DNA of 64,000 nucleotides from Synergistaceae bacterium (GTDB lineage: Bacteria > Synergistota > Synergistia > Synergistales > Aminobacteriaceae): the NCBI GenBank assembly GCA_018436595.1, contig JAHDLC010000036.1:1-64000 (forward strand), read 5' to 3'. Below are positions 1-64,000 of this stretch, piece by piece (position 1 is the stretch's first letter; every line of letters begins with the position of its first letter). The position numbers and the translations under genes were made by a program. The notes below the pieces were generated by a model. That model saw nothing but the letters and a program-made list of their open reading frames with translations. It searched no databases and was not told where the DNA came from.

Positions 1-341
1 CCGCCCCCGGCAGCCCCGCCCTTGACGCCGAAGCTGGGGCCGAGGGACGGTTCCCGTATGGCGAAACTCACCTTCTGACCCAGCTTCGCCAGGGCCTGGG
101 AAAGCCCCACGGTGGTGGTGGTCTTTCCCTCTCCGGCAGGAGTGGGGGTGATGGCGGTGACGAGGATAAGCTTTCCGTCGGGGTTGTTCTTCACCCGCTC
201 CCACACCGCCGGGGAGACCTTGGCCTTATATCTGCCGTAGAGTTCAAGGTCTTCCTCGCCGATGCCAAGTTTTTCCGCAATGTCAACTATAGGGCGGAGT
301 TTCGCGCTCTGGGCAATCTCTATGTCGCTCGGTACTTTCAT
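1..341 (-). CDS. fhs: Formate--tetrahydrofolate ligase, N-terminal part (cut by window edge)
   Basis: This gene encodes formyltetrahydrofolate synthetase, which joins formate to THF using ATP in the cytoplasm and feeds one-carbon metabolism. About 113 codons are visible. The protein starts [15 protein letters not shown], has the family N-terminus ([20 protein letters not shown]) and carries the ATP-binding segment [16 protein letters not shown], then runs off the window in [15 protein letters not shown]. The ATG at 341 is preceded by GGAGGA at a normal distance. It lies downstream of panB on the same strand, 157 nt away. PanB consumes methylene-THF, so the pairing makes metabolic sense. Only the N-terminus is seen, but the assignment is secure. 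Confidence 0.93.
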
Positions 342-498
342 CGATGATCCTCCTCATTCAGCACCCGCACGAAGGGGAAGTTAAAACAGCCGCAACGATA
401 CTGCCGGAAACAAGAATTCACAAAAATACACATTCTTCCCCTAAAAAGAGCCGAGAGAATATCTCTTTCTCCATGCCGCACTCTCCAAGGCTGTCCGT

Positions 499-1326
499 TT
501 ACCCGAGCTTCTTGATTTCCTCAGCTGAGAGCCCGCCAAAAGTGTGCTTCTCCTCGGGAAAACCTCCGTCCCGGACTTCGTTTTTGAATCGGCCGAGTGC
601 GCCGACGATTTCGTCGCCTATTTGAGCGTACTGCTTCACGAATTTCGGAAGAAATTGACTAAAAAGACCAAGCATGTCGTGAAAAACCAAGACCTGGCCG
701 TCACAAAACCGGCCTGCCCCGATGCCGATAACCGGAATGGCAAGCGCCTCGGAAATGGCTTGTCCCAAAGTTTCGGGAACACATTCCACTACGATGGAAA
801 AGGCTCCCGCATCCTCTATGGCCTTCGCTTCGTCAAGAATCCTTTTCGCGGCATCGAATCCCTTTCCCTGCACTTTGAATCCGCCAAGCATGGAGGCCGT
901 CTGAGGAGTCAGGCCAAGATGCCCCTGCACAGGAATTCCCGCCTCCACAATAGCTTTCACCACGTCGGGACGTCCGCCCTCAAGCTTAACCGCTTCGCAT
1001 CCGCCTTCTTTCATCAAACGGTTAGCGCTCGCCACTGCCTGGGGTATGCTTTCGTTGTAGGACCCGAAAACCATATCGCCCACCACGAGCGGCGTAGGAG
1101 CTCCTTTCACCACGGGACGAATATGGTGAATCATCTCGTCCGTGGTGAGGTTCACCGTTCCGGGATTCCCCAACATCGTCATTGAGAGGGAATCTCCGAC
1201 CAGAATAGCCTCTATTCCGGCTCTCTCTACAAGCACAGCCTGTGAGTAGTCATAGGCCGTCACCATGCTGATTTTCTCTTTTTTTCGCTTCATTTCCTGC
1301 AGATGCAGGGTCGTCACTTTCGCCAT
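499..1326 (-). CDS. panB: 3-methyl-2-oxobutanoate hydroxymethyltransferase
   Basis: The product is ketopantoate hydroxymethyltransferase, the first step of pantothenate and CoA synthesis. It transfers a hydroxymethyl group from methylene-THF to 2-oxoisovalerate. At 275 aa it has the usual family length. Recognisable TIM-barrel motifs are MVTAYDYSQA near the N-terminus, GDSLSMTMLG (metal and substrate loop), QGHLGLTPQ in the middle and GIGAGRFCDGQVLVFHDMLG near the C-terminus. An in-frame upstream codon at 1347 is possible, but the ATG at 1326 has a GGGAGT Shine-Dalgarno about 8 nt ahead and starts the conserved sequence. It overlaps the end of the IclR-type regulator gene by 13 nt, so the two are probably co-transcribed. 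No panC or panD is visible. Confidence 0.95.
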   Translation of the reverse strand: MAKVTTLHLQEMKRKKEKISMVTAYDYSQAVLVERAGIEAILVGDSLSMTMLGNPGTVNLTTDEMIHHIRPVVKGAPTPLVVGDMVFGSYNESIPQAVASANRLMKEGGCEAVKLEGGRPDVVKAIVEAGIPVQGHLGLTPQTASMLGGFKVQGKGFDAAKRILDEAKAIEDAGAFSIVVECVPETLGQAISEALAIPVIGIGAGRFCDGQVLVFHDMLGLFSQFLPKFVKQYAQIGDEIVGALGRFKNEVRDGGFPEEKHTFGGLSAEEIKKLG

Positions 1327-2138
1327 AAACAAGAACTCCCTTCGCAAAATTCGCTCCCCTTAAATCCGAGCGAACAGGAAAAACGATATGCCACATCCAT
1401 GAGAACTGCACACACTGAACCGATTTTCACTTCATCACCTGCATAGAGGTATTTCGGCAAAGCAACGCTCAATGCGGCCACTACATCGCCCGAACGGGAT
1501 CTGACAGGTACGCCAAGACAGAGAAGCCCCTCCACGAATTCTTCGTTGTCAAGGGAAAAACCGTCTTTCCGGATTTGCCGGAGTTCCTCCATTAGCTGAG
1601 GAAACTCCGTAATCGTCTTCTTTGTATATTTCACGAAAGGAGGCGGACCAACAATATCTGCCACCTCCCCCTCCGGGAGCCACGCCAAAAACGTTTTTCC
1701 CAAACCGGTGCAGTAGGTGGGGAATCGCTTCCCAACGGCAAGATCCACCTTTATGGTGGACTGACTCTCAATTTTATCGATGAAAATCACTTCGTTCCCG
1801 TCAAGAATGGCGAGATTGACGGCTTCATGGGTTTTCTCCGAAAGCTCCCGAAGAAAAGGAGCGGCCTGCTGCCGCAGCCCCAGCCGTTTGACAACATTAT
1901 TGCCGATCTCAAAAAAACGAAAACTATTCGAGTATTTGGGGTTCGAGGAATTCTGGGAAAGATAGCCGAGATGCCTAAGCGTCGAGGCGATACGATGAAC
2001 CGTGCTTCGCTCAAGCGACAACCGTCTGCTGATCTCCGCTATTCCAAGCTCCCCTGCCTCGTCCAAAAGCTCGATGATCGCAAAGGCCCTTTCGATGGAT
2101 TGTACGCCACTGAATTTTTGCATCGTCTTCTCTTTCAT
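1314..2138 (-). CDS. IclR family transcriptional regulator
   Basis: This is a 274-aa one-component regulator. An N-terminal winged helix-turn-helix (about residues 12-70: SIERAFAIIELLDE...LGIAEISRRLSLERSTVHRIASTLRHLGYL) is followed by an IclR effector domain (about 85-255, with IDKIESQSTIKV, TGLGKTFLAWL and RKDGFSLDNEEFVEGLLCLGVPV). The start at 2138 has GAGG 5 nt upstream; a second ATG at 2123 is possible. The gene lies directly downstream of the TRAP operon on the same strand and overlaps panB. IclR regulators often control a neighbouring transporter, so it may regulate the TRAP genes, but the ligand cannot be read from sequence. Confidence 0.92.
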   Translation of the reverse strand: MKEKTMQKFSGVQSIERAFAIIELLDEAGELGIAEISRRLSLERSTVHRIASTLRHLGYLSQNSSNPKYSNSFRFFEIGNNVVKRLGLRQQAAPFLRELSEKTHEAVNLAILDGNEVIFIDKIESQSTIKVDLAVGKRFPTYCTGLGKTFLAWLPEGEVADIVGPPPFVKYTKKTITEFPQLMEELRQIRKDGFSLDNEEFVEGLLCLGVPVRSRSGDVVAALSVALPKYLYAGDEVKIGSVCAVLMDVAYRFSCSLGFKGSEFCEGSSCLWRK

Positions 2139-2369
2139 GGAGACCTCACAAAATTAAGTGATGGCGAAAACATCCTTTTCCGATCACGTTACGAAATGCT
2201 GTTTCACGGAAATTTACCATAAACAGGACCGGCAATTGCGCATTTGCCTTGCATCCCCAACAGATTTTATGGGAAAAGAAAGGTGTCGTGCAAATGGGGG
2301 ACGAAGTCCTCACTCCGGAATTCTCCCTGGAATCACAACAACCGCCTTCAGAGAAGAAAATAGCTGATT

Positions 2370-2424
2370 CCCGAACACCGAAGGGAAAAATGGTCAGGGA
2401 CATTTCGTCTCTTCGGTGTTCGGG
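2370..2424. terminator. Long hairpin between dctQ and the IclR gene
   Basis: A perfect 14-bp inverted repeat is present: CCCGAACACCGAAG at 2370-2383 against CTTCGGTGTTCGGG at 2411-2424, with a 27-nt loop. It sits 25 nt past the end of dctQ, where the TRAP operon should end. There is no clean U-tract directly after the stem on the minus strand, so it may act as a 3' stabilising or attenuating structure rather than a classic terminator. Confidence 0.5.
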
Positions 2425-2448
2425 AGAGGCTGCATGCAGTACCCGAGG

Positions 2449-2940
2449 TCAGCAGCGATTCAGAAAGCTTTTGCTCACAAGGTCCCTGAGGACAAAAAAC
2501 GTCAACAGGACCATCCCTATAAAAAAGCCCAACGGAGAAACCCACGCAGGAGTGTTGCTTGTCGTTGTAATTTGCCCCGACAATACCTGCTGACGCATGA
2601 TCCCGAACAGATAAAACGCGACGGCGCCGGAAAATGACATCATCAAAAAACCCTGCAGAGCAGCGACTGGTCCGGCGAGTTTTTTCCCCTTCAGATAATC
2701 CTCCAGGAGCTCCAGTCTCATCAGTCCTCCATTGGCTCGATACAGCAACGCAGTACCAATGAAATAAGCCCACACGAAAACCGTGCGCAGAAGCTCGTCG
2801 CTCCATGCAATGGAAATTTGAAACACAAAGCGGGTTATGACGCCCAAGGTCACCAAAAGAATCGCCGTCAAGCCGGCAATGCCAAGGAGCAATTCTATTC
2901 CGGAAAAAAACAGGGAACTCCGTGGTTTATTGCAAGACAT
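2449..2940 (-). CDS. TRAP transporter small permease (DctQ family)
   Basis: This is the small membrane subunit of a tripartite ATP-independent periplasmic transporter. The 163-aa protein has four predicted membrane helices (about residues 12-34, 48-66, 90-110, 132-152) and the family pattern ITRFVFQISIAWSDELLRTVFVWAYFIGTA, in which W and E are conserved. It begins 4 nt after dctP ends, so the two genes are translated as a unit. The gene order on this strand is dctM, dctP, dctQ, which is less common than P-Q-M but known. The substrate is probably a carboxylate and is not determined by the sequence. Confidence 0.93.
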   Translation of the reverse strand: MSCNKPRSSLFFSGIELLLGIAGLTAILLVTLGVITRFVFQISIAWSDELLRTVFVWAYFIGTALLYRANGGLMRLELLEDYLKGKKLAGPVAALQGFLMMSFSGAVAFYLFGIMRQQVLSGQITTTSNTPAWVSPLGFFIGMVLLTFFVLRDLVSKSFLNRC

Positions 2941-2944
2941 CTTA

Positions 2945-3961
2945 TTACTTTAAGCCGGCAACAAAAGATTGTACCATCTTCAGATATTTATCATTTCCCG
3001 CCTGCTTTACAAAAGCGTCGTAAACAGGCTGCACAAGAGCGGCAAAAGCATTCCTGTCGGGATTTTCCTCTACAATAATGCCTTTTTCCTTGAGGAACGC
3101 CACATTATCCTTGTCACTGATGTCGTCAAGTTCGCGCTGGTAATCCCTGGCCTCTTTCGCTGCCCTCTCGACGGCGACCTTCTGACTCTCGTCGAGCCTG
3201 TCCCATGTCATCTTGCTGATCCCGAAAGGCATCGGAGTATAGGCGTGATTGGTCAGAGACAGGTATTTCTGGGCTTCATAGATCTTCGTGGAAACGATTT
3301 GGGCAAGGGTGTTTTCTTGGGCGTCCACAGTCCCCTGCTGAAGCGCCGTATAGACTTCCGTCATGTCGATGGCCATCGGGAGAGCACCGAAAGCTTTCCA
3401 TGTAAGCTGCTGCGTCGTGGACACAACGGTGCGGATCTTGAGTCCCTTCATATCTTCAGGAGTTACTATCGGTGCCCTGCTGTTCGTGACATGGCGAAGT
3501 CCGCTCTCCCAATAGCACAGCAGGACAATTCCCTTAGGCGTAAAAAGCGCCCGGATTTCGTCTCCCGGTACTCCGTCAAGCGTTTTACGAGCCTCTTCGT
3601 TGCTCTTAAAGACGTAGGGAAGTTCAAAAACCTGAATTTCGGGAACATAACCGGAAAAATACGACGTTCCCGTCGTCACTACATCGATCGTCCCCTGAGC
3701 CATTCCCTCGACACACGCCGTCAGCGTCCCCAGGTCTGCGTCGAAAAACGGATCCACCGTGATCGTTCCATTCGAATATGCTGCGACCTTTTCCGCAAAA
3801 ACCTTCAACGCCTTGCCGCTGGGACTTCCCTCAGGAAGCCCGGCGCACACCGCCGTCATTTTCAGCGGGGCTGCCGCAGCACTGGAGGCGGAATAATGCC
3901 CCCATCCCAAAACCACCGCAACGACAAGCGCAAACGCAAACAGCTTCCTCAAATTCTTCAT
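2945..3961 (-). CDS. TRAP transporter substrate-binding protein (DctP family)
   Basis: This periplasmic binding protein delivers its ligand to the DctQM permease. It is 338 aa with an N-terminal signal peptide (about residues 1-29: KNLRK, hydrophobic core, then SSAAAAP). Typical DctP features are AEKVAAYSNGTITVDPFFDADLGTL, GLKIRTVVSTTQQLTWKAFGALPMAIDMTEVYTALQQGTVDAQENTL and a helical C-terminus. The conserved Arg in KIRTV normally binds the ligand carboxylate. Of two close ATGs, 3961 is chosen because GGAGG lies 9 nt upstream, whereas it directly abuts the ATG at 3970. It sits between the genes for the large and small permeases. Confidence 0.94.
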   Translation of the reverse strand: MKNLRKLFAFALVVAVVLGWGHYSASSAAAAPLKMTAVCAGLPEGSPSGKALKVFAEKVAAYSNGTITVDPFFDADLGTLTACVEGMAQGTIDVVTTGTSYFSGYVPEIQVFELPYVFKSNEEARKTLDGVPGDEIRALFTPKGIVLLCYWESGLRHVTNSRAPIVTPEDMKGLKIRTVVSTTQQLTWKAFGALPMAIDMTEVYTALQQGTVDAQENTLAQIVSTKIYEAQKYLSLTNHAYTPMPFGISKMTWDRLDESQKVAVERAAKEARDYQRELDDISDKDNVAFLKEKGIIVEENPDRNAFAALVQPVYDAFVKQAGNDKYLKMVQSFVAGLK

Positions 3962-3995
3962 TCCTTTCATCCTCCCTTTTTGTATTTTTTCAGCG

Positions 3996-5276
3996 CTATC
4001 TGGCCGAAAAACCTGGCAAAAACATAGAAATAGCAGGAACGAACGTGACCAGCACAAGCCCCGCCACAGTAACGAGGATGAACGGCCACACCTCTTTTAT
4101 GACTGCATATGTTGGTCGATTGCCTATGGAAGAAGCCATGAACAGATTCAGTCCCAGGGGAGGGGTGATAAGCCCCACACATGTGGCAGACACCATAATG
4201 GCTCCGAAATGTACCGGAGAGATCCCGAATTTAATGGCGGCAGGAACAAAAATCGGCGTAAATATCGTTACGATTGGAATAGAGTCGATAAAACATCCGG
4301 CAACAAGCAAAATAACTGTAACCAGCAGTAAAAAAACCACGGGGCTCGTGGTAAAGCCAAGAAAGAAAGACGCAATTTTCATCGGGATCCGCTCTCTCGT
4401 CAAAACCCAGGCAAAGGCCCCGGACGCCCCGACGATAAACATGATGCCTCCCGCATCCCGCATTGCTTTGGCGAGAACCGTAAACACCGTTCTGAAAGTT
4501 ATTTCCTTATAAATAAACAATCCCACTATCAGGGAATAAAAACAGGAAATTCCGGCAGCTTCAGTGGGAGTGAACACTCCGGAGTAAATTCCCCCCAGAA
4601 TGATCAACGGAGAAAGTATGGCCCATATGGACTCCCGGAAATTATGCCAGACATTCTTCAGACTGAACGAACCCTCTCCCCTGAAATTCCTCTTCCTGCA
4701 AATATAAATCGCCATCAAAGCGACCAACAAGGCCTGAATCAGTCCGGGACCGACCCCGGCGAGCAACATGTCGCTCACTGACTGGTTAGCTGCGATACCA
4801 TACAGAACCATGACTATCGACGGAGGAATCAGAGGTCCGAAAATGCCTGCTGTTGCCTGAAGGGCACAGGAAAAATCCTTGTTGTACCCGGAAGCGATCA
4901 TGGACGGAATCATGATTCCGCCGACCGCTGCGGTAGCCGCAACCCCCGATCCCGTCATGGCCGCAAAAAAAACACTCGCTACGATAACGGCCAATGCTAG
5001 CCCTCCGGTAAAGTGACCCACGAGAGACTTGGCAAAAGCTACAATACGCCTGGAAATACCCCCAAACTCCATAAGCACTCCCGCCATGACAAAAAACGGC
5101 ACGGCCATGAGGCTGAACTTATCCACATTTGCAAGGATTTGCTGCGCAACTATTACAGGCGAAATGGACGTCAGGAAGAAAACGTACAAAAAAGCCGTCC
5201 CTCCTAGACAAAGCGCAATAGGCAAACCGACAAAGAGCATTCCGAAAAACGACGCCATCAGAAAAACCGTGGACAA
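3996..5276 (-). CDS. TRAP transporter large permease (DctM family)
   Basis: This is the large membrane subunit that carries the sodium-coupled transport path. It has about 426 aa and roughly 12 hydrophobic segments. Family landmarks are VGLPIALCLGG near the start, ATAAVGGIMIPSMI, FGPLIPPSIVMVLYG, the GIYSGVFTPTEAAG motif and, near the C-terminus, VGLITPPLGLNLFMASS. The start is uncertain. A GTG at 5306 opens the frame, but a TTG at 5276 sits 7 nt after a strong GGAGG and gives the N-terminal length usual for DctM. It is the first gene of the TRAP operon. Upstream lies a palindromic site and then the insertion element. Confidence 0.93.
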   Translation of the reverse strand: MSTVFLMASFFGMLFVGLPIALCLGGTAFLYVFFLTSISPVIVAQQILANVDKFSLMAVPFFVMAGVLMEFGGISRRIVAFAKSLVGHFTGGLALAVIVASVFFAAMTGSGVAATAAVGGIMIPSMIASGYNKDFSCALQATAGIFGPLIPPSIVMVLYGIAANQSVSDMLLAGVGPGLIQALLVALMAIYICRKRNFRGEGSFSLKNVWHNFRESIWAILSPLIILGGIYSGVFTPTEAAGISCFYSLIVGLFIYKEITFRTVFTVLAKAMRDAGGIMFIVGASGAFAWVLTRERIPMKIASFFLGFTTSPVVFLLLVTVILLVAGCFIDSIPIVTIFTPIFVPAAIKFGISPVHFGAIMVSATCVGLITPPLGLNLFMASSIGNRPTYAVIKEVWPFILVTVAGLVLVTFVPAISMFLPGFSAR

Positions 5277-5638
5277 AAACACCCCTCCTACCGACTTAAT
5301 ATTCACTAGGCCGCAATGCTTCAGGACATTTACGCGATTGCTTTTTTCGATATTGACTTCATTCCTATCAGGTTCAAGGCCGACATCAGAGAGCTTCCAC
5401 TAAAAAAACGCTCTCCAACCAGCTTCAACACACACTTAACCCCAAGACCCTCCCGGAACCATCCGCAGCTTCTCGGGCTATTCAAATGAGAGAGATACAG
5501 ATCGCAGTTTTCCGATACTTCGTACCGGGAAAATAAAAATCCCGCATTGTGGGATATTATTCAGTATTATGGAACTTTTTTCAAAGCAGGGTCATTATAG
5601 AAGAGATGCCTCTTTTGTCAATCTCGATTTTTAGGACC
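5277..5638. other. Intergenic region upstream of the TRAP operon
   Basis: This stretch holds no convincing gene. It is more AT-rich than its surroundings and should contain the TRAP promoter on the minus strand. A 17-bp palindrome lies at 5539-5555, annotated separately. The IS1182-like element begins at the CTAG just past this region, so any control sequence further upstream has been separated from the operon by about 2.9 kb. Confidence 0.6.
5539..5555. promoter_or_regulatory. Palindromic operator candidate upstream of TRAP operon
   Basis: ATCCCGCATTGTGGGAT is an inverted repeat of ATCCCGCA around a central T, with one mismatch. It lies about 260 nt upstream of dctM, between the IS element and the operon. 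IclR-family regulators bind short palindromes, and an IclR gene closes this operon, so it is a reasonable target. No second copy was found upstream of the IclR gene. Confidence 0.4.
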
Positions 5639-6140
5639 CTAGGAGCCTGTCGGACTGGCCTTCAAAACTCCGTCTCATGAGCTCCATCTGCTCCGGAGTT
5701 CATAACTTCCAGGATACGAAAGCGTCATTTTAAACGCTCCGGGGGGAGAAGTTTCACCTCCGGGGCGTTTTCCCTTTTACGATGTCCGAATTATGTGCAT
5801 TCTCTTCACGTTGTACGCCATGCACACCAATGTCCATTCACCCTTCGCTTTCTTCAGACCTCGAAGGAGAAACCGCCTGAAATTCAACACCTCTTTTATG
5901 ATCCCGAACACCGGCTCGACCACGCCCTTGCGCTTCCCGTACTCCGCTCTTCCACCGGCCGTCTTCAGCCTGGCCTTCATGCGGTCCATGGAGTTGTCCG
6001 CAGTTTGTCCGCACTCAGACTCCGTCGAACACGGCGCCTCCTTATTCCGGGAGACAAGCTCCAAATCTCCTGCCCTGCCCCCGATTTGATGGACAGTATA
6101 AAGAGACGATATACTGGAGATCAGAGAGGGGCTGCAGAAG

Positions 6141-6428
6141 ATGGGCAAATATTACACGCCGGATTTCAAGCTTGAAGCGGTAAAGAGGGTACAGAGGACA
6201 GGGGAGCCGGTTTCAAAGGTAGCGGAAGAGCTCGGGATCAACCCGAACACCCTTCACGGATGGATGAAGCGTATCCGTGAGCATCCCGAAGGGCCGTTTC
6301 CGGGCAGCGGCAAACTGTCGCCTGAAGACGACCGGCTGAGAAAGCTGGAGCGGGAAAACCGTGACCTTCGGGAAGAGGTAGAAATCCTAAAAAAAGCGGC
6401 GGTGTACTTCGCAAAGAACCAGAAATAA
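6141..6428 (+). CDS. IS3-family transposase OrfA (HTH protein)
   Basis: This is the 95-aa DNA-binding subunit of the nested IS3 element. It has a helix-turn-helix of the HTH_Tnp_1 type (YTPDFKLEAVKRVQRTGEPVSKVAEELGINPNTLHGWMKR, about residues 4-45) and a C-terminal leucine-zipper-like coiled coil (ERENRDLREEVEILKKAA). Near its end the A7 tract at 6389-6395 can shift ribosomes by -1 into the orfB frame, giving the OrfAB transposase. Both parts look intact, so this copy may still be active. Confidence 0.92.
   Translation: MGKYYTPDFKLEAVKRVQRTGEPVSKVAEELGINPNTLHGWMKRIREHPEGPFPGSGKLSPEDDRLRKLERENRDLREEVEILKKAAVYFAKNQK
6387..6396 (+). promoter_or_regulatory. Programmed -1 frameshift site of the IS3 element
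   Basis: CTAAAAAAAG lies 33 nt before the orfA stop. Reading CTA AAA AAA in the orfA frame and slipping back one base at the A-run continues with AGC GGC GGT into the orfB frame, which stays open through the GTG at 6470. A6-7G slippery runs at this place are the known mechanism for making IS3 OrfAB. Confidence 0.8.
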
Positions 6429-6469
6429 AGAGGTTCGAGTTTATCCGCACCAACCGCTGCAGATACCGG

Positions 6470-7291
6470 GTGGCGAAGCTGTGTAAACTGCTCGAGGTTT
6501 CCAGGAGCGGATATTACGCATGGGAAAAACGCCCGGAGAGTTCACGGAAGAAAGAGAATGAAGAACTGCTGGCGCTGATGAAGAAACTCCATGGGAAGCA
6601 CAGGGGAGTCTATGGAAGCCGGAAGATGAAGAAAGCCCTGGAAAAGGAGGGCTGGAAAGTAAATCACAAGAGAGTAGAGCGGCTGATGAAGGCCGGAGGG
6701 CTTCGGTCCCGGCTCTCTGTGAAATACAAGGCGACGACGAACTCGAAGCACACCCTGCCGGTGGCGGAGAACCTGTTGAACCGTCAATTCACGGCGGCGA
6801 AGCCTGGGGAAAAGATGGTATCGGATATAACGTATATCCGGACGGACGAAGGGTGGCTATATGCCGCAGCAGTTCTCGACCTGTACGGGCAGAAAGTCAT
6901 CGGCCTGTCCATGGGCGAGAGGATGACCAAAGAGCTGGTCCTGAAGGCGCTGGATGAGGCGTACATGCGTTCCGGAAGGCCGAAGGGTGCGCTGATACAT
7001 TCAGACCGTGGCAGCCAGTATTGCTCCCATGAATACTGGAAGAGGATTGAGAAGTATGGCTTGGTGTGCAGCATGTCGAGAAAGGGGAACTGCTGGGACA
7101 ACGCCCCGATGGAGGCCTTTTGGGGCAAGCTGAAATATGAATGGCTTGAGGGCCGGCGGTTCCGGACGCGGGAAGAAGCCCGGGCGGCGGTGTTCGAATA
7201 TGTGGAGATTTTTTACAACCGCTGCCGGCTCCATGCCTCGAACGGATATCTCACGCCTGAAGAATACTGGCGTTTGGGAAAGGCCGTATAG
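6470..7291 (+). CDS. IS3-family transposase OrfB (DDE integrase domain)
   Basis: This is the catalytic part of the IS3 transposase, 273 aa from the GTG at 6470 and longer when made as an OrfAB fusion from the frameshift at about 6395. It has the HTH_21 segment (HGKHRGVYGSRKMKKALEKEG), then an rve integrase core with all three acidic residues in place: Asp in SDITYI, Asp in HSDRGSQY and Glu in NAPMEAFWGKLK. The C-terminal RCRLHASNGYLTPEEYW is typical of the IS3/IS150 group. There is no stop or deletion, so it should be functional. Confidence 0.93.
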   Translation: MAKLCKLLEVSRSGYYAWEKRPESSRKKENEELLALMKKLHGKHRGVYGSRKMKKALEKEGWKVNHKRVERLMKAGGLRSRLSVKYKATTNSKHTLPVAENLLNRQFTAAKPGEKMVSDITYIRTDEGWLYAAAVLDLYGQKVIGLSMGERMTKELVLKALDEAYMRSGRPKGALIHSDRGSQYCSHEYWKRIEKYGLVCSMSRKGNCWDNAPMEAFWGKLKYEWLEGRRFRTREEARAAVFEYVEIFYNRCRLHASNGYLTPEEYWRLGKAV

Positions 7292-8666
7292 GAAACGGAA
7301 GGAATCCGAAGCATCATTACGAAACGGGAAGATATTCGTGTATTTTGACTGTCCATTTCTCGGGGGACACCGCATCCACCGCATCTTTCAAGTAGCGGAA
7401 TGTTGTGCTGCTCCCTTCCGATGGAGATCAGCGGTTCGATTCCCCGTTCCACGCAGTACTCCACATTGTGTTTGCTGCAGTATCCCGCGTCGGCCAGCAC
7501 GGTCTCCGGCGTCGTCAGCCCTTCGGGGTTTCTTTTCATGGCCTCGAGAACGGGTTGAAGCGCCTGCTTGTCGACGGAGGCATGTCCAAGGTCCGTTCCC
7601 ACTATCAGCCTGCTGGCGTTGTCCACCACAGCCTGCGCGTTGTACCCCTGCTCGAAGCCTCCTCCGGACATGGGCATGATTCGCGATTCCTCGTCGGTGA
7701 AGTTCACCTGATCCGTGTCCGCAGGGCCGGCTTTCGGTTCGGCGGGCTTCTTCCCTCCGACCTTCTTCCCGGTCGCTTTTTCCTTCTTCTCCCGGACGGC
7801 CATCTTCCCGTCGTACTCTTCCTTTTCCACGCGGTACGTCTCGGCCGCCCGGCGTTCGATCTCCTTCACGGCCTCTTCGATGAGATCGAGACGCTTCTCC
7901 CGGCGCTTCAGCTCCGCAGGGACGTCGATCACCGTCCGCTTCTCGTTCCGGTCGGCTTCCTCCGCCATGCGAAGCAGTTCGTCCACTTCATCCCGCAGCT
8001 GCTCCCGTATCTTCCGCGCGTGCCTGTAGCTCATGGCCCGATGCTTCGAGGCGTTCGCTTTGACCTTCGTTCCGTCCAGACTGACGCTTCCCACCTGCCT
8101 CATTCCCGTTTCCCGCGCCACTTCAAGTATCCGCACGAAGTACTCGCCTATCTCGACAAGAAAACGCAGACGGAATGAGGCTATGGTGTCATGGTCCGGA
8201 TGGCTGTTCGCCGCTATGTACCGGAAGGCCACGGAGTCGTGGGTGCCCGCCTCGATCTTCCGGCTCGACCTGACTCCGGTGGCGTACCCGTAGAAGAGGA
8301 GCGACAGCAGCATTCCCGGGTCGTAGGGCGTAGACCCCCGACCGGCGTACGACGCTCTCAGCGGAGCGAGGTCGAGCTTCGATACGACTTCCACCACGAA
8401 GCGGGCGAGGTGGTCTTCGGGAAGCCAGTCCTCAATGGACTGGGGGAGTATGTACGGAGTCGCTCTGTCTACTGTCTGGAATCTGGTCACCATGCTCTTT
8501 CGCCGCCTTTGGTCGGGATGAGTCTATTTTATCCGATGTGGCCTAAGTCCGACAGGCTCCTAGAAGGGAGTTAACCGGAATTAGGGAGGAGACACAAACA
8601 CTTTCAACACCGAACTATGCCCGGGGGGGCAGGAATGAAAAGCCCTGCGCATGAGAGTGGGCGGAG

Positions 8667-8692
8667 AAAAAAGAAAAACCCCCTCGCGGGGG
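8667..8692 (-). terminator. Intrinsic terminator of the DUF6144-like gene
   Basis: On the minus strand CCCCCGCGAGGGGG is followed by TTTTTCTTTTTT. The structure lies 70 nt past the stop codon at 8764. The perfect stem and U-rich tail make this a classic rho-independent terminator. Confidence 0.8.
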
Positions 8693-8763
8693 AAAAGAAA
8701 TGCGGAAACCTTTAAAAGCGAGCAAAACACCGACTCCGCTCTGTTGCAAAAAACTTCCGGCGC

Positions 8764-9312
8764 CTATTTCCAGATCTCCCCGCTGGGAATGATCTTCATC
8801 AGGCATATTTCATCGCCCATCTTGACGCTCTTCAGAAGCTCCACGTCCACCTCGCAGCCGAAGGCGCATTCAAAAAGGACCTTGCTGTACCCCGTGGTGC
8901 ACTGGCACCAGGTGTCCGTCTCCAGCCTGTCCACATCGGCAAGCATGGGGCAGGGGCAGAAAGGAAACTGAAGGTACAGCTCCCCGTCCACGCAGGACAG
9001 GCCGGCCTCCCTGGCCCGCTCATGCCCGGCAAATTCCTCCATGCTCGACGAAGACGCCACCAGGTCCTTCGCGAACGCGATCCGCTCGTCCATGCCATAC
9101 CCACACTGGCAGCTTCTCCGGATCCGCTTCACCGTCTCCCTGTCGAACTCCCTCTCCAGGCGGGCCATGGTTCCCTTCACCCAGGCGGCGTTGTCCTCGG
9201 ACACAGCTTCCCCGCCGTCTCCGAAAACGACCTTCTCCGCCGCCGCCTCGCCCCCGGCGGTCTTCACGGCCTCAAAAATGACCTGCTCCTGCAGTTTCCG
9301 TACATCGAACAT
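8764..9312 (-). CDS. Cysteine-rich conserved protein, DUF6144-like
   Basis: The 182-aa protein has no signal peptide. Cysteines cluster in CQCGYGMDERIAFAKDL (about residues 68-85), in FPFCPCPMLADVD and in TDTWCQCTTGYSKVLFECAFGCEVDV, a pattern suited to binding metal. The C-terminus is a small beta-rich domain (GDEICLMKIIPSGE). It resembles the family named DUF6144, found in anaerobes, whose members often score weakly as L-2-amino-thiazoline-4-carboxylate hydrolase-like; I did not verify this. The ATG at 9312 follows GGGGTGAAAGG; an upstream TTG is less likely. The gene stands alone between the IS elements and the restriction island. Confidence 0.7.
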   Translation of the reverse strand: MFDVRKLQEQVIFEAVKTAGGEAAAEKVVFGDGGEAVSEDNAAWVKGTMARLEREFDRETVKRIRRSCQCGYGMDERIAFAKDLVASSSSMEEFAGHERAREAGLSCVDGELYLQFPFCPCPMLADVDRLETDTWCQCTTGYSKVLFECAFGCEVDVELLKSVKMGDEICLMKIIPSGEIWK

Positions 9313-9491
9313 CCTTTCACCCCGATTTTTCAAGATAGCGGCGCTTGACTGTACGCCCGTTTCGCTTCATTCAACCCCGCTTTTTCTTTTTTTCATGGAT
9401 TGAAGACGCAGAATTACTGCAAATATCTGTTTTCTTTTTTCTGCTTTTTTGTGTCAGAAAAGGGTGGTCGACCGTACCAGCAGCCACGTCA

Positions 9492-9827
9492 TCAGGGTTG
9501 CCGAAAACCCTTTTCAGCCGCCGTTTTTCTCAGCTCCTGTTCGTATTCCTCGTAACGGCCCAAATGGACCCTCATGAGGCTCTTCCACAGCTTCCCGTGG
9601 TTCGGCACCTTTTCGTGCAATAGCTCGTGGACTATTACGTAGTCCTGAAGAGCCTCCCTCAGTTCCGGCAGCGACGAGTCAAAAGTCAGGCGCCCTGCCG
9701 TCGAGTAGGATGCCCATTTCGTCTTCATCGGGCGTACCGAGACAGAGGTGACCCGGGCTTCAAGTTTGTCCGCCCACAGCCGGACCCGTTCTTTGAACTT
9801 TTCTTTATCCACGGCGGTCCCGCTCAT
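9492..9827 (-). CDS. YgjP/DUF45-like metallopeptidase, short form
   Basis: This 111-aa protein has a zincin signature, HELLHEKVPNHGKLWKSLM (HExxH with a third His in NHGKLW), preceded by KTKWASYSTAGRLTFDSSL, the usual region of the YgjP/WLM group. Full-length YgjP proteins are about 230 aa, so this is only the C-terminal peptidase core. The start codon overlaps the hsdR stop (ATGA at 9824-9827), so the gene is translationally coupled to the restriction subunit. Short members of this family are often found at the end of type I restriction operons; their role there is unknown. Confidence 0.85.
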   Translation of the reverse strand: MSGTAVDKEKFKERVRLWADKLEARVTSVSVRPMKTKWASYSTAGRLTFDSSLPELREALQDYVIVHELLHEKVPNHGKLWKSLMRVHLGRYEEYEQELRKTAAEKGFRQP

Positions 9828-12751
9828 CTGATCGCGTATGCCTTCGTCAAAAGTGAGAAGAGAGTCTCGACGATTTGCACCACCCGGTCAATGTCGTCCT
9901 CCCCGGGAATAATGGCAAAAGTTACTTTTTTTCGCAGCTCCCGCAATTCTCCCTCGCTCTTCTGCCAGTTGGGATGATCAAGGAAGGCCGCCCGAATCTT
10001 TCCGCTGGCCTCCTCAGCCCCGCTCACCCCAGCATCGAGCAGCGTCCGGTACACGAAGAACGTCAGCCCGTCGAAACCTTTCTCCGCCTGCTGCTTCTTT
10101 CGCTTCTCGTTCATTTCTATCTCGCTGAACAGGCTTTTCAGTGCGTCCCGGGTACTGGTCTGACGATCTTCGTAGCTTTCCTGCACCGCCCTGGCCCGTT
10201 CAGCCATGGCTATCAGGAAGGGATCGTCGCTGTTTTCTTCTGCCGTCTTCTCGATGCTCTTTATCAGGTTGATCACCTTCGTACCGTCGCCGCCGAGTTT
10301 CTTTTTGATCAGGTCGATGGTGTCTCCGTTGATCTCCACAAGGTCGGCGACCGCCTGGATCGGGCCTGTCCCCACATGCTGCTGTACAAGCTCGTTCGTC
10401 TTTTTCTGGAATGCCCGGTCTACGTACACCTGCCTGGTATACGCCTTGCGTACTACATCATATATTGCTGAGAGAGTCGTGTAGTTTTCTAAGAAGGGGC
10501 GCAAAAAAGCGTCGGGGGATATGATTTCGTACAGCATTTCTATCTCCTTGTATTCCCTGAAAAATTCCTTGCGCCGTTCCTTGTCCCGGAAATACTCGAT
10601 CAGGCCGTCAATATCCTTGTCGTTGAAACCTTCCCTGATCAACCCCAGGTATCGGGGCGCCTTTTCGTCCATATTGCTCCTGAACAGCACCTTGAGGAGT
10701 TTAAGGTCCTTGACGATGGCGTTCACCTCGTCGCTGTCGAAAGCCAGTGCCTTCTCCAGCTTGTCGAAGATGCCGACGAAATCGAGGACAAAACCATGAG
10801 GCTTCACCATTTCTTCCGCCTCGTTTTCATAGGGACGGTTCACCCGCGCGATGGCCTGAAGCAGCGTATGGTCCCTCATGGGCTTGTCCAGGTACATGGC
10901 ATAGAGGATGGGAGCGTCGTATCCCGTCAGGAGCTTCTCGGTCACAATCAGGATCTTCGGCAGTTTTCCGAAACGGGCAAAATCCTTCCGGATCTGTTTT
11001 TCGGCCTGCGCATCGATATGATGATTCTTCAGCTCCATTGAATCGTTATGGTTTCCTGTAAAAACCACTTCCGAGTACTCCGGCGGCAGATATTTGTCCA
11101 GTGCGGCCTTGTACTTCGCGCAGGCAGGGCGATCCACCGCGACAAGAAATGCCTTGTAGCCAAGGGGCTCCACATTCTGCAGGTAGTGCTCCGCCACATA
11201 TCTCGCTATCCAATCCACCCTCTCGTCGCCCTTGAGGAAGTTTTTCAGATTCACCGCCCGGTCGAGTATCTTATTTAATTCCTCGATATCGGCGACACCT
11301 TCGGTCTCCGCCAGCGACCAGAATTCCTTCTCCATCAGCTCCGGACTGGCAAGCATTTCATTCGGGGCGAGGTTGTAGAAAAGGGGAAGCGTGGTTCCGT
11401 CCTCGATGCTCTCCCTGATCGAATACTTGTGGAGATATCCCTCGGGGTCGTCCACCCCGAAGGTTTTAAAGGTTCCCCTTCCGTAGGCGGTTTTGTCGAT
11501 GGGGGTTCCCGTAAAGCCGATATACGTGGCTTCAGGAAGCCCCGCCATCAGGAAGTTCCCCAGGTCTCCTCCCGTGGTGCGGTGAGCTTCATCAATCAGG
11601 ACATAGATATTGCTCCGTCCATTGACCCTCTCGGGCATATCCCGGAACTTCTGGATGGTCGTGACGATGATCCCCCGATAGTCGGCCTGCAATAACCCGA
11701 CCAGCTTTCTGACGCTGTCCGCATGTTCCACGTTGCCGAGGCCAAGGGCCGCAAGGTTCTTCAGCATCTGGTCCTCAAGTTCGTTTCGGTCGATCATCAG
11801 GAGGATCGTCGGCTTCTCGCTCTCCGGAGCCTTGAAAAGCATCTCTGCGGCCTTGATCATGGTGAAAGTCTTGCCGCTGCCCTGGGTGTGCCAGACCAGA
11901 CCCCGGGTGCGCCCCCTGTCAAGGCAGCGGTCGACTATCCGCTCCACCGCCGCTGTCTGGTGCTGCCGAAGGATATACTTGTTCAGCTCTTCGTCCTTCT
12001 CGGCAAAGATGATGAAATGTCTCAGAAGGCCGAGAACACGCCTCCGGTCGCAGAAAGTCTTGACCTTGCTCTCCAGCCTGCCCGTCTCCTCGTGTTTCCA
12101 GTTGAAGATGTTCCGGCGGACCATGTTCCATGTTGCACCGTAAGAAAAGCCGATGGCCTCCGTCGCCGTAAAAACCATCTGCGGGACGAAAAGCTCCGGC
12201 GTCTCGCCGTGGTAGCGGCGGATCTGGTCAACGCCGATGGCTATGGCCTCATCCTTGATCGCGTTCTTGCACTCGGCCATCAGCACGGGGATGCCGTTGA
12301 CCAGAAAGACCACATCCTCCCGGTTGCCGAAGGTTCCGTTATGGAAATAAAACTCCTCGGTTACCTCGAAGACATTGCGGTCGATGTTTTCGTAATCGAT
12401 CAGGATCAGGTCCAGCTCGCGGTTTTCATCGGCGCAGAAGAACGTGCCCGTGTTGCGCAGAAAATCAAGGGCCTCCCGATTGCCGAAGATATTCGTCGGC
12501 AGCCGGCGAAGGCGGCCGACGAGAGCACCCTCCCCTTCCGGGTATTTCGGGTTGAACTCCTTCACCTTCCGGAAGAGCACATCGTTGAAATAGAGTGAAG
12601 CCCTGGCCGCCCGTTCTGCAATTATTGAACTGTCGGAACCGAATCCGCGCCTGGCCTCCGCCTCCGCACGGGAAACAAAGGACCACCCAACCTCCGCGGC
12701 GTACTGGAGGATACGGTTCTGCACAGTCTTGTGTTCGCCGGGCGCAGGCAT
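9824..12751 (-). CDS. hsdR: Type I restriction enzyme, R subunit
   Basis: This 975-aa protein is the ATP-dependent translocase and nuclease of a type I system. The N-terminal nuclease domain contains PVLMAECKNA (the ExK part of the PD-ExK fold). The motor has Walker A TQGSGKTFTMI, the DEAH box VLIDEAHRTTGG, motif III GFTGTPIDK and motif VI QAIARVNRPY. The C-terminal helical domain that contacts the methylase ends around EDDIDRVVQIVETLF. It lies 13 nt downstream of hsdS and overlaps the short peptidase gene. All motifs are intact, so the enzyme is likely active if hsdM and hsdS are. Confidence 0.96.
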   Translation of the reverse strand: MPAPGEHKTVQNRILQYAAEVGWSFVSRAEAEARRGFGSDSSIIAERAARASLYFNDVLFRKVKEFNPKYPEGEGALVGRLRRLPTNIFGNREALDFLRNTGTFFCADENRELDLILIDYENIDRNVFEVTEEFYFHNGTFGNREDVVFLVNGIPVLMAECKNAIKDEAIAIGVDQIRRYHGETPELFVPQMVFTATEAIGFSYGATWNMVRRNIFNWKHEETGRLESKVKTFCDRRRVLGLLRHFIIFAEKDEELNKYILRQHQTAAVERIVDRCLDRGRTRGLVWHTQGSGKTFTMIKAAEMLFKAPESEKPTILLMIDRNELEDQMLKNLAALGLGNVEHADSVRKLVGLLQADYRGIIVTTIQKFRDMPERVNGRSNIYVLIDEAHRTTGGDLGNFLMAGLPEATYIGFTGTPIDKTAYGRGTFKTFGVDDPEGYLHKYSIRESIEDGTTLPLFYNLAPNEMLASPELMEKEFWSLAETEGVADIEELNKILDRAVNLKNFLKGDERVDWIARYVAEHYLQNVEPLGYKAFLVAVDRPACAKYKAALDKYLPPEYSEVVFTGNHNDSMELKNHHIDAQAEKQIRKDFARFGKLPKILIVTEKLLTGYDAPILYAMYLDKPMRDHTLLQAIARVNRPYENEAEEMVKPHGFVLDFVGIFDKLEKALAFDSDEVNAIVKDLKLLKVLFRSNMDEKAPRYLGLIREGFNDKDIDGLIEYFRDKERRKEFFREYKEIEMLYEIISPDAFLRPFLENYTTLSAIYDVVRKAYTRQVYVDRAFQKKTNELVQQHVGTGPIQAVADLVEINGDTIDLIKKKLGGDGTKVINLIKSIEKTAEENSDDPFLIAMAERARAVQESYEDRQTSTRDALKSLFSEIEMNEKRKKQQAEKGFDGLTFFVYRTLLDAGVSGAEEASGKIRAAFLDHPNWQKSEGELRELRKKVTFAIIPGEDDIDRVVQIVETLFSLLTKAYAIR

Positions 12752-12764
12752 CAGACTCCCCCCT

Positions 12765-14054
12765 CTACCCCATCCGCAGATCCTCGATCCCGAGCTCGGA
12801 CAGGTCCAGATCGTTGACCCGAATTTCGCCGGTCATCAGTTTGTGGAGAATCGTGCGGAAGAGATCAAGTAATTGAAGACGTCGCTTTTGATGAACATCC
12901 AGCTTCTGTTCTAGCAATAAAGATACGCTTGTAATCTCGTTTTGCTCATCAATTCCTGGAACAGGAACCAACATATCCTGCAGTGTTCTCGAATTGATGT
13001 TGAATTTTCCATCCGCTGTACGAATAGCACGCCCTGAAAGGAACGAAGAGCCAATCGCAGTCCGGGAGTACTCATTGATAAATTCCGGCGACAACTTTTC
13101 ACCAGTAATACGCACACGAATCAAGTATGAAGCGAAGTAGCAATTATTACCAAGTTCTCCTCGATAAATGGAACATCGCCCGGCGTTCTCTTTTACACCA
13201 TTCGTCCTCACAAAGAGCAAATCACCATGTTTTAACTTCAACTGCTCAACTTCGTTATGTTTTGGTTTCCCAAATTTGAGATCAGAAACATCTACAGGGC
13301 CGCCGACAATATTGGGGATTCGGAGTACAGGTACTCCGTCTGCCTCATAGTTACATTTGACCGATGTACCGTATTGAAATGAATCTACAATATCACCGAG
13401 ACGAAATACTTCCCAATTTTCAGGTATCAATCCAATATCGGTTTCCTTCAACTTTTTCCCATGCGTGCCTTCGGTAAAGAGCTTCTGCATCAGCGCCTTC
13501 TTGAGTTCCGTCGTTAAGGAAATCAGGCGTTCCTGCTGTTCGATAGCTCGCTGCAAAAAAGACAATAGACCTGCAATATTCCTTTGTTCAATCAAATCAG
13601 GTTTCGGCATTAGTAGTTCAGCGAGCCGTGAAATAGACATATTGGGAATGGTCGTTACATTTTTTCTTCCAAAATATACGTCGCCAATCTTGAACCCATA
13701 CCAGAACCAGTAGAGGGCGAACTCAGGCTCAATTTTTCCATTCACAGCGCGAAGACGGTGGAGATGGTTTTGGTAGTAGCACCCAGGGAATTGGTTCTTC
13801 AAAATGGCCGTTCGCCCCACGTCGCCCCCTTCGCAAAGGAGCAAATCTCCTTCTTTTAGTGCGAGTCGTTCTTCATCTCTCTCATTGAAATGCATATGAT
13901 CAAGTTCCGATAGATCAAGACACCCCCAATTGACATTTTTTGTCCGAAGAAACGGACGTTGGTTGCTCCCGATACGATTTCTTTTTGAGACTTGCTTCCC
14001 CTGCTGAATAGCGAATACCGCATCAACTCGCACAAGTGGCCACACTGTTGACAT
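12765..14054 (-). CDS. hsdS: Type I restriction-modification specificity subunit
   Basis: This subunit recognises the bipartite DNA target. It has two target recognition domains (about residues 5-170 and 200-390), each followed by a conserved helix: IEQRNIAGLLSFLQRAIEQQERLI in the centre and IDEQNEITSVSLLLEQKLDVHQKRRLQLLDLFRTILHKLMTGEIRV at the end. The ATG at 14054 has AAAGGA upstream; a TTG at 14084 is a possible longer start. The recognition domains are clearly more AT-rich than hsdM and hsdR, as expected for a part that is exchanged between strains. Its length (429 aa) is normal and no inverted duplicate gene is present, so there is no sign of phase switching. Confidence 0.94.
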   Translation of the reverse strand: MSTVWPLVRVDAVFAIQQGKQVSKRNRIGSNQRPFLRTKNVNWGCLDLSELDHMHFNERDEERLALKEGDLLLCEGGDVGRTAILKNQFPGCYYQNHLHRLRAVNGKIEPEFALYWFWYGFKIGDVYFGRKNVTTIPNMSISRLAELLMPKPDLIEQRNIAGLLSFLQRAIEQQERLISLTTELKKALMQKLFTEGTHGKKLKETDIGLIPENWEVFRLGDIVDSFQYGTSVKCNYEADGVPVLRIPNIVGGPVDVSDLKFGKPKHNEVEQLKLKHGDLLFVRTNGVKENAGRCSIYRGELGNNCYFASYLIRVRITGEKLSPEFINEYSRTAIGSSFLSGRAIRTADGKFNINSRTLQDMLVPVPGIDEQNEITSVSLLLEQKLDVHQKRRLQLLDLFRTILHKLMTGEIRVNDLDLSELGIEDLRMG

Positions 14055-14088
14055 AGAGTTTTTTTCCTTTAGGAGTTCCGACAACCGG

Positions 14089-15642
14089 TCACACCCCCAA
14101 CTTCCTGAGAACCGCCTTCAGGACCGCATTCGTCTCCGCAGTTTCGGCCTCAAGCGCTTCCAGTTCATCGAGGATTTCGCCGATGGGCCGGTACTCCTCG
14201 GCATCACCGACATGGATATACCGTGAGGGTGAAATGTTGTAGTCGGTGCGGGCGATTTCGCCCCCTGAAACAATCCGGCTGAACTTCTCCTCCTCGCGCC
14301 ATTCGAGGATCGCGGACGCTATCCGCTCTATTCCCTCATCGGGCAGGTAGTTCTTGGGGTCCCCCTTGGCAAAGACCTTCCCGGCGTTCACGAGAAGCAT
14401 CCTGCCCCTCCGCTCCGCTCCCTTGGCCCTGTTCAGAAAGAGAATGACGGCCGGTGCCGAGGTGTTGTAAAAGAGGTTTTCGGCCAGATAGACCACACCC
14501 TCGATCAAGTCCTGCTCCACAAACCACTTGCGGACTTCCCTCTCCTTGTTCCTGTTGACATTCCCCGATCCCCGGGAAGCGGCTCCGGTATCGAGGACAA
14601 CGGCGGCCTTTCCCGTGCCGTTCATTGACGCGGCGATATGCTGGATCCATCCCCAGTCAGCGGACTGCTTTCCGGGAAAACCCGCCCCCTGGGGAAAACG
14701 CCCGAGTTCGTCGCTGTCATAATCCTGTTCCGTGAACCAGTCCTGGTTCCACATGGGATTTGCCACAACCCGGTCGAAGGTCTGCAGACGGCCTTCCCTG
14801 CGGAACTTTGGATTCCGGAAGGTGTCGCCTATCTCGATTTTGCCCTCCATGTCGTGAATGATCATGTTCATGTTGGCCATGGCCCATGTGCCGCCGATGT
14901 ATTCCTGTCCGAAAAGCCGGAGGGGGGCCGAATTTCCTTCGTTCATGGCGGTAATTTTCTCTTTCGCCACGGACTGACACTTGATCAGAAGCCCTGCCGA
15001 TCCGCAGCACGGATCATAAACAGTCATCCCCGGCTCGGGATCCATGATCTTGGCCATGACGAGGCCAACCTCCATGGGGGTGTAAAACTCGCCGGCCGAC
15101 TGCCCAGAACCCTCGGCGAACTTTCGGATAAGATATTCATAGCTTCGGCCGATAATATCGGGCTCCACGTCGTCAAGGCCAAGCCGCTTTTCGGAGATCT
15201 TCTCGATCAGGTTGGAGAGGCGGTCGTCGTCAATGTCCCGCTGGCCGTGGGTGGTGGCGTTGAAATCAACGCGGTCGATGATTCCCTCCAGCAGCGGATT
15301 CGCCCTGGCTATGCCCCGAAGAAGAGTGGTGAGCTGCTCGCCGATCTTGTCGGACAGTCGCCGGATGACCGACCAGACCGGATCTTCTGAGTTTTCAGGC
15401 TGCAAGGGCAGAAAGAAACGCACCAGTTTCCGGTCGTTGGCAACCAGCCTGAATGCCTTGCTCCGCGAACCGACCTCTTTGGCGATCCTGTTGAGCTCGT
15501 CGTCAAACACGTCGCAGAGTCGTTTTGTGAAAACAAGAGGAAGAATGAAGTCCTTGTATTTCGGGGCGTCCTGGGCGCCCCGGATGCTGCAGGCAGCATC
15601 CCATATCCATGATTCGAGAGATTTTCCGTTGCCGTTTGCCAT
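14089..15642 (-). CDS. hsdM: Type I restriction-modification methyltransferase
   Basis: This 517-aa subunit makes N6-methyladenine in the recognition site. It has the N-terminal HsdM helical domain (SLESWIWDAACSIRGAQDAPKYKDFILPLVFTKRL), then an N6-MTase core with the SAM-binding motif TVYDPCCGSAGLLIK and the catalytic motif VVANPMWNQDW. The usual catalytic motif is NPPF, so NPMW is a variant at this place. An ATG at 15642 is preferred over the TTG at 15687 because it starts at the conserved sequence. It is followed by hsdS after 34 nt and preceded by the DUF2806 gene, apparently in one operon. Confidence 0.95.
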   Translation of the reverse strand: MANGNGKSLESWIWDAACSIRGAQDAPKYKDFILPLVFTKRLCDVFDDELNRIAKEVGSRSKAFRLVANDRKLVRFFLPLQPENSEDPVWSVIRRLSDKIGEQLTTLLRGIARANPLLEGIIDRVDFNATTHGQRDIDDDRLSNLIEKISEKRLGLDDVEPDIIGRSYEYLIRKFAEGSGQSAGEFYTPMEVGLVMAKIMDPEPGMTVYDPCCGSAGLLIKCQSVAKEKITAMNEGNSAPLRLFGQEYIGGTWAMANMNMIIHDMEGKIEIGDTFRNPKFRREGRLQTFDRVVANPMWNQDWFTEQDYDSDELGRFPQGAGFPGKQSADWGWIQHIAASMNGTGKAAVVLDTGAASRGSGNVNRNKEREVRKWFVEQDLIEGVVYLAENLFYNTSAPAVILFLNRAKGAERRGRMLLVNAGKVFAKGDPKNYLPDEGIERIASAILEWREEEKFSRIVSGGEIARTDYNISPSRYIHVGDAEEYRPIGEILDELEALEAETAETNAVLKAVLRKLGV

Positions 15643-15697
15643 CAGTCTTTTCTCGCTTTCAGTGTTTTGGCCAATTTGCAGGGTCAACTTGTTAATT

Positions 15698-16543
15698 TTA
15701 CCTCTTCGGCACTAAAGACTGTTCTTCCCAACTTGCGTAAACGAAGTCAAAGAATTCATCAATAGGCTTAGAACCACAGATGGGGAAAAGCTCTTGACCA
15801 GCTTGTGTTAAGAGTACTTTCCCAAGAGACAGGTCGTTTTCAGTATCCTTTGGAAAAGTAAGCTCCACTGGTCTTTCGTAATAGGATACTGTTATCTTCT
15901 TGGGCAACTTCATGCGTCGATAGCCTGCAAGGTCATTGAAATGCACCAATCCGAGGCTTTCTAAATGGCTTAGGGCATTGAAATTAATATAATGCCGACT
16001 GTAAATCTCTTGATGAACATCAAACACAAGAGGAACATAATTGTTTATAGTCCAGCAAAAGCTACAAAGGTAAACGAATAAATCCGCATCACTTTTATCT
16101 AAATCTGCTAACAAATTTACGGTTTTTCTTGAAAATTTCCCAGGGAGGTTTGCTTCCTCAGCTAGAAGCCTCGACCATAACTTTTGCATATCAGCATCCG
16201 AAACAATTCGGCACTTGTCAAAAAAGTTCGTAATCCAGTCATCCTGAACATCTTGAGGCGAGGCCTCTTCATTGAGGTGTAAGATGGCTTCCTGAGTGAT
16301 GTTTTCAATATTAGACTGTTTTTTTGCTTCTTCCTCAAAGAAGCGGAATGCAGCCCGCCGATAAAGATCAGTGACTTGAATATGAGATTCTGCTTCAATG
16401 ATTGCTGCTTGAGCCTCTGCTTTTGCACATCTAACAATCTGGAAGGGCTTGAAGAAACCCCCCAAAGCATCCGAGATTTTTTCAATCAAAAAAGTTGCAG
16501 GCTTTGAAAGGTCACCGAGTTTTGCTATTGGATTTTCGCTCAT
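15698..16543 (-). CDS. DUF2806 domain protein in the restriction operon
   Basis: This 281-aa protein matches the DUF2806 pattern: an N-terminal hydrophobic-amphipathic region (LGDLSKPATFLIEKISDALGGFFKPFQIVRCAKAEAQAA), a charged helical stretch rich in Glu and Lys, and the conserved block DDWITNFFDKCRIVSDADMQKLWSRLLAEEANLPGKFSRKTVNLLADLDKSDADLF. No enzymatic motif is visible. It is more AT-rich than the core genes. It sits directly upstream of hsdM and overlaps the small upstream ORF by 4 nt (ATGA). DUF2806 proteins are uncharacterised and often occur in defence loci, so a defence accessory role is an inference from position. Confidence 0.82.
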   Translation of the reverse strand: MSENPIAKLGDLSKPATFLIEKISDALGGFFKPFQIVRCAKAEAQAAIIEAESHIQVTDLYRRAAFRFFEEEAKKQSNIENITQEAILHLNEEASPQDVQDDWITNFFDKCRIVSDADMQKLWSRLLAEEANLPGKFSRKTVNLLADLDKSDADLFVYLCSFCWTINNYVPLVFDVHQEIYSRHYINFNALSHLESLGLVHFNDLAGYRRMKLPKKITVSYYERPVELTFPKDTENDLSLGKVLLTQAGQELFPICGSKPIDEFFDFVYASWEEQSLVPKR

Positions 16544-16716
16544 GATTTAGAAACCAAATGAGGGAAGAGTGATTTTTCCACTGACCTGAGATTATCCGAA
16601 TCTTTATGAAAAATAATCGAACGTGTAAAACAAGACCCATCCAAATTTTCAGAGAGAGAATCAACTTGACCTGAAACAAGCACCAGGAGAGACGCTGTTT
16701 CTAAGCAAAGCAACAT
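16540..16716 (-). CDS. Small ORF heading the restriction operon
   Basis: This 58-aa reading frame is supported by context. A strong AAAGGAGG lies 5 nt before the ATG at 16716, and its stop overlaps the DUF2806 start (ATGA). The protein begins with a hydrophobic stretch (LLCLETASLLVLVSGQV) and ends with a charged tail (HKDSDNLRSVEKSLFPHLVSKS). It could be a small protein partner or a leader that couples translation to the DUF2806 gene. I recognise no family. Confidence 0.55.
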   Translation of the reverse strand: MLLCLETASLLVLVSGQVDSLSENLDGSCFTRSIIFHKDSDNLRSVEKSLFPHLVSKS

Positions 16717-16871
16717 ACTTCCTCCTTTCACCTACCACTCACCATTTTACGCTACGACAGCTGCACTTGACCATTGAATAATATCAAATTCCATCAAGTA
16801 TAACACCAAAGATTCGAACATTCTGTCAGCTTCCGTGCTCCATCGCCAATCATCCCACCGGCATTTCGGGG

Positions 16872-16900
16872 TTGACAGAACCGGAATGCTCGGGTACTAT
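16872..16900 (+). promoter_or_regulatory. Promoter of the first attenuator
   Basis: TTGACA at 16872-16877 and TACTAT at 16895-16900 are separated by 17 nt. Transcription would start near 16907, 37 nt before the leader peptide start codon. The consensus -35 and good spacing support a sigma-70-type promoter. Confidence 0.75.
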
Positions 16901-16943
16901 GCTCCCTAAACTTTTTCACCAGCCGGGAGAGGAGGATACGCAC

Positions 16944-17030
16944 GTGACACGGATTTCTCAGCCATTACTTTCAGCCGTTCTTAACGCCATGATGATGCGC
17001 AGCGACCCTCCTGGAGCCGGGGGCGCCTAG
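16944..17030 (+). CDS. Leader peptide with a Met-Met-Met run (attenuator 1)
   Basis: This 28-codon ORF starts with GTG after GAGAGGAGGAT and begins MTRISQPLLSAVL. Its last part is NAMMMRSDPPGAGGA and it ends in TAG. Three consecutive ATG codons (16989-16997) are the obvious sensing codons. The following GACCCTCC (17004-17011, Asp-Pro-Pro) can pair with GGGGGTC in the terminator (17057-17063). A second leader at 21641-21730 shares the RBS, the length, the SxDPPGxxGA-like end and the same 53-nt spacing, which argues that both are translated and regulatory. Confidence 0.78.
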   Translation: MTRISQPLLSAVLNAMMMRSDPPGAGGA

Positions 17031-17052
17031 TTTCGCGCGTCTTTTGAGCTTC

Positions 17053-17097
17053 AGCCGGGGGTCTTCGGAAACATCGAAGGCCCCCGGCTTTTTTTTA
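17053..17097 (+). terminator. Attenuator terminator 1
   Basis: AGCCGGGGGTCTTCG at 17053-17067 pairs with CGAAGGCCCCCGGCT at 17075-17089, a perfect 15-bp stem, followed by eight T residues. It ends 34 nt before the ATG of the 418-aa gene, so read-through is required for expression. In leader 1 an extra copy of AGCCGGGGGC at 17015-17024 could also pair with the 3' arm. Confidence 0.9.
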
Positions 17098-17130
17098 TGG
17101 AAAAAACACACTACGAGGAGGTTTTTTGCA

Positions 17131-18387
17131 ATGCAGAACAGCGTGTTCCAGATCAGCGGAGAAACAGTTAAGCACCTTAATTCTTTCCTTTCCGATCCCG
17201 CAAACGGGGCGGTTTCGGACCTCAGGAGGATCGTGGCGAAGTTCGGCTCGGTGAGCGAGATCAACGAGCGGGCCCGGGAAGCGGGAAAAGTGGAAAATCT
17301 CGTCAAAAAACTGGAACGGATCAATTCCCCCCACGTAAAGGACCTTGAATGGCTCGCGGAGATCCGCGACGGGGGGAAGCTGGTCTCTCTGTCAGACTAC
17401 CGGGCACGGATCAACCCCGGCCGGCCTTCATGGGACTATGACCATTCCCGGGCGGCGACCCTGGAGATCAGCGCTCTGCAGTATTTCCCCTGGCTTCTCG
17501 CCGAAGTTCGCCAGTGCGTGGAAAAGGGGGAGGTGCTCCCCGGCAGGTTCATCCGGGTACGGAAGATGAAAGAGCAGGAAGCGGATGGGGGCGACCTTCC
17601 CGCCGTTCACGCCGCCCTGAAAATTCTCGGCGCCTCCTGCGTGGAAACCCTGGACACCAAGGGCGTGGACGGTTCAAACGTCCACCTCGGCGGGCCCGAG
17701 ACCATCACGGGCTACTTCGGCGGCATCGGCCAGCCCAACAGCCACCCTCTGCGGTGGGTGGAGGAAGCGCTGTACTACTACGTGAACTACGGTGTGGACG
17801 AGATCCTCAACATCAATCCCGGGACGGTGTTCCTGGGCTACCTGCTCTACCGCATGGGCGTGGACATCCGGTTCAAAATCTCCGTTTTCATGGGGAACGA
17901 CAACCCCTATGCGGTTCTCTGGACCCTGCTTGCGGCCCGGCTGTTCGCCCGGGAGGACGGAAGCACCCCCCTGGCAGGCTTCAATCTTTCCAACTCCATC
18001 GACGACGTCCACCTTGCGAAGGCCGCGGAAATCCGCAGATCCCTCGGCCTGGAGGACCACGTGCGGATCGAACACCATATTACGGAGACCTGGAAGAGCA
18101 TCGTCCGCCAACCCTACAACCGCCGGGACGGACTTCTGGAGCTGGTGAAGACGGTACCCAACATTTCGGCGAAACATGAGGGGGGCAACCCGGAGGACGA
18201 GCAGACCCTCGCCCATCCGTCGGATATCCTCGACTACTTCCGGGAGAAAAAAGAAATCGAGTCGGCAGGGGAGATGGACGCCCTCACCCAAAACTTCCTG
18301 CTGAAGCACAAGGCTGCGAACGACACGGCGGCGGTCCTCACGAAGGCGGGGCTCTCCTTCGTGGCGGCGGGAGCTCACAGGCTCTAG
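17131..18387 (+). CDS. Conserved protein of unknown function under Met-codon attenuation
   Basis: I do not recognise the family of this 418-aa protein. It has no signal peptide or membrane segment. The N-terminal 100 residues are helical (ISGETVKHLNSFL, SVSEINERAREAGKVENLVKKL). The larger part looks like an alpha/beta barrel, with striking conserved-looking blocks: DTKGVDGSNVHLGGPETITGYFGGIGQPNSHP, YYVNYGVDEILNINPGTVFLGYLLYRMG, FMGNDNPYAVLWTLLAARLF, GFNLSNSIDD, RIEHHITETWKSIVRQPYNRR and SAKHEGGNPEDEQTLAHP. Several His, Asp and Glu residues could hold a metal. The ATG at 17131 follows GAGGAGG. The gene is single-copy in its unit, with an attenuator before it and a terminator after it. The Met-rich leader suggests a role in methionine metabolism; that is inference. 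Confidence 0.85.
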   Translation: MQNSVFQISGETVKHLNSFLSDPANGAVSDLRRIVAKFGSVSEINERAREAGKVENLVKKLERINSPHVKDLEWLAEIRDGGKLVSLSDYRARINPGRPSWDYDHSRAATLEISALQYFPWLLAEVRQCVEKGEVLPGRFIRVRKMKEQEADGGDLPAVHAALKILGASCVETLDTKGVDGSNVHLGGPETITGYFGGIGQPNSHPLRWVEEALYYYVNYGVDEILNINPGTVFLGYLLYRMGVDIRFKISVFMGNDNPYAVLWTLLAARLFAREDGSTPLAGFNLSNSIDDVHLAKAAEIRRSLGLEDHVRIEHHITETWKSIVRQPYNRRDGLLELVKTVPNISAKHEGGNPEDEQTLAHPSDILDYFREKKEIESAGEMDALTQNFLLKHKAANDTAAVLTKAGLSFVAAGAHRL

Positions 18388-18403
18388 AAACAGCCGGTTC
18401 TTC

Positions 18404-18439
18404 GGGGGCGGCAGAGTCCGCCCCCTTTCTTTCCTTTTG
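18404..18439 (+). terminator. Intrinsic terminator after the 418-aa gene
   Basis: GGGGGCGG (18404-18411) and CCGCCCCC (18418-18425) form an 8-bp GC stem with a CAGAGT loop, followed by TTTCTTTCCTTTT. It closes the single-gene unit 16 nt after the stop codon. Confidence 0.85.
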
Positions 18440-18451
18440 TAATGATCAGAA

Positions 18452-18480
18452 TTGACAGAATCAAATCGATTTTATATGAT
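18452..18480 (+). promoter_or_regulatory. Promoter of the symporter-amidohydrolase operon
   Basis: TTGACA at 18452-18457 and TATGAT at 18475-18480 are 17 nt apart. Predicted transcription start is near 18487, leaving a leader of about 140 nt before the symporter gene. Confidence 0.75.
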
Positions 18481-18627
18481 GCCTTCCGTCATATCCTGAC
18501 AGCGATCTGTTCATCAGATGACCGGACGGGAGGGCGATACGACGGAAAAAAGCCTGGCACCACCTGCGGAACCCTGTTGTGATTTTTACGAGGACAGCAT
18601 CGGACAACACGCCGGGAGGTGAAGCAC

Positions 18628-20013
18628 GTGCAGGTAACGTTCGCTTTTTACTGCGTCATAGCCTATCTGCTGGTCATCACAGTCGTCGGAATTTATTACG
18701 GGAAAAAGGTCAAAACCCAGGAGGACTATTCCGTGGCGGGGCGGTCCCTTCCGACTCCCATCCTCATCGGAACCCTCATGGCTACCTGGATGGGAGCGGG
18801 AACGGTCCTCGGCGGACCCGCCGCAAGCGGATACCAATACGGCCTCATGGCCGCCATCGCCTTTTCCATGGGATCCCCGGTGGGCCAGTTCGTCCTCTCC
18901 TTCGTCGCGAAGAAGATCCGGCGGATGAACGCCCAGACGGTACCTGAAGTTATCGAGAAGGTCTACGGCAGCCTTGCCCGCGTTCTCGCCACAGTCATCA
19001 TCATGCTCGCCTACATCGGGATCGTCGCCTACCAGTACAAGGGCGTGGGACTCATCCTGAACTCCATCCTCGGCGTCCCGGAAAATATCGGAACCCTCAT
19101 CGCCTTCGGCGTCATCGTGGTGACCGCCCTCTTCGGAGGCCTGTACTCGGTGGCGTACACCGACTTCCTGAGCTGCTGCATGATGATGGCCGGCCTCTTC
19201 ATCGGCGTGCCCATGGCGATCTCCATGGCCGGGGGCTGGAGCTGGGTGGCGGCGAACATCCCTCCGGGACATCTCGGATTCGGCTCCATTTCCTTCCCCC
19301 AGCTTCTCGGTTTCTTCTTCCCGGTGTTCTTCTACGTCATGGGCGACCAGAACATGTACCAGCGCTTCTTCGCGGCGAAGGATGAAAAAACGGCCATGCA
19401 GAGCGGCATCGGCTGGATGCTGGGATGCACGGCCACCTACTTCTTCGTGGCCGCCGCCGCCATCGCCGCCCGGGCCCTCTATCCGAACATCAACGCGGCC
19501 CAGTCCTTTGTCCACCTGGCGACCCACGGGATGCCCACCATCATCGGGGGGATCTGCGTAGCGGCCATTACGGCCTTCATCGTGACCACGGCGAACTCGT
19601 TCCTTCTTTCCGTGGGAGTGAACATGAGCTGGGACGTGTACGCCCGCTTCGTCAATCCGGAGGCACCCACGGAAAAGAAGCTCTTCGTCTCCAGAGCCAG
19701 CGTTCTGGGCCTGGGCATACTGGCCTACGTGGTCATCCAGTACTACCCTGAACTCCTCATCCTCCAGCAGTACACCTATACCATGTACGGCGCCGCCATT
19801 ACTCCGGCCCTTCTCGCTGCGGTCATGTTCCCCGAGAGGATCACCCCCCTGGGAGGGGTCGTCTCCATCTTCACCGGCGGAGCCGTCACCATCGCATGGG
19901 AAACCGCGAAAACCGCGGGCTGGGCCGTGGCGAAAACCTATCCGCCGGTGCTTATTGCGGCTCCCCTTGCCATACTGGCGCTGATCATTTTCAGGAAGAA
20001 CGGGAAAAAGTAA
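18628..20013 (+). CDS. Sodium:solute symporter (SSS) family transporter
   Basis: This roughly 461-aa membrane protein has about 13 hydrophobic segments. It begins with the typical SSS first helix and GIYYGKKVKTQEDYSVAGRSLPTPILIGTLMATWMGAGTVLGG, in which the RSLP and ATWMGAGT stretches match the sodium- and substrate-binding start of the family. The segment ALFGGLYSVAYTDFLSCCMM is the SSS signature. Of two in-frame GTG codons, 18628 has GGAGG at 8 nt, while the one at 18619 overlaps the RBS. It is followed after 19 nt by an amidohydrolase gene, so the imported compound is probably the substrate of that enzyme. The substrate itself is unknown. Confidence 0.92.
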   Translation: MQVTFAFYCVIAYLLVITVVGIYYGKKVKTQEDYSVAGRSLPTPILIGTLMATWMGAGTVLGGPAASGYQYGLMAAIAFSMGSPVGQFVLSFVAKKIRRMNAQTVPEVIEKVYGSLARVLATVIIMLAYIGIVAYQYKGVGLILNSILGVPENIGTLIAFGVIVVTALFGGLYSVAYTDFLSCCMMMAGLFIGVPMAISMAGGWSWVAANIPPGHLGFGSISFPQLLGFFFPVFFYVMGDQNMYQRFFAAKDEKTAMQSGIGWMLGCTATYFFVAAAAIAARALYPNINAAQSFVHLATHGMPTIIGGICVAAITAFIVTTANSFLLSVGVNMSWDVYARFVNPEAPTEKKLFVSRASVLGLGILAYVVIQYYPELLILQQYTYTMYGAAITPALLAAVMFPERITPLGGVVSIFTGGAVTIAWETAKTAGWAVAKTYPPVLIAAPLAILALIIFRKNGKK

Positions 20014-20032
20014 CCATAAGGAGGAGAAAGCA

Positions 20033-21256
20033 ATGAACCTCATTCTTTTTACCAACGCGACGCTTCTTGACTGTACGGGAAGCGACCCGGTTTTTCCTGC
20101 GTGGGTCGTTGCGGAGGACGGTGTCATTCGGGAAGTCGGGACTGGCTCCGCCCCGCACATCGCCGGAGCGGAAACGACGGACTGCGGGGGGAAAACCCTG
20201 ATGCCGGGCCTCATCGACGGGCATATGCACGCCTCGCTCTTCACCAACGACCTGGGGGAGCTTCACCGGAAAATCCTTCCCTCGACGGCGTGCTTCAGGG
20301 CGGCAAAAATTCTCGAGGATACGCTCATGCAGGGCTTCACCACCATCCGTGACGCCGGGGGCATCGATGCCGGCTTCCGGGAGGCCCAGAAGCAGGGGCT
20401 CATCACCGCCCCGAAAATGCAGGTATGCGGCCGGGCCATCTCCATGACCGGCGGCCATGCGGATCCGCGCCTTCCCACCGAGATAGCTCCTCCCGTCACC
20501 GTGGGAATGCTGGGCGTCATCGCCGACGGCGTGGACGAGGTGAGAAAGGCCGCCAGAGAACAGCTCCGTCTGGGGGCCGACTACATCAAGGTCATGGCCG
20601 GAGGGGGCTGCGCCAGCGCCGCCGACGAGCCCGACACGGTCCAGTACTCTCCCGAGGAGCTGGCAGCCATTGTCTACGAGGCGAAGGCTGCGGGCAAAAC
20701 GGTGCTCACCCACAACTACTCCACCCGGAGCATGAAGATGTGCGCCGAAGCGGGAGTCCACAGCATCGAGCACGGCAACTACCTCGACAGGGAGACGGCC
20801 CGGATTCTCAGGGAACACGGATGCTGGCTGGTGCCCACCATGGCCACCTACGAGATCATGGCCTCAAGGGGCGAGGAATTCGGCATCCCGTCCTATTTCC
20901 TGCGGAAGATGAAGGAAGTGCAGAAGCACTCGGAAAACGCCCTTGCCATCGCTTTCGAGGAGGGACTGAAGATCGGCTCGGGCTCCGACATGGTGGGCTC
21001 GGGGCAGCCCTTCAAGGCCCTTGAGATCGAGCTGAAGGCCAGGGTCATGGGCCCAATGAAGGCCATCCTCTGCACCACCCGGGACAACGCGGAACTTATG
21101 GGACTGTCCGACCGGGTGGGAACCATCGAGGCGGGCAAATGCGCCGACTTCATTCTCGTGGACGGAGACCCCCTGAAGGACGTCAGGATTTTCCAGAACA
21201 GGGAGAAGATCCTGGCTATCGTCCAGGACGGCAAATTCATCAAGAAAACGCTCTGA
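20033..21256 (+). CDS. Amidohydrolase family protein (imidazolonepropionase/prolidase-like)
   Basis: This 407-aa metal-dependent hydrolase has the composite beta and TIM-barrel fold of the amidohydrolase superfamily. Motifs are GLIDGHMHASLF (HxH metal ligands), TTIRDAGG, a Lys in GADYIKVMAGGG (probable carbamylated metal bridge), TVLTHNYSTRSMKMC, SIEHGNYLD and the catalytic Asp in IGSGSDMVG. The ending GTIEAGKCADFILVDGDPLKD is typical of the family. The sequence resembles the group that includes Xaa-Pro dipeptidases and imidazolonepropionases. It is co-transcribed with the upstream SSS symporter and is followed by an intrinsic terminator. Confidence 0.9.
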   Translation: MNLILFTNATLLDCTGSDPVFPAWVVAEDGVIREVGTGSAPHIAGAETTDCGGKTLMPGLIDGHMHASLFTNDLGELHRKILPSTACFRAAKILEDTLMQGFTTIRDAGGIDAGFREAQKQGLITAPKMQVCGRAISMTGGHADPRLPTEIAPPVTVGMLGVIADGVDEVRKAAREQLRLGADYIKVMAGGGCASAADEPDTVQYSPEELAAIVYEAKAAGKTVLTHNYSTRSMKMCAEAGVHSIEHGNYLDRETARILREHGCWLVPTMATYEIMASRGEEFGIPSYFLRKMKEVQKHSENALAIAFEEGLKIGSGSDMVGSGQPFKALEIELKARVMGPMKAILCTTRDNAELMGLSDRVGTIEAGKCADFILVDGDPLKDVRIFQNREKILAIVQDGKFIKKTL

Positions 21257-21277
21257 GGGCTGTTAGAAAGCGCTTCC

Positions 21278-21308
21278 GGGGGCGGCAGGATCCGCCCCCT
21301 CTTTTTTT
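21278..21308 (+). terminator. Intrinsic terminator after the amidohydrolase gene
   Basis: GGGGGCGG and CCGCCCCC (21278-21299) form a stem with a CAGGAT loop, followed by CTTTTTTT. It is nearly the same sequence as the terminator at 18404 after the 418-aa gene. Confidence 0.88.
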
Positions 21309-21349
21309 GCCGCAGTCCCGGGCAGAAAGACTGTCTCCCCGGCTTCCGC

Positions 21350-21518
21350 CGCCCAAATCCGAAGCTTTTGCTAGCAGAGGGAGTGTCGCTGGGCACAGCG
21401 CCCGGACCGAGAAACCGACAAGGATGTCGGTTTCAGGTGCAGTTGTCAAGGACGACAATCTGCACCGGCGGCCCAAGCGAGCACCGGTGACGCTCCCCGC
21501 TGCCTGCGGATTTGGGCG
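21350..21518. other. Large nested inverted-repeat element with AGGA-loop hairpins
   Basis: The outer arms CGCCCAAATCCG (21350-21361) and CGGATTTGGGCG (21507-21518) pair perfectly. Inside them a second helix joins about 21374-21387 with 21490-21502. The centre has three hairpins: CGCTG-GGCA-CAGCG (21388-21401), GAAACCGACA-AGGA-TGTCGGTTTC (21411-21434) and GGTGCAG..TTGTC-AAGGAC-GACAATCTGCACC (21437-21466). No ORF with an RBS is present. It could be a structured RNA or a small non-coding mobile repeat. It lies between a terminator and a promoter and has no obvious promoter of its own. Confidence 0.6.
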
Positions 21519-21572
21519 CCGCAAATGCACTTGATTTTCTCTCTGCTTTGCTAAAAATGTGAAGTTTTCCCG

Positions 21573-21601
21573 TTGACAGGGGGCCTTTCGGGGCGTATCA
21601 T
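21573..21601 (+). promoter_or_regulatory. Promoter of the second attenuator (aspartokinase operon)
   Basis: TTGACA at 21573-21578 and TATCAT at 21596-21601 are separated by 17 nt. This is the same layout as the promoter at 16872, and the leader peptide begins 39 nt after the -10 box in place of 43. Confidence 0.78.
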
Positions 21602-21640
21602 CCTTGTCAATTTCAGCCTGACCGGAAAGGAGACGCCGCC

Positions 21641-21730
21641 GTGAGCATGAAACCAGCAGTTCCCCATCATCCCGCAGCCTGTGCCATGACGATGACTAGC
21701 GGCGACCCTCCTGGAGAGGTCGGCGCCTGA
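21641..21730 (+). CDS. Leader peptide with a Met-Thr-Met-Thr run (attenuator 2)
   Basis: This 29-codon ORF starts at GTG 8 nt after AAAGGAG and begins MSMKPAVPHH. It ends ACAMTMTSGDPPGEVGA and TGA. ATG ACG ATG ACT at 21686-21697 places two Met and two Thr codons just before GACCCTCC (21704-21711), which can pair with the terminator arm GGGGGTC (21757-21763). Met and Thr are the end products of the pathway encoded downstream, so the codon choice fits ribosome-mediated attenuation. Confidence 0.82.
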   Translation: MSMKPAVPHHPAACAMTMTSGDPPGEVGA

Positions 21731-21752
21731 TCCGTTGTGCACCGACAGCTTC

Positions 21753-21792
21753 AGCCGGGGGTCTTCGTACAGAAGGCCCCCGGCTTTTTTTA
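21753..21792 (+). terminator. Attenuator terminator 2
   Basis: AGCCGGGGGTCTTC (21753-21766) pairs with GAAGGCCCCCGGCT (21772-21785) in a perfect 14-bp stem, followed by TTTTTTT. It ends 23 nt before the aspartokinase start. The stem sequence is the same as in attenuator 1. Confidence 0.92.
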
Positions 21793-21814
21793 TTCTGCGA
21801 AAGGGGGAAAGCCC

Positions 21815-23014
21815 GTGTGGAACAAGGGAGAAGGCGTAGTGCTCAAGTTCGGGGGAACGTCGGTGGCGAACCCTGAAAGGATCAGGGCCGGGGCAGGCCG
21901 GATCGCCGGTTTTTTCCGCTCGGGTCTCAGGGTGGCCGTGGTGGTGTCCGCCATGGGAAGCACCACCAACAGCCTGATCGCCCTCTCGGGTGAAACCTCG
22001 GGCGGGACGCCGGACAGAAGGGAGCTGGACCAGCTTCTTGCCACGGGGGAGCAGCAGTCGGCGGCCCTTATGGCCATGGAGCTCGGAAGGCAGGGATGCC
22101 CTGCGGTTTCCTTCACCGGCGCCCAGGCGGGATTTCTCGCCGGGGGTCCCTGGGGGGAGGGGCGCATCCTGTCCGTCAACCCGGTCCGGGTGGAAGAAGC
22201 CTGCGCCTCCGGGCGGGTTGCCGTGGTGACGGGGTTCCAGGCTGCTACAGCCTCTGGTGACACCATCACCCTGGGGCGGGGCGGGTCGGACCTTTCGGCC
22301 ATCGCCCTGGCGGGAGCCCTGGGAGCGGATTCATGCCGCATTTTCACCGACGTGGACGGGGTATTCTCGGCGGATCCCAGGAAGGTCCCCGGGGCGTTGA
22401 GGATCGGGCGGATCTCCTGGGAGGAATGCCTCGAAATGACTTTCCTCGGGGCGAAGGTGATGCAGTCCCGGAGCATCGAGATGGCGGAACGGCTGGAGCT
22501 GCCCCTGTGGGTGGGCTCCGGCGAAGGGGAGGGAACGTGGATCATGGGAAGAACGGTGGATGAGGCATTTCGGGCGTGTGCTGTGGTGTCGGACGAAAAT
22601 ATCGCCCTTCTTTCAGCGGAGGGATGCGGGAACGGAGGCTGTGACGTGGCGGAGGAGTTTTTCCTGCGGGGCATCCATATTCTGGCCGCCGCGGAACGGG
22701 GGTGTCCCTTGTTTTATATCCGCCGGGAGCGGCTGGAGGAAGCGGCGGAGATATGCCGCAGGATGTCGGGGAAATCTCCATCGGTGAACCCCGGTGCGGC
22801 GAGGGTCTCCGTGGTGGGGCCCGGGGCGGGAAACCACCCCGAGATCGGCAGGGCCATGCTGAAGGTCCTCGGCCGACTCGGCGCTCCGGCGCACCTTCTG
22901 ACCTCTTCGGGGCTCTCCGTAAGCTGCTTTGTGGATGAAAAGGACGCGCAGCCCGCGCTCCGCGCCCTGCACGAAGAATTCATCGAAAAGAAAGGGGAAT
23001 TTCAATGCGCGTAG
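21815..23014 (+). CDS. lysC: Aspartate kinase
   Basis: Aspartokinase phosphorylates aspartate, the first step toward Thr, Met and Lys. The 399-aa protein has the amino-acid kinase domain (VLKFGGTSVANPERI at the start, VVVSAMGSTTNSLIAL, TLGRGGSDLSAIALAGALGA, FTDVDGVFSADPR) and C-terminal ACT regulatory domains from about residue 255. The start is a GTG at 21815, preceded by AAGGGGG and placed just after the attenuator terminator; upstream in-frame codons would run through the terminator. It overlaps the homoserine dehydrogenase gene by 10 nt. Expression is probably controlled by the Met/Thr leader, and activity by the ACT domains. Confidence 0.94.
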   Translation: MWNKGEGVVLKFGGTSVANPERIRAGAGRIAGFFRSGLRVAVVVSAMGSTTNSLIALSGETSGGTPDRRELDQLLATGEQQSAALMAMELGRQGCPAVSFTGAQAGFLAGGPWGEGRILSVNPVRVEEACASGRVAVVTGFQAATASGDTITLGRGGSDLSAIALAGALGADSCRIFTDVDGVFSADPRKVPGALRIGRISWEECLEMTFLGAKVMQSRSIEMAERLELPLWVGSGEGEGTWIMGRTVDEAFRACAVVSDENIALLSAEGCGNGGCDVAEEFFLRGIHILAAAERGCPLFYIRRERLEEAAEICRRMSGKSPSVNPGAARVSVVGPGAGNHPEIGRAMLKVLGRLGAPAHLLTSSGLSVSCFVDEKDAQPALRALHEEFIEKKGEFQCA

Positions 23015-24072
23015 AAAAAGAATGGGGGCTGTGCTTCGTGGGGTTCGGCAACGTGGGTCAGGGGCTGGCCCGGCTGCTGGTGAAAAAGGAACAGGAGCTC
23101 GCTTCCAGGTGGGGCTTTTCATGCCGAACGCTGGCCGTAGTGGGAAAGACAAAGGGCGCCCTGGTCCGCCCCGAAGGGATCGGCCTGGCGGATCTTCTGC
23201 TCAGGGTCGGCCGGGGGGAGCCCCTGGGCTCGGACTCCGTTTCTCCGGTGGAGGCGGCGCTGCTTCCGGGAGTGGACATGGTGATCGACGTGACCCCCAC
23301 CAACCTGAAGGACGGCGAGCCGGGCCTGTCGCTCACCCGGGCCGCTCTCGAAGCGGGACGGCACGTGGTAACATCCGACAAGGGCCCCGTCTCCCTGGCC
23401 TTCCCGGAGCTGAAAAAACTGGCGGAAGCACGGGGCTGCAGCTACCGGTTCGAGGGTTCGGTGATGAGCGGGACCCCCTCCCTCAACCTGGCCCTTGAAT
23501 CCCTGGCGGGCTGCGATATCCTGGAGGCCAAGGGCATAATGAACGGCACCACCAATTACATCCTCACCCGCATGGAGGACGGGCTCGAATACGGCGAAGC
23601 CCTCCGGGAAGCCATGGAACGGGGGTATGCGGAGGCGGATCCGTCCGGGGACGTGGACGGCTGGGACGCGGCCGTGAAGGCCCAGATCCTTGCCGGAGTG
23701 GTGCTCGGCTCTTCCCTTTCCCTTTCATCGGTGAACCGCCGGGGGATCTCAGGGATCACGAAGAAGGACGTGGAGGACGCCCTGGCCCGGGGATACCGGA
23801 TCAAGCTGGTGGCGAAGGCCTCCCGTGCAGGGGGGACCGTCCGTGCGACGGTGGCTCCGGAGGAGGTTCCCCTGTCCCACCCGCTGGCCGGCGTTTCGGG
23901 GGCGACGAATGCCCTCACCTTCACCACCGACACCCTCGGCGACGTGACCATCATCGGCCCGGGAGCGGGAAGGGAGGAGACCGGGCAGGCTCTCCTGTCG
24001 GACATGCTCGCCATCGCCGCAGGCATGCGAAATACGAAGAGAAACCTAATAAAACAAAGCGTTTTCCATTGA
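23005..24072 (+). CDS. hom: Homoserine dehydrogenase
   Basis: This enzyme reduces aspartate semialdehyde to homoserine, the branch point for Thr and Met. The 355-aa protein has an N-terminal Rossmann motif (VGFGNVGQGLARLL), the conserved TSDKGPVSLAFPEL with the key Lys, and the catalytic domain sequence GTTNYILTRME...YAEADPSGDVDGWDAAVKAQILA. It lacks the C-terminal ACT domain found in 430-aa forms, so feedback on the enzyme may be weak and control may rest on the upstream attenuator. Its ATG lies inside the end of lysC with GAAAGGGG upstream. Confidence 0.95.
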   Translation: MRVEKEWGLCFVGFGNVGQGLARLLVKKEQELASRWGFSCRTLAVVGKTKGALVRPEGIGLADLLLRVGRGEPLGSDSVSPVEAALLPGVDMVIDVTPTNLKDGEPGLSLTRAALEAGRHVVTSDKGPVSLAFPELKKLAEARGCSYRFEGSVMSGTPSLNLALESLAGCDILEAKGIMNGTTNYILTRMEDGLEYGEALREAMERGYAEADPSGDVDGWDAAVKAQILAGVVLGSSLSLSSVNRRGISGITKKDVEDALARGYRIKLVAKASRAGGTVRATVAPEEVPLSHPLAGVSGATNALTFTTDTLGDVTIIGPGAGREETGQALLSDMLAIAAGMRNTKRNLIKQSVFH

Positions 24073-24096
24073 CTTATTTTTTATTTTAAGTAAAAT
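24069..24096 (+). promoter_or_regulatory. Promoter of the Lrp-lysE pair
   Basis: TTGACT at 24069-24074 and TAAAAT at 24091-24096 are 16 nt apart, inside an AT-rich tract that begins at the end of hom. The expected transcription start (about 24103) is next to the ATG at 24105, so the mRNA may have no leader. Confidence 0.65.
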
Positions 24097-24104
24097 GGCC
24101 AATT

Positions 24105-24584
24105 ATGGCTTATAAAAATAACACTCTCGACGAAACGGATCTCCGGCTGCTGAACATCCTCTGGAACAGCGGCCGGGCAACCCTGGCGGAGATGGGGAAG
24201 GACTGCGGCCTGTCAGCCCCCGGAGTGGCGGACAGGCTCCGCAGGCTGGAGCGGAACGGGGTCATCCTGGGCTATGCCCCCCGGATCGGCCTCGCCGCCG
24301 CCGGATTCGGGCTGACGGCCTTCGTGGAAGTCACCCTCGGACATCCTTCTTCCCGGGAGGCGTTCCTGGACCTGGCGGCGTCCCTTCCTGAAATTCGGGA
24401 ATGCCACCACGTAACGGGCAGCTCCGATTACCTGCTGAAGGTCGCCTGTTCAGGCACCGCTCACCTGGAGGAGCTGATCTCCGAAAGGCTGAAGGGATGC
24501 CCCGGGGTGACGGCCACCAGGACATCCGTGGTCCTGTCCACTCCCAGGGACCGCCCCGAATCTCCCCTTCCTGACCTGCCATGA
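24105..24584 (+). CDS. Lrp/AsnC family transcriptional regulator
   Basis: This 159-aa regulator has an N-terminal winged HTH (LDETDLRLLNILWNSGRATLAEMGKDCGLSAPGVADRLRRLERNGVILGYAPRI) and a C-terminal RAM effector-binding domain (GFGLTAFVEVTLGH...VTGSSDYLLKVAC). Such proteins usually bind amino acids as octamers. There is no Shine-Dalgarno sequence, and the promoter -10 lies only 9 nt before the ATG, so translation may be leaderless. The stop overlaps the start of a LysE-family exporter gene by 4 nt. Lrp regulators next to LysE exporters commonly control them. Confidence 0.93.
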   Translation: MAYKNNTLDETDLRLLNILWNSGRATLAEMGKDCGLSAPGVADRLRRLERNGVILGYAPRIGLAAAGFGLTAFVEVTLGHPSSREAFLDLAASLPEIRECHHVTGSSDYLLKVACSGTAHLEELISERLKGCPGVTATRTSVVLSTPRDRPESPLPDLP

Positions 24585-25189
24585 CTGTTCCGGGCGAGGT
24601 CCTGCTGTTCTTCCGGGGAGCGATACTGGGTTTTTCCATCGCGGCTCCCGTAGGCCCCATCGGCATCCTGTGCATCCGGCGCACCCTCGATGGAGGATTC
24701 CGCTCCGGCTTTCTCTCGGGTCTGGGCGCGGCGACCGCAGACGGTCTTTACGGTCTGGCAGCGGCTCTCGGGCTGGCCGCCCTGTCGTCCTTTCTCCTGG
24801 AATGGAACGGGCCTCTCCGGACCGGAGGGGGGCTCTTCCTGCTCTATCTCGGCCTTCGGGCTCTCCTCGACCGCTCCGCTCCCCCCGCGGAAGGACAGCC
24901 TGCCCGGACTGCCCCGGGGACGACAGACTATTTTTCCACCCTTTTCCTCACCCTCACAAACCCCATGACCATCCTGAGCTTCTCTGCCATCTTCACGGGC
25001 CTCGGGCCCATACTGTCCCCCTGGACGCTCGTGGCCGGGGTGTTCTCCGGCTCGGCCGCATGGTGGCTCATCCTCTGCGGAACCGCGGACCGTCTGGGGA
25101 CCATGATCTCTCCGGCAGCCCTGCTATGGATCCGCAGGGGATCCGGCATTCTTCTCGCTTCCTTCGGCCTGTCCGTTCTCCTTTTCTGA
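24581..25189 (+). CDS. LysE/RhtB family amino acid exporter
   Basis: This 202-aa membrane protein has about six helices and the LysE family start (FFRGAILGFSIAAPVGPIGILCIRRTLDGGFRSGFLSGLGAATADGLYG). The later LTLTNPMTILSFSAIFTGLG is the second conserved repeat. The start codon overlaps the Lrp gene stop (ATGA). The exported amino acid is unknown. Because the pair follows the aspartokinase-homoserine dehydrogenase genes, an aspartate-family amino acid such as threonine, homoserine or lysine is plausible. Confidence 0.92.
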   Translation: MTVPGEVLLFFRGAILGFSIAAPVGPIGILCIRRTLDGGFRSGFLSGLGAATADGLYGLAAALGLAALSSFLLEWNGPLRTGGGLFLLYLGLRALLDRSAPPAEGQPARTAPGTTDYFSTLFLTLTNPMTILSFSAIFTGLGPILSPWTLVAGVFSGSAAWWLILCGTADRLGTMISPAALLWIRRGSGILLASFGLSVLLF

Positions 25190-25330
25190 TACACCCCGGG
25201 TGATCCGGAAAGGGTTTTTTGCATTTTCCTCTTTTTTCCAGTGAACAAAATGGACGAAAGTCTTTCCCTCACTCTTTTTCAAGGTATACTACTTTTAAAT
25301 TGGCGATAAATTTACTTTTGAGAGGCCGCC

Positions 25331-28006
25331 ATGTCCTTGCGGAAAAAGGTGTTTCTGTACATCCTGGTCACCATTCTGTTCCTGATCCTGCTGATGAGCC
25401 TCACCTCCAACTTTCTGGCCATGAAGGCTTTTGAAGGCGTGGAGCGGCGGTTTTTCGAGCAGGATATGGCCCGCGTGCGCAGCAGGCTGGCCGAAGAGCT
25501 CCACATCGTCGGCAGATATGCCTTCGACTGGGGGGCCTGGGACAGCATGTACTTGTTCATGGAGAGAAAGGAACCCTCCCGCTTCCAGGAAATGCTCGAC
25601 CCCATAAGCCTCCGGGCTCTCGGTCTCGACATCCTCGCCGTGGTCGATACGGACCTCTCGCCGGTCGTGGCCTACTCCGTCACCGAGACGGGGGGAGAGA
25701 AAAAGCTTTCCCCGGAAACCATCGCCGGTTTGAAGGCCCTGGCGCCGGATCTTCTGAAAGCCGCTTCGGACGGCTACCTCAGGGACATCCTCTTGCTCGG
25801 GGATGATCTGTACCTGGCGGGAGTCAGCCCCATCCTCCTCACAAACCACATGGGCCCTTCCAGGGGCTTTCTTCTCACCGGGTCGGCCCTGAAGAAAAAA
25901 ATACCCGAGATCGCGGCGAGCCTGGGAACCCGTTTTTCAGTCGTTCCGGCTCCCGGGGCCGCCCCCGCAGAGGGAAGTGTCGAGATAACGACCGATTCTT
26001 CAGGCATGGCGACGGTGCGGCAGCGCTGGCAGAAATTCCTGGACCAGGCGCCTCCCCTGGAAATACGGCTCACCGAACCGAGGGAAATCTACACCGAGGG
26101 ACGGCGGGCGATTTTTCACTCCTACCTCTGGATTTTCCTGAGCGGGGGCGGCATCCTCTTGGTGGTCATGGTCCTGATGGATTCCCTCGTGCTGCGCCGG
26201 CTGGACAGCCTTCGCTCCGTTTCCGACAGGATCGTCAGCGGCGGAGGCATCGGTATCCGGGTGCCCGTCTCGGGAGACGACGAAATCTCGGTCCTGTCGT
26301 CCTCCTTCAATACCCTCCTCGATACCCTTGAAAACCTCGTGGCCGAGATTCCCGACCCCCTGTTCATCTGCGATCCCGACGGCCGGATTCTCACGGCCAA
26401 CAGGGAGGCCCACCGCGTCCTTGCCCTCGGTAATCCCGGAGAACTCTCAGGCAGGGATGTCTCTTCCATCCTGAAGCCTGCGGAGAACCCGAAAGAAACG
26501 GGGGAGGATTCCAGGACCGGCGTTATATTCAGCAGCGCCGACATGTTCGAGGCAACCTTCGAACGACGGGACGGCACATGCCTTCCGGTGGAGATCAGGA
26601 GGCAGGAGATCCGGTACGGAAAACGGACTCTCGTCCTCCTCCTCGCCCGGGACCTCACCGAGAGAAAGGGCTTTGAACAGCGCCTCGCCAGGAAGGCCTA
26701 TTTCGACGACCTTACCGGTCTCCCGAACCGCTCCGCCTTCATCGAGGACCTGAACAGGGCCCTGAAGGAGCGGAACGGTTTCGGTGAGGTTCTCTGCGCC
26801 GCCACACTCAACCTCGACCGGTTCAAGCTCGTCAACGAGCAGGTGGGGAACGTGAACGGCGACAGAATCCTCCTGCTCATCGGCCGGAGGATCGAGGAGA
26901 CCATCGGGGAGGATGCGCGGCTCTACCGAACGGGCGGCGATGAATTTTCCATCCTGACTCCCATGCCCGCCCCTCCGCGGCTCAGGGAGAAGGCCGAAAA
27001 CCTCATGGAGAACATCCACAAGGCCGTGGGGGTTCCCTGCCCCGTGGGGAGCGACACCATCTTTCCCAGCGTGAGCATCGGCGTCGTTCCGGACATTTTC
27101 CGGTGCGCCTCGCCTTCAGACGTGGTCAACCGGGCCCACCAGGCCCTGAAGGAGGCCAAGAAGGCCGGCCTTGGCTTCACTTCCTTCCATTACGGCGACA
27201 ATGACGGCTCCGTTCCCGAGACGGTGAACATCCTGCGCCTGAGCGCCGAAATGAACGCCGGACTGGAGAAGGGAGAGTTCATCCCCTTCTACCAGCCTAT
27301 TTACTCAACCTCCGACGGCTCCATCACCGGATTTGAAACCCTTGCCCGGTGGATGCACCCTTCCAGGGGACTCCTCCCCCCGTCGGAATTCATTCCCATG
27401 GCGGAGCACACCGGTTTTGTGGGAAAGATCGACCTCCACATGATGGAACACGCCCTGGGAGCCTCCGAGGCGATGCGGGGACGAAATCCCTCCGCTCCGC
27501 CCTTCTTCTCGTCCAACGGGTCGCCCCTTTTCTTCCGGATGCCCTACACGGAGGAGATCCTGGAGACCTTCCTGAACAGGACGGGGGCGGATCCGACCCT
27601 CTTCACCCTGGAAGTCACCGAGAGCCTGCTGATCGAAAACCTCGGGGAGGTGTCAAGAAAACTCAACAGGCTGAAAGAAATCGGAATCAGCATCGCCCTC
27701 GACGATTTCGGCACCGGCTATTCGTCCCTCCAGTACATCAACCAGCTTCCCTTCGACTACGTGAAGCTGGATAAATCCTTCGTCGCCAGGCTTTTCGACT
27801 CCGAGAAGGACATGCGCCTGCTCCGGACGATCATCAACATGGCCGGGGAACTCCGGCTGGAGGTCATCGCCGAGGGAGTGGAAACGCAGGAGCAGCTTGA
27901 ATGGCTCACCAGGGCGGGGTGCGGGAAAGTTCAGGGATACCTCTTCTCGAAGCCCGTTCCCTGGGAGGACGTGAAAAGAATGATGGGAGGCGAAGAAAGA
28001 CAGTGA
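25331..28006 (+). CDS. Membrane sensor with CHASE4, HAMP, PAS, GGDEF and EAL domains
   Basis: This 891-aa cyclic-di-GMP signalling protein has a first membrane helix at about residues 8-30, an extracellular CHASE4 domain (about 45-240, with [14 protein letters not shown]), a second helix at about 262-283 and HAMP at about 285-335. A PAS domain follows (about 337-450, [19 protein letters not shown]). The GGDEF domain (about 455-620) has an intact active-site loop, [11 protein letters not shown]. In the EAL domain (about 640-885) the signature is ETL rather than [28 protein letters not shown] and AEGVET are present, so phosphodiesterase activity remains likely. The ATG follows GAGAGG. The gene overlaps the next one. 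Confidence 0.93.
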
Positions 28007-29649
28007 CGGATTCCGGAAAAATGAAATTTCCCCTCGCGCTCCTTCTTGCGGCTGTTCTTTTTCTTTTTCCCGCTCCTCTTCCGGCGGAGGCATCCACCGC
28101 ACGGGTGCCCGTCCTCTTTCTGGGGGATCTCCACAGCCAGCTCCTGCCCGTCTCCCTCAAGGCGAACAAGACCACGGTCCTTTTCGGCGGACTGGTCAAC
28201 GGCGCGTCTCTCCTGGCAAGGGAGCGGTCGGCGGAACCTTCGGCCCTCGTCCTCCAGGGAGGGGATGCCGTCTCGGGCATCATGTGGCTTCATTTTGCCG
28301 GAGAACCGGAGTTCTCAGCCCTTGAAACCGCCGGCGTGCAGGCCTTCCTCCTGGGAAACCACGAATTCAACTACGGCCCGGACCATTTGAAAAAGGGGCT
28401 GGGAAGGACGTCCATGGCCGCCCTGGCATCGAACCTGTATTTTGACGATCCGGACCTGGCGGAACGGGTTTCCAGGTGTGTGATCCTGGAGTCGGGAAAG
28501 GTGAAAGTGGGCGTCTTCGGCATCGCCTCGCCCAACCTCTTTGCCCAGGCGAGCCCGGGGCCTGGAGTACACCTCAACAGGAATATCCGGACCATGTCCT
28601 TGAGAATGGCCGGCGAACTCCGGGAAAAAGGAGCGGAAGTCGTCATCGCCCTCAGCCGCCTTTCACGGGAGGAGAACAAACACCTCGCGGAGTCGGTGGA
28701 GGGGATCCACGCCATACTCGGAGGCTCCTCCCACGAGGAGAGTCCCGAGCCCCTTTTCGTCCGGGGCCCGAACGGCTGGGAAACCCTCCTGGCCGAATCG
28801 GGGGCCTACGGGGCCTTCGTCGGGAAGCTGACGCTCGACGTCAGGAACGGCCGGATCAGCAGACAGGGAACGACATGGAGCCTTCTCCGGGTCACCCCTG
28901 AAGCGGGAAGCCATCAGGAAGTGGAACGCATCGCCCGGACTTTCGAGGAAAGGCTGAACGAAACCCTTATCTCCACGGTAGGGATCTTTGAAAACTATGC
29001 CGACGGCAGGGCTCTCACGGTGAGATCGGGGGAAAGCCCCCTCGGAAACTTCATCACCGACGCCCTGCGGTGGCGCTTCAGGACGGATATCGGCATGATC
29101 AACGGCGGGGGCGTCCGGGGCGACAGGATTTTCCCCGCGGGAAACGTGTCCTGGAAGACACTGCTGGAGATATTGCCCTACAACAACCCCATCCATATCG
29201 TCACCCTGAAGGGCAGTCAGATCCGGCAGATCCTCGAATTGTCAGCCGGTGCGCTGAAAGGCGGCCCGGACGATCATTACGACCCGAACAACCGCCCCCA
29301 CACCGGGGCGTTCCTCCAGCTCTCCGGCTTGCGGGTGGAATACTCTCTCCGGGGGATTCCCTCCCTCGTGGATACAACCGGCAGGCTCTTACGGTGGGGA
29401 AACCGGCTCCGGAGCGTGGCCGTCCTCAGCGGCGAAGAGTGGGTTCCCCTGGAAGACGGCAGGGAGTACACCGTGGCGGTGAATTCCTGGACCGCCGGGG
29501 GAGGCGACAGGCTCTTCGTCTTTGCGGAAGGAACGGCGGAAAAAACGGACATCAGGGACATCGACACCGTGGCAGAATACCTCATGAGCAGGAAGAACAC
29601 AAGGGTCCGCTTTCAAAGGGACGGGAGGATCACCATCACCGATTCCTGA
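28003..29649 (+). CDS. 5'-nucleotidase/UshA-like metallophosphoesterase, exported
   Basis: This protein of about 548 aa has a signal peptide (hydrophobic [21 protein letters not shown]). The N-terminal calcineurin-like phosphoesterase domain shows [30 protein letters not shown] and [17 protein letters not shown]. The C-terminal 5'-nucleotidase domain (from about residue 350) shows [43 protein letters not shown] and [17 protein letters not shown]. Some metal-ligand regions differ from canonical DxHxH (here DLHSQ). The start may be the GTG at 28003, which overlaps the previous stop, or the ATG at 28021. It probably hydrolyses nucleotides or related phosphoesters outside the cytoplasm. Confidence 0.9.
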
Positions 29650-29680
29650 GAGCAATACGCCGTTCGTTGTCATCCGGTTC

Positions 29681-30184
29681 GTTGTCATCCCGAGGAGCGG
29701 CTTCAGGCGACGAGGGATCTCGGGTTTAGGGCCTTCCAGAATCAAGTGCAAGATCCTTCGCTCCGCTCAGGATGACAACCGAGTCCTGTCATCCTGAGGA
29801 GCAGCTTCAGGCGACGATCACGGAACATCCCCGGAGGGGAAAAGGACACGTTTTTTCAATGGATCCGGTAGGAGGGGGCCAAGCGCCTTCTCCTACTGTT
29901 TTTTGTTGCTTGAACCAGATCCTTCGGCGATGAAGCCGCCTCAGGATGACAAAGTCTGTTGTCATCCCGAGGAGCAGCTTCAGGCGACGATCGCGGAGCA
30001 TCCCCGGAGGGGGCGAGGGACCCGCTTTTGATTCTGGAGAGATTCAACTGCGAGATCCCTCGCGTTCGCTCGGGATGACAAACGAGCCCGGGATGACAAA
30101 CCCTGTGTCGTCCTGAGCGACAGCGAAGGACCTGGTTTTTGCTGCTGCGACCAGGTCCTTCGTCTCTGCGCTCTCAGTATGACA
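29681..30184. repeat. Cluster of four palindromic GTCATCC...GGATGAC repeats
   Basis: Four imperfect inverted-repeat units fill this 553-bp gap: about 29681-29779, 29787-29953, 29959-30082 and 30106-30184. Each starts with a form of TTGTCATCCTGAGGAGCAG or GTCGTCCTGAGCGACAG and ends with the complement (CTCAGGATGACAA or similar). Inner segments such as CTTCAGGCGACGATC and GCATCCCCGGAGGGG recur directly. Unit length is irregular and no ORF is supported. Such GTCATCCTGAG repeats are known as dispersed intergenic repeats in many genomes. The cluster lies between the convergent nucleotidase and ggt genes and may also stop transcription. Confidence 0.85.
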
Positions 30185-30202
30185 GCATTTCCGCTTTCGG
30201 TC

Positions 30203-31828
30203 TTACCAGACCGCCGCGCAGCCGTCGGTCCGGGACTCGGTGGCGCCGCCGAGGGTTCCCTCGGGTGTCCGCCAGATGATCTCTCCCCTGCCGAAGGAGT
30301 TGGACTCCAGCTCGAACTTCATGGCGTGTCCCCTCCGGTCGAGGCTCTGGGCCACGGCCGGAGAGAACCCCGGCTCAACGGAAACGTTCATGCCGCCCAT
30401 CCACTGCCACCGGGGGGCGTCCAGGGCCTGCTGGGGGTTCATCTCGAAGTCCACGGTGTTCATCACCACCTGGACGTGGCCCTGGGGCTGCATGAAGCCG
30501 CCCATGACGCCGAAGGGACCGACGGGAACGCCGTCCTTCGTGAGGAACGCCGGGATGATGGTGTTGTAGGGGCGCTTTCCCGGCTCGAGAACGTTGGGGT
30601 GTCCCTTCTGCAGAGAGAAGCAGTGGCCCCGGTTGTTCAGGGCGATGCCCGTCTCCGGGATGACCACGCCCGAGCCGAATCCCATGTAGTTGCTCTGGAT
30701 GTAGGAGATCATGTTCCCCTCGCCGTCGGCGGCGCAGAGGTAGACGGTTCCTCCGGGCATCGGGTTTCCGGCCTTCCGGTCCTCCGCCTCCTCGCCCAGC
30801 AGGGCCCTCCTGGCGTCGGCATAGGCGCCGTCAAGAAGCTCCTTCACGGGAACGGCGGCGTAGCGGGTGTCCGCCACGTACCGGTGGGCGTCGGCGAACC
30901 CCATCTTGATGGCCTCGATCTGCCGGTGCACCGTGAGGGGATCGTCGTGGGACGAGAACCGGAAACCCCTGAGGATGGAGAGGGCGAGAAGGGCCACGAT
31001 GCCCTGCCCGTTGGGCGGAATTTCCCAGACGTCGTATCCCCTGTAGTTCACGCTGATGGGCTCCACCCACTCGGGGCGGAAGGATCCCAGGTCCTCGGCC
31101 GAGAAGTATCCGCCGGTCTTCCGGGCGGCGGCCACGATTCTGTCCGCGATCTCGCCCTCGTAGAAGGACCGGGCGTCCGTGGCCCCTATCAGTTCCAGGG
31201 TCCGGGCGTGGGCATCGGAGGACCAGATCTCTCCGGCCCTAGGGGCCAGGCCTGAAGGAGCGAAAGTGTCGAACCAGGCCCTGAACTCATCCCCTTTCTC
31301 CCGGGCGTACTTCCTGTAGGCAAGTTCCCAGTGGTGGGCCGTGGTGACCGAGACGGCGTGGCCGTTCCGGGCGAGGAACACCGCTGGGGCAAGATTTTCG
31401 GCCAGGGACAGCTTCCCCGCCGTTTTCGTCAGCTCCGCCCATGCGGCGGGAGCACCGGGAACCGTGGCGGGCGTCCAGCCGTAGGTAGGCAGGTGGCCGT
31501 CCCGCGAGGGATCGGTCCATCCCTTCGCCTCGGCCACATCCAGAGAAAGGGCCCGGGGGATGGGACCGCTGGAGTTGAATCCCCTGAGTTTTCCGTCCTT
31601 CCACAGGATGGCGAAGGCGTCGCTGCCGATGCCGTTGGCCGTGGGCTCCACCACCGTCAGGGCCGCAGCGGTGGCCACGATGGCGTCCACGGCGTTGCCG
31701 CCCTTCTTGAGCACGTCGAGTCCCGCCTGGGCCGCCAGGGGGTGGGACGCGCAGACCATTCCCCGGGAGGCGTACATCATGTTCCTCCTCGAGGGGTAGG
31801 GGTAATAATGGGGATCGTATTTCACCAT
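30203..31828 (-). CDS. Gamma-glutamyltransferase family protein
   Basis: This 541-aa Ntn-hydrolase cleaves gamma-glutamyl bonds. The precursor cuts itself before a catalytic Thr, here probably the Thr of GGTVYLCAADGEGNMISYIQSNY (about residue 350). Other family marks are MVCASHPLAAQAGLDVLKKGGNAVDAIVATAAALTVVEPTANGIGSD at the N-terminus and PYNTIIPAFLTKDGVPVGPFGVMGGFMQPQGHVQV in the small subunit. No signal peptide is present, so it should act in the cytoplasm. It is the last gene of the peptide-uptake operon, which suggests that imported gamma-glutamyl peptides are the substrates. Confidence 0.92.
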   Translation of the reverse strand: MVKYDPHYYPYPSRRNMMYASRGMVCASHPLAAQAGLDVLKKGGNAVDAIVATAAALTVVEPTANGIGSDAFAILWKDGKLRGFNSSGPIPRALSLDVAEAKGWTDPSRDGHLPTYGWTPATVPGAPAAWAELTKTAGKLSLAENLAPAVFLARNGHAVSVTTAHHWELAYRKYAREKGDEFRAWFDTFAPSGLAPRAGEIWSSDAHARTLELIGATDARSFYEGEIADRIVAAARKTGGYFSAEDLGSFRPEWVEPISVNYRGYDVWEIPPNGQGIVALLALSILRGFRFSSHDDPLTVHRQIEAIKMGFADAHRYVADTRYAAVPVKELLDGAYADARRALLGEEAEDRKAGNPMPGGTVYLCAADGEGNMISYIQSNYMGFGSGVVIPETGIALNNRGHCFSLQKGHPNVLEPGKRPYNTIIPAFLTKDGVPVGPFGVMGGFMQPQGHVQVVMNTVDFEMNPQQALDAPRWQWMGGMNVSVEPGFSPAVAQSLDRRGHAMKFELESNSFGRGEIIWRTPEGTLGGATESRTDGCAAVW

Positions 31829-31844
31829 GGCTGTGTCCTCCTTT

Positions 31845-32789
31845 TCATTTCACCTTGTGGCAGGCCACGAAATGGCCGCCTCCCCTGTCCGTCAGGGGAG
31901 GCTCCTCCCGGGAACAGATGTCCATCTTCCAGGGGCAGCGGGTGTGGAACCTGCAACCGGACGGGGGGTTGATGGGGCTGGGAACCCCTCCGCTGAGGAT
32001 GAACCGCTCGCGCTTCCGGTCGAGCTTCGGGATGGGCACCGCCGCGAGAAGGGCCTGGGAGTAGGGATGGAGCGTGTTGCTGAAAAGCTCCAGGGACGGC
32101 GACGACTCCACGATCTTCCCGAGGTACATGACCGCGATGCGGTTGCTGATGTGCTTCACCACCGACAGGTCGTGGGAGACGAAAAGATAGGTGAGCTTCA
32201 TGGTCTCCTGGAGTTCCTGCAGCAGGTTCAGTATCTGGGCCTGGATGGATACGTCAAGGGCGGAGACGGGCTCGTCGCAGACGATGAAGCTCGGCGACAG
32301 GGAGAGCGCCCGGGCGATGCCCACCCGCTGGCGTCTGCCCCCGTCGAGCTCATGGGGGTATTTGTAGAAGAGCCGGGGGCTCAGTCCCACCTTCTCCATG
32401 AGGGCGTCCACCATTTCCTCCCGCTCCCGCTTCGAGCCCATGCCGAAGATCTCCAGGGGCTTGCCGATGGTCTCCCCGATGCTCTTTCTCGGGTCGAGGG
32501 AGGAGAAGGGGTCCTGAAAGATGATCTGCATTTCCTTCCGCATGTCGTGGAGGGTCTTTTTGTCCGCAGAGGCGATGTCACGGCCGCGGTAGAGGATCCG
32601 TCCGGACGTGGCCTCGATGAGCCGTATGAGGAGCCTTCCCGTGGTGGACTTGCCGCAGCCCGACTCGCCCACGAGACCGAGGGTCTCCCCTTCCTTTATG
32701 GCGAAGGATACGTCGTCCACGGCGTGGACGTTTCCCGCCGCCACGGGAAAATACTTGACCAGGTTTTCGACCTTGATGAGATCAGCCAT
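31845..32789 (-). CDS. Oligopeptide ABC transporter ATP-binding protein (OppF/DppF type)
   Basis: This 314-aa ATPase pairs with the OppD-type protein encoded just upstream. It has Walker [10 protein letters not shown], the Q-loop in [14 protein letters not shown], Walker [14 protein letters not shown] and the OppF C-terminal extension with [30 protein letters not shown], whose cysteines bind an iron-sulfur cluster in relatives. The ABC signature reads LDGGRRQR instead of LSGGQRQR, so the key Ser is Asp; this is unusual and may make one ATP site weak. The gene overlaps the OppD-type gene by 8 nt and is followed by ggt. Confidence 0.94.
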
Positions 32790-33762
32790 GAACGGCGCCC
32801 CCCTTCCCGTAGAGATGGCACATCACCCTGTGCCCGCCGTCGTCCAGCACGCCGGGTACAACGGTCCGGCAGAGGTCCATGCACTGGGGGCACCGGGGAT
32901 GGAAGGGGCACCCCGACGGCAGGTCCAGGGGATCGGGCATGAGGCCTTCAATGGGCCGTATTTTCGATGTTTCCTCTTCGATGTCCGGGATGCACCTGAA
33001 CAGGCCGAGGGTATAGGGATGCCTGGCGTTGCCGAAGATCTGCTCCAGGGATCCCGTCTCCACGATGCGCCCGGCGTACATGACCGCCACGTGGTCGCAG
33101 ACCTCCCCCACCACGCCGAGGTCGTGGGTGATCATGATCATGGCGGTGGAAAATTCCTCCTTGAGGCTCCGCATAAGCTCCAGCACCTGGGCCTGGATGG
33201 TCACGTCCAGGGCCGTGGTGGGCTCGTCGGCGATGATGAGCCCCGGGTTGCAGGCCAGCGCCATGGCGATGACCACCCGCTGGCGCATGCCGCCGCTGAA
33301 TTCATGGGGATATTCCCTGTACCGCTGGCCCGGGATCTGCACCTTTTCCAGCATCTCCATGGCCTTTTTCTCCGCTTCTGCCTCCGAGAGGTTCTGGTGG
33401 GCCACCAGGGCTTCGGAAATCTGGACTCCCACGGTCACCACGGGGTTCAGGGATGTCATCGGATCCTGAAAAATCATGGAGATATGGTTGCCCCGGATTT
33501 TTTTCATCTCCTTCTCCGAAAGTGAGAGAAGGTTCTTTCCGGCGAAATTGACGCTGCCGCTGGTGATGATGCCCGGAGGAGACGGGACGAGACCCATGAT
33601 CGACAGGGCGGTGGTGGTTTTCCCCGCACCGCTCTCCCCCACAAGGCCGAGGGTCCTGCCCGCTTCGAGGGAGAACTCCACGCCGTTCACGGCGGCCACC
33701 GTTCCTTCATAGGTTTTGTAAATGACGTTCAGATCTGCTACTTCCAGCAAGGGACCATTCAT
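32782..33762 (-). CDS. Oligopeptide ABC transporter ATP-binding protein (OppD/DppD type)
   Basis: This is a 326-aa ATPase with Walker [11 protein letters not shown]-loop [12 protein letters not shown], a normal signature [16 protein letters not shown], Walker [13 protein letters not shown] and switch His ITHDLGVV. The C-terminal segment [23 protein letters not shown] is the OppD-type cysteine cluster. It forms a heterodimer with the neighbouring OppF-type protein to power the two permeases. Its start lies 20 nt after the upstream permease gene ends. Confidence 0.95.
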
Positions 33763-33781
33763 GAAAAAACCTCCCGGCGGA

Positions 33782-34687
33782 CTACTGGCGGAGCTTGGGA
33801 TCCAGCGAATCCCGAAGCCCGTCGCCGAAAATGTTCAGGGCGAGCACTACCACGGAGATGGCCAGCCCAGGGAAAAAGGTGAGGTAGGGGGCGTTCCGGA
33901 GGAACTGCCGCCCCGAGCTCAGCATGGAGCCCCACTCCGCCGTGGGGGGCTGGATGCCGAGGCCCAGGAAGGAGAGGGCCGCCGCCGAAAGGATGGCCTG
34001 GGCCACTCCCAGGGTGCTCTGGACGATGATGGGGGCCATGCAGTTGGGGAGGATGTTCTCCAGGATGATCCTGGCGTCGCTCGCTCCCACCGCCCGGGCC
34101 GCCTCCACGTACTCCTGCCCCCGGACGGTGAGGGCCGATGCCCGAACCACCCGGGCATACCGGGGAAGCTGGCTGATCCCCACGGCGATCATGAGGTTCA
34201 GCAGGCTGGTTCCCAGGGCACCGACGATGGCGATGGCGAGGATGATCTGGGGTATGGCCAGCAGCACGTCCATGCACCGCATGATGAAGTTGTCGAGCCG
34301 GCCGCCGTAGTAGCCGCCGATAGCCCCGAGGATGCCGCCGAAGACGGCGCCGATGCCGACGGCAACGAAGCCGACATAAAGAGAGATTCTGCTGCCGTAG
34401 ATGATCCGGCTCAGCATGTCCCGGCCGAAGTTGTCCGTTCCCAGGGGGTGTTCCGACGACGGTCCCTGGAGGCGCATTTTTATGTTGGTCTGGTTCGGGT
34501 CGTAGGGTGCCAGGACGGGGGCAAGGACCGCCACCACCACAAGCAGGATGACCACCGACATTCCCGCGACGGCGGCCTTGTTGCGCCGCAGGCGCCGCCA
34601 GACTTCCCACCAGGGGCTCCGGCGCTTTTCTCTTTCCTTCGTCCGGCCGGATGAGGGAGCGAACAGGGTTCCGTTTTCATTGTTCAT
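33782..34687 (-). CDS. Peptide ABC transporter permease (DppC/OppC type)
   Basis: This 301-aa inner-membrane protein has one N-terminal helix (about 40-60) and five more in the BPD_transp_1 domain. The sequence LGTDNFGRDMLSRIIYGSRISLYVG is the typical DppC start after the first periplasmic loop. The ATPase-contact loop is seen in EYVEAARAVGASDARIILENILPN. It forms a heterodimer with the DppB-type protein encoded upstream. The spacing of 19 nt supports one operon. Confidence 0.95.
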   Translation of the reverse strand: MNNENGTLFAPSSGRTKEREKRRSPWWEVWRRLRRNKAAVAGMSVVILLVVVAVLAPVLAPYDPNQTNIKMRLQGPSSEHPLGTDNFGRDMLSRIIYGSRISLYVGFVAVGIGAVFGGILGAIGGYYGGRLDNFIMRCMDVLLAIPQIILAIAIVGALGTSLLNLMIAVGISQLPRYARVVRASALTVRGQEYVEAARAVGASDARIILENILPNCMAPIIVQSTLGVAQAILSAAALSFLGLGIQPPTAEWGSMLSSGRQFLRNAPYLTFFPGLAISVVVLALNIFGDGLRDSLDPKLRQ

Positions 34688-34706
34688 GACGTTATCCCCC
34701 TCTCCC

Positions 34707-35642
34707 TTATTTCGCCGCCCGGTACTGGGCCTTGATCCGCGGGTCCAGTACGGCGTAGAGCAGGTCGACCAGGAGGTTCACGATCCCCACGCAGAGGGCG
34801 AAGAACAGCACGCCCCCCTGCACAACGGGGTAATCCTGGGCGCGGATGGCGTCCACGATAAGCCGCCCGAGGCCCGGAATGGAAAAGATGGTCTCGGTGA
34901 TGACCACGCCGCCGAGCTGGTGGCCGAAATAAATCCCCGCGATGGTCACCACGGGGATCAGCACGTTGCCGAGAATATGCCTGGTGAGCACCAGCCGGTC
35001 GGATATGCCCTTGGCCCTGGCGGTGCGCACGTAGTCCTGCCGGATGACCTCAAGCATGCTCGACCGGGTCATCCGTGCGATGACCGCCATGGTCTGGATT
35101 CCGAGGACGATGGTGGGCATGATGAAATTTTTCCAGGAGTCGAAACCCGACGACGGAAGGATGGGAATGTAGATCGAGAGCAGCAGCATGAGCATCAGGC
35201 CGACCCAGAAGTTCGGTATGGAGAAGCCCACAAGGGCAAAGAAGCTGCATAAGGCGTCCACCCAGGTGTTCTGTTTCAATGCCGCCAGAATTCCCAGCGG
35301 CAGACCGATGGCGATGGCGAAGATCATGCCGAGCACCGCGAGGGTCAGGGTGGCGGGAAACCGTTCCATTATCTCGTCCACCACCGGGGCGTTGCTCTTG
35401 ATGGACCGGCCGAGATCACCCTTGAGGGCGTTGGTGAGAAAGATGCCGTACTGGACGTATAAAGGCTTGGTGAGTCCCAGCTGCTCCCTCAGGTTGGTAA
35501 TTTCCTCCTGGGTGGCGCTGGGGCCGAGCATAACCTCGGCGGGGTCTCCCGGCGCCAGGTGCACGATGGAAAAGATCACCACCGAAACACCCAGCAGCAC
35601 CGGGATAAGGAACATGAGCCTCTTGAGAAAATAACGAAGCAT
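34707..35642 (-). CDS. Peptide ABC transporter permease (DppB/OppB type)
   Basis: This is a 311-aa permease with six helices. Family marks are LAPGDPAEVMLGPSATQEEITNLREQLGL in the periplasmic loop after helix 1, the ATPase-contact EAA loop (DYVRTARAKGISDRLVLTRHILGN) and FSIPGLGRLIVDAIRAQDYPVVQG near the C-terminus. It is the first permease after the solute-binding protein gene, in the standard A-B-C-D-F order. Confidence 0.95.
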   Translation of the reverse strand: MLRYFLKRLMFLIPVLLGVSVVIFSIVHLAPGDPAEVMLGPSATQEEITNLREQLGLTKPLYVQYGIFLTNALKGDLGRSIKSNAPVVDEIMERFPATLTLAVLGMIFAIAIGLPLGILAALKQNTWVDALCSFFALVGFSIPNFWVGLMLMLLLSIYIPILPSSGFDSWKNFIMPTIVLGIQTMAVIARMTRSSMLEVIRQDYVRTARAKGISDRLVLTRHILGNVLIPVVTIAGIYFGHQLGGVVITETIFSIPGLGRLIVDAIRAQDYPVVQGGVLFFALCVGIVNLLVDLLYAVLDPRIKAQYRAAK

Positions 35643-35715
35643 GGATCCTGTCCTCCGAAAAATGAAGTCCGACGGGCCGTTGTGAGGCGGCCCGCCGGCG
35701 TTCTGTCGATTGGGG

Positions 35716-37224
35716 TTACTCGGCGAGGGTGACGGAATACAGGGGACTGATCATGTTGGGGTAGAGCTTGAACCCCTTCACCTTGCTCGTGGACGCGCCC
35801 AGCAGTTCCTGGCTGATCATGAAGACCAGGGGGCAATCCTCGACGATGAGCTCCTGGGCCTCGGCATATACTTTCTTCCGGGCTTCCTGGTCGAGGGTGG
35901 CGGTTCCCTTCTCGAGAAGGGCGTCAAGGGCCTCGTTCTTGCGGCGGAACCGGTTGGAGGAGCCGATGTTGGCCGAGTGATAGACCGGTGTCAGTCCGCC
36001 GTCGGCGTCGCCGGTGCCCGTCCAGCCGAGCATGAAGGCTCCGCCGATGCCCTTGGCGGAGGTGGAAAGCAGGGCGCTCCACTCCATGAGCTCGATCTGG
36101 GCCCGGATGCCCACTTCCGCAAGGTAGGCCTGGATGAGCTCGGCGGCACTGCGCCGCTCGGTCCGGTTGTCGGAGAAGATGGTCATGTCAAATCCGTCGG
36201 CGTACCCGGCCTGCTTCAGGAGTTCACGGGCCTTGTCGGGGTTGTAGGGGTAGGCCGCTTTTCTTGCGGGGTCAAATCCCCAGATCACCGGAGACAGGGG
36301 CCCCTTCGAAGGTGCGGCGAAGCCGAAATAGACGGCGTCCACGATGGCCTGCTTGTCCACAGCATAGTTCATGGCCTGGCGCACGAGCTTGTCGCCCAGG
36401 GGCTTCACTTCCGTGTTCAGGCCCATGTAGAGGGTGGACATGGCGGGAACCTTGTAGGTCAGGTACTTGTCGTTCTTCTCGATGTTGGCGAATTCCTGGT
36501 AGGGGAAGTTGCCGGGGATCAGGTCGATGCCGCCGGACTCGAGCTCCACGAGACGGGTGGCGTCCTCGGGGATGCCCCGGTACACCACCGTGTCGATGGC
36601 GGCGGGTCCCCGGAAATAGTCGGGGTTCTTCACCAGGACCACCTTGTCGCCCCGGGACCAGCTCTCGAACATGAAGGGGCCGGTGCCCACTGCCGCCTTG
36701 CTGCCGTAGTCGGCGCCCGCGGCCGTCACGGCCTTCTCGTTCAGGATGGATGTTTCGTACCGGGTCAGGCTCATGAGCATGGGAGCGAAGGGGCGCTTCG
36801 TGACGATCTTCACCGTGTAGTCGTCCACCGCTTCCACGGAGGCCACTTCCTTCAGATGGGTGGCGCCGGGGGAAGCGGTCTTGGGATCCTTGATCCGCTC
36901 GATGGAATATTTCACGGCGGCGGCGGTGAAAGGCTCGCCGTTGTGGAATTTCACGCCCTTCCGGAGATGGAAGATCCACGTGAGGTCATCGGGGTTCTCC
37001 CACTTTTCGGCAAGGTCCGGGACAATCTCCATGTTCTCGTTCACCTGCACCAGGTTGCTGTAAATCTGGCGGATGACGTTCGCCGAATAGATGTCGCTCA
37101 CCTTGTGGGGGTCGAGACTCGACACGTCAGCCACCTGGGCGAGCCGAAGCTCCGCCGCCATGGCGGGCAGGCAGAACGCCATGACAAGAACGAGGGCAAC
37201 CGCTGCTGTTCTGAACTTGTTCAT
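35716..37224 (-). CDS. Peptide ABC transporter substrate-binding protein (family 5)
   Basis: The product is a 502-aa exported binding protein of the DppA/OppA/GsiB group. A signal peptide covers about residues 1-24 (hydrophobic AAVALVLVMAFCLPAMA, cut before AELRLAQ). There is no lipobox Cys, so it is likely soluble in the periplasm, which suggests a two-membrane cell. Family marks are DPHKVSDIYSANVIRQIYSNLVQV, NPDDLTWIFHLRKGVKFHNGEPF (the SBP_bac_5 signature) and VGTGPFMFESW. The ATG at 37224 follows GGGAGTGGAAGAA. Because ggt and an aminopeptidase share the operon, the ligand may be a gamma-glutamyl or proline-containing peptide, which is inference. Confidence 0.94.
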   Translation of the reverse strand: MNKFRTAAVALVLVMAFCLPAMAAELRLAQVADVSSLDPHKVSDIYSANVIRQIYSNLVQVNENMEIVPDLAEKWENPDDLTWIFHLRKGVKFHNGEPFTAAAVKYSIERIKDPKTASPGATHLKEVASVEAVDDYTVKIVTKRPFAPMLMSLTRYETSILNEKAVTAAGADYGSKAAVGTGPFMFESWSRGDKVVLVKNPDYFRGPAAIDTVVYRGIPEDATRLVELESGGIDLIPGNFPYQEFANIEKNDKYLTYKVPAMSTLYMGLNTEVKPLGDKLVRQAMNYAVDKQAIVDAVYFGFAAPSKGPLSPVIWGFDPARKAAYPYNPDKARELLKQAGYADGFDMTIFSDNRTERRSAAELIQAYLAEVGIRAQIELMEWSALLSTSAKGIGGAFMLGWTGTGDADGGLTPVYHSANIGSSNRFRRKNEALDALLEKGTATLDQEARKKVYAEAQELIVEDCPLVFMISQELLGASTSKVKGFKLYPNMISPLYSVTLAE

Positions 37225-37305
37225 TTCTTCCACTCCCTTTCTTTTCCTCCGTTTTTTCTCTATCGCCACCGGCCGGACCGTTCCGGCCGGGAAATTTCGT
37301 TCATT

Positions 37306-38421
37306 CTATGCCGGTGAGAGCAGCCTGAGCTCAGTGGGGGACGCGGAGGTGATCACTTCGCATCCGCCGGGGAGGACGATCACGTCATCCTCGATCCGGA
37401 CCCCACCGAGACCTTCAACGTAGATGCCGGGCTCGATGGTCACCACCGCACCGGCAGGCAGCTTCTCCTCGTTCAGGCGGTTCACCACGGGCAGTTCATG
37501 AAGCTCCAGGCCGATGCCGTGCCCCGTGGAGTGGGTGAAATGAGCTCCCCAGCCCTTCGAGGCGATGTAGTCCCTGGCCGCGTTGTCCACGTCCCGGCCC
37601 GTCGCCGCGGACGATACCGCCGCCACAGCCCGCTTCCGGGCCTCCTCGACGATATGGTAGATCTCCACCAGTTTCGGATCGGGATCGCCCAGACCCACTG
37701 TGCGGGTCATGTCGGAGAAGTAGCCGTCAAGAACGGCCCCGAAATCCAGAGTGATGAAGTCGCCCCTTTGGAGCACCCGGTCCGAAAACACACCGTGGGG
37801 CCTGGCCCCCCGGGGACCCGAGGCCGTCACGAAATGCCCCTTGGCCATCTGCTGGGCTCCCCGTATGCGTATTTCGTGCACCAGGTCGGCGGCGATTTCC
37901 GCCTCGGTGCGCCCCGGGCGAATGGCCGGGAGAAACGCCTCGAAGGCTTCGGCGGCAATGCGGGCGGAACGGCGCATTATGCCCAGCTCCTCCTCGTCCT
38001 TCACCCCCCTGAGTTTTCGGACCAGTCCGGACGTGCCCACCACGGAAGAGGCGATCTTCCCGAGGGCACGCCCCCGTTCCAAGGTCAGCCTGTCGTCCTC
38101 CACGGCGAGCATTTTGACATCGAGCTCCCGGAGGGCCTGCCCCACGGCGGGCCACGGGTCCCGGTCCTCCATCGCCACAAGGGGAAAGAAGGATTCCTCC
38201 TCCGCCTGGAGGAAATACCGTGAGTCTGTGACGAGCCTGCCCCCGTTCCGGCCGAGCACGAGCACGGCGAAGGATCCGGTGAAGCCCGAAAAGTACTGGA
38301 TGCCGGGACGGTTATCCGACTCGCTGCTGAAGACCATCAGTCCATCGGCGTCGATTCTTCCCAGTTCCTCCTGCAGGCGGGCAAGACGGCCGGAGAAAAA
38401 GACGGCCCTGCTGTCAGTCAT
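37306..38421 (-). CDS. Xaa-Pro aminopeptidase-type M24 peptidase
   Basis: This 371-aa cytoplasmic metallopeptidase has an N-terminal creatinase-like domain (about 10-130) and a pita-bread M24 domain. The five metal ligands can be placed: Asp in TLDFGAVLDGYFSDMTRT (two), His in HSTGHGIGLELHE, Glu in VVTIEPGIYV and Glu in GGVRIEDDVIV. It releases N-terminal residues before proline. The ATG at 38421 follows GAGAGGTGAGAGA. It is the first gene of the peptide operon; a TATAAT-like -10 (complement at about 38458-38463) lies about 40 nt upstream with a weak -35. Confidence 0.94.
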   Translation of the reverse strand: MTDSRAVFFSGRLARLQEELGRIDADGLMVFSSESDNRPGIQYFSGFTGSFAVLVLGRNGGRLVTDSRYFLQAEEESFFPLVAMEDRDPWPAVGQALRELDVKMLAVEDDRLTLERGRALGKIASSVVGTSGLVRKLRGVKDEEELGIMRRSARIAAEAFEAFLPAIRPGRTEAEIAADLVHEIRIRGAQQMAKGHFVTASGPRGARPHGVFSDRVLQRGDFITLDFGAVLDGYFSDMTRTVGLGDPDPKLVEIYHIVEEARKRAVAAVSSAATGRDVDNAARDYIASKGWGAHFTHSTGHGIGLELHELPVVNRLNEEKLPAGAVVTIEPGIYVEGLGGVRIEDDVIVLPGGCEVITSASPTELRLLSPA

Positions 38422-38505
38422 TCTCTCACCTCTCATTGTGCCATAGTCCAAACAGAATGTATTATACTAAATCGATAGTATCTTAGGGAAGCTTTTTTTT
38501 CACGG

Positions 38506-39081
38506 CTATTCCTGATTTTCTTCAGCTTTTCCGGAATTTCCGCTGCCGCCTTTTCTTCCGCCCGGCGGGATCCGAAGGGCTTCTTCAACTTTTTCCCTGT
38601 GCATGGCGGTAAAGGCACAGCCCGGTTCTTCTCCGCACTTCCGGCACTTCAGGTCATAGGCTGAGTTGATTGTGCCGCACCGGGGACAGGAATAGTGTTC
38701 CCTTTTTTCAGCCATCCACTCCCTGTACCCCGCCTCGCGGATTCTCTCCAGGTCCTCCCAGAGTTCGGCCCGGTGGGGGCGCTCCGCCTGGAAGGCTTTC
38801 AGGATGTCGCAGGGATATTCCGCGCATTCGCCGCAAAACTCTATCCCCCGCTCAGCGGCACACGGGGCCATTTCACAGGTCCGGCAGTACGGCCCCCTCT
38901 TCTCCGAACGGCATCCGTAGCAGCGCATCTCCTCCTCCGGGAGCTGAAAAAGCTTTGCCAGCGCCGTCAGCCGTGCCGGGTCTTCCGTCGTGGCGATGTA
39001 GAGGGAGCACGCCTCGCAATACAGTCCGCAAACGGCAGCAAGCTTCTTGTCCGGTTCTTTGGAGCTCAATCCATCCTTCAT
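38506..39081 (-). CDS. DUF3795-type cysteine-rich protein
   Basis: This 191-aa protein has many Cys pairs likely to bind zinc or an iron-sulfur cluster. An N-terminal DUF3795 part (AAVCGLYCEACSLYIATTED, MRCYGCRSEKRGPYCRTCEMAPCAAERGIEFCGECAEYPCDIL) is followed by a zinc-ribbon (YSCPRCGTINSAYDLKCRKCGEEPGC). The C-terminal 25 residues are polar and low in complexity. AAAGGAG lies 8 nt before the ATG at 39081. DUF3795 proteins are common in anaerobes and have no known function. It is transcribed toward the peptide operon but is probably a separate unit. Confidence 0.88.
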   Translation of the reverse strand: MKDGLSSKEPDKKLAAVCGLYCEACSLYIATTEDPARLTALAKLFQLPEEEMRCYGCRSEKRGPYCRTCEMAPCAAERGIEFCGECAEYPCDILKAFQAERPHRAELWEDLERIREAGYREWMAEKREHYSCPRCGTINSAYDLKCRKCGEEPGCAFTAMHREKVEEALRIPPGGRKGGSGNSGKAEENQE

Positions 39082-39174
39082 GGTTTTTTCTCCTTTAGCG
39101 TCCATGAAACAGTTTCGTGCTTTTTCTCCGCTGCAGCCCTTCAGATTCCCGCCGGGACAGTCTTCATGAACGCT

Positions 39175-40161
39175 TTACGGAGTGCGCACCACCGCTTTTC
39201 CGATCACCGGAAGAAGGTCGTGGATGGTCTCCGCCTTTTCGGAAAAGGCCTCGAGGGCCTCGAAGCTCAGGGCCCACACATCCATGGGGATGGCCGGGCG
39301 GATGAGGTCCTGGCCGAAATGGGCCAGAAGGGAGACGCACCGTTCCGCCTCCTTCTCCGTTTCAAAGAGGAAGACCAGCCAGTTGATGCCGTCCTGGTCA
39401 TGGCTGTCCAGATCCATGAATCCCGGCAGGACCATCCGGCGGAGGACCTCCAGGGCAAGCTGGAACCTCCCGACGGTTCCCAGGAACCACTCGAGACTGA
39501 CCGTTTCGGGAGAAGGGGAATCCATGCAGAAAAAGCGGTCTGCGTTGAGCAGCCCCCACCGGTCGCCGGGCAGAGGGTCGAAGGACGTATAGGCCTGGAA
39601 GTCGTACCGGCTGAGGTAGAGCAGGTCCGTCTCGAACACGGCGGGAACCTCCCCCAGGTTTTCAAACCACCGGGCGGAAGCATCGGCCGGCGGGGAAGCT
39701 ATTCTCCTGGCGGCCAGGCCGGTGACGGGCCAGTCAATCCGCATACGTTCAACTGCCGGTGAGGAAGGCCATTTCCAGTCGAGCCTCCCGTCAAGGGAGA
39801 ACAGCAGGGCATCCTCAAGGTCCGGAACGGAAAAACAGGCTCCCGGTACGTACTCTTTCAGCCCCCACCGCTGGATATGCTTCCTGTCGAGCAGCAGCCG
39901 CAGCCGTGTCCTGAAGAGATGCTTCCCGAGATCCAGGCCGGGGATTCCCGGTTCAGCCGAAAGGTAGCTTTCAGCGGCCTCCTTCCGGAACGCCTCCCTC
40001 CCCTCGCCGGTCAGGACGCAAATCTCTCCCTTCCTCTCCGCCAGACCGTCCCGGACGATGTCCGCCAGAAGCGCCGGATCCTCTCCGGTCAGCTGCACGA
40101 GTTTTTCCGTCCAGCAGGGGTTTTCCTCGTCAAACAGCAGCAGAAGGCTTCCGTAGTCCAT
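39175..40161 (-). CDS. Hypothetical protein, about 328 aa
   Basis: I do not recognise this protein. It has no signal peptide and no membrane helix. The sequence is acidic and aromatic-rich (GLKEYVPGACFSVPDLEDALLFSLDGRLDWKWPSSPAVERMRIDWPV). The N-terminal region (VQLTGEDPALLADIVRDGLAERKGEICVLTGEGREAFRKEAAE) looks like a winged-helix unit, and the C-terminal part (DQDGINWLVFLFETEKEAERCVSLLAHFGQDLI) like a small alpha/beta domain. The ATG at 40161 has AGGAGG at 8 nt; an ATG two codons earlier is closer to it. The long codon-biased frame and strong RBS support a real gene. Confidence 0.75.
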   Translation of the reverse strand: MDYGSLLLLFDEENPCWTEKLVQLTGEDPALLADIVRDGLAERKGEICVLTGEGREAFRKEAAESYLSAEPGIPGLDLGKHLFRTRLRLLLDRKHIQRWGLKEYVPGACFSVPDLEDALLFSLDGRLDWKWPSSPAVERMRIDWPVTGLAARRIASPPADASARWFENLGEVPAVFETDLLYLSRYDFQAYTSFDPLPGDRWGLLNADRFFCMDSPSPETVSLEWFLGTVGRFQLALEVLRRMVLPGFMDLDSHDQDGINWLVFLFETEKEAERCVSLLAHFGQDLIRPAIPMDVWALSFEALEAFSEKAETIHDLLPVIGKAVVRTP

Positions 40162-40201
40162 GCTCATTTCCTCCTCTCGCGGTGCGTGGCATTCCCTGCA
40201 G

Positions 40202-40236
40202 AAAACGCCCCCGGGCAGGGGATCGTGCCGGGGGCG
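40202..40236 (-). terminator. Intrinsic terminator of the betaine-reductase/BCCT operon
   Basis: CGCCCCCGG (40206-40214) and CCGGGGGCG (40228-40236) form a stem; on the minus strand the stem is followed by TTTT. It lies 85 nt after the BCCT stop codon. Confidence 0.78.
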
Positions 40237-40321
40237 TCGTCTATCGGGAAAATCGCAAGCTTCAATTCACTTTCGGGCACCCTCCTGAAGGATAGCCGTA
40301 AATGACGGTTTCTTCCAGGGG

Positions 40322-41836
40322 TCAGTCCGCAAGTTCGGCAAAGGTGGCTTCGTCCTTCACGAGGGCCTTCCACAGGCACCAGCAGGCCACCACCATGATA
40401 ACCGCGAAGGGGGCGGCGGCAGCGATAGAGGCAATCTGCAGCGACTGCAGCCCGCCGCTCATAAGGAGCACAAAGGCAAGAGCCGCCATCAGGATGCCCC
40501 AGATGCCCATGCGCACCTTCGGAGGGTTCATGTCGCCCTGGGTGGAATACATGGAGAGGACGAAGGTTCCCGAGTTGGCCGACGTGATGAAGAAGGTGGA
40601 GATCAGCGCCACCATGATGACGGACATGACGCCGCCCAGGGGGTAGTATTTGTAGACTTCGAAAACGCCCACGGAAATGTCCGCCGCCACTTTCTCCGCT
40701 ATTTTAGCCACGCCGGTGACCTCGAGGTTCAGCCCGGAGGTGCCGAAGATGGCGAACCACGTAAAGCTTCCCAGGGCCGGTACAACCAGTACGCCGGAGA
40801 CGAATTCCCGGATGGTGCGCCCCCTGGAAATGCGGGCGATGAACGAACCGACAAAGGGAGCCCAGGCGATCCACCATGCCCAGTAGTAAAGGGTCCAGCC
40901 TCCGAGCCATCCCTTGTACTCGCCGCCGTAGGGAGCCATGTGGAAGCTCTGGTTCACCACGTTGGAAAGATAGTCGCCAAGGCCCGTCATCAGGGATTCG
41001 ACGATGGCCATGGTGGGGCCGATGAAGAAGAGGGCCATGCTCAGCAGGCAGGCCAGGAAAAGATTGAGGTTCGATATGAACTTGATGCCCCGCTCGATGC
41101 CGGTGACCGCGGTCCCGGTATAGATGAAGGCGAGAGCGGCGATGATGACAAGCTGGAGGGTGACGTTCTGGGGCATGTCGAAGAGGTACTTCAGGCCGCT
41201 GTTGATCTGGAGAGTTCCAAGGCCGAGGGACGTGGCGAGGCCGGCGATGGTGGCGAAGATGGCGAGAATGTCGATGGTTTTGCCCAGCACGCTTGAATTC
41301 CCCTTCTGTCCGAGGACGGGCAGGAACATGCTGCTCATCAGCCCGGGAGCGCCCTTACGGTACTGGAAATAGGCCAGGCAGAGAGCGATGACGGCGTATC
41401 CCGCCCACGGGTGGAGCCCCCAGTGGAAGAAGGTAGTCCGAAGGGCGTCCTCGGCAGCCTTGGCACTGCCGGCCGCCGCTCCGAAGGGAGGGGTCATGAA
41501 GTGGAACACAGGCTCGCCGACTCCGTAGAAGACGAGACCGACGCCCATGCCTGCCGAGAAGAGCATGGCGAACCAGGAGATATTGCTGAACTCCGGCTTC
41601 GAACCGGGCTCGCCGAGGCGGAGCTTTCCGAAGCGGCTCATGCAGAGGAGAATGGGGAAGAGAACAAAGATGTTCATGGCGAGCATGTACCCCCACCCAA
41701 AGTACTCGATGAGGAATCCGAAGAGCCCCTTGGCCGCCGCGTCGAAACTTGCAGGGGAAATGATACCCCAGAGAACCGTGGCTGCGGTGACCGCCATTGA
41801 GATGAAGAACACGGAATTATCTTTCTGAGACTGCAT
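40322..41836 (-). CDS. BCCT family betaine/carnitine/choline transporter
   Basis: This 504-aa membrane protein has about 12 helices. The BCCT signature region is present as WTLYYWAWWIAWAPFVGSFIARISRGRTIREFVSGVL, and the glycine-rich first substrate helix appears as FSAGMGVGLVFYGVGEPVFHF. The N- and C-terminal tails are short, so osmotic sensing is less likely than plain substrate uptake. It is the last gene of the unit that encodes betaine reductase component B, 56 nt after grdH, so its substrate is most probably glycine betaine used as an electron acceptor. Confidence 0.95.
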   Translation of the reverse strand: MQSQKDNSVFFISMAVTAATVLWGIISPASFDAAAKGLFGFLIEYFGWGYMLAMNIFVLFPILLCMSRFGKLRLGEPGSKPEFSNISWFAMLFSAGMGVGLVFYGVGEPVFHFMTPPFGAAAGSAKAAEDALRTTFFHWGLHPWAGYAVIALCLAYFQYRKGAPGLMSSMFLPVLGQKGNSSVLGKTIDILAIFATIAGLATSLGLGTLQINSGLKYLFDMPQNVTLQLVIIAALAFIYTGTAVTGIERGIKFISNLNLFLACLLSMALFFIGPTMAIVESLMTGLGDYLSNVVNQSFHMAPYGGEYKGWLGGWTLYYWAWWIAWAPFVGSFIARISRGRTIREFVSGVLVVPALGSFTWFAIFGTSGLNLEVTGVAKIAEKVAADISVGVFEVYKYYPLGGVMSVIMVALISTFFITSANSGTFVLSMYSTQGDMNPPKVRMGIWGILMAALAFVLLMSGGLQSLQIASIAAAAPFAVIMVVACWCLWKALVKDEATFAELAD

Positions 41837-41892
41837 ACTCGTCCCTCCTTAACTTGGTTCCGGGGGAGGGAATCCTCCCCCGGAGAGGTGTT

Positions 41893-43221
41893 CTAGATCT
41901 TCACAGGAAAGATGGTCTGCTCGCTGACATCCGTCTCGAGGGCGTCAAGCGCCACACCCGTCCTGTGGTAGCGGAGGGCCCATTCATCGTCCGGGCGGAG
42001 TTGGGGATTGCCCAGGGGATAGGGGACGGAGACCGTGGGAACCATCTTGTTGACGCCGACGGTCTTCGCGATGTTGGTGAGGTTGCACATGACAACCACG
42101 GGAATGCCGCTGCGCTCGATTTCCTTCGCGATCGTTGACCCGCAACGAGTGCAGGTTCCTCAGGTCGCTGTGAGAACAACGGCTTCCACGTTCCGTTCAT
42201 GGAGCACCGCGGCGATCTCACGGCCCATGCGGGCGGCCTCTCCCTGGGTGGTGCCGGTGCCGACGGTGGTGTAGTAGTAATCGTCCACTTCGCCGATCCT
42301 GCCCTCCCGCTGGTAGGCCCGGATGGCGTCAAGGGGAACCACCACGTTGGGGTTCCTGTCGGCCTGCTCTGGATCGTAGCCGGCATGAATGGTCTTGTAC
42401 TCCGGGGCAGTGAATCCTTTTTCGAGTCCGGAGATGTCGTACTTCCCCCACTTCGTGGCGGAGCAGGACTGGATTCTGTCAGGGTTTTCCCGGGGGACGA
42501 TGCCGCCGGAGGTTACCAGGGCCAGGCGCACTTTCCGCAGGTCCTTCACCGCCGGGGCGACGGGGACACGGTCCAGGGCCGGCATGGGCAGCTCGGTCTG
42601 GTAGGGTTCGCCCCTGAGCTTGGCGATCATCATGTCCACGACCCGGTCGGCCGCCATGACGGGCTCCCTGCCGATGTCCTCCAGGAAAACTTCGTGACGG
42701 ATTCCCCTGGGGAAATAGCCTTCCATGACCGCCGGAAGGAGTTTCCCGCCCCTGGCGATCCTGTCGGCGAAAGCAGCGAGCTTTTCCATGTCCTGTTTCA
42801 TGAAAGTGGCCCGGTTGCCGCCCCGGAAGATGTACATATCCTTGTGGAACAGCTCCACTCCCGGATTTTCCTCGTTCATGGACGTGATCACGGGAACGCC
42901 GTGCTTTTCCTTCACGGCCTTGCAGACCTGACCGCAGGCTGCCCCGTACCGGCCTGCGTTAAAGGCAGGGCCGGCGATAAAGATATCGAACTCCACGCCC
43001 TCGAGCATCGCCAGGATGCGGGCCAGGGCCTCGTCCGTGCGGGACGCCATGAAATTGTCGCCGCAGATGACGGTGTGGGTCACTTCCACGTCCTTCGCGA
43101 GGCTGTTGAAAATCTGGGTGCACCCGACAGTTCCGGTGCGGATTTCAGGCTCGTAGTCGGCCATGTCCTCGCCGCCCACCTGCCCGAAAAACTGGTTGAT
43201 GTAATGAATCGCCTTGAGCAT
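41893..43221 (-). CDS. grdH: Betaine (glycine/sarcosine/betaine) reductase component B selenoprotein
   Basis: This is the large selenoprotein subunit of component B, which binds the substrate and passes the carboxymethyl group on to selenoprotein A. The frame contains one in-frame TGA (complement at 42160-42162, codon 354) in VVLTAT-U-GTCTRCGSTIA. This is the UxxCxxC active site of GrdB/GrdF/GrdH, and the frame runs on through VVMCNLTNIAKTVGVNKMVPTVSVPYPLGNP to 41893. The ATG at 43221 follows GGGGAAGGAGA. Read as Sec, the protein is 442 aa, the normal family length. A hairpin directly after the TGA can serve as the SECIS. Betaine rather than sarcosine is inferred from the BCCT gene. Confidence 0.92.
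42138..42162 (-). promoter_or_regulatory. UGA(Sec) codon and candidate SECIS hairpin in grdH
   Basis: On the minus strand TGA is followed by GGA and then ACCTGC-ACTCGTT-GCGGGT, a 6-bp stem (one G-U) with a 7-nt loop. Bacterial SECIS elements sit inside the coding region right after the UGA, as here. The stem also encodes the conserved TCTRCG, so coding and RNA constraints overlap. Confidence 0.65.
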
Positions 43222-43238
43222 TATGCCTTCTCCCCTTC

Positions 43239-44546
43239 CTAGTAGTCCATGCAGGTCTTCACGGAGAAGCCGCTGATGTGGTCCGAGCAGAACATGCCGT
43301 TGTTTTCCATGACAAGGGAACCATCGGCGCGGACACACCCTTCCCAGCCGCCCGAGAGGCCGTCGCGGCCCATGGATTCAAGTTCGCCGAGGACAGTCTT
43401 CATCGGGGGCAGCTCAAAATACTGGGATACGTTCCCCGTAGAAACCAGGGCGTTCGCCGCCGGATCAAGGGCCACCAGGGGCTGGGACGCCCCGTCACGC
43501 CCGGTGCATTCGTTGGAGATGCCTACGGTCTTCACACCGACCTTCTCCAGCTCGACGATGGTCTGAATATAGTCCACATCCGGATTGCCATACCCTTCTT
43601 CAGCCACGATCGCGCCGTCGGCGCCGAGGTTCTTCGCCATCTGGGCCACCATGTAGGCGGAACGCTGCTTCTGGTCCATGGCCACGTTGAGGTTGGACAT
43701 GACGATCCCGAGGAAGTTCAGCGTCTTGCCGTGCTCCTTCATCAGGCGCTTCACCACGGGGTTGTTGCAGTGCTCGTAGGTGGACATCTTGGAGGAGACG
43801 GGCATGAAGCTGCCGGAGACCACTGCCCCGTCGAGCAGCTCGTTGGGGTGCATGAAGGTGGGAAGCATGTGGTTGCCGTCCCATCCGTAGATCAGGGTGT
43901 TGTATCCCATGGCCTCCATCTGTGTCTGGGGCTGAAGGACATAGACCACCGACGGAAGCTCCTGCACGATACTCTCCCTGCGGTTGACGGGCTCGAGTTC
44001 CCAGGTCTCGATCTCCTCCGGCTCGAGGGCGGCCACGCACTTGCCCACGTACTCGGCGAGACGGTGCCCGGCCCAGCGCAGAGCCCGGTTTTTCTTCTGC
44101 TGCTCCCGGCGCTCGAACTCTTCATCCGTGTCGCCCACAAGGACAAGGTTCTTCAGGGAACCGTAAATCGTGTTCCTCTGGAAGGGGCCGCTCATGTCGA
44201 TCAGACCGTCCTGGAAGCTTCCCCAGTGCTTCCCGACCACGATCAGGGAGCAGTCCTTCAGGGCGTGGGTTCTCCCCTGCCCTGCCGGCGTCACGGGATT
44301 GGTCATGCCGGGGAACATCACGCCGCCGGAGACCTTGCAGCGCATTTCAATGGCTTCCTTCACGGGAACCATGCGGACTTCGTCACCCGGATTGACGATG
44401 TACAGATCAGCCTCGGTGATGTGGCTGTCTTCCTTCACCACCGCAAGGGCCTCTTCTTTGTTTATGGTCAGCACGCCCCTGCTGTAGCCGGTCTTCGAAC
44501 CGAAGACCATATCCTTCACAAAAAACTTTCCTATTTCCAGCTTCAT
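43239..44546 (-). CDS. grdI: Betaine reductase component B proprotein (alpha/beta subunits)
   Basis: This 435-aa precursor of the GrdE/GrdG/GrdI family is cut internally to form two subunits, with a pyruvoyl group at the new N-terminus that binds the amine substrate. The Cys in MSTYEHCNNPVVKRL (about residue 260) is the best candidate for the cleavage site, since relatives are cut near the middle. Other conserved blocks are VFGSKTGYSRGVLTIN at the start, VVGKHWGSFQDGLIDMSGP and GISNECTGRDGASQPLV. The ATG at 44546 is preferred over 44585 because the conserved sequence begins there and GGAGGG precedes it. It is the first gene of the unit, 17 nt before grdH. Confidence 0.92.
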   Translation of the reverse strand: MKLEIGKFFVKDMVFGSKTGYSRGVLTINKEEALAVVKEDSHITEADLYIVNPGDEVRMVPVKEAIEMRCKVSGGVMFPGMTNPVTPAGQGRTHALKDCSLIVVGKHWGSFQDGLIDMSGPFQRNTIYGSLKNLVLVGDTDEEFERREQQKKNRALRWAGHRLAEYVGKCVAALEPEEIETWELEPVNRRESIVQELPSVVYVLQPQTQMEAMGYNTLIYGWDGNHMLPTFMHPNELLDGAVVSGSFMPVSSKMSTYEHCNNPVVKRLMKEHGKTLNFLGIVMSNLNVAMDQKQRSAYMVAQMAKNLGADGAIVAEEGYGNPDVDYIQTIVELEKVGVKTVGISNECTGRDGASQPLVALDPAANALVSTGNVSQYFELPPMKTVLGELESMGRDGLSGGWEGCVRADGSLVMENNGMFCSDHISGFSVKTCMDY

Positions 44547-44565
44547 AGGCTCACCCTCCCGGAAT

Positions 44566-44580
44566 GGAATAACGTATTCC
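44566..44580. promoter_or_regulatory. Short palindrome upstream of grdI
   Basis: GGAAT-AACGT-ATTCC lies 20-34 nt upstream of the grdI start, in the 284-nt region divergent to the histidine kinase gene. It could be an operator, possibly for the neighbouring response regulator. The arms are only 5 bp, so it may be chance. Confidence 0.3.
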
Positions 44581-44830
44581 TCCACTGGTCAGTCTAGGGG
44601 AAGGGGAGTCGGCCCGCATCGTGCAAAACATGATTGTCCGCTAGCACATTTCATGAAAAAACAAAGGAAGCTCTGCCCCGGGCGACGAATTTTTCCGCTC
44701 CCCGCATGATATTTCGGCCTTTCGGCATCCGGGAGGAACTTGAGCCGCCTTCCCGGCTAAGTTGTTTCCTTCCCGGCCCAAAGTGTAGAATCTCAGGGAA
44801 GCAGCCCTCGCTGCAAAGGAGGCGGAACTG

Positions 44831-45913
44831 ATGAACCATGACCAGACACCCTACGACGCCCTCGGCGCCCTTTTCGCAAAGATACTTGAACCCGTGGCTC
44901 TCTACCGGGCAATCTACGATGAGCGGGGAGACTTCCAGGACGTGGTATACATCGAGGTCAACAGCGCCTACGAACAGGTAATGGACATCCGCAGGGAGGA
45001 ACTGATCGGGCGCCCCTTCCGGGAAATTTGGTCGGAAAAGGAACGGGAATGGCAGGACATCATCCTCCAGGTCGCCACCACAGGAATCTACGCCCGCCAT
45101 GAAGGTCCGAGCTACGACACGGGAAAGTACCTTCACGCCATCGCCTTCAGTCCCACCCGCTCCGTCGTCGCCGTGATCTTCCTCGACATGACCGACTGGA
45201 AGCGGGCGGAGGAGGTCCTGCTGGAAAAGGAAGTCCTCCTCACGGAGTACCGCCAGGAACTGCGCACCCTCGCTGCCAGACTTTCCCTCGCGGAGGAACG
45301 GACCCGCCGGGAGATCGCCGTAAAACTCCACGACAGGGTAGGCTATTCCCTCGTCTCCCTGCTCTCCCGACTGAGGGCATTGGCCGAAAAGCATTCTCCC
45401 GATGACATTGCCCCGGCCATCGAGGAAGTGGAAGGGCTCCTCTCCGACACCCGTTCCCTGACACTGGAGATAAGCTCGCCGCTTCTCTACGAAGTCGGAC
45501 TGGAACCTGCCCTCGCTTCCCTCGGCGACCGGATGCTGACGCCCCACGGCATATCCGTCGACTTCCGGGAATGCGGCCCTGAAGCGAACATTTCCATGGA
45601 AATCCGCATTCTCATGTACCAGATGGCCCAGGAGCTGCTGCTGAACGTAATCAAGCACGCCGGGGCAAAGAAGGTGATTCTCCGGGTGCAGCGCGGCAAC
45701 AAGCGGGTCCGCCTGCTCGTGGAGGACGACGGTGCCGGGTTCTCCTCCAACACGCCGAAACACTGGGGAAAGTGGGGCGGCATGGGACTTTTCAGCATAC
45801 GGGAAAAACTTCACTCCGTGGGCGGCGAAATCCGGGTTTTCTCCGAGAAGGGCAAAGGATCCACCGTGGCCATCGTCGCCCCGCTGGCATTCGAAGGAGG
45901 AACGGCGCAATGA
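44831..45913 (+). CDS. Cytoplasmic PAS sensor histidine kinase (NarL/HisKA_3 type)
   Basis: This 360-aa kinase has no membrane helix. An N-terminal PAS-like domain (about 10-120: LEPVALYRAIYDERGDFQDVVYIEVNSAYEQVMDIRREELIGRPFREIW) is followed by a coiled coil and a HisKA_3 dimerisation domain with the phospho-acceptor His in REIAVKLHDRVGYSL. The HATPase domain shows N-box ELLLNVIKHAGAKKVIL, VEDDGAGF and GGMGLFSIREKLHSVGG. It overlaps the response regulator gene by 4 nt. It is divergent from the betaine reductase unit, so that unit may be a target. The PAS ligand is unknown. Confidence 0.93.
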   Translation: MNHDQTPYDALGALFAKILEPVALYRAIYDERGDFQDVVYIEVNSAYEQVMDIRREELIGRPFREIWSEKEREWQDIILQVATTGIYARHEGPSYDTGKYLHAIAFSPTRSVVAVIFLDMTDWKRAEEVLLEKEVLLTEYRQELRTLAARLSLAEERTRREIAVKLHDRVGYSLVSLLSRLRALAEKHSPDDIAPAIEEVEGLLSDTRSLTLEISSPLLYEVGLEPALASLGDRMLTPHGISVDFRECGPEANISMEIRILMYQMAQELLLNVIKHAGAKKVILRVQRGNKRVRLLVEDDGAGFSSNTPKHWGKWGGMGLFSIREKLHSVGGEIRVFSEKGKGSTVAIVAPLAFEGGTAQ

Positions 45914-46560
45914 AGATACGGGTCCTGATGATCGACGACCACAGGCTCTTTCTTGCAGGACTTGAGGACATTCTCGCCCGGGAGGATGATTTCGAGGTGG
46001 CGGGCGTGGCCGGAAGCTGCCGGGAAGGCATGGCGCTGGCGCTCGAGAAGCGCCCCGACGTTATCATTCTCGACCTTGCCATGCCCGAAACCAGCGGCGT
46101 TGAGGCAGCCCGCATCCTTTCGGAGGCACTGCCCGGCGTCCGGATGGCGGCCCTCACCATGCACCTTGACCGACAGATGGTTTTTGAAGCCCTGAAAAGC
46201 GGCATGACAGGATACATACTGAAAGAAGCCACTCCCGAGGAATTCCTCTTTGCCCTCCGGGTGATTGCCCGCGGGGAAACATGGCTCAGTCCCAAGGTCG
46301 CCACCCTCGTGGCGAAAGACTTCGTCCGGCAGGGAGCCCAGGAAGGAGCGAGCGAACCCGCCCTCTCGGAACGGGAGCGGGAGGTACTGCACCTCCTTGT
46401 GAAGGGTGCCGGAACACGGGAGATAGCCGGGAAGCTCCACATCAGCAAGAGCACTGTGGACACCCACCGCCGCAACATCCTCGACAAGCTTGGCTGTGAG
46501 AACGTCACCTGTTTGACCCGTTACGCCCTGCGTCACGGACTGGTGGACCTGGACGAATAA
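45910..46560 (+). CDS. LuxR/NarL-type response regulator
   Basis: This 216-aa partner of the upstream kinase has a receiver domain (1-120) with acidic residues in MIDDHRLF, the phospho-acceptor Asp in VIILDLAMPETSGVEAA and Lys in GYILKEATPEEF. The C-terminal LuxR HTH (about 150-212) reads LSEREREVLHLLVKGAGTREIAGKLHISKSTVDTHRRNILDKLGCENVTCLTRYAL. The ATG at 45910 overlaps the kinase stop. A PhzF-type gene follows after 22 nt and may be in the same transcript. Confidence 0.95.
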   Translation: MKIRVLMIDDHRLFLAGLEDILAREDDFEVAGVAGSCREGMALALEKRPDVIILDLAMPETSGVEAARILSEALPGVRMAALTMHLDRQMVFEALKSGMTGYILKEATPEEFLFALRVIARGETWLSPKVATLVAKDFVRQGAQEGASEPALSEREREVLHLLVKGAGTREIAGKLHISKSTVDTHRRNILDKLGCENVTCLTRYALRHGLVDLDE

Positions 46561-46582
46561 AGGAAGAAGAAAGGGGAAGAAA

Positions 46583-47362
46583 ATGAGGTATTACGTGGTT
46601 GACGCGTTTGCGGAAAAGGTGTTCGAAGGAAATCCCGCGGGAATCTGCGTCCTGGACAGCTGGCTGCCGGACGGGCTGATGCAAAACATCGCCATGGAAA
46701 ACAACCTGTCCGAAACCGCCTTTACGGTGAAAGAGGAGAAGGCCTACAGGCTGCGGTGGTTTACCCCCGGGGGAGAGATCGACCTGTGCGGCCATGCAAC
46801 CCTGGCCGCGGCCTACGTTCTCTCCAGGTTCAAGGAACCGGATGCCGGGGAATTCTCCTTTGAAACGCGGAGCGGCAGGCTGACGGTGACCCGCAGGGAA
46901 GACCTGTTTGAACTGGACTTTCCAGCCTATGTTCTAACCTCAACACCGGTCACGGATGCCATGGCGGAAGCCATCGGCTTCCGCCCTACTGAGGCCTGGT
47001 CGGCGAGAGACCTGGTCTGCGTGCTTGATGACGAGCGGCAGGTCCGTGAAGCTGCGCCGGATATGGCAAGAGTTCGGGAGCTGGACGGTCTTCTCCTCCA
47101 CCTGACCGCCCGGGGAAAGGACCACGACTGCGTATCCCGCAGCTTTGCCCCGAAACTGAACGTGCCGGAGGATCCTGTCTGCGGATCAGGACATTGTCAT
47201 ATTGTCCCTCTCTGGAGCCGGAAGCTGGGGAAACACGACCTGATCGCCCGGCAGGCTTCCAGCCGGGGCGGAACACTCTTCTGCCGGGACTGCGGCGAAA
47301 GGGTCCTCCTTGCCGGCAGGGCCGTCCTGTACTCCATTGCGGAGATTTATCCCGGAGAATAG
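46583..47362 (+). CDS. PhzF family isomerase/epimerase
   Basis: This 259-aa enzyme has the duplicated diaminopimelate-epimerase-like fold. N-terminal marks are YYVVDAFAEKVFEGNPAGICVLDSWLPDGLMQNIAMENNLSETAFTV, with the catalytic Glu in NLSETAF, and LRWFTPGGEIDLCGHATLAAAYVL. The C-terminal half has VPEDPVCGSGHCHIVPLWSRKLG. PhzF proteins outside phenazine clusters have unknown substrates, and no phenazine gene is near. The RBS is GAAAGGGGAAGAAA. A hairpin follows the gene. Confidence 0.93.
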   Translation: MRYYVVDAFAEKVFEGNPAGICVLDSWLPDGLMQNIAMENNLSETAFTVKEEKAYRLRWFTPGGEIDLCGHATLAAAYVLSRFKEPDAGEFSFETRSGRLTVTRREDLFELDFPAYVLTSTPVTDAMAEAIGFRPTEAWSARDLVCVLDDERQVREAAPDMARVRELDGLLLHLTARGKDHDCVSRSFAPKLNVPEDPVCGSGHCHIVPLWSRKLGKHDLIARQASSRGGTLFCRDCGERVLLAGRAVLYSIAEIYPGE

Positions 47363-47380
47363 CGCAGTATCCGGAAAACG

Positions 47381-47418
47381 CCGAAGGCTGCGGGGCCATC
47401 TTCTCCGGCAGCCTTCGG
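47381..47418. terminator. Hairpin between convergent phzF-type and membrane-protein genes
   Basis: CCGAAGGCTGC (47381-47391) pairs with GCAGCCTTCGG (47408-47418). On the minus strand it is followed by CGTTTTCC, so it most likely ends the 47433-47915 gene and may also stop transcription from the other side. Confidence 0.65.
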
Positions 47419-47432
47419 AGGGAAACAGCCGT

Positions 47433-47915
47433 CTACTTTCGGCCGGACCGGATCCAGAGAAGCATCGCAAGCACCGTCAGTACCATCGCTGAATTCCATC
47501 CCCACTGCGAAAGGGAATTCCTCAGATGGCGGTCGAGGGAGCGGCGGGTGACGAACCAGTGAGTGTAGCCGGGAGGCGTCATCGAAAATTCCCCGTCGGG
47601 AAGGACGATCACTTCCAGTTTCTGCCCGTGCCGGAGCGAACCCACTTCCGTTATCTCGTCCATCAAAATGTGGGATGCCGCAATATCCCTTACGGCATCA
47701 TCCTCACCATCGGTCACGATCTCGGCAAGAGCTATCGTTCTTGTGCCCGTGTCGCCGCTGGAAACCTCCCGGAATCCCAGAGTCCGCACCATGGTTGTCA
47801 CGCCCCGGTCCCGGAAAGCATTAACCTCTGCGGTGAGCCACCGGGAGACGAGAAGGATGACGACAGCCGAAAAAAAGAGGACTATCGCGGCGATTACACC
47901 ATAGGGTCTTTTCAT
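47433..47915 (-). CDS. Hypothetical two-helix membrane protein
   Basis: This 160-aa protein has a membrane helix at about residues 5-25 (YGVIAAIVLFFSAVVILLVS) and another at the C-terminus (SAMVLTVLAMLLWI), with an extracytoplasmic domain between them (TEVGSLRHGQKLEVIVLPDGEFSMTPPGYTHWFVTRRSL). I do not recognise a family. The ATG at 47915 follows AGGGGGAAA. It is a single gene ending at a hairpin. Confidence 0.75.
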   Translation of the reverse strand: MKRPYGVIAAIVLFFSAVVILLVSRWLTAEVNAFRDRGVTTMVRTLGFREVSSGDTGTRTIALAEIVTDGEDDAVRDIAASHILMDEITEVGSLRHGQKLEVIVLPDGEFSMTPPGYTHWFVTRRSLDRHLRNSLSQWGWNSAMVLTVLAMLLWIRSGRK

Positions 47916-48137
47916 TTTTCCCCCTGTTTTTCCATGAAAATTCCACGAAGAATATTCTATCGCCTGAAGCGGCGGAAGAACAGCGGCGTTTTCCCCCAAA
48001 AACAGCCCTCTCCTGTTCCGCCTCCGCACTTCCTGTACATCGGACATTCACCAGCGGGATACGTCGCCTACCGAGCCGCCGGGAGGCTTATTTAAACGTG
48101 CATATTTTGAACATCATTCCGATGAGACTTTTTTTCA

Positions 48138-48167
48138 TTGACAAGTTTGCTGCGTTATGAATATAAT
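48138..48167 (+). promoter_or_regulatory. Strong promoter of the Fe-ADH/TTT operon
   Basis: TTGACA at 48138-48143 and TATAAT at 48162-48167 are both perfect consensus boxes, with an 18-nt spacer. Transcription should start near 48174, about 90 nt before the first gene. A perfect promoter usually needs a repressor, and a palindromic site lies right after it. Confidence 0.85.
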
Positions 48168-48182
48168 CAGGCCGGACCTATT

Positions 48183-48201
48183 TGGTTACCATGGTATACC
48201 A
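48183..48201. promoter_or_regulatory. Tandem palindrome operator, probably for the GntR/FCD regulator
   Basis: TGGTTACCATGGTATACCA consists of two abutting palindromes, TGGT-T-ACCA and TGGT-AT-ACCA. TGGT...ACCA half sites are typical of the FadR/FCD branch of GntR regulators. It begins about 9 nt after the expected transcription start, so a bound repressor would block RNA polymerase. The GntR/FCD gene at the end of this operon is the natural candidate. Confidence 0.65.
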
Positions 48202-48264
48202 GAAACTTGTCCGGGAATTTCCCTTTTCCCGAATGGTTTTTTCCATGACAGGAGAGTGAGCATT

Positions 48265-49416
48265 ATGACCTACAGGATGCGTCCGCCGCGGGATGTGGTT
48301 TCCGGAAAGGGAAGCCTGGAGCAGATAGGGGAGATCGTTTCTTCCTTCGCTCCGGCATCCGTCGCCTTCCTCGTGGACGGAAACGTGCGGAAGAACGGCG
48401 GAGCCGACAGGATCCTGGAACTGCTGGCCGTTCCCGGTTCCGAACTCCACGTTGTCAGCGATCTTCCCGTAGAGCCGGAAACAGGCCAGGTGAAGGAGCT
48501 TTTCGGAAAGCTGAAGGACCTCCGGGTGGACCTGGTGGTGGCCATGGGTGGCGGAAGCGTCCTCGACAGCGCCAAGATGGTCTCCGTGCTCCTCCGGAAC
48601 CCCGGCTGCCTGGACAATCTTCTGGACGCACAGCTCATCAAAGAAAGAGGCGTTCCCCTGATCGCTATACCCACTTCTGCCGGAACGGGTTCCGAGGCGA
48701 CGCCGAATGCCATCGTTGTGGTGCCGGAACAGAAGCTGAAAGTGGGGGTTGTCCATCCCTTCTTCATCCCGGACTGCGTCATCCTCGATCCCTCCGTCAC
48801 CCTGACCCTTCCCCCGAACGTCACCGCCGCAACGGGGCTGGACGCCTTCTGCCACGCTATCGAATGCTTCATCTCGAAAAAACGGAATCCCTTTTCTGAC
48901 CTCTATGCCCTGGAGGCCATCCGGCTCATCAGCCGCAGCCTGATGAAGGCATACAGGGACGGCTCGGATCTCCAGGCACGGGAAGACCTGCTCCTCGCCG
49001 CCTTCTACGGGGGCATGTGCATCGCCTCCTCCAGCACCGTGGCTGTCCACGCCCTCTCCTATCCCCTGGGCGGCCGGTACCGCATCCCCCACGGCATCTC
49101 CAACGCCATTCTTCTTCCCTGGGTCATGGAGTTCAACCGCGATACGGTGACGGACAGGTTCGCCGAAGTCGCCGCCGCCATGGGAATCCCTCCGGAGACC
49201 GATGACGGGGAGACGTCCAAAAAGACCGTCGAGGGCATCTTCTCCCTGGTGCGCTCCCTGGGTATCCCGTCGGACTTCCGGGAACTGGGGGTCAGGAAAG
49301 AAGACCTGGACGAGATCGTCGCCGCGGCGATGAAGGTCACCCGTCTTCTGGACAACAACCCCAAGCCCCTCACGCCGGAGGATGCCCGGAACATCTACCT
49401 GAAGCTGCTGCCTTAG
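48265..49416 (+). CDS. Iron-containing alcohol dehydrogenase
   Basis: This 383-aa NAD(P)-linked dehydrogenase of the group III family has the nucleotide motif VVAMGGGSVLDSAKM, the family marker IAIPTSAGTGSEATPNAIVVV and metal ligands in TGLDAFCHAIECFIS and AVHALSYPLGGRYRIPHG. The ATG at 48265 has AGGAGAG at 8 nt; earlier in-frame ATGs run through the promoter. It is the first gene of the operon and probably interconverts an alcohol or hydroxy acid with an aldehyde or keto acid that the next genes handle. Confidence 0.94.
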   Translation: MTYRMRPPRDVVSGKGSLEQIGEIVSSFAPASVAFLVDGNVRKNGGADRILELLAVPGSELHVVSDLPVEPETGQVKELFGKLKDLRVDLVVAMGGGSVLDSAKMVSVLLRNPGCLDNLLDAQLIKERGVPLIAIPTSAGTGSEATPNAIVVVPEQKLKVGVVHPFFIPDCVILDPSVTLTLPPNVTAATGLDAFCHAIECFISKKRNPFSDLYALEAIRLISRSLMKAYRDGSDLQAREDLLLAAFYGGMCIASSSTVAVHALSYPLGGRYRIPHGISNAILLPWVMEFNRDTVTDRFAEVAAAMGIPPETDDGETSKKTVEGIFSLVRSLGIPSDFRELGVRKEDLDEIVAAAMKVTRLLDNNPKPLTPEDARNIYLKLLP

Positions 49417-49480
49417 CCGGCTCCGTCCGGCAGCGATGCGGATCGCCGCCGGGATTCATTCTGTTCAGGAGGAATACAAC

Positions 49481-50368
49481 ATGTTTGAACCGCGAGGAAT
49501 CATCGCCGCCATGGCGACACCCTTTTTCGAGGACGAATCCATCAACTGGGACGAGCTCCGCAGCCAGGTGAACCGTTTCATCGACGCCGGAATCCACGGG
49601 CTGTTCTGCCTGGGAACGAACGGCGAAAGTTTCGCCCTATCCTTTGATGAGAAAGTGAAGATCATGGAAACCGTCATCTGTGAAAACCGGGGACGGCTCC
49701 CCGTCTACGCGGGAACGGGCTGCATCACCACGAGGGAGACTATCGAACTGACCCAGGCTGCGAAGGCCCTGGGGGCGGACTGCGCGTCCGTCATCTGCCC
49801 CTATTTCGCGGAAAGTTCCCAGGACCAGCTCTACGGCCATTTTAAAGCCGTCGCCGAAGGGGCGGACATCCCTATCGTGCTGTACAACATCCCGGCGAGA
49901 ACGGGAGTAAACCTCACGCACCAGACCGTAAAAAGACTCGCCTCCATACCGAACATAGTGGGTATAAAGGACAGCAGCGGAAATTTCGACAACATCCTCC
50001 GCTACATCGAGGAGACCCGTTCAATCGAAGGAAAAACCTTCCGGGTGGTGTCGGGAAACGATTCCCTGATCCTCTGGACGCTGCTGGCGGGAGGAAGCGG
50101 AGGCATTTCCGGCGTGAGCAACGTCCTTCCCGGCATCATGGCCTCCATTTACGACCTCTGGCTGAAGGGCGACCTTGAAGAGGCGAGAAGGGCCCAGGAC
50201 AGCATACGGCCCCTTCGCGACTGCATGAAGCTCGGAAATCCGAATTCCATCATCAAGCGCGCCGCCAACCTGAGAGGCGAAAAACTCGGTCCCTGCCGGG
50301 CTCCCTTCAACCTGGCATCGGAAGTAGTGGACAGGGCCATCCTCGACGTCCTGAAGCTGTACGCCTGA
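49481..50368 (+). CDS. DapA/NAL family aldolase-type lyase
   Basis: This 295-aa TIM-barrel enzyme is of the dihydrodipicolinate synthase/N-acetylneuraminate lyase superfamily. The Schiff-base Lys is in IVGIKDSSGNF, the catalytic Tyr in IPIVLYNIPARTG, and the pyruvate-binding loop is GLFCLGTNGESFALS. GTNGE instead of GTTGE and the operon context argue against lysine synthesis. A catabolic role, such as splitting or dehydrating a 2-keto-3-deoxy acid, is more likely. The RBS is AGGAGG, 8 nt before the ATG. Confidence 0.93.
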   Translation: MFEPRGIIAAMATPFFEDESINWDELRSQVNRFIDAGIHGLFCLGTNGESFALSFDEKVKIMETVICENRGRLPVYAGTGCITTRETIELTQAAKALGADCASVICPYFAESSQDQLYGHFKAVAEGADIPIVLYNIPARTGVNLTHQTVKRLASIPNIVGIKDSSGNFDNILRYIEETRSIEGKTFRVVSGNDSLILWTLLAGGSGGISGVSNVLPGIMASIYDLWLKGDLEEARRAQDSIRPLRDCMKLGNPNSIIKRAANLRGEKLGPCRAPFNLASEVVDRAILDVLKLYA

Positions 50369-50396
50369 AAATGCCGGGAGAAGAGGAGACGCTGTC

Positions 50397-51368
50397 ATGA
50401 AATTCGTGCTTTCCCACGGGCTCTGCCCGGAAGGAATGGAAAAGCTGCAGTCGAAGGCCGAGGTTTTCGTGGCAAACGACGGGAACCCGAACAACTACAT
50501 CGACCGGATGCAGGATGCCGATGCCGTCATCCTGAGGATCGCGAAAATCGACCGGCGGGCAATCGAAAATTCTCCGAACCTCAAGGTCATCGGCAAGACC
50601 GGCGTCGGCTACGACGGCATCGACGTCTCCGCTGCCTCGGAGAGAGGGATCCCCGTGGTCATCACTCCCGGCGCGAACAACCGCTCCGTGGCCGAACACG
50701 CCGTTGCCATGATGTTTGCCCTCTCCAAGAACCTTCTGGAAGGGCACGCCGGGACGGTGAAGGGAAACTTCATGGCCGCCAGGGGTCTCGGGAAGGCCTT
50801 TGAGGTGCTGGGCAAGAAAGCGGGCTTCATAGGCCTCGGAGCCATCGGCCGGGAAACGGCCCGGATCTGCCGGGGGATCGGCATGGAAACCCTTGCTTAT
50901 GATCCCTTCCTGACCAGGGAACAGATCGAGGAGGAAGGCTGCGCCTGGCGGGCCGATTACGAAGAAATGCTCGGGGAATGCGATTTTGTCTCCGTCCATG
51001 TGCCCCTCCTCCCGGAGACGAAGGGCATGATTGGGGAAAGGCACCTCGCACAAATGAAGAAAACGGCCATGATCATCAATTGCGCCCGGGGCGGCATCGT
51101 TGACGAGCAGGCCCTGGCGGACGCGCTGAACAGCGGACTCATCGCCGGGGCGGGAGTGGACGTCTTTGGGGAGGAACCTCCTGCGGCGGACAACCCCCTC
51201 CTCGGGGCGAAGAATGTATTGGTCAGCCCCCACAGCGCAGCCCAGACGAAGGAAGCGGTGGTCAATATGGCTCTCATGTGCGTGGAGGGGTGCTTTGCCG
51301 TCCTGAACGGTACGAAATGGCCCCACGTGGCCGACAGGTCCGTGTACGGCCACCCGAAGTGGAGCTGA
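50397..51368 (+). CDS. D-2-hydroxyacid dehydrogenase (phosphoglycerate dehydrogenase-like)
   Basis: This 323-aa NAD-dependent enzyme has the Rossmann motif AGFIGLGAIGRETARICRGIGMETLAYDPF and the catalytic triad Arg in MIINCARGGIVDEQAL, Glu in FGEEPPAADNPL and His in VLVSPHSAAQTKEAV. It has no C-terminal ACT domain, so it is not a regulated SerA. In this operon it probably reduces or oxidises a keto or hydroxy acid related to the transported substrate. Confidence 0.94.
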   Translation: MKFVLSHGLCPEGMEKLQSKAEVFVANDGNPNNYIDRMQDADAVILRIAKIDRRAIENSPNLKVIGKTGVGYDGIDVSAASERGIPVVITPGANNRSVAEHAVAMMFALSKNLLEGHAGTVKGNFMAARGLGKAFEVLGKKAGFIGLGAIGRETARICRGIGMETLAYDPFLTREQIEEEGCAWRADYEEMLGECDFVSVHVPLLPETKGMIGERHLAQMKKTAMIINCARGGIVDEQALADALNSGLIAGAGVDVFGEEPPAADNPLLGAKNVLVSPHSAAQTKEAVVNMALMCVEGCFAVLNGTKWPHVADRSVYGHPKWS

Positions 51369-51402
51369 AAAACGGCAGGGATTTTCCAGGGAGGTGCTTC
51401 GC

Positions 51403-51903
51403 GTGTCTTTCTCAAGGGACAGAATTACTGGAATCGTACTTTCGGCCTTCTCTCTCCTGTACCTCTTTTTTTCAAAAGACATCAAGGTTTTCAAAGGCAG
51501 CGGCGCCACGCCGCTTACGTCGGCTTTCATGCCCCGCTTCTGGGGAACATGTCTTCTGATCCTCGGACTTCTGCTCATCTTCCGGGGAGGATTCCGCCGG
51601 ACCGATGATGGCAAGGCAGACCGCCCGTCGACTCTCGCCGGGCAAAAAAAATGGCTCTCCGACAACCGGGAGGTTGTGCTCACCTTCGTCCTTATCGGCG
51701 TCTACTCTGCCTTTCTCCCCTTCCTGGGATTCACGATCTCTTCCGCCCTGTTCATTTTTGGCCAGATCCTCATCCTGACACCTCCGGGAAAAAGGAGACC
51801 GGGTACAGCGCTGTTGGTGGGAATCTTTTTTGCCGTGCTGATTGATTCCGTTTTCGTGAAGCTCATCGGAGTCCTTCTTCCGAAGGGCATCCTGGGCTTC
51901 TGA
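51403..51903 (+). CDS. TTT transporter small membrane subunit (TctB family)
   Basis: This protein of about 166 aa has four predicted helices (about 10-26, 48-64, 92-112, 130-152) and fits the small subunit of a tripartite tricarboxylate transporter. The conserved PLTSAFMPRFWG before helix 2 corresponds to the family's P-x-x-x-P loop. Of two GTG codons, 51403 has GGGAGG at 8 nt. It is followed after 14 nt by the tctA reading frame. Confidence 0.9.
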   Translation: MSFSRDRITGIVLSAFSLLYLFFSKDIKVFKGSGATPLTSAFMPRFWGTCLLILGLLLIFRGGFRRTDDGKADRPSTLAGQKKWLSDNREVVLTFVLIGVYSAFLPFLGFTISSALFIFGQILILTPPGKRRPGTALLVGIFFAVLIDSVFVKLIGVLLPKGILGF

Positions 51904-51917
51904 GAGGGGGCGGAAAA

Positions 51918-53410
51918 ATGAGTTCTCCTTTATGGACCGGTTTTTCCAGCGTTGCCCTGGACCCGTTCATCCTTCTGCTGATTTTCGCAGGCGTGGCGGT
52001 GGGCATCATTTTCGGGTCAATTCCGGGACTCACGGCCACCATGGCCGTGGTCATGTTCCTGCCCATGACCTACACCATGACACCCATCCAGGGGATCTCC
52101 ACCCTGGTGGCCCTCTATATCGGCGGCATTTCTGGAGGACTCATATCGGCCATCCTCCTGAACATCCCGGGCACGCCATCTTCCGTTGCCACATGCTTCG
52201 ACGGAAGCCCCATGGCGAAAAAGGGCGAGGCCGGAAAGGCCCTCGGAGCGGGAATCGTCTTTTCCTTCCTGGGAACGCTGCTCGGCGTCGCGGTGCTCGT
52301 TGTCGTCTCCCCCCTTCTGGCCAAAGTCGCCATCCAGTTCGGCGCCTATGAATACTGCGCCTTGTCCCTTTTCTCCCTTTCCATGGTTATCGCTCTCAGC
52401 GGACGCGATCTCGCCAAGGGGCTCATCAGCGCCGTCCTCGGAGCGGTATGGGGGCCACGGTGGGGCTCGCCCCCATCGACTCGAAGGCCCGGTACACCTT
52501 CGGCTTCATCGAACTGACGGCAGGCTTCAAGCTGCTCGTCTTCCTTATCGGCATCTTTGCAATCACCGAAGTGATCAGGTTCGCCGAGGAAGTCAGAAAA
52601 GACATCCGCTACGACATCAGGGAAGACGTCAAGGTCAGGGGATTCGGCTTCTCCTTCAGGGAATTCCGCAGCCAGTTCATCAACATGATCCGATCCGCCG
52701 TCATCGGCATCGGCATCGGCATTCTTCCGGGAATCGGCGGAGGAGTCTCCTGCATGCTCTCCTACACCGCCGCAAAGAACAGCTCCAGGCACCCGGAAAA
52801 GTTCGGAACCGGGATTCTCGACGGCGTTGTGGCTTCGGAGACGGCAAACAACGCCTCCATTGGCGGCGCCATGATCCCCCTCCTCTCCCTCGGTATTCCC
52901 GGAGACGCCGTCACGGCCATGCTGCTCGGCGGTCTGATGGTCCACAACGTGGCTCCCGGGCCGCTGATTTTCGCCAAGAGCGGCGCCACGGTCTACGGCA
53001 TCTTTGTCGCAATGGTCATCGCAGCCTTCGCCATGCTCGTGATCGAATTCCTGGGACTCCGGGTTTTCACGAAGATCCTGCGCATTCCAAAGAACTATCT
53101 CCTGCCCATCATCGTCGTTTTGTGCTGCGTCGGCGCCATCGGGGACAGCAACAGGGTCTTCGACGTCTGGGGAATTCTCTTCTTCGGGCTTATCGGCTAC
53201 GGGTTCATCAAGGCCCAGATCCCCCTCACCCCCATGATCCTCGGCTTCATCCTGGGTCCCATGTTCGAGCTGAACCTTCGAAAGATGTCCCAGCTCTTCA
53301 TGATGAACCCCCTGTCTTTCGCGGAACGTCCCATAGCGATTGGCTTTTTCATCGTGACCGCGGCGGTGGTCGTGCTGAACATCAGGGCGAACAGAAGAGC
53401 CCTGGACTGA
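51918..53410 (+). CDS. TTT transporter large membrane subunit (TctA family), apparent frameshift
   Basis: The two halves are in different frames. Codons 51918 to about 52452 encode the first third (GSIPGLTATMAVVMFLPMTYTM, LYIGGISGGLISAILLNIPGTPSSVATCFDGSPMAKKGEA), and the rest (GATVGLAPIDSKARYTFGFIEL to the stop at 53410) is in the -1 frame. The switch falls in GTATGGGGGCCACGG at 52446-52460, where one extra G would restore TGG GGG GCC ACG and a normal protein of about 497 aa. The cause could be a sequencing error in the G run, a real mutation or recoding. GSIPGLT in the first half and GILPGIGGG in the second are the two family repeats. Confidence 0.85.
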
Positions 53411-53524
53411 CGCCGGAACACAGTCTGCACAACAGGGGTGGTGCAATGGAATAACGGCGGACACAGGCGGAAAAACAACGGGAGGACTTTCAGACGAACC
53501 ATAATCCGGAGGGAGGAAAACAGC

Positions 53525-54496
53525 ATGAAGAAGTCTTTAATCGCAGCAGCACTGGTACTCACGGCAGTTTTTTCCGGGACCGTCCTTTTCGCGGGAACAG
53601 CGGAAGCGGCATGGCCGGAAAAAAACATCACCGTCATCATCACCCACGGGGCCGGGGGAGACACCGACTTCAACGCCCGTCTCATGTGCCGCCTGCTTGA
53701 GCAGAAACTCGGCGTGTCCGTCGTTCCCACGAACGTGACGGGCAGCAACGGGGCCATCGCCATGGCCCAGTACAAGGACGGAACACCCGACGGATACACC
53801 TTCCTCATGACCAACACGGCAGCCCTCACGGGCAACGAGGCCACCGGCCTTTCCGACTACGGCTACGATGCCTTTGAAGTGGTCAGCGTCTACGCCAAGC
53901 AGTCGGGCGAAAACATCGTTGTGCCTGCCGACTCCCCCTACAAGACCCTTGCCGACCTCATCGAGGCCTCCAAAAAGAACCCCAACACCATCAAGTTCGG
54001 AGTCTCCACCGGAGGCGGTGTGTACATCGCCTCCGTCATTCTGGAGCATGCGGCAGGAACGAAGTTCGCCGTTATCGACGAAGGGGACGCCGCATCCAGG
54101 ATGACCGCCCTGCTGGGCAAACACGTGGACGCCACCATCGTTCCCTACGCGGTGGTCAAGGAATACATCCAGGCGGGCCAGGTCAGGACGCTCGGAACGC
54201 TCCTGAAGGAACCCCCCGCACTGCTGAAGGACATTCCCACGGCCCACGAGTCGGGCTGCCCCGAACTCATCCTCAACACTCTCTACGCCTGTCTCGCTCC
54301 CAGGGGAACCTCCCCTGAGATAGTCAGGGCCCTCAATGCCGCCATGATGGACATCTCTGCCAACAGCGAAGAATACAAGAAGGAAGTCAACAGGTACAAC
54401 CTGCAGGAGCCGTGGACCCTGAGCGTCGAGGATTCCGTCCAGGAGCTGAAGAACCAGCGGGAGCTCTTCATGAAGTACTCAAAGTTCCTGCAGTAG
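53525..54496 (+). CDS. TTT transporter substrate-binding protein (TctC/Bug family)
   Basis: This 323-aa exported binding protein has a signal peptide (KKSLIAAALVLTAVFSGTVLFAGTAEA, cut before AWPEK). The mature start WPEKNITVIITHGAGGDTDFNARLMCRLLEQKLG is the Bug-family beginning, and AMAQYKDGTPDGYTFLMTN is the next conserved block. The ATG at 53525 follows GGAGGGAGGAAAA. Bug proteins bind carboxylates through two water-linked loops; the specific ligand is not evident. Confidence 0.94.
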   Translation: MKKSLIAAALVLTAVFSGTVLFAGTAEAAWPEKNITVIITHGAGGDTDFNARLMCRLLEQKLGVSVVPTNVTGSNGAIAMAQYKDGTPDGYTFLMTNTAALTGNEATGLSDYGYDAFEVVSVYAKQSGENIVVPADSPYKTLADLIEASKKNPNTIKFGVSTGGGVYIASVILEHAAGTKFAVIDEGDAASRMTALLGKHVDATIVPYAVVKEYIQAGQVRTLGTLLKEPPALLKDIPTAHESGCPELILNTLYACLAPRGTSPEIVRALNAAMMDISANSEEYKKEVNRYNLQEPWTLSVEDSVQELKNQRELFMKYSKFLQ

Positions 54497-54549
54497 GCCG
54501 TTCGAACGGGAGAAAGAATACCTTATAATAAGCACAACAGGACAAATTC

Positions 54550-54576
54550 AGCCGGGGCGGTTCCACCGCCCCGGCT
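54550..54576 (+). terminator. Hairpin between tctC and the GntR gene
   Basis: AGCCGGGGCGG pairs with CCGCCCCGGCT around a TTCCA loop. No T-run follows. It may be a processing or attenuation hairpin that lowers expression of the regulator. A TATAAT at 54524-54529 just upstream suggests the regulator may also have its own weak promoter. Confidence 0.5.
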
Positions 54577-54610
54577 CCTACAGATCCGGACAAACGGGGC
54601 AGGGATCACG

Positions 54611-55318
54611 ATGAGTGACAGAAGACGAGCGCTGGCAAAGGAACTCTTCGAGCATCTGAATTCGGGGAAGATACAGGTGAACCCGGAGGGAAAACTCCCT
54701 TCAGAACGGGACATGGCCGCAGCCCTGGGCGTCACGAGGCCCCTTCTCCGACAGGCCATCGCCGTGCTCGAAGCCTTCGGGCTGCTGGAAATACGGGACA
54801 GGCAGGGAATCTTCATGCCCCGGCACGAACTGCCGGAGCTCATCTTTTCGGGTGACTGGCCGCCTTCCATGATGCTGGAGATCTTTCAGGTCCGCATGAT
54901 GATCGAACCGGAAGCCGCGAGAATCGTGGCGGAGAACCGTACTCCGGAGGACCTGCGGAAGATCGGGGAGTCCGTCGCTCAGATGGGGGCCATCATCGAA
55001 TCCGGCAGGGACGACATGGAATCGCTTCTTTCCAAGTGGAACAGAATCTTCCATGCCCAGATCATGGCGGCGACCGGAAACCAGTTTCTCTGCCGCATCT
55101 ACGAAACGGTCTCCCGGGCCTACGAGACAGCGAGCACATCACTGATCTTTCGGCGCGAGGAGCTCCGTTTCGACGAGATTTTCGGCGAACACCGGCACAT
55201 ACTCGACGCCATCAGGGATCAGGACGGCGACAGGGCGGCAGATCTTGTGCTCCGCCATATTCAGGCCTCGGTGGAACGGGCTTCGGAAAGCCTTGTGAGT
55301 TCGGGGTTCAAGATCTGA
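54611..55318 (+). CDS. GntR family regulator with FCD domain
   Basis: This 235-aa regulator has an N-terminal winged HTH (ALAKELFEHLNSGKIQVNPEGKLPSERDMAAALGVTRPLLRQAIAVLEAFGLLEIRDRQGIFM) and an all-helical FCD ligand domain (about 85-225) with metal/ligand residues in FQVRMMIEPEAARIVAE, WNRIFHAQIMAATGN and FGEHRHILDAIRDQD. It is the last gene of the operon and probably represses it through the TGGT...ACCA site at 48183. The RBS is weak (GGGGCAGGGATC). Confidence 0.93.
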   Translation: MSDRRRALAKELFEHLNSGKIQVNPEGKLPSERDMAAALGVTRPLLRQAIAVLEAFGLLEIRDRQGIFMPRHELPELIFSGDWPPSMMLEIFQVRMMIEPEAARIVAENRTPEDLRKIGESVAQMGAIIESGRDDMESLLSKWNRIFHAQIMAATGNQFLCRIYETVSRAYETASTSLIFRREELRFDEIFGEHRHILDAIRDQDGDRAADLVLRHIQASVERASESLVSSGFKI

Positions 55319-55326
55319 AAGCACGA

Positions 55327-55361
55327 AAGCCTCTCCGGAATCACGCCGGGGAGGCTTTTTT
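55327..55361 (+). terminator. Intrinsic terminator of the Fe-ADH/TTT operon
   Basis: AAGCCTCTCCGG and CCGGGGAGGCTT form a stem with one mismatch around AATCACG, followed by TTTTTT. It lies 9 nt after the GntR stop codon. Confidence 0.88.
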
Positions 55362-55403
55362 CACCTGGAAAGCATTCGTCTCCCTGGGGAGAATCGGTTC
55401 TGC

Positions 55404-55883
55404 TTATGCGCCGCCCCTGTCCTGCAGGGGGGCAAAAGCCGCTCCGCACACCGCCGCCAGGTCACCTGGGGCGATTTCCATATCCAGCCCCCTTTTTCCC
55501 GCGCTGACGAAGATCGTCTCAAACCCTTCCGCAGAAACGTCAATGAACGTCCGGAGGCGCTTCTTCTGCCCGAGGGGGCTCACACCGCCGAGAACATATC
55601 CTGTTGAACGCTCCACGTCTGCCTGGGGTGCCATTTCGGCTTTCTTCGCCCCCGCCGCCTTCGCCGCGGCCTTCATGCTGAGCATGGAATTCACCGGGAT
55701 CACCGCCACGGCGAGCTCTCTGCCGTCAAGGCGTACCACCAGTGTCTTGAAGACCCTCTCAGGCGGAACGGCCAGCTTCTCCGCCGCCTCCATGCCGAAG
55801 GACGGCGCCGAAGGGTCATGGTCGTATTCATGCACCGTGAACTGCACGCCCGCTTTTTTCGCCGCGAGAATTCCCGGGGTCAT
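55404..55883 (-). CDS. ybaK: Cys-tRNA(Pro)/Cys-tRNA(Cys) deacylase, YbaK/EbsC type
   Basis: This 159-aa editing enzyme hydrolyses mischarged Cys-tRNA(Pro). The fold markers are HEYDHDPSAPSFGMEAAEKLAVPPERVFKTLVV, with the key Lys in VFKTL, then VIPVNSMLSMKAAAKAAGAKKAEMA and a glycine-rich loop TGYVLGGVSPLGQKKRLRTFID. The gene start overlaps the fetB-type gene stop (ATGA at 55880-55883), so it is coupled to the transporter. The functional link is not obvious. Confidence 0.93.
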   Translation of the reverse strand: MTPGILAAKKAGVQFTVHEYDHDPSAPSFGMEAAEKLAVPPERVFKTLVVRLDGRELAVAVIPVNSMLSMKAAAKAAGAKKAEMAPQADVERSTGYVLGGVSPLGQKKRLRTFIDVSAEGFETIFVSAGKRGLDMEIAPGDLAAVCGAAFAPLQDRGGA

Positions 55884-56725
55884 TTTTTTCCCTCCCCCGT
55901 TCCGGATTCAGGCTTTTTCTCATCACACCCTGCCCCGTTGAGAATACCGCCCCTCCGGCAGAACTGGCTCCTTTTGTTGTAGAGGGTATGATAGCCGAAA
56001 TGGAGGGAGCCGAAGACGGACAGGCAGACCGCCGAGCAGTTGGCCACCATGATGGAAATCTGGTAGAGGATAGCCGTCGTGGGAAGGGTGCCCGACAGGA
56101 TCTGTCCCGTCATCATCCCGGGAAGGGAGACGATGCCCATGCCTATCATGGAATTCAGCGTGGGGAGTATGGCCGTCTCCAGTGCCTGGTTCACGAAGGG
56201 CAGCAGGATGCTCTTCGGGCTCGCCCCGAAGTTGAGAAGGGCCTCCATTCTCTCCCTTCCCGCAGCCGTGCTCTCCCTGAAGGTCTTCACCCCCAGGTTC
56301 ACCCCTGTCATGGCGTTCCCGAAGATCATGCCGCTCAGGGGAATCGCGTACTGGGGATTGAAGAGGCTCTGGTTCACCACGGCAGCGACATAATATATCA
56401 GCACCGCAAAACCCGAAAAGGCCAGGGAAAATCCAATGGAAAGCTTGAATCCCCGGTTGAGGTCCCGGTTTTTTGACAGCACCCTGTGGATGGCGAAGGC
56501 CATCATTGCGGCCAGGTAGCCCACGGTCAACAGGGGATGGGGATTCTCAAAAATGTAGGTCAGCACAAAACCGGCGAGGACAAGCTGTACCGTCATCCGG
56601 ATGCTTGCCGTCAGGAGCAGTTTTGTCTGGCTGATCCTGCTCCGTTTCATGAGTGCCAGCACCAGCAGCAGCAGAAGGTAGATGACCAGGAACCGCTGGA
56701 TGCCTATGGCCGCGGCGCCGCTCAT
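55880..56725 (-). CDS. fetB: FetB-type ABC transporter permease
   Basis: This 281-aa membrane protein of the UPF0014/FetB family has about seven helices. Conserved blocks are KLLLTASIRMTVQLVLAGFVLTYIF, IPLSGMIFGNAMTGVNLGVKTFRE and MIGMGIVSLPGMMTGQILSGTLPTTAILYQISIM. FetAB of E. coli exports iron and protects against oxidative stress. The C-terminal tail (CRRGGILNGAGCDEKKPESGTGEGKK) is charged and contains two Cys. It overlaps the ATPase gene and ybaK by 4 nt each. Confidence 0.92.
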   Translation of the reverse strand: MSGAAAIGIQRFLVIYLLLLLVLALMKRSRISQTKLLLTASIRMTVQLVLAGFVLTYIFENPHPLLTVGYLAAMMAFAIHRVLSKNRDLNRGFKLSIGFSLAFSGFAVLIYYVAAVVNQSLFNPQYAIPLSGMIFGNAMTGVNLGVKTFRESTAAGRERMEALLNFGASPKSILLPFVNQALETAILPTLNSMIGMGIVSLPGMMTGQILSGTLPTTAILYQISIMVANCSAVCLSVFGSLHFGYHTLYNKRSQFCRRGGILNGAGCDEKKPESGTGEGKK

Positions 56726-57351
56726 GATACCGCACCTCCCAGGTCGACGGTCCGTTCGGCGAATTTCTCCGTCAGGTGCCTGTCGTGGCTCACGACCAGG
56801 GCAGCGACGCCGCTGTTTCTGCAGTACTCCGTCAGGTTGGCCATCAATGCCTCCGCCGTGGTCCCGTCAAGGGCCGAGGTGGGCTCATCCAGCAAAAACA
56901 CCGCCGGGCGGAAGCTCAGCGCTATGGCAAGGAATACACGCTGCTTCTCGCCGCCGGAGAGTGTGTCGCAGGATGCGTCAAGGGAAAAGGGGACCCGGCA
57001 GGCGTCAAGGCACGCCTGCATGGATTCGCTGTCCGGAGGAACGGAATCCCTGTACTGGTGGTACTGAAGAAAGTTTTCCCTCACCGTGCCGGGGAAAAGA
57101 TAGGCCGACTGTCCGGCGAGGATGACCTCCCTCCGGAGAAGGAGAGGGTCGATCTCAAGGATATCTTTGCCCCCATACAGCACCGTGCCGCCCGAAGGGG
57201 AAACGGTACCGTTCAAAAGCCGCAGAAAGGAGCTTTTCCCGCTCCCGCTGGGCCCCTGAAGAAAAATGATCTCACCTTTGCGCACTTCCATGTCAGGATA
57301 AACAATCCTGTCCAGAAAGACGAGGGATGACGTGCGAAGAACTGCTTCCAT
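56722..57351 (-). CDS. fetA: FetA-type ABC transporter ATP-binding protein
   Basis: This 209-aa ATPase has Walker A QGPSGSGKSSFLRLL, signature DTLSGGEKQRVFLAIAL and Walker B PAVFLLDEPTSALD, with the switch His in VVSHDRHL. The compact single-domain form and its pairing with a UPF0014 permease match FetA. The ATG at 57351 is chosen because GGTGGAG precedes it; an ATG at 57387 has no RBS. It starts a three-gene unit with fetB and ybaK. Confidence 0.92.
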   Translation of the reverse strand: MEAVLRTSSLVFLDRIVYPDMEVRKGEIIFLQGPSGSGKSSFLRLLNGTVSPSGGTVLYGGKDILEIDPLLLRREVILAGQSAYLFPGTVRENFLQYHQYRDSVPPDSESMQACLDACRVPFSLDASCDTLSGGEKQRVFLAIALSFRPAVFLLDEPTSALDGTTAEALMANLTEYCRNSGVAALVVSHDRHLTEKFAERTVDLGGAVS

Positions 57352-57504
57352 GACTCCACCTTGCCTTCCTGCCTGCATATCAGGCATTCTGGAATAATAT
57401 TATCTCATGTTTCCTGACCATTCGGGACATACCCTCCTGAAAAAAGGACCGAAAGCGGTGTCACCGGAAAAGCGGGGGCCCCCGGATTTTTTCCAGGGAA
57501 CAGC

Positions 57505-57532
57505 TTGACAGGAAAAAGAATTGGAGTATGCT
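57505..57532 (+). promoter_or_regulatory. Promoter upstream of the DUF6530-like gene
   Basis: TTGACA at 57505-57510 and TATGCT at 57527-57532 are 16 nt apart. The expected transcription start falls at the first base of the palindrome at 57541. Confidence 0.72.
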
Positions 57533-57540
57533 TGTCTGCG

Positions 57541-57561
57541 TACTTATTTAGTAAATAAGTA
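57541..57561. promoter_or_regulatory. Perfect 21-bp palindromic operator
   Basis: TACTTATTTA and TAAATAAGTA are perfect inverted 10-bp arms around a single G. The related half site TTTAGTAAT follows at 57563-57572. AT-rich palindromes with this shape are typical binding sites of MarR-, ArsR- or TetR-type repressors. It overlaps the expected transcription start of the 57598 gene. No regulator of these classes is in the window. Confidence 0.75.
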
Positions 57562-57597
57562 ATTTAGTAATTATCAAAGGATATTCAGGAGGAAAAA

Positions 57598-58086
57598 ATG
57601 AACATACCGACGACGCTGAAGCACAAGCCGGTCATCACCGTGGAGAACTACGAGAACGTGGACGGGCGGCAGGCGTACAATTCCGACGCCAAGGGGCTGT
57701 CCCTCGGGCTTGCCCAGTGGAACGACAGGGGAAAGGTGGAGATTTCCGCGAAGGTGTGGCGCTATACGGGGGAAAAATGGTCACGCCAGTCGGAGGAGAT
57801 GCCCCTCCACCGGGTGCTCGACCTGGCCATCCTTGTGTGCAAGGGGAAGCAGCATTTCCAGGAGGCCTACCGCCACCCGAAACTCTACGATGAAACAAAC
57901 CCCCGCATCGACCGTGTGGGGCTCCAGGGGGACGCCATGACCGTGGAAATATGCACGGGCAACCCCAGGATCGACGAGGATATCCAGCTCTTCTCCCAGG
58001 CCCTCAGCCGGGACGACGAGCTGCTGTCGGAGCGGCTTCACCTTCTGGCCGAACTGCTCCGCGACATGGGGTACGGCAGAGGCTGA
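57598..58086 (+). CDS. Conserved protein, DUF6530-like
   Basis: This 162-aa cytoplasmic protein begins MNIPTTLKHKPVITVENYENVDGRQAYNSDAKGLSLGLAQW and also contains ISAKVWRYTGEKWSRQSEEMPLHRVLDLAILVC and NPRIDRVGLQGDAMTVEICTGNPRIDEDI. These stretches resemble a short family in Firmicutes annotated DUF6530, with no known function; the name is from memory. The RBS is AGGAGG. It is a single gene with its own promoter and a strong operator, so it is probably induced by a specific signal. Confidence 0.8.
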   Translation: MNIPTTLKHKPVITVENYENVDGRQAYNSDAKGLSLGLAQWNDRGKVEISAKVWRYTGEKWSRQSEEMPLHRVLDLAILVCKGKQHFQEAYRHPKLYDETNPRIDRVGLQGDAMTVEICTGNPRIDEDIQLFSQALSRDDELLSERLHLLAELLRDMGYGRG

Positions 58087-58092
58087 AAGAAA

Positions 58093-58116
58093 CCGGGCGG
58101 CTGCTCCGCCGCCCGG
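58093..58116. terminator. GC hairpin between convergent genes
   Basis: CCGGGCGGC pairs with GCCGCCCGG around TGCTCC just after the 57598 gene stop. No T-run follows on either side, so termination strength is uncertain. Confidence 0.5.
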
Positions 58117-58167
58117 ATGAACCCCTCAGCCCGGAAGGTGTCGAAGGTATTGGCCGCCCCGCCGTGC

Positions 58168-58623
58168 TCAATCAGGATAGTTCTCCCCCGGCTGCGCGGG
58201 GCGGGCGAGTTCCACCGCCACCTGCTCCCCGAGCTCCGCAGACCAGGGGAAATGGTAGCCCTCGTCCGGGATGACGGGACGCTCCTCCTCCAGAACAAAA
58301 CTGACGATGTGGCGGCTGCCCTTTTCCGGGGGCGGAAACTCCGTCTCCGTGGTGCGGAAATATTCCAGGGCCTCCCCCGGGACGTACCCGCCCTTGAAGG
58401 ACCGGACAACCTCCGCGGAGATCCTCCACCGGGCGTACCCGCCGAGGGTGCTCACCCGCTCCGATTCCCTGACCTCCAGGATGACCGTGACATCCGTTCC
58501 TCTGATATTACCCGCGATGAGGGCGGGCAAAAAGTCACTCTCCAGCCCGTCGGAGGGAACACAGGCCATGAAGAGCCCAATACCCAGGCACAGCAGGATC
58601 ATTCTCTTCGGGGAAAAACCCAT
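58168..58623 (-). CDS. Putative lipoprotein, unknown function
   Basis: This 151-aa protein starts MGFSPKRMILLCLGIGLFMAC, a signal peptide with a lipobox-like LFMAC whose Cys is about residue 21. The mature part is mostly beta (VTVILEVRESERVSTLGGYARWRISAEVVRSFKGGYVPGEALEYF, RHIVSFVLEEERPVIPDEGYHFPW), which resembles small secreted domains of unknown role. The ATG at 58623 follows GGAGGTGGAAACG. No family was recognised. Confidence 0.78.
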   Translation of the reverse strand: MGFSPKRMILLCLGIGLFMACVPSDGLESDFLPALIAGNIRGTDVTVILEVRESERVSTLGGYARWRISAEVVRSFKGGYVPGEALEYFRTTETEFPPPEKGSRHIVSFVLEEERPVIPDEGYHFPWSAELGEQVAVELARPAQPGENYPD

Positions 58624-58781
58624 CGTTTCCACCTCCCTGACCGAAATCACCCACAACAGCTGAACGTCTTGCGGCCCCGAAATATTGTGAGGCCTGTTCC
58701 GGTATGGGGCAATTGTACAATGAAGGCCTTCCTGGGGGCAGACTCCCTGATTCCGGGCAAAGCTCCGCCATTCATACCGAT

Positions 58782-60848
58782 CTAGAGGAACTCCAGGGGG
58801 CAGAAGTCCTTCAGGAAGGATTTCACCCCGTACTGTTCGAACGCCACGGTGCAGGTTTCCTCATCCTCCGATTGCACGACGCCCTCCCCGTATTTCGGGT
58901 GGCGGACTTTTACCGGGGTCCCCTCCGGCGACGGCGCCGAAGTCGAGTTGTCTTCCGCTCCACCGAAGACAGAGCCCCCACCGCCTCTTTCCCTGTTTTC
59001 CAGCAGCGCCCTGCAGTATGCCCGGATATCTCCCCCGCCCGGCCCGTCGTCGCCGCCTTCGAGCAGGCGGGACGGGATCATGGAGAGGAAGCCGCTCTTC
59101 CCGGGAAGAACCCGTACATCGCCGGGGTCGGTGTAGCAGGAGAGTTCGAGGTAGTCCTTCGCCCGGGTGATGCCGACGAAAAAGAGCCGTTTTTCTTCCT
59201 CCCGCCCCTCCGGTGAATAGGTGTGGAGGGGGATGAGCCCCTCGTTGACCCCGATGATGAACACCACGGGAAACTCGAGCCCCTTGCAGGCGTGGAGGGT
59301 CAGGAGCCGGACCGAATCTCCGCTCCCCTCTTCGCCGCCGGAGGAGAAAAACTCCGTCCCGTACAGTGCCGAGGAGTTGAGAAATTCCGCTGCCTTTCCG
59401 GTATAGCTCCCCTCCCTCTCCCTGCAGAAGGCGTCCAGTTTCTCCAGAAATGCCAGGACAAGCCTGCGGTTTTCCGGAAAGGAGGCCGACGTGGGGGACA
59501 GCCGGTGTTCCAGCCCGAAATACTCGTAAATTTCGAGGGGGCCCCGGCCCGTTCCGGCCCATTCCGGGAAGGAGCGGACCCTGTCATACAGCTCCGATTC
59601 AGCCCCGACAGGATCTTTCGCCTCCGCGGGCGCCGGGCCGTCCCCGAAGCGGCCGTCGGTAAGGGCGGAGACCAGGCCGTTTCTGTCGGCCCCGTTCACC
59701 GAGGCGCTCAGCAGGCGGGCGAGCCACTGCAGCACAGGGATGTCCTTCAGGGTCTTCCGGACCGAAAGCGTGAAGGGAATTCCCTTCCGGCGGAAGACGG
59801 CCTGCAGGGGGCCCGACTGGCGCTGCATCCGGTAGAACACCGCCATGTCACCCCACGGCATCCCCCCGTCATGAAGCTCCTGAATCCTGTCCGCCAGGTA
59901 TTCCGCCTCCAGGAAGGGATTGAAGTGGTTCCGGATCACGATCCCCGCTCCCCGCTCCCGGGTGCCTTCCAGGTCCGAAGAATCCTGGAGGAAGCACCGG
60001 GCGGCCTCGAGAATGGTGGAGCTGGACCGGTAGTTGAGGGGAAGGGAGATCTCCGCGGCGCGGAACTCCCTGGCGAACCTGCGGAAGATGTCCCTGCTGC
60101 CTCCCCTCCAGCTGTAGATCACCTGGTTGGGGTCGCCCACGGCGAAGAGCTTCGTCTCCTCCGACGCCAGGGCGCGGATGAATTCCATCTGGGCCCCGTC
60201 GCAGTCCTGAAACTCGTCCACGATGATCCACCGGGGCGACCACCCGCTTGTCCCCGCCAGGGCCGCGGCGTTCCGGAGAAGGTCGTCGAAGTCCATGGCG
60301 TTCTGGAGCACTTTTTCCCGGGCGAGCAGCTCCACGAGCGCGGAGATGCCGTCCTCCCGCTTCATCCGGCCGAAGAGCGTCCTTCCCGCGGCACAGGCCT
60401 CCAGCCGCTTCATCAGCCTGTTTCGGTATTTTATGGTCAGCCCGTGCTCCACGATGAGCCGCTCGGCCATTTCCAGCAGGCCGTCGGGGTCGAGAACGGA
60501 GAAGGACGGGGTGTAGCCCAGGGTCTCCACGGGAAGGATACGTTGGAGCATTCTCATGGCCACGCTGTGGAAGGTGCCGAACCAGGCCGTGCTCTCCAGG
60601 GCGGCGCAGGGAGCGGCCGCGGCCAGGCGGCTCCGTATCTCGTCCGCAGCCTTGTTCGTGAAGGTCAGCACCACCATGTCCTCCAGGGGAACCCCGTTGA
60701 CCGTGTGCTCGTAGAGGGCCTTGCAGATGAGGACGGTGGTCTTGCCGCTTCCCACGCAGGCGTTGACGAGGGTGGCCCGGCCCTGTTCGAGCACCGCCTG
60801 CCGCTGGTAGGGGTTGAGCCTCTCCAGGAGGGATCCGGCGGACGTCAT
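58782..60848 (-). CDS. UvrD/Rep-type superfamily 1 DNA helicase
   Basis: This 688-aa ATP-dependent 3'-5' helicase has motif Q and Walker A LNPYQRQAVLEQ...VNACVGSGKTTVL, motif Ia LTFTNKAADEIRSRL, Walker B WIIVDEFQDCDGAQMEFI, motif III GDPNQVIYSWRGG, motif IV LPLNYRSSSTILEAA, motif V VRLLTLHACKGLEFPVVFIIG and motif VI EEEKRLFFVGITRAKDYLEL. The C-terminal 70 residues carry a Tudor-like RNA polymerase-binding piece (GTPVKVRHPKYGEGVVQSEDEETCTVAFEQYGVKSF) as in PcrA. It overlaps the upstream helicase gene by 4 nt. Confidence 0.93.
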   Translation of the reverse strand: MTSAGSLLERLNPYQRQAVLEQGRATLVNACVGSGKTTVLICKALYEHTVNGVPLEDMVVLTFTNKAADEIRSRLAAAAPCAALESTAWFGTFHSVAMRMLQRILPVETLGYTPSFSVLDPDGLLEMAERLIVEHGLTIKYRNRLMKRLEACAAGRTLFGRMKREDGISALVELLAREKVLQNAMDFDDLLRNAAALAGTSGWSPRWIIVDEFQDCDGAQMEFIRALASEETKLFAVGDPNQVIYSWRGGSRDIFRRFAREFRAAEISLPLNYRSSSTILEAARCFLQDSSDLEGTRERGAGIVIRNHFNPFLEAEYLADRIQELHDGGMPWGDMAVFYRMQRQSGPLQAVFRRKGIPFTLSVRKTLKDIPVLQWLARLLSASVNGADRNGLVSALTDGRFGDGPAPAEAKDPVGAESELYDRVRSFPEWAGTGRGPLEIYEYFGLEHRLSPTSASFPENRRLVLAFLEKLDAFCREREGSYTGKAAEFLNSSALYGTEFFSSGGEEGSGDSVRLLTLHACKGLEFPVVFIIGVNEGLIPLHTYSPEGREEEKRLFFVGITRAKDYLELSCYTDPGDVRVLPGKSGFLSMIPSRLLEGGDDGPGGGDIRAYCRALLENRERGGGGSVFGGAEDNSTSAPSPEGTPVKVRHPKYGEGVVQSEDEETCTVAFEQYGVKSFLKDFCPLEFL

Positions 60849-63169
60849 GGCCCCTCACCGCCTCCCGCCGACGGCACATCCCCGGGAGGCGGAAGGGTCT
60901 CGAAAAGACTGCCGATCGCCCAGAGGACCACCCTCTTGTCCAGGTGGTAGTCTCCCACGCAGGCAGGACAGCCGCCCCTGCACGGGCATCCCCGGATCAT
61001 CCGGTCCGCCCTGCGGAGAATGTCCCGCACCAGGGAGAACCCCTTGCGGGAGAACCCGAGGCCTCCGGCGTACATGTCGAAGACACACACGGACATCCTG
61101 CCCCCCTCGGGGCCGTCCCCGGCCAGGAGGGCGCTGCCCATGTCCTCCGGTGTGGCCATGGCGGCCATCATGGCGGCGTTCAGCAGGGCGAAGCTCAGCC
61201 CTTCGGCGTAGGTCTTCCGGAACTGGAATCCCGGCATCGGGGCAGGGGCCAGGGAGAGAAACAGGCGCCGCACCTCGCCGGGGAGGGCGATCCAGAATCC
61301 CTCCGTATCGAAGGATTTGCTCAGCGGACGGTCGAGCAGTTCCATGCCCAGGTTCTGGTGGTTGTGAAACTGCTGCCGCCGGAAGCCCACCGTGGTGTAG
61401 GCCACCCGCACGTCCCCGAGGCCGCAGAGGGTCCTGCCCAGGGGTTCGGTCTTCTCGTCCCTGATTTTGTGCACCTCGGTCATATCGCAGGAGACGGTGT
61501 AGTAATTTCCGTCCGTGGGCCGGGCCAGGGCCTCGGTGTGGTTCAGGTCCAGGCTCTCCACCAGGTACTGGAGCCCCTCGTGGAGGTAGACGGCGCCCCG
61601 GTAGATCTCCCGGAAGGCCTGGAGCTCGTCCATCTCCGTGAGAAGGGATCCGTCGGCTGCGTTCTTCAGCCTGTACCGGGTTCTGTCCATGTTGCGCAGG
61701 CTGATCTCCCCCGCCGGGTAGGCCCCTCCGGACCAGAAGTACTTTCCCTGCTCCTTCCGGAGCTCCTTTCCGGGAAGGAGGACGGGGACGATCTCCCCGA
61801 GGTCCGGGAAAAGGGCCCCGTCGTCCACGGAGAGGGGCAGCTCGGCCGCCGCGGCCCGCACGTGGGCCACCTGGATGAAGAGGTTGTCCGGGTCCACCAC
61901 GGCGCTTTCGCTCTCCCCCGAGAAGAGCCACTCCGGATCGATGGCGAGATACTGGTCCAGGGGCAGGTTGTCCAGCAGCAGGACCACCGACGCGCTCCTG
62001 TCCTTCCGCCCCGCCCGTCCCGCCTGCTGCCAGAAGGAAGCCCGGGTGCCGGGGAACCCCACGAGCACGGCCGTGTCGATCCGCCCGATGTCGATTCCCA
62101 GCTCCAGCACGTTGGTGGCCACGAGGCCCCGCAGCCTGCCCGACGCCATTTTCTCCTCGATGTCCCGCCGCTCCAGGGGCCTGTATCCTCCCCGATAGCC
62201 GGAGACCAGGGAGGCCATGTCCCGCCCTCCGGACTCCGGGGCTGATTCCTTCAGCCTGTCCCGGACTTCCTTCAGGACGACCTCCACGGCGTTCCGGGAT
62301 TTGCAGAAGGCCAGAAAGGGCGAGTTTTCCCGGACAAGCCGGGCGAGAAGCCCCGTGGCCTCCCGGGCCGGGGAGACGCGGAACTCCGTCCCCCGGGCGG
62401 TGGGGGGCTGCCAGAGGAAAAAGCGCTTTTCCGGCGACGGGGAGCCGTCCCGGGAGACATGGGAAAAGGGACGGCCGCAGATGTTCTCCGCGAGCTCCAC
62501 GGGGTTGGCGATGGTGGCGGAGCTGCACAGGAAGCGGGGCGAGGAGCCGTAGTACCCGCAGATCCGCCCGAGGCGCTTCATCACGTTGGCCAGATGGGAG
62601 CCGAAGGCCCCACGGTAGGAATGAAGCTCGTCCACCACGATGTACTTCAGGTTGGCGAAGAAAAAGCTGAAGCCGTAGCTGCCGTGGTTCGGCAGAAAGG
62701 TGGCGTTGAGCATTTCGGGGTTGGTGAGGACGATGTTCGCGCTGCTCCGGATGCGGCCCCGCTCGGCGGAGGGGGTGTCCCCGTCGTAGATCCCCGCCTG
62801 GAGGCGGGACGGGCCGAAGAATTCCAGGAGAGGGACGAAGCTCCGGAACTGGTCGCTCGCCAGCGCCTTCGTGGGGTACAGGAAGATCGCCCTGGCCGCC
62901 GGGTTCGTCAGTATCTCCTGCAGGACGGGGAGCAGGAAGCCCAGGGTCTTGCCGCTGGCCGTGGAGGTGGTGACGATCACGTTTTCGCCGTCCACGGCCC
63001 GGTCGAACATCTCTCCTTGGTGGGAATAGAGCATGCTGATCCCGCTGCGCTCCAGGAAGGCGCGCAGTTCGGGCAGCATCCTGTCCGGGAAGGGGGTGAA
63101 CACCGCTTCCCGCTTCGGGATCACCTGTTCGTGGACTATCTTCTTCCGGTACTCTTCCATGCCGGTCAT
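60845..63169 (-). CDS. MrfA/YprA-like DEAD/DEAH helicase with DUF1998 domain
   Basis: This 774-aa superfamily 2 helicase has Q-motif LYSHQGEMF, Walker A TSTASGKTLGFLLPVL, DELH box IVVDELHSYRGAFGSH, motif VI FWQQAGRAGRKDRSASVVLL and a C-terminal DUF1998 domain whose cysteines (IRGCPCRGGCPACVGDYHLDKR) bind zinc in relatives. B. subtilis MrfA works with exonuclease MrfB in mitomycin-lesion repair. No MrfB-type gene adjoins here. Instead a UvrD-like helicase is coupled by a 4-nt overlap. The ATG at 63169 follows GAGGG. Confidence 0.92.
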   Translation of the reverse strand: MTGMEEYRKKIVHEQVIPKREAVFTPFPDRMLPELRAFLERSGISMLYSHQGEMFDRAVDGENVIVTTSTASGKTLGFLLPVLQEILTNPAARAIFLYPTKALASDQFRSFVPLLEFFGPSRLQAGIYDGDTPSAERGRIRSSANIVLTNPEMLNATFLPNHGSYGFSFFFANLKYIVVDELHSYRGAFGSHLANVMKRLGRICGYYGSSPRFLCSSATIANPVELAENICGRPFSHVSRDGSPSPEKRFFLWQPPTARGTEFRVSPAREATGLLARLVRENSPFLAFCKSRNAVEVVLKEVRDRLKESAPESGGRDMASLVSGYRGGYRPLERRDIEEKMASGRLRGLVATNVLELGIDIGRIDTAVLVGFPGTRASFWQQAGRAGRKDRSASVVLLLDNLPLDQYLAIDPEWLFSGESESAVVDPDNLFIQVAHVRAAAAELPLSVDDGALFPDLGEIVPVLLPGKELRKEQGKYFWSGGAYPAGEISLRNMDRTRYRLKNAADGSLLTEMDELQAFREIYRGAVYLHEGLQYLVESLDLNHTEALARPTDGNYYTVSCDMTEVHKIRDEKTEPLGRTLCGLGDVRVAYTTVGFRRQQFHNHQNLGMELLDRPLSKSFDTEGFWIALPGEVRRLFLSLAPAPMPGFQFRKTYAEGLSFALLNAAMMAAMATPEDMGSALLAGDGPEGGRMSVCVFDMYAGGLGFSRKGFSLVRDILRRADRMIRGCPCRGGCPACVGDYHLDKRVVLWAIGSLFETLPPPGDVPSAGGGEGP

Positions 63170-63238
63170 GGAAACGCCCTCACTCGCCCGCCGGATATGG
63201 ATCCTCCGGATATGCCGGAAGACGGAACGGGCCAGGAA

Positions 63239-64000
63239 TCAATAATGGGACGTCCCCGTCCGGCTGTCGTACCCGGCCCGGGAGACGATCTCCTTCATGC
63301 GGCGGGCGCACTCAGTCAGAGTCTCCCTTGCGTCCATGGTGAGCACTTCCCGGTCCTTCATGACGATTTTGCCGTCGATGATCGAGTCGGTGACATCGTG
63401 CCCGTCGGCGCTCTCCACGACGGTGCTGACGATGTTCTGGGTGGGGAAAAGATGGGGCTGCTCAAGGTTCAGCAGGATCAGGTCAGCCTTCTTGCCCGTT
63501 TCCACAGTACCGGTGAGGGCGCTGTGTCCCATAGCGGCGCTCCCTCCGGCGGTGGCCATCTTGAGGAGCTCGGAGCACCTGAGAACCACGGGGTCGAACA
63601 CGGGCAGGCCCCAGTAGGCTATGGTCGCGCTGCGGAGGGTCTTCATCTCGTCGAAGAGGTTCGAGTTCGTGTTTCCGCTGCCGTCACAGCCGAGGCCGAT
63701 GCTGACGCCCGCCTCAAGCATCCGGGGTGTCTTCGGGAAGCCGTGGTTCGTGACGTTGGCCCGGGGGCAGTGGACCGCCTTCACCTGCCGCTCCGCCAGG
63801 AGGGTGATGTCATGTTCCGAAAGCACCACGTTGTGGGCCGTCAGGAGGTTCGGTCCGAGGGCTCCCATTTCGTCGAGAAACTCGGCTGGGCGCTTCCGGT
63901 AACGCTCCAGGCAGAAGCGGACTTCGTCCCGGTGCTCGCAGAGGTGGGCGTGGATCCCCGTGCTGTATTCCGCGGCCTTTTCCGCCGTTCTCCGGACCAG
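63239..64000 (-). CDS. Amidohydrolase (aminohydrolase/deaminase type), N-terminus beyond the window
   Basis: The C-terminal 253 codons are visible. The frame is open to the window edge, reading AEYSTGIHAHLCEHRDEVRFCLERY (HxH-type metal site region with HLCEH) and then GPNLLTAHNVVLSEHDITLLAERQVKAVHCPRANVTNHGFPKTPRMLEAGVSIGLGCDGSGNTNSNLFDEM. These are the His and Asp metal ligands and the substrate loop of the SsnA/TrzN/MTA-SAH deaminase group. The ending SALTGTVETGKKADLILLNLEQPHLFP is the family's usual one. The exact substrate, such as a purine or methylthioadenosine-type nucleoside, is not determined. It is not coupled to the helicase genes, which start 69 nt away. Confidence 0.9.
   Translation of the reverse strand: MVRRTAEKAAEYSTGIHAHLCEHRDEVRFCLERYRKRPAEFLDEMGALGPNLLTAHNVVLSEHDITLLAERQVKAVHCPRANVTNHGFPKTPRMLEAGVSIGLGCDGSGNTNSNLFDEMKTLRSATIAYWGLPVFDPVVLRCSELLKMATAGGSAAMGHSALTGTVETGKKADLILLNLEQPHLFPTQNIVSTVVESADGHDVTDSIIDGKIVMKDREVLTMDARETLTECARRMKEIVSRAGYDSRTGTSHY

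Follow-up and report, generated by a model that had tools for sequence, protein, structure and literature searches.

In a stretch of 64,000 nucleotides from a Synergistaceae bacterium (hereafter the window), the gene for a 418-residue protein is preceded by an element that we read, with a probability of about 0.9, as a ribosome-mediated attenuator keyed to methionine codons; copies of the same attenuator cassette occur across the phylum Synergistota. The leader open reading frame, its codons, the terminator, a competing antiterminator, covariation and the match of codons to pathway are computed directly; we infer the stalling of the ribosome, the direction of the response and the amino acid sensed. 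The mechanism is classical ribosome-mediated attenuation of the trp, his, thr, leu and ilv type, and both the Met/Cys specificity and the exchangeable cassette are new relative to the papers searched.

Leader, antiterminator and terminator

The initial annotation had described a promoter, a ribosome binding site, a 28-codon leader with three ATG codons and a terminator with a U8 tract, all of which are found where it placed them (Table 1), with the correction that the terminator stem is 16 bp by folding and not 15 bp. The leader begins with GTG at 16944 and ends with TAG at 17028-17030, its C-terminus reading MMMRSDPPGAGGA, and it represents a short reading frame with a Shine-Dalgarno sequence ahead of a structural gene, conserved in relatives. 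An intrinsic terminator likewise stands before the gene, with a 5-nt loop, a stem at 17053-17089 of -31.3 kcal/mol, and the U8 tract at 17089-17096. A promoter scan over 1 kb returned three promoter-like sites against 0.5 expected, and TTGACA-17-TANNAT is also present upstream of two orthologous leaders (L002 and L003).

Table 1. Features of the two attenuators in the window and the genes that they precede.
Feature	Position	Strand	Basis
Sigma-70-type promoter TTGACA-17-TACTAT	16872..16900	+	Promoter scan; alike upstream of L002 and L003 leaders
Leader Shine-Dalgarno AGGAGG	16930..16935	+	Sequence; pairing with leader-tail CCUCCU in global MFE fold
Leader peptide ORF, GTG start, MTRISQPLLSAVLNAMMMRSDPPGAGGA, stop	16944..17030	+	Sequence; C-terminal cassette conserved in relatives
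Regulatory codons ATG ATG ATG (putative)	16989..16997	+	Sequence, relatives
Antiterminator hairpin, GACCCUCCUGGAGC paired with GCUUCAGCCGGGGGUC	17004..17063	+	Folding, -31.5 kcal/mol; leader:terminator covariation
Intrinsic terminator, 16-bp stem and U8	17053..17096	+	Sequence, folding, RNAalifold
Controlled gene (predicted), 418-aa protein, predicted TIM-barrel-like	17131..18387	+	Profile searches, predicted structure
Second-copy promoter TTGACA-17-TATCAT	21573..21601	+	Sequence
Second leader ORF, GTG start, MSMKPAVPHHPAACAMTMTSGDPPGEVGA, stop; Thr/Met codons	21641..21730	+	Covariance model, sequence
Second-copy terminator, -30.5 kcal/mol	21753..21792	+	Folding
Aspartate kinase, predicted to be controlled by second copy	21815..23014	+	Profile match
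Homoserine dehydrogenase, overlaps aspartate kinase gene	23005..24072	+	NCBIfam

When the RNA is folded only as far as the terminator 5' arm, with the 3' arm left out, it forms one long hairpin from 17004 to 17063; the proposed pairing of the leader with that arm is thereby upheld, although its extent is not the 7 bp first suggested. The antiterminator is near-equal in energy to the terminator and the arm AGCCGGGGGUC is common to both, such that leader and terminator form a bistable RNA with two mutually exclusive structures. The pairing also covaries, a check that the initial annotation had called for: among 37 distinct leaders, the segment 3' of the sensing codons pairs with the leader's own terminator arm at a mean of -17.1 kcal/mol, against -14.6 kcal/mol with the arms of other leaders, and the own pairs were equalled by 0 of 10,000 permutations. 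GACCC occurs with GGGTC, GGCCC with GGGCC, GGTCC with GGGACC, and GGATCC with GGATCC, and because these paired nucleotides change together they support an antiterminator built from the leader and the terminator arm. The antiterminators are, moreover, more stable than their shuffles, with a mean z of -2.6 (n=34) and values below -1 in 31 of the 34.

These structures suggest how the element would work. The leader would be translated while being transcribed, and the element would sense charged elongator tRNA-Met. With ample Met-tRNA the ribosome would pass the Met codons and reach the TAG, which lies within the antiterminator loop, so that a finishing ribosome would occupy the antiterminator and hold GACCCUCCUGGAGC apart from the terminator 5' arm; with that arm free, the terminator would form and transcription would stop. 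With scarce Met-tRNA the ribosome would stall on the ATG run, just 5' of the antiterminator, which would fold, take up the terminator 5' arm and allow RNA polymerase to enter the gene at 17131. By its footprint, a ribosome halted at either of the first two ATG codons would leave the antiterminator free. The leader Shine-Dalgarno sequence, which pairs with the CCUCC/CCUCCU of the tail in the global MFE fold, may in addition force termination when the leader is untranslated. If the attenuator reading is true, replacement of ATGATGATG by CTGCTGCTG would shift the response to leucine.

A covariance model of the orthologous leaders, seeded with Met leaders (R1), detects a second copy of the element within the window (21641-21790), immediately 5' of the genes for aspartate kinase and homoserine dehydrogenase. 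Its leader peptide ends in MTMTSGDPPGEVGA, with the sensing codons ATG ACG ATG ACT (Met-Thr-Met-Thr), which fits a pathway branch point leading to both amino acids, and a competing antiterminator of -34.6 kcal/mol is formed at approximately 21704-21766. Between the two attenuators (18619-21256) are a sodium:solute symporter gene and an Xaa-Pro-dipeptidase-like amidohydrolase gene, for which no leader of their own was noticed. By inspection, type I restriction-modification-like genes occupy the minus strand at 12765-16543, adjoined by a gene for a DUF2806 / TIGR03899 protein whose match to abortive-infection proteins is weak.

Conservation and exchange of the sensing codons

Orthologues of the 418-aa gene are present in 31 of 61 relatives, and 11 of their upstream regions (L001-L008, L013, L025, L028) keep the Met codon or codons, the tail, the pairing and the terminator, which is the conservation in relatives that the initial annotation had proposed as a test. 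In these 11 the leader closes with the Met codon(s), a short spacer, and G-D/G-P-P plus G-A or some variant, and the terminator comes next, which RNAalifold recovers with compensatory changes; the N-terminal part of the peptide has no conservation among the orthologous leaders, and some leaders of the 418-aa gene contain only one Met (AAAAMCGGPPG in L013/L049). In three (L005, L007 and L008) a stop codon precedes GGCGC, yet the GGCGC nucleotides are retained, and their outlasting the shift of the stop codon suggests that it is RNA rather than peptide that is under selection there. The leader is absent upstream of the 418-aa gene in several other relatives (L009, L010, L015-L024, L026, L027, L029). 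We note that one genome (G021; L006/L039) has two similar terminator hairpins in tandem 3' of the leader, and that in another (G055; L047) only a remnant of the 418-aa gene survives (residues 358-413) and the Met leader now stands before aspartate kinase, probably left behind after gene loss.

At E<=1e-6 the covariance models find the element in 118 of 188 Synergistota genomes, confirming the element and showing that it is no isolated case. The tail and terminator are constant across copies and the sensing codons are exchanged. According to NCBIfam the downstream genes encode MetX (L117), MetY (L105, L109), MetQ (L064, L092, L100), MetN (L045, L060, L068, L084), aspartate kinase (L036), homoserine dehydrogenase (L043, L053, L085), the acetolactate synthase small subunit (L061), ketol-acid reductoisomerase (L088) and phenylacetate-CoA ligase (L074). 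Met(-Cys) codons precede metN, metQ, metX, metY and the 418-aa gene, with the MMMC type in met genes; homoserine dehydrogenase and aspartate kinase leaders have TTTTTMTT, TTMTT or MTMT; in ilvN and ilvC leaders Ile, Val and Leu occur in runs; leuA leaders (leuA being recognised by sequence inspection) have LLL or LLLL; and phenylacetate-CoA ligase leaders have FFEYYY or FYFYYF. Retention of the RNA core while the sensing codons change amounts to a natural codon-swap experiment.

The association of Met codons with methionine genes was also seen with a second covariance model (R2), whose columns start 3' of the sensing codons and which was run on 37 genomes, with matches listed down to approximately E=1e-7, 107 of them with a readable leader. 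Downstream proteins were assigned by similarity to representatives, most verified by NCBIfam; the methionine genes include the 418-aa family, with aspartate kinase and homoserine dehydrogenase kept apart. Among the matches listed, two or more Met within a span of 11 residues were found in 25 of 26 methionine-gene leaders and in 2 of 74 others, for a Fisher probability of 4e-20 that overstates independence because the copies are related by descent; R2 was trained on matches of the Met-seeded R1, and although the codon columns were excluded the choice of family is possibly still biased. One of the two Met-rich exceptions is a 418-aa family member in a mis-picked frame (L042) and the other lies at a contig end (L277). 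Tandem codons thus match the downstream pathway, which for the 418-aa gene is the presumed one. Conserved Met codons and pairing, covariation, and the specificity of Met leaders for methionine genes together support the leader-peptide attenuator originally proposed.

Three further copies (on contigs C10 and C13) are present in the window's own genome, with Ile/Val codons before ilvN (L061), LCLLL before a leuA-like gene (L246) and LLLVLVLIII before another gene (L062). Phe/Tyr-rich leaders (L070, L074, L113, L268, L272) precede phenylacetate-CoA ligase genes, suggesting that an aromatic acid pathway is subject to attenuation by amino acid supply. Others rich in Phe, Tyr and Trp (L072, L082, L093, L095) stand before genes for a sodium:solute symporter and an amino acid ABC binding protein and before short ORFs, and their codons may reveal the transported amino acid; the sensing codons would in this way provide a readable label for assigning Synergistota transporters and orphan genes to an amino acid. 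One genus of the same family (g16, G070-G110, about 40 genomes) has almost no cassette copy, a lineage-specific loss. A loose pattern search with GRCCCTYCNGR gave no clear excess over the reversed control in most genomes.

Alternative readings and known systems

The Pro-Pro tail (GDPPG) raises the alternative of a nascent-chain arrest, with stalling at the prolines through EF-P, an antibiotic or a metabolite and not at the Met codons. Pro-Pro is a known slow motif and DPPG-type tails are conserved in many leaders, but the tail also becomes GSSPG, GVLPG, SLSG or GDPS while its nucleotides stay complementary to the terminator arm, GGCGC is kept even behind a stop codon, and the codons 5' of the tail match the pathway of the next gene, all of which make peptide arrest very unlikely. 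Still more improbable is direct recognition of SAM, methionine or uncharged tRNA by the RNA, as a riboswitch or T-box, with the reading frame incidental. Methionine genes of other phyla do have SAM riboswitches and T-boxes, and an RNA with two exclusive structures would suit such control, but no Rfam family, including the amino acid leader families, SAM riboswitches and T-box, has a covariance match at the curated threshold anywhere in the 64-kb window, and nearly every copy has a reading frame with a Shine-Dalgarno sequence and pathway-matched codons. One ligand pocket would moreover be insufficient, since a single RNA core stands before Met, Thr, Leu, Ile and Phe/Tyr genes alike.

A less remote alternative, though one we consider unlikely, is that the element senses cysteine, or methionine and cysteine jointly, rather than methionine alone. 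Among the matches listed, leaders of metQ, metX, metY and metN most often have MMMC, homocysteine requires sulfur, and because Cys often follows Met some copies may sense cysteine too; the copy in the window, however, reads MMMR, four orthologous leaders (L002, L003, L006, L008) also have no Cys at the sensing site, and the set examined contains no met gene whose leader has a Cys run but no Met. We favor an attenuator keyed to methionine codons.

Like the trp, his, thr, leu, ilv and phe attenuators of Proteobacteria, this attenuator would be governed by translation of a short leader containing pathway codons, its antiterminator and terminator are mutually exclusive, and its stop codon is placed such that a finishing ribosome would block the antiterminator. 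It differs from them in its Met or Met/Cys specificity, in belonging to another phylum, in matching no Rfam leader, and in a tail and terminator common to attenuators of many amino acids. Methionine genes are also under antitermination control by S-box (SAM) riboswitches and T-boxes; these bind a ligand or tRNA without translation, and neither family was detected in the window. The initial annotation knew of no well-described methionine version, and one proposal does exist, a metL leader before metNIQ in Streptomyces lividans, which according to its authors is without a clear Rho-independent terminator (PMC8079986). Like the present ones, that leader carries Met (and Cys) codons and stands before the genes of a methionine importer; it differs in its peptide (MSTTSDRTPATEATTTPGARCMCRRMCAF, then stop) without tandem Met, in being leaderless, and in its unrelated sequence (PMC8079986). 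It is the only methionine leader found in the full-text literature searched. No methionine leader appears in the passages searched of two attenuator surveys (PMC2965389, PMC1262725) and three RNA screens (PMC6429828, PMC8632094, PMC11109978), nor a shared cassette in those searched of the main texts of PMC8632094 and PMC6429828. These two, in the parts consulted, offer comparative predictions of amino-acid-specific leaders similar in kind to ours; the former, a genome-wide screen, predicts a uORF attenuator for cysS (uORFC-8-2), and the latter included the Synergistota member Thermovirga lienii. One paper on histidine regulation in Synergistetes deals with the HisR repressor and not with this cassette (PMC9413887). 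If our reading holds, methionine (with cysteine) joins the amino acids under leader-peptide attenuation, with support that far exceeds that of the one earlier proposal found.

The 418-residue protein

The downstream protein was initially called one of unknown family, which is borne out in that the family has no match in Pfam, NCBIfam or PDB sequences; profiles for MetX/MetA/MetY, MetE/MetH, MetF and HcyBio in Pfam and NCBIfam do not match it either. Its structure is confidently predicted (pLDDT 89) and barrel-like, and a structure search with the model found no solved fold at E<=1e-3. An identity as a methylenetetrahydrofolate reductase (MTHFR) or homocysteine methyltransferase was considered and set aside, there being only weak barrel matches among many barrels. 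Homologues of approximately 60% identity occur in Clostridia, Desulfobacterota, Chloroflexi, archaea and cyanobacteria. In an Rfam search near homologues outside the Synergistota no SAM riboswitch adjoins the gene; the T-box present at L130 and the c-di-GMP riboswitch at L163 both lie on the opposite strand and do not point at the homologue.

Among high-quality genomes of the phylum, homoserine acyltransferase occurs in 0 of 13 with a leader-controlled copy of the gene and in 23 of the 36 remaining, and MetY in 0 of 13 and 22 of 36, with kinship ignored in both counts and the 13 including two copies (L011, L012) behind homoserine dehydrogenase with a Thr/Met leader. Genomes with both the gene and MetX (G037, G041, G044, G046, G053, G058, G060) have no Met leader on it. 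The absence of MetX and MetY where the gene is leader-controlled may indicate a role in methionine or homocysteine synthesis, and since MetX, MetA, MetY, MetH, MetE, MetF and HcyBio are undetected in the window's genome (rated 100% complete), the 418-aa gene is perhaps the only candidate left there. A role in methionine or homocysteine supply is accordingly our leading hypothesis, albeit one with the odds against it, and we only tentatively suggest a new synthesis enzyme replacing the MetX/MetA and MetY steps; alternatively, the organism may be a methionine auxotroph in which the gene serves salvage. The codon label would thus point to an unannotated family of many phyla as a methionine gene where the known enzymes are missing.

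The presence of MetF and MetH alongside the 418-aa gene in six genomes (G001, G004, G012, G028, G036, G049) weakens the idea that this gene replaces MetF, and a partnership with HcyBio is rejected, PF01837 being found in 0 of 61 genomes. In the neighbourhoods of named genomes the only frequent same-strand partner is a PanB-like gene (18 loci, including L131, L154, L159 and L172), which does not point to methionine. At one further locus (L096) a PanB-like gene has a Val-rich leader.
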